A DNA stretch of 7,393 nucleotides. It comes from Ktedonobacter sp. 13_1_20CM_4_53_11. Lineage in GTDB: Bacteria > Chloroflexota > Ktedonobacteria > Ktedonobacterales > Ktedonobacteraceae. Positions 1-7,393 of the stretch are shown here, piece after piece; the first letter of the stretch is position 1, and each line of letters opens with the position of its first letter. Where the stretch lies: the NCBI GenBank assembly GCA_001919995.1, contig MNIY01000074.1, positions 1-7,393 of the forward strand, given 5' to 3'. The translations under genes and the position numbers were made by a program. The notes beneath the pieces are model-generated. The model was not told the DNA's origin and ran no database searches. It was given only the letters and a program-made list of their open reading frames with translations.

Positions 1-806
1 GCGAACTCGTCTCCTTGATAGTCAAGGGGCTTCCTCTGCCCACGCTCATCTACGCATTTCGCGGTTTTACTCCTGAGCATTATCCTGGTGAGAACCATTG
101 CCTTCCCATTCAAATCGTGATTGGCACACAGATGCTGCACGCTGTTGGCCTGGCCATGGCGGCGAAAATATCGGGCGATAAGGCAGTCGCCGTTGGTGTA
201 TGTGGCGATGGAGCAACGTCCGAGGGAGATTTCAACGAAGCCTTGAATTTCGCGGGCGTCTTTCAAGCGCCTGTGGTGCTGGTAGTACAGAATAACGGCT
301 GGGCTATCAGCGTTCCCCGTCATAAACAGAGCGCTGCACCTACCTTCGCCGCTCGTGGGGCCGGTTTCGGTGTCCCGTCTGTCCTGGTTGACGGTAATGA
401 TATTCTCGCGGTCTACGCTGTGATGCAGCAGGCCGTCGAGCGTGCGCGTGCCGGTCAGGGACCCACGCTTGTGGAGACGCTCACTTATCGCATCGGGGCG
501 CATACGACTGCCGATGACCCCACGCGCTATCGCAGCCCGGAGGAGGTGGAGGCATGGCGAGCGAAAGACCCGCTCACGCGCTTCAAGCGCTTCCTGGTGA
601 GCCGCGACATGCTCGATGAAGAACAGGACCGGCAGCTCATTGCAGCAGTCGAAGAGGAGATCAACGAAGCGGTACGTGTAGCCGAGGCGATGCCACCAAT
701 GGCCCCTGACAGCTTCTTTGACTATACTTCGGCCTCGCTTTCCCCGCGATTGCAAGAGCAGCGTGCTGACCTGCTGCGCTATGTAGAACCCGGCCAGGGA
801 GAATAA
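1..806 (+). CDS. pdhA: Pyruvate (2-oxoacid) dehydrogenase E1 component, alpha subunit, 5' partial
   Basis: This is the alpha half of the thiamine-diphosphate-dependent E1 enzyme, which decarboxylates pyruvate (or a related 2-oxoacid) and passes the acyl group to the lipoyl arm of E2 in the cytoplasm. The frame is open to the left edge (first full codon at base 3), and 267 codons are visible. Bacillus PdhA has about 370 residues, so roughly 100 N-terminal residues lie outside the window. The TTG at base 15 is inside the gene and is not a start. The ThDP/Mg motif begins with GDG at bases 204-212 and ends with NN at 291-296. The active-site loop is seen as HTTADDPTRYR (about bases 501-533). The KGLPLP segment near the left end and the C-terminal stretch both follow the Bacillus PdhA pattern. 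The stop lies 6 bases before pdhB. Pyruvate is favoured by overall resemblance, but a branched-chain 2-oxoacid substrate cannot be excluded. Confidence 0.93.
   Translation, partial: ELVSLIVKGLPLPTLIYAFRGFTPEHYPGENHCLPIQIVIGTQMLHAVGLAMAAKISGDKAVAVGVCGDGATSEGDFNEALNFAGVFQAPVVLVVQNNGWAISVPRHKQSAAPTFAARGAGFGVPSVLVDGNDILAVYAVMQQAVERARAGQGPTLVETLTYRIGAHTTADDPTRYRSPEEVEAWRAKDPLTRFKRFLVSRDMLDEEQDRQLIAAVEEEINEAVRVAEAMPPMAPDSFFDYTSASLSPRLQEQRADLLRYVEPGQGE
796..802 (+). promoter_or_regulatory. Shine-Dalgarno for pdhB
   Basis: AGGGAGA lies at the end of pdhA, 10 bases before the ATG at 813. Two other in-frame ATGs follow at 819 and 825. The spacing favours 813, or 819 if a longer spacing is allowed. Placement inside the upstream gene implies coupled translation of E1 alpha and E1 beta. 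Confidence 0.5.
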
Positions 807-812
807 ACGTTT

Positions 813-1793
813 ATGTTAATGACGATGATCGAGGCCCTGAATCACTCGCTCACCCTTGAGTTGGAGCGAGACAAGCGCGTTGTGGTATTTGGGCAGGATA
901 TAGGTGTCAATGGGGGAGTCTTCCGAGTTACCGAGCACCTGCAGGAGAAGTTCGGAGAACAACGTGTCTTCGATACGCCGCTCTCCGAGTCGGCCATCAT
1001 TGGCAGTGCAGTGGGCATGTCTGTCTATGGGCTGCGGCCGATTGCCGAGATACAGTTCGCGGGCTTCCTTTTTGTGTGCATGAATCAGCTGGCGTCACAG
1101 GCCGCGCGCATGCGTTTCCGCAGCGCGGGAGCCTATACCTGTCCCATGGTGGTACGCGCGCCCTACGGTGGTGGCGTGCGCACGCCGGAATTGCACTCGG
1201 ACAGCCTTGAAGGCGTGTTCATGCAGACCCCTGGCCTCAAGGTGGTCATCCCTTCGAACCCCTATGATGCCAAAGGTCTACTGGCCTCGGCTGTTGCCGA
1301 TCCTGATCCCGTGCTGTTCCTGGAGAATATCAAACTCTACCGCTCATTCCGCCTGGAGACGCCGGAAGAATATTATACCGTTCCTCTCTGCAAGGCAAAG
1401 ACGGTGCAGGAGGGAACGGATGTGAGCCTTTTTGCTTATGGCGCGATGGTACCCATCGCCGTGGAGGCGGCGAAACAGGTGCAAAAAGAGCATGGCATCA
1501 GCGTTGAGGTTATCGATCTGCGCACGGTCTGGCCCCTCGATGAAGAGGCTATAGTCGCCTCTGTCGAGAAAACCGGCCGCGCAGTAGTTGTCCACGAGGC
1601 TCCTCGAGCGGGCGGTGTTGGCGCTGAAATAACAGCGATCATTAATGAACGTTGCTTGTATTCGCTTTTAAAGCCGGTTGGACGGGTCACGGGTTATGAC
1701 ACTCCTTATCCTGTGCCTGGCCTGGAGGACTATTATTTGCCGAATGCAGCCAAGGTATTGACAGCGTTGCGACAGGTGATGGAGCCAGCGTAA
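813..1793 (+). CDS. pdhB: Pyruvate (2-oxoacid) dehydrogenase E1 component, beta subunit
   Basis: This is the beta half of the E1 heterotetramer. It completes the ThDP site (it contacts the pyrimidine ring) and provides the surface that docks on the E2 subunit-binding domain. The 326 residues match the usual length (~325). Family landmarks are visible in order: GQDIGVNGGVFRVTE near residue 27, FDTPLSESAI near 53, EIQFAGF near 78, RAPYGGGVRTPELHSDSLEG near 114, VIPSNPYDAKGLL near 145, FLENIKLYRSFR near 169, and the C-terminal transketolase-type domain with VIDLRTVWPLD and SVEKTGRAVVVHEAPRAGG. All are close to Bacillus PdhB. It follows pdhA by 6 bases and precedes the E2 frame by 53 bases, so the three genes are probably co-transcribed. 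No promoter was found between them. No truncation or odd residue was noticed. Confidence 0.95.
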   Translation: MLMTMIEALNHSLTLELERDKRVVVFGQDIGVNGGVFRVTEHLQEKFGEQRVFDTPLSESAIIGSAVGMSVYGLRPIAEIQFAGFLFVCMNQLASQAARMRFRSAGAYTCPMVVRAPYGGGVRTPELHSDSLEGVFMQTPGLKVVIPSNPYDAKGLLASAVADPDPVLFLENIKLYRSFRLETPEEYYTVPLCKAKTVQEGTDVSLFAYGAMVPIAVEAAKQVQKEHGISVEVIDLRTVWPLDEEAIVASVEKTGRAVVVHEAPRAGGVGAEITAIINERCLYSLLKPVGRVTGYDTPYPVPGLEDYYLPNAAKVLTALRQVMEPA

Positions 1794-1846
1794 GTATACA
1801 GAGCCAGGACAACAACTGGAAGAATTAGGGTTTCTGGAGATAGAGC

Positions 1847-4408
1847 ATGACGTACGAATTTAAGTTGGCCGACCTGGGCGAAGGGATGCATGAAGCGGAA
1901 ATAGTGCAATGGCTCATTGACGTCGGTGATACTGCTAAACTCGACCAGGCTATCGCCAAAGTGGAAACGGATAAGGCCGTCGTCGAACTCCCGTCTCCTG
2001 TTACTGGACGAGTCAGCGAGATTCGTGTGAAGGATGGGCAGACCGCTAAGGTAGGCGATGTACTGGTCGTCTTTGAGACTTCTGCCGCCAGCAGTGGCGA
2101 TGGCACGCCAAAAAGTAGCGAAACACCCGCTGTCGCCACCTCCTCTGCTCCAACAAATATGTCTTCTGTAGCAACAGCATCCTCACAAAGCGCGCCTTCA
2201 GTTGCAGCGCGTCCGCGAGTACAGGCAGCGCCCGCGGTACGAAAACTCGCCTTTGAATTAGGCGTAGACCTTGAGCAGGTCACGCCGTCAAGTGCAAGTG
2301 GGCGAGTTTCGCTTGAAGATGTACGGGCTTATGCCGAACGCGCCGGGAGTGCGACTTCAGGTGCGCAGAATGGCGCTTCCACTGCCGAGGTTGCAAGCAC
2401 AGCCGCGCCAAAAGAAGAACAACTTGCTCCCTCTACATCACCTGTCGAAAAGAAAGTTGATCAGGCGGGCACTGAAGATCAGCGTCAACCCCTGACCGGG
2501 TTGCGTAAGCGTGTCGCGGAACATATGGAGCGTTCCTGGCGCACCATTCCTCATGCGACCGCCTTTGACGAGATCGACGGCGGCGCGTTGATAGCATTGC
2601 GCCAGGCGTTGAAACCCATTGCTGAGCAGCGTGGAGTACGCCTGACCTATATGCCGCTGTTGATCAAACTGCTCATACCGCTGCTCAAAGAGTTTCCCAT
2701 CTTTAATGCTAGCCTCGATGAAGAGAAGCGCGAGATTGTGTACAAACGCTCCTACCATATCGGAGTGGCTACCGACTCGCCAGAGGGTCTGCTGGTGCCC
2801 GTAATGCGCAACGCTGATCGCCTCACCCTGATGGAGGTTGCTGCAAAGCTTGAGAAGTTGATCGAGGGCGCGCAGAAACGCACGCTTGCTCTTCCTGAGG
2901 TCAGTGGTAGCACCTTTACGCTGAATAACGTCGGGAGTTTTGGCGGCGGCAGCGGCACCCCAATTATCAATTATCCTGAAGCAGCGATCCTCGCTGTCGG
3001 CAGAATACAGGAAAAGGCGATTGCGCGGCAGGGAGCAGTCATTGTACGTCCGGTGATGCCGCTGGCGCTTTCATTTGACCACAGGCTCATCGATGGCCCT
3101 GGAGGCTATGTAGCAGCAATTCGCGCTGCTAAACTCGGTCATCATGTTACATTGGTTGACCAGGGACCTCCTGGTGGAACCTGCCTTAATCGAGGTTGTA
3201 TTCCACTCAAAGCGCTGCTTTCTTCAACTGAGCGCTATTATGACACCCAACAGGAAGAACTGGCGGCGATGGGTATCGCGGCTGAAACTGTCTCATTTGA
3301 CTGGCCCAGGATGCAGGCGTGGAAACAGAGCGTTGTTGATCGCTTAACAGATGGTGTACGGCGCCTGGTGGCCGGTAACCATATCGATTACGTATATGGT
3401 ACAGGCTGGTTCATGAACGCCCAGGAAGTGCGTGTCGAAGGCGAACACGGTTCCCACCGTTTCAAATTTGATCACTGTATCCTCGCGGTCGGTGCCGACG
3501 CTGCTGGCCATCCCCAACTGCCATATGATGGCGAACGTGTATTAACCCCAGAGCAAGCCTTGCAGCTGCCGGAATTGCCGAATACGCTCAATATCCTGGG
3601 AGATGACTATATCGCCCTGGAACTGGCAACACTCTTCGGGCGACTTGGTGTCGAGGTCAAACTATATTCACCGGGCGAGCAGATCCTGGCTGGATGCGAT
3701 CCTACCGCGTTACGGTTGGTCCAGTCAGGATTGCGCAAGTTGGGGATTCAGACAGCGACGAAGACGGCTATTGAATACGTGACAGATCGGCCTGTAGTCA
3801 TCTCCCAGGGCGTCTCTCCCCATACGGCTGGATTACACCTGGATGCGGTAGGTGTGAACACTTCGAGCAACGGCGGCATCGCTGTCAATGCTATGCAGCA
3901 GAGCTCTGTACCGCATATCCTGGCGGTAGGTGACTGTACAGGTGGTCGTGCCCTTGCCAGCGTTGCCATGAAACAGGGAAAAGTGGCTGCCGAGGTGCTC
4001 TCTGGTCAACGTGTACAGTTCGCGCCACTGGTGACGCCGCTTGTAGTCCACACGGCACCAGAGATAGCCATGGTTGGGTATTTGGCAGATGAGGCAACAC
4101 AGGCTGGTTATCCCGTCGTTACAGGTCGTTTTCCTCTAGCCGCCAATGGACGCGCTTTGACCCTTGGTAAAGATAATGGGGTCGCGCTGATAGTGGCAAA
4201 TGCTGATGACGGGGTATTGCTCGGGGCTACCATAGCAGGTCCACGCGCCGGTGATTTAATAGGGCAGGCAGCGCTCGCTATCGAGATGGGCGCGACGCTG
4301 ACCGACCTCGCTGAGATTCTTTATGCTCATCCCAGCCTCAGCGAAGTGCTGCTAGAGAGTGCTGAGAATGCGCTGGGAAGAGCAGTACATATATTGTCGA
4401 AGGGCTAA
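1847..4408 (+). CDS. pdhC: Fused 2-oxoacid dehydrogenase E2 (acyltransferase) and E3-like (dihydrolipoamide dehydrogenase) protein
   Basis: One 853-residue frame carries two enzymes that are normally separate. Residues 1-80 are a lipoyl domain with lipoyl-lysine K43 in ETDKAVVE. Residues 80-122 are an Ala/Ser/Thr/Pro-rich linker. Residues 124-163 are the peripheral-subunit-binding domain (PAVRKLAFELGVDL to SLEDVRAYAE). A second linker runs to ~212. Residues 214-417 are the acyltransferase core, ending in DHRLIDG with catalytic H412 and D416. From G417 the chain becomes E3: GPGGYVAAIRAAKLG, the redox pair C446/C451 in CLNRGC, the second FAD motif AVGDC (693-697), and the catalytic dyad H828/E833 in HPSLSE. 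About 25 residues of the E2 C-terminus and the first FAD strand of E3 are missing at the joint. The E3 NAD-binding motif reads GDDYIA (585-590), and the stretch before the GRRPNT-equivalent is ~17 residues short. GGAG at 1836-1839 supports the ATG at 1847. Role: acyl transfer to CoA is expected, but whether either half works is uncertain. The gene symbol refers to the E2 half; the E3 half resembles pdhD/lpd. Confidence 0.88.
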   Translation: MTYEFKLADLGEGMHEAEIVQWLIDVGDTAKLDQAIAKVETDKAVVELPSPVTGRVSEIRVKDGQTAKVGDVLVVFETSAASSGDGTPKSSETPAVATSSAPTNMSSVATASSQSAPSVAARPRVQAAPAVRKLAFELGVDLEQVTPSSASGRVSLEDVRAYAERAGSATSGAQNGASTAEVASTAAPKEEQLAPSTSPVEKKVDQAGTEDQRQPLTGLRKRVAEHMERSWRTIPHATAFDEIDGGALIALRQALKPIAEQRGVRLTYMPLLIKLLIPLLKEFPIFNASLDEEKREIVYKRSYHIGVATDSPEGLLVPVMRNADRLTLMEVAAKLEKLIEGAQKRTLALPEVSGSTFTLNNVGSFGGGSGTPIINYPEAAILAVGRIQEKAIARQGAVIVRPVMPLALSFDHRLIDGPGGYVAAIRAAKLGHHVTLVDQGPPGGTCLNRGCIPLKALLSSTERYYDTQQEELAAMGIAAETVSFDWPRMQAWKQSVVDRLTDGVRRLVAGNHIDYVYGTGWFMNAQEVRVEGEHGSHRFKFDHCILAVGADAAGHPQLPYDGERVLTPEQALQLPELPNTLNILGDDYIALELATLFGRLGVEVKLYSPGEQILAGCDPTALRLVQSGLRKLGIQTATKTAIEYVTDRPVVISQGVSPHTAGLHLDAVGVNTSSNGGIAVNAMQQSSVPHILAVGDCTGGRALASVAMKQGKVAAEVLSGQRVQFAPLVTPLVVHTAPEIAMVGYLADEATQAGYPVVTGRFPLAANGRALTLGKDNGVALIVANADDGVLLGATIAGPRAGDLIGQAALAIEMGATLTDLAEILYAHPSLSEVLLESAENALGRAVHILSKG
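3077..3109 (+). other. E2-to-E3 fusion joint
   Basis: These 11 codons read DHRLIDGPGGY. The first seven residues are the E2 active-site motif, which usually lies ~25 residues before the E2 stop. The last five (GPGGY) are the dinucleotide-binding loop of E3, which usually lies ~15-20 residues after the E3 start. The glycine at 3095-3097 is shared by both motifs. This is what an in-frame deletion between two similar Gly-rich sites in adjacent genes would leave. The first glycine of the E3 GxGxxG is replaced by Ile. Confidence 0.8.
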
Positions 4409-4449
4409 AGATTAGAGAGGCTGGCTCGCAGTGAGTCGCGTTGCCGTTG

Positions 4450-5859
4450 TCATTCTTTCCTGCGTTTCGCCATCTCTTCCTCAGTAGTCCCGGTAGTTAC
4501 CAGTTCGTAGAGCAAAGCTTCACCCTCTTTGGGGCGTAAGATGCGACCCAGGCGCTGGATATATTCGCGCTTAGTGCTATTGCCGCTCACGATAATGGCT
4601 ATGCGGCAATCAGGCACATCGACTCCTTCGTTCAGAACGCGCCCGGTCACCAGTTTTGTATACTGTCCTGTGCGGAACCTGTCCAGGATGGTGCGGCGTT
4701 CCTCGGTTGGGGTTTTATAGGTGATGCTTGGCAGGCAGAAACGCCGGCTGATTTGATCGACGACAGGATTGTATTCAGAGAAGAGCAGCACCTGGTCAGC
4801 TGCGTGCTTATGCAATAAGCGCTCGATTTCGCTATACTTGGCGGGCGCATTCATGGCGATTTGGCGGGCCTCGCGCCACGCCAGCATAGCGGTACGCGCT
4901 TCAGGGTCTCGCGCGCTGAGGAAGATCAGCTTTTGCTGGAAGTCCTCGGGTGAACGAATGACAATACGGCGGCGGCGTAAAAATGAACTGTAGATGCGCC
5001 TTTGTTCAGCATAACGTATCTCATCCTCGCTCGATAAGGCAATATCGATAATCTTTTCCTGGTATTGTGCGAGGTAACGACCCTCTGTCAATTCGGCGGG
5101 TGAGCGCCGGTACACCTCCGGCCCTATCAATTCATCCAGTTCGATATGAGCCATGTCGCTGCGTTCTGGTGTGGCGCTAAGTCCCAGGCGCAAAGGTGTG
5201 AAGGCGCTCTCGGCGATGAGGCGATAGGTTGGTGCGGGCAAGTGGTGACATTCATCGAAGATGAGCAGGCCGAAGCGCGATAGTTCGCGGGGGTAGAGCG
5301 CTGCAGAATCATAGGTAATGATGGTAATTGGCTTCAACTCTTTCTCTCCCCCGCCAAATGTGCCGATGTCGTCAATGTTGAGAGAAAGGGCAGTGGCAAG
5401 CGCCGTACGCCACTGCTGCAAGAGATCAATCGTAGGGACTACCGCCAGTGTCCACAGACCCGTCTCGACGATAGCCATTGCTGCCACAAACGTTTTACCG
5501 GCACCTGTTGGCAGTACTACAACACCTGCACTGCCCTGCGCTAACCACGCGGTCAGGGCATCCTCCTGGTATGGTCGTGGTTCGATAGCCAGTGCTGTCG
5601 AGAAGGGTAGGGTGGGACGCTCCTCAAAAACTACTGTAAAGGGTGTCTGTTGTTGCCGCAGCGCCTGTTTCACCGCACTGAAATGGATCGGTTGCGTGCG
5701 CACAAAATGAAAGCGTTTATCTCTCCCCATTTTCGCCCTGAGAGCTTTGGGGAGGTATGGACCAAAGAGGCTGTCCAGTAGTGCGGGCGTTGGAAGTTCT
5801 AACAATTCAGCGGGAGGTGTGATGGTAAGATCACGACCCCGCAGGTCAATCGTAGTCAT
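4450..5859 (-). CDS. XPB/SSL2-like superfamily 2 DNA helicase
   Basis: This is an ATP-dependent DNA helicase or translocase of 469 residues from the chosen start. Motifs in order: Walker A PTGAGKT (117-123), DECH box (202-205), motif III SAT (228-230), motif V LNEGVDVPD (409-417), and motif VI QRLGRILRP (435-443). The wording around them (FDECHHLPAPTYR, LGLSATPERSD, SGNSTKREYIQRLGR) is that of bacterial and archaeal XPB-like helicases, not of ComFA or RecG. About 85 residues precede the helicase core and are not recognised. Start: the frame stays open to an ATG at 5955, but those 32 extra residues overlap dprA in another frame and look non-coding. The ATG at 5857-5859 lies 10 bases after the dprA stop. 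Its Shine-Dalgarno is weak, so translation probably depends on ribosomes finishing dprA. The nuclease often paired with XPB helicases (Bax1/DUF790) is not in the window. The biological role (repair, transformation or defence) is inferred only from neighbours. Confidence 0.88.
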   Translation of the reverse strand: MTTIDLRGRDLTITPPAELLELPTPALLDSLFGPYLPKALRAKMGRDKRFHFVRTQPIHFSAVKQALRQQQTPFTVVFEERPTLPFSTALAIEPRPYQEDALTAWLAQGSAGVVVLPTGAGKTFVAAMAIVETGLWTLAVVPTIDLLQQWRTALATALSLNIDDIGTFGGGEKELKPITIITYDSAALYPRELSRFGLLIFDECHHLPAPTYRLIAESAFTPLRLGLSATPERSDMAHIELDELIGPEVYRRSPAELTEGRYLAQYQEKIIDIALSSEDEIRYAEQRRIYSSFLRRRRIVIRSPEDFQQKLIFLSARDPEARTAMLAWREARQIAMNAPAKYSEIERLLHKHAADQVLLFSEYNPVVDQISRRFCLPSITYKTPTEERRTILDRFRTGQYTKLVTGRVLNEGVDVPDCRIAIIVSGNSTKREYIQRLGRILRPKEGEALLYELVTTGTTEEEMAKRRKE

Positions 5860-5869
5860 GGTCTGTTCA

Positions 5870-6874
5870 CTACTCGTTGGATGATGTAAATAGCGAAAGT
5901 TGCTCTGAACGTTCGGGCTTTTCGCTCTGTTTTTGTTGTAACATGGCACTTTCAATGAAGAGTGAGATGGATAATTCGGCGATATGCTCTGTAGGCCAGG
6001 GAAGAGGAACTCCTCCTAGATCGATAAGAGCATCATTACCAGCAAGTAATGTAGAGGATACTGTTTGGCGCACATAGAGCGGCCGCCCCTGCTTCAATGC
6101 GCCATTTGCACCTTCCCATGTGCCACCCTTGATATCCGCTTCGGCAACGATCACTACCTGGGCCAGGCCGGTAACAACTTTATTGCGTTCCATAGCGCGA
6201 CTTACCACCCATGGAGCATCGGGGTGAAACTGGCTCATCAAAAGGACATTTCCCGCTTCAATTTTGGGGACGAGGTTTCGCATCTGGACGCCACTAAGTT
6301 TACGGATGCCGTGCGGCAGTACAACAGTAGTATGGCCATTATCAGTACTGGTAGCGCCCTCAAAGGCAGCCCGGTCAACGCCACGAGCGTTGCCACTGAT
6401 AACATTAGCACCCTTTTCTGCTAAAAATTGTGCTATCTCTCGAGTAAATGCGAGGCTTGATTCCCCGGCATTACGTGAGCCAATAATGCCAATAGTTTGG
6501 CGTTCAAGGATTTGCAAATCGCCTGCATAGCAGAGTACAGGGGGTAGTTGATTACGGTTGAGGGCTAATTTGAGTAGCCTGGGATAGTTTTCGTCAAACA
6601 CAGTGAGCAAATGAATATGCTCGTGGGACAACTTCTCTACCAGAAACGCTTGTCCAACCAGTTTCTCTTTCGCCTGTTCAAGTTTCTGAATGATTTCTGT
6701 CTTGAGATGGCATGTAGCGATCCATTCCTCTTTACTGGTCGCAAAGAACTCTTGCAATGTTCTGCCAAGTTGTTTACACCAGACTACGAGAATGTCGTTG
6801 ATGATGCGAGTAGATAGCCCGCTTTCAAACGCCAACAGAAGCCAGCAGGATTGTTCTTGTAAATCTTCGTTCAT
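5870..6874 (-). CDS. DprA/Smf-family single-stranded-DNA-binding protein, short form with clamp-binding-like tail
   Basis: DprA proteins bind single-stranded DNA and, in transformable bacteria, load RecA on it. The 334 residues divide into an N-terminal helical region (~10-80), a link with FDENYPRLL and PPVLCYAGDL (93-120), and the Rossmann-like core from ~126. The core shows GSRNAG (132-137), SGNARGVD (160-167), RNKVVTGL (230-237), and GGTWEGA (250-256) where competence DprA has a GS-L-TA-type motif. The GGTW form is, from memory, typical of DprA paralogues outside the competence group, so dprA is not given as a symbol. No C-terminal winged helix is present. The tail instead ends in a charged stretch plus QLSLF (325-329), five residues from the end. 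The ATG at 6874 has a strong Shine-Dalgarno overlapping the stop of the upstream PRTase gene, so the two proteins are likely made together. Family assignment is firm; function is not. Confidence 0.87.
   Translation of the reverse strand: MNEDLQEQSCWLLLAFESGLSTRIINDILVVWCKQLGRTLQEFFATSKEEWIATCHLKTEIIQKLEQAKEKLVGQAFLVEKLSHEHIHLLTVFDENYPRLLKLALNRNQLPPVLCYAGDLQILERQTIGIIGSRNAGESSLAFTREIAQFLAEKGANVISGNARGVDRAAFEGATSTDNGHTTVVLPHGIRKLSGVQMRNLVPKIEAGNVLLMSQFHPDAPWVVSRAMERNKVVTGLAQVVIVAEADIKGGTWEGANGALKQGRPLYVRQTVSSTLLAGNDALIDLGGVPLPWPTEHIAELSISLFIESAMLQQKQSEKPERSEQLSLFTSSNE
5888..5902 (-). other. Sliding-clamp-binding-like pentapeptide QLSLF in the DprA tail
   Basis: Residues 325-329 read QLSLF, which matches the bacterial beta-clamp-binding consensus QL(S/D)LF. 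The motif sits in a probably flexible charged tail (KPERSE before it, TSSNE after it), as expected for an exposed peptide. Function is inferred from the match alone. Confidence 0.55.
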
Positions 6875-6879
6875 GGTAG

Positions 6880-6886
6880 CCTCCTA
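6880..6886 (-). promoter_or_regulatory. Shine-Dalgarno of the DprA gene overlapping the PRTase stop
   Basis: On the minus strand TAGGAGG contains the TAG stop of the phosphoribosyltransferase and lies 5 bases before the DprA ATG. It fixes the DprA start at 6874 and indicates translational coupling of the two genes. Confidence 0.8.
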
Positions 6887-7393
6887 TTGGTCATCAGAAT
6901 GGGCAGTTCGGGTAATGGTTAGTGGAAATACTGAATTTGCACCTGCTTGCCTCAATGCTTGAGCTACTTCACGTAACATATAACCCGAGTCATAGATGTC
7001 ATCGATAAGCAATAATGTACATCCAGCAATCTCAGGAGAACTGGCACAGAACGCTCCTCTGACGTTGTCGACCTTTTGCCGCCAGTTGGTCAAATATTTT
7101 TGCTCCTGTGTTGGCCGTACTTTTTCAATTACAGATAGATATTCTATACCCAACTGTGCGGCAACTTGTCGAGCAAACGTCTCGACTAATAGCCCGCTTT
7201 TCGTCGGTGGCACGCTTACTATACCATTGATGGTATCTATTGGATAGCGGGTCCGTACCAATTTAACGACCCGAGTAACAAGGTTTGGGGCAAATGGTCC
7301 GGCATTTTCATATTTGCTTGCGCGCACCAATCGGCCAGTACGACTATTACCATGAAATGAAAGTGACCAACCAGCTTGATGCTCTGGACGTTT
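6884..7393 (-). CDS. Phosphoribosyltransferase-fold protein (ComF / RecQ-associated type), 5' partial
   Basis: The frame is open to the right edge of the window, with 169 residues visible. The TTG at 7330 is internal, because coding-like sequence (GWSLSFHGNSRTGRLVRASK) continues upstream of it. The type I PRTase landmarks are VPPTKSGLLVETFARQVA, then TQEQKYLTNWRQKVDNVRGAF, then the PRPP-binding loop LLLIDDIYDSG (acidic pair and DSG at bases 6983-7003) and ALRQAGA after it. ComF proteins share this order, but their loop usually reads DD-x-x-TTG. The D-S-G form is, from memory, common in PRTase domains fused to RecQ helicases. This could therefore be the C-terminal domain of a longer RecQ-like protein or a stand-alone PRTase. 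Its substrate is unknown. ComF-like proteins act in DNA uptake and repair rather than proven base salvage. It is coupled to the DprA gene 9 bases downstream. Confidence 0.8.
   Translation of the reverse strand, partial: KRPEHQAGWSLSFHGNSRTGRLVRASKYENAGPFAPNLVTRVVKLVRTRYPIDTINGIVSVPPTKSGLLVETFARQVAAQLGIEYLSVIEKVRPTQEQKYLTNWRQKVDNVRGAFCASSPEIAGCTLLLIDDIYDSGYMLREVAQALRQAGANSVFPLTITRTAHSDDQ

Follow-up and report, generated by a model that had tools for sequence, protein, structure and literature searches.

A single reading frame in the window, as we call the whole stretch of DNA analysed (7,393 bp of a Ktedonobacter contig), joins an E2 and an E3 component of a 2-oxoacid dehydrogenase complex directly through their glycine-rich active-site motifs. 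This raises the question of whether the frame encodes a new kind of complex component or reflects the loss of a short segment between two ordinary genes, pdhC (E2) and pdhD (E3).

The fused frame and its joint

The features of the fused frame are as follows.

1847..4408, + strand: E2 run into E3, one open frame of 853 aa (E2 residues 1-417, E3 residues 417-853; ORF list, Pfam)
1847..3097, + strand: E2 half, with lipoyl, E3-binding and catalytic domain up to DHRLIDG, without the 25-residue C-terminal tail (Pfam, 100% identity to P0236)
3077..3097, + strand: E2 active-site motif DHRLIDG, residues 411-417
3095..3097, + strand: joint at the Gly417 codon (GGC), where E2-like sequence gives way to E3-like sequence; 152 bp of locus L002 are absent here
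3095..4408, + strand: E3 half, with residues 1-17 missing and with them beta strand 1 and the FAD motif's first glycine (Pfam, 97% identity to P0122)
within 3176..3205, + strand: redox CxxxxC (CLNRGC) of the E3 half
3599..3616, + strand: degenerate NAD motif GDDYIA, common to the intact operon E3s of the lineage
4328..4345, + strand: HPxxxE (HPSLSE) of the E3 dimer domain

The frame is open throughout, no internal stop being present across 1847-4408. In its 853-aa product, Pfam recognises Biotin_lipoyl (PF00364) at residues 4-75, E3_binding (PF02817) at 125-160, 2-oxoacid_dh (PF00198) at 210-417 (profile 3-210 of 232), Pyr_redox_2 at 417-711 (profile 9-291 of 291) and Pyr_redox_dim at 730-838. 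The lipoyl domain, the E3-binding domain and the DHRxxDG motif of E2 are all present, as are the redox disulfide CxxxxC and the dimer-domain HPxxxE of E3; judged by sequence, both halves are unmistakable homologues of these enzymes, chance being excluded. The first-pass annotation had described the E2 motif as passing directly into E3 with one glycine in common, and this is what is found: GPGGYVAA starts at Gly417 (3095), the same glycine that ends DHRLIDG. Since a random join falls in frame about once in three times, the in-frame state of this joint needs no selection.

A separate E3 translated from an internal start was also considered and rejected. The in-frame ATG, GTG or TTG codons among residues 381-520 lie at 403, 404, 436, 475, 489 and 508, and none of them restores the lost E3 N-terminus.

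Intact counterparts of the two halves

Each half was searched on its own. For the E2 half, one match is P0236, an intact public E2 of 442 aa that is 100% identical to the 417 aa of the window (query coverage 100%) and continues for 25 more residues. The catalytic domain of the window protein is incomplete, without its C-terminal helix: PF00198 stops there at position 210 of 232, whereas P0236 follows the profile to its end (3-232 of 232). Among the best 120 of 7850 matches, 19 are at least 95% identical to the E2 half (P0236-P0254), and every one of the 19 has the tail. The DHRxxDG motif occurs in 118 of the 120, always followed by exactly 25 residues, and the remaining two terminate ahead of it.

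The E3 half has a counterpart in P0122 (454 aa, with a full N-terminus), which is 97% identical to it over 436 aa; it is the sole E3 above 90% among the best 120 of 7892 matches, the next being at 87%. The shared glycine of the joint corresponds to E3 position 18. The first beta strand and the GxGxxG of the FAD site are not found in the window, which reads IDGPGG where GAGPGG is expected; the FAD GxGxxG is kept, by alignment, in all 120 listed E3 matches. The Pyr_redox_2 profile begins at position 9 in the window protein and at position 2 in P0122 (2-291 of 291), and with TIGR01350 the window protein scores 392.4 bits, under the cut-off of 408.8, while the intact P0122 exceeds it (414.0). Both losses reported at first pass, that of the E2 C-terminal helix region of about 25 residues (417 aa against the 442 of P0236) and that of the E3 first strand with the first glycine of its FAD motif (residues 1-17), are therefore borne out. 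P0236 and P0122 need not derive from one genome.

The joint in relatives

A search with the whole protein, in which the length range (about 469-1493 aa) admits 853 aa and the 7998 candidates sharing most words were scored, gave 3281 matches. The same joint is present in none of the best 120; 17 of these are longer than 700 aa and joined differently, and the others are of 607 aa or less. A degenerate DNA pattern spanning the joint gave zero matches in viral contigs.

Genome contigs were also scanned, yielding 30 loci. In the ten Chloroflexota loci that were read at the joint, E2 and E3 are separate genes; in the seven Bacillota-type loci with both halves, an in-frame stop lies just upstream of the E3's own start in all seven, the E2 tail being recognised by motif in one; the other 13 hold one half only. 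Of 47 genomes searched in the class of G001, 27 gave matches at E 1e-90 or better. The joint was read in 19 of them and in the Chloroflexi loci L006, L026 and L030, making 22 genomes; the other eight of the 27 were left out on account of a match to one half, a contig end, or halves on different contigs. The search of relatives proposed at first pass thus returned separate genes carrying the missing segments in all 22 genomes, E2 running on for 25 residues to a stop codon of its own and E3 starting separately at MVVGDV. In 15 loci the two glycine codons are less than 400 bp apart, with a spacing of 143-254 bp, and in the others the genes lie at a greater distance.

The nearest relative that covers the joint is L002 (Ktedonobacter sp. 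UBA10473), in which 152 bp absent from the window lie between the E2 and E3 parts, with GG common at the joint; this size is gauged on a relative at 80% identity that has E2 frame breaks of its own. The window is 79.7% identical to L002 in DNA up to 3097 and 79.5% from 3095 onward, and this equal distance means that the two halves fit one kind of genome. In 60-bp bins at a fixed L002 offset, the eight nearest the joint have 77-88% identity; two of the five bins to the left of the joint (2798-2917) match at 25 and 58%, which is put down to an indel in the L002 E2. A chimera of two species was considered and is not favoured, given the equal distance to L002 on both sides and the near-identical public counterparts for both halves.

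The E2 of this UBA10473 contig (L002 547-1877) is split over three frames, through sequencing errors or real frameshifts; despite this broken frame, neither the E2 tail nor the start of E3 is damaged. A nearer relative (L008, 92%) has a contig that stops inside E2, at window position 2694. From the genetic code, the homology at the joint in the window's own ancestor would amount to 2-4 bases.

Neighbouring genes

The other genes predicted in the window are as follows.

3..806, + strand: E1 alpha (pdhA), cut by the window start (PF00676, E=1.7e-74; TIGR03181 87-340 of 341)
813..1793, + strand: E1 beta (pdhB), complete (PF02779, PF02780)
4450-5955, - strand: ResIII/XPB-like helicase (PF04851, PF16203)
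5870-6874, - strand: DprA-like gene (PADLOC PsyrA, E=8.1e-71)
6884-7393, - strand: C-terminal phosphoribosyltransferase part, cut by the window end (PADLOC PsyrT 525-688 of 689, E=1.9e-44)

The last two genes are probably a PsyrTA-type toxin-antitoxin pair, which also matches ShosA and ShosT, more weakly. The helicase matches part of PADLOC PbeA (best E=8.1e-51), although these matches may simply reflect the common helicase fold.

Expected effect on the protein

If translated, the product would keep the lipoyl and E3-binding domains. It would lack the E2 tail, of which the helix is part of the acyltransferase core and the end serves trimer-trimer contacts, and the FAD fold of E3 would be short of its first strand and glycine. 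In the solved relatives 3duf and 7b9k, alignments show the E2 chain going on beyond DHRxxDG, and the alignment of 1ebd, an E3 of known structure, with P0122 begins at residue 10, at the strand missing in the window.

According to PMC10415282, the terminal 3-10 helix of canonical E2s provides the trimer-trimer 'knobs and socket' contact, and actinobacterial E2p, though lacking this contact, is nonetheless a minimally active trimer. Thus, losing the very end of E2 need not by itself abolish activity; the window, however, loses the whole 25-residue tail. Taking into account that this entire tail is gone, that the first strand and glycine of E3 are gone as well, and that TIGR01350 falls below its cut-off, both catalytic functions are likely to be lost, and neither part would be expected to work normally.

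Structure models were built for the 853-aa protein and for P0047, a natural E2-E3 fusion, from alignments of the same relatives except for the window protein itself. Of these relatives, 14 are fusions, 63-81% identical to P0047 and about 31-33% to the window, and the single-gene rows were misplaced at their ends. A first, larger alignment was set aside, since 17 of its E2 rows stood at 21-28% identity, far under the pairwise values. The model of the window protein has a mean pLDDT of 60.9, falling below 50 over 342-418, and places a strand (407-411) shortly ahead of the first E3 helix (419-429). The P0047 model (mean pLDDT 73.5) has a tail helix at 390-405, followed after a linker by an E3 strand of its own at 424-428. 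The contrast between the two predicted structures leans slightly towards loss of function in the window.

Origin of the joint

The fused frame is real as written, yet it does not speak for a new enzyme. The reading that we prefer, with a probability of about 0.93, is a deletion that came to be in frame by chance and is specific to this contig within the reach of the searches, whether produced during library making or assembly or present as a rare broken allele, with no new enzyme involved. Starting from an ordinary Ktedonobacteria-type pdhA-pdhB-pdhC-pdhD operon, some 150 bp would have gone, taking away the 25 terminal codons of pdhC with the stop codon, the spacer between the genes, and pdhD from its start through codon 17; the chance in-frame join would then let the two genes be read as one. 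That the fusion is most likely not a new enzyme is supported by the public availability of intact, near-identical E2 and E3 and by the absence of the same joint among the matches listed. Against the preferred reading, the predicted genes adjoining the fused frame are open and the contig otherwise looks clean. As a description of the sequence, the in-frame deletion of pdhC-pdhD suggested at first pass is right, about 150 bp being missing with respect to the relative; the new kind of complex component that it was supposed to have created finds no support, with an intact E2 (100%) and E3 (97%) at hand, no listed homologue sharing the joint, and separate genes in 22 of 22 genomes.

How the deletion arose is what we infer less firmly. 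It has a little better than an even chance of being an artefact of library preparation or assembly, that is, a chimeric or deleted molecule, perhaps under thin coverage, in an organism that has both genes intact. The near-identical intact counterparts in public data, the fact that none of the matches listed repeats the joint, the very short common sequence at the joint and the other operon genes, which are without visible decay, all suit this origin, although it is rare for an assembler to leave out 150 bp unless the overlap is longer. The alternative, that the segment was really lost in a single strain or cell lineage, falls somewhat short of even odds; illegitimate recombination or replication slippage, acting on a few homologous bases, would have produced a loss-of-function pdhC-pdhD allele. 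The joint is shaped like a short-homology deletion, and the loss could be tolerated, as additional E2- and E3-like genes exist in relatives (16 E2- or E3-like matches, one canonical E3, in Ktedonosporobacter); on the other hand, the joint is unseen in the listed homologues at 95% identity or more, and halves without extra decay would require a recent event. The complete Ktedonosporobacter genome owes those 16 matches in part to the operon's own two genes, and some are partial.

A collapse of two similar short sites by the assembler, as was envisaged at first pass, is very unlikely in that form. Glycine-rich motifs are indeed encoded at both sites, but the E2 and E3 sites of L002 have only GG in common at the joint, and k-mer assemblers need overlaps of at least twenty bases. 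The longer string TGGCGCG is common nearby in some relatives (e.g., on the E2 side of L044 and L045, and on E3 sides such as those of L004 and L045-like loci); the window joint lies elsewhere. Since the 2-4 bases expected in the ancestor are too short for the usual assembler collapse, the joint is better matched by a chimeric molecule, some other assembly error or a real deletion of the short-homology kind. A functional new E2-E3 enzyme is highly improbable; the strand ahead of DHRLIDG would serve E2 and, at the same time, begin the FAD domain of E3 as its first strand. In its favour, the frame is open, direct E2-E3 fusions occur elsewhere, and the modelled strand 407-411 does precede the E3 helix. 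However, the same model has low confidence there (pLDDT below 50 over 342-418), the P0047 model has strand, tail helix, linker and a separate E3 strand, 16 natural direct fusions retain both of the segments lost here, no listed homologue has the joint, and one strand would hardly be able to complete two folds. It is also highly improbable that the 853-aa protein is produced as a working minimal E2-E3 enzyme whose last E2 strand doubles as or replaces the E3 first strand, its lipoyl arm handing electrons to the FAD on the same chain. If such a fusion did work, it would go against what is expected, namely that E2 cannot do without its C-terminal helix nor E3 without the GxGxxG strand.

The finding itself is of little weight. 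It has to be highlighted, though, that a small deletion at the level of a contig can pass for a novel fusion enzyme, and that such a case is settled once the halves are searched separately, each in its own length range.

The NAD motif of the operon E3

The NAD GxGxxG is also absent from the E3 half, which reads GDDYIA in its place. As the same degeneracy is present in the intact E3s of the lineage, it is not due to the fusion. In the lineage operon E3s (P0122-P0235 and P0002-P0041), the NAD motif GxGxx(G/A) is lost, mostly to GDDYIA or GNDYIA, and the FAD motif is kept. A canonical NAD motif occurs in one of 120 and none of 34 lineage proteins among the matches listed, and CxxxxC and HPxxxE in all 154. 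Among the whole-protein matches listed, 35 of 38 distant E3s and all eight longer lipoyl-type E3s have the canonical NAD motif.

On the basis of these motifs, the operon E3 of the lineage may use another electron acceptor. A second, canonical E3 was found in Ktedonosporobacter rubrisoli and in the L002 genome (L051 and L056, one each), with both GxGxxG motifs, CxxxxC and HPxxxE. The loss of the NAD motif is the more interesting lead that this window offers, and the question it poses is where the electrons of the lineage's E3s go.

Comparison with known systems

The closest system is that of the separate pdhC (E2) and pdhD (E3) genes of Ktedonobacteria (P0236, P0122; L002, L004), which have the same operon order, where it was read, and the same domains. 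The window differs from them in that some 150 bp at the gene border are gone.

Two complex components on one chain are also known from OdhA/KGD of Actinobacteria. As described in PMC10415282, this is an E2-E1 and not an E2-E3 fusion, and it retains at the domain border the amphipathic C-terminal E2 helix that is absent in the window.

Direct catalytic E2-E3 fusions had been regarded at first pass as not established, and this has to be corrected. Among the best 120 of the 3281 whole-protein matches, 16 of the 17 proteins longer than 700 aa are such fusions, of 776-883 aa (P0044, P0046, P0047, P0049, P0050, P0053, P0054, P0058, P0059, P0061, P0063, P0064 and P0066-P0069), in which DHRxxDG is followed by the E2 tail helix and a full GxGxxG strand; the seventeenth, P0057, has a longer insert. 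The metagenome-assembled genomes that carry them, where named, are assigned to Deltaproteobacteria, Desulfobacteraceae or Pseudomonadota. A lipoyl domain precedes E2 in all of them but P0063. The E2 and E3 domains are nearly whole by Pfam in P0044 and P0067, and P0044, P0047 and P0067 exceed the TIGR01350 cut-off for E3, while none of the E2 models shown reaches its own cut-off. When the genome of L028 was searched with P0044, no clear fusion appeared, the best match covering residues 380-877 with two internal stops. A literature search found no publication on direct E2-E3 fusions, and we know of no natural E2-E3 fusion that has been purified with both activities.

Like the window, these natural fusions place the E2 catalytic domain ahead of E3 on one chain, and the 15 that were aligned are 31-33% identical to it. 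Unlike the window, which has neither segment, they keep the E2 tail and the E3 N-terminus (16 of 17). The natural fusions illustrate the form that a lasting fusion takes, and the window differs from it.
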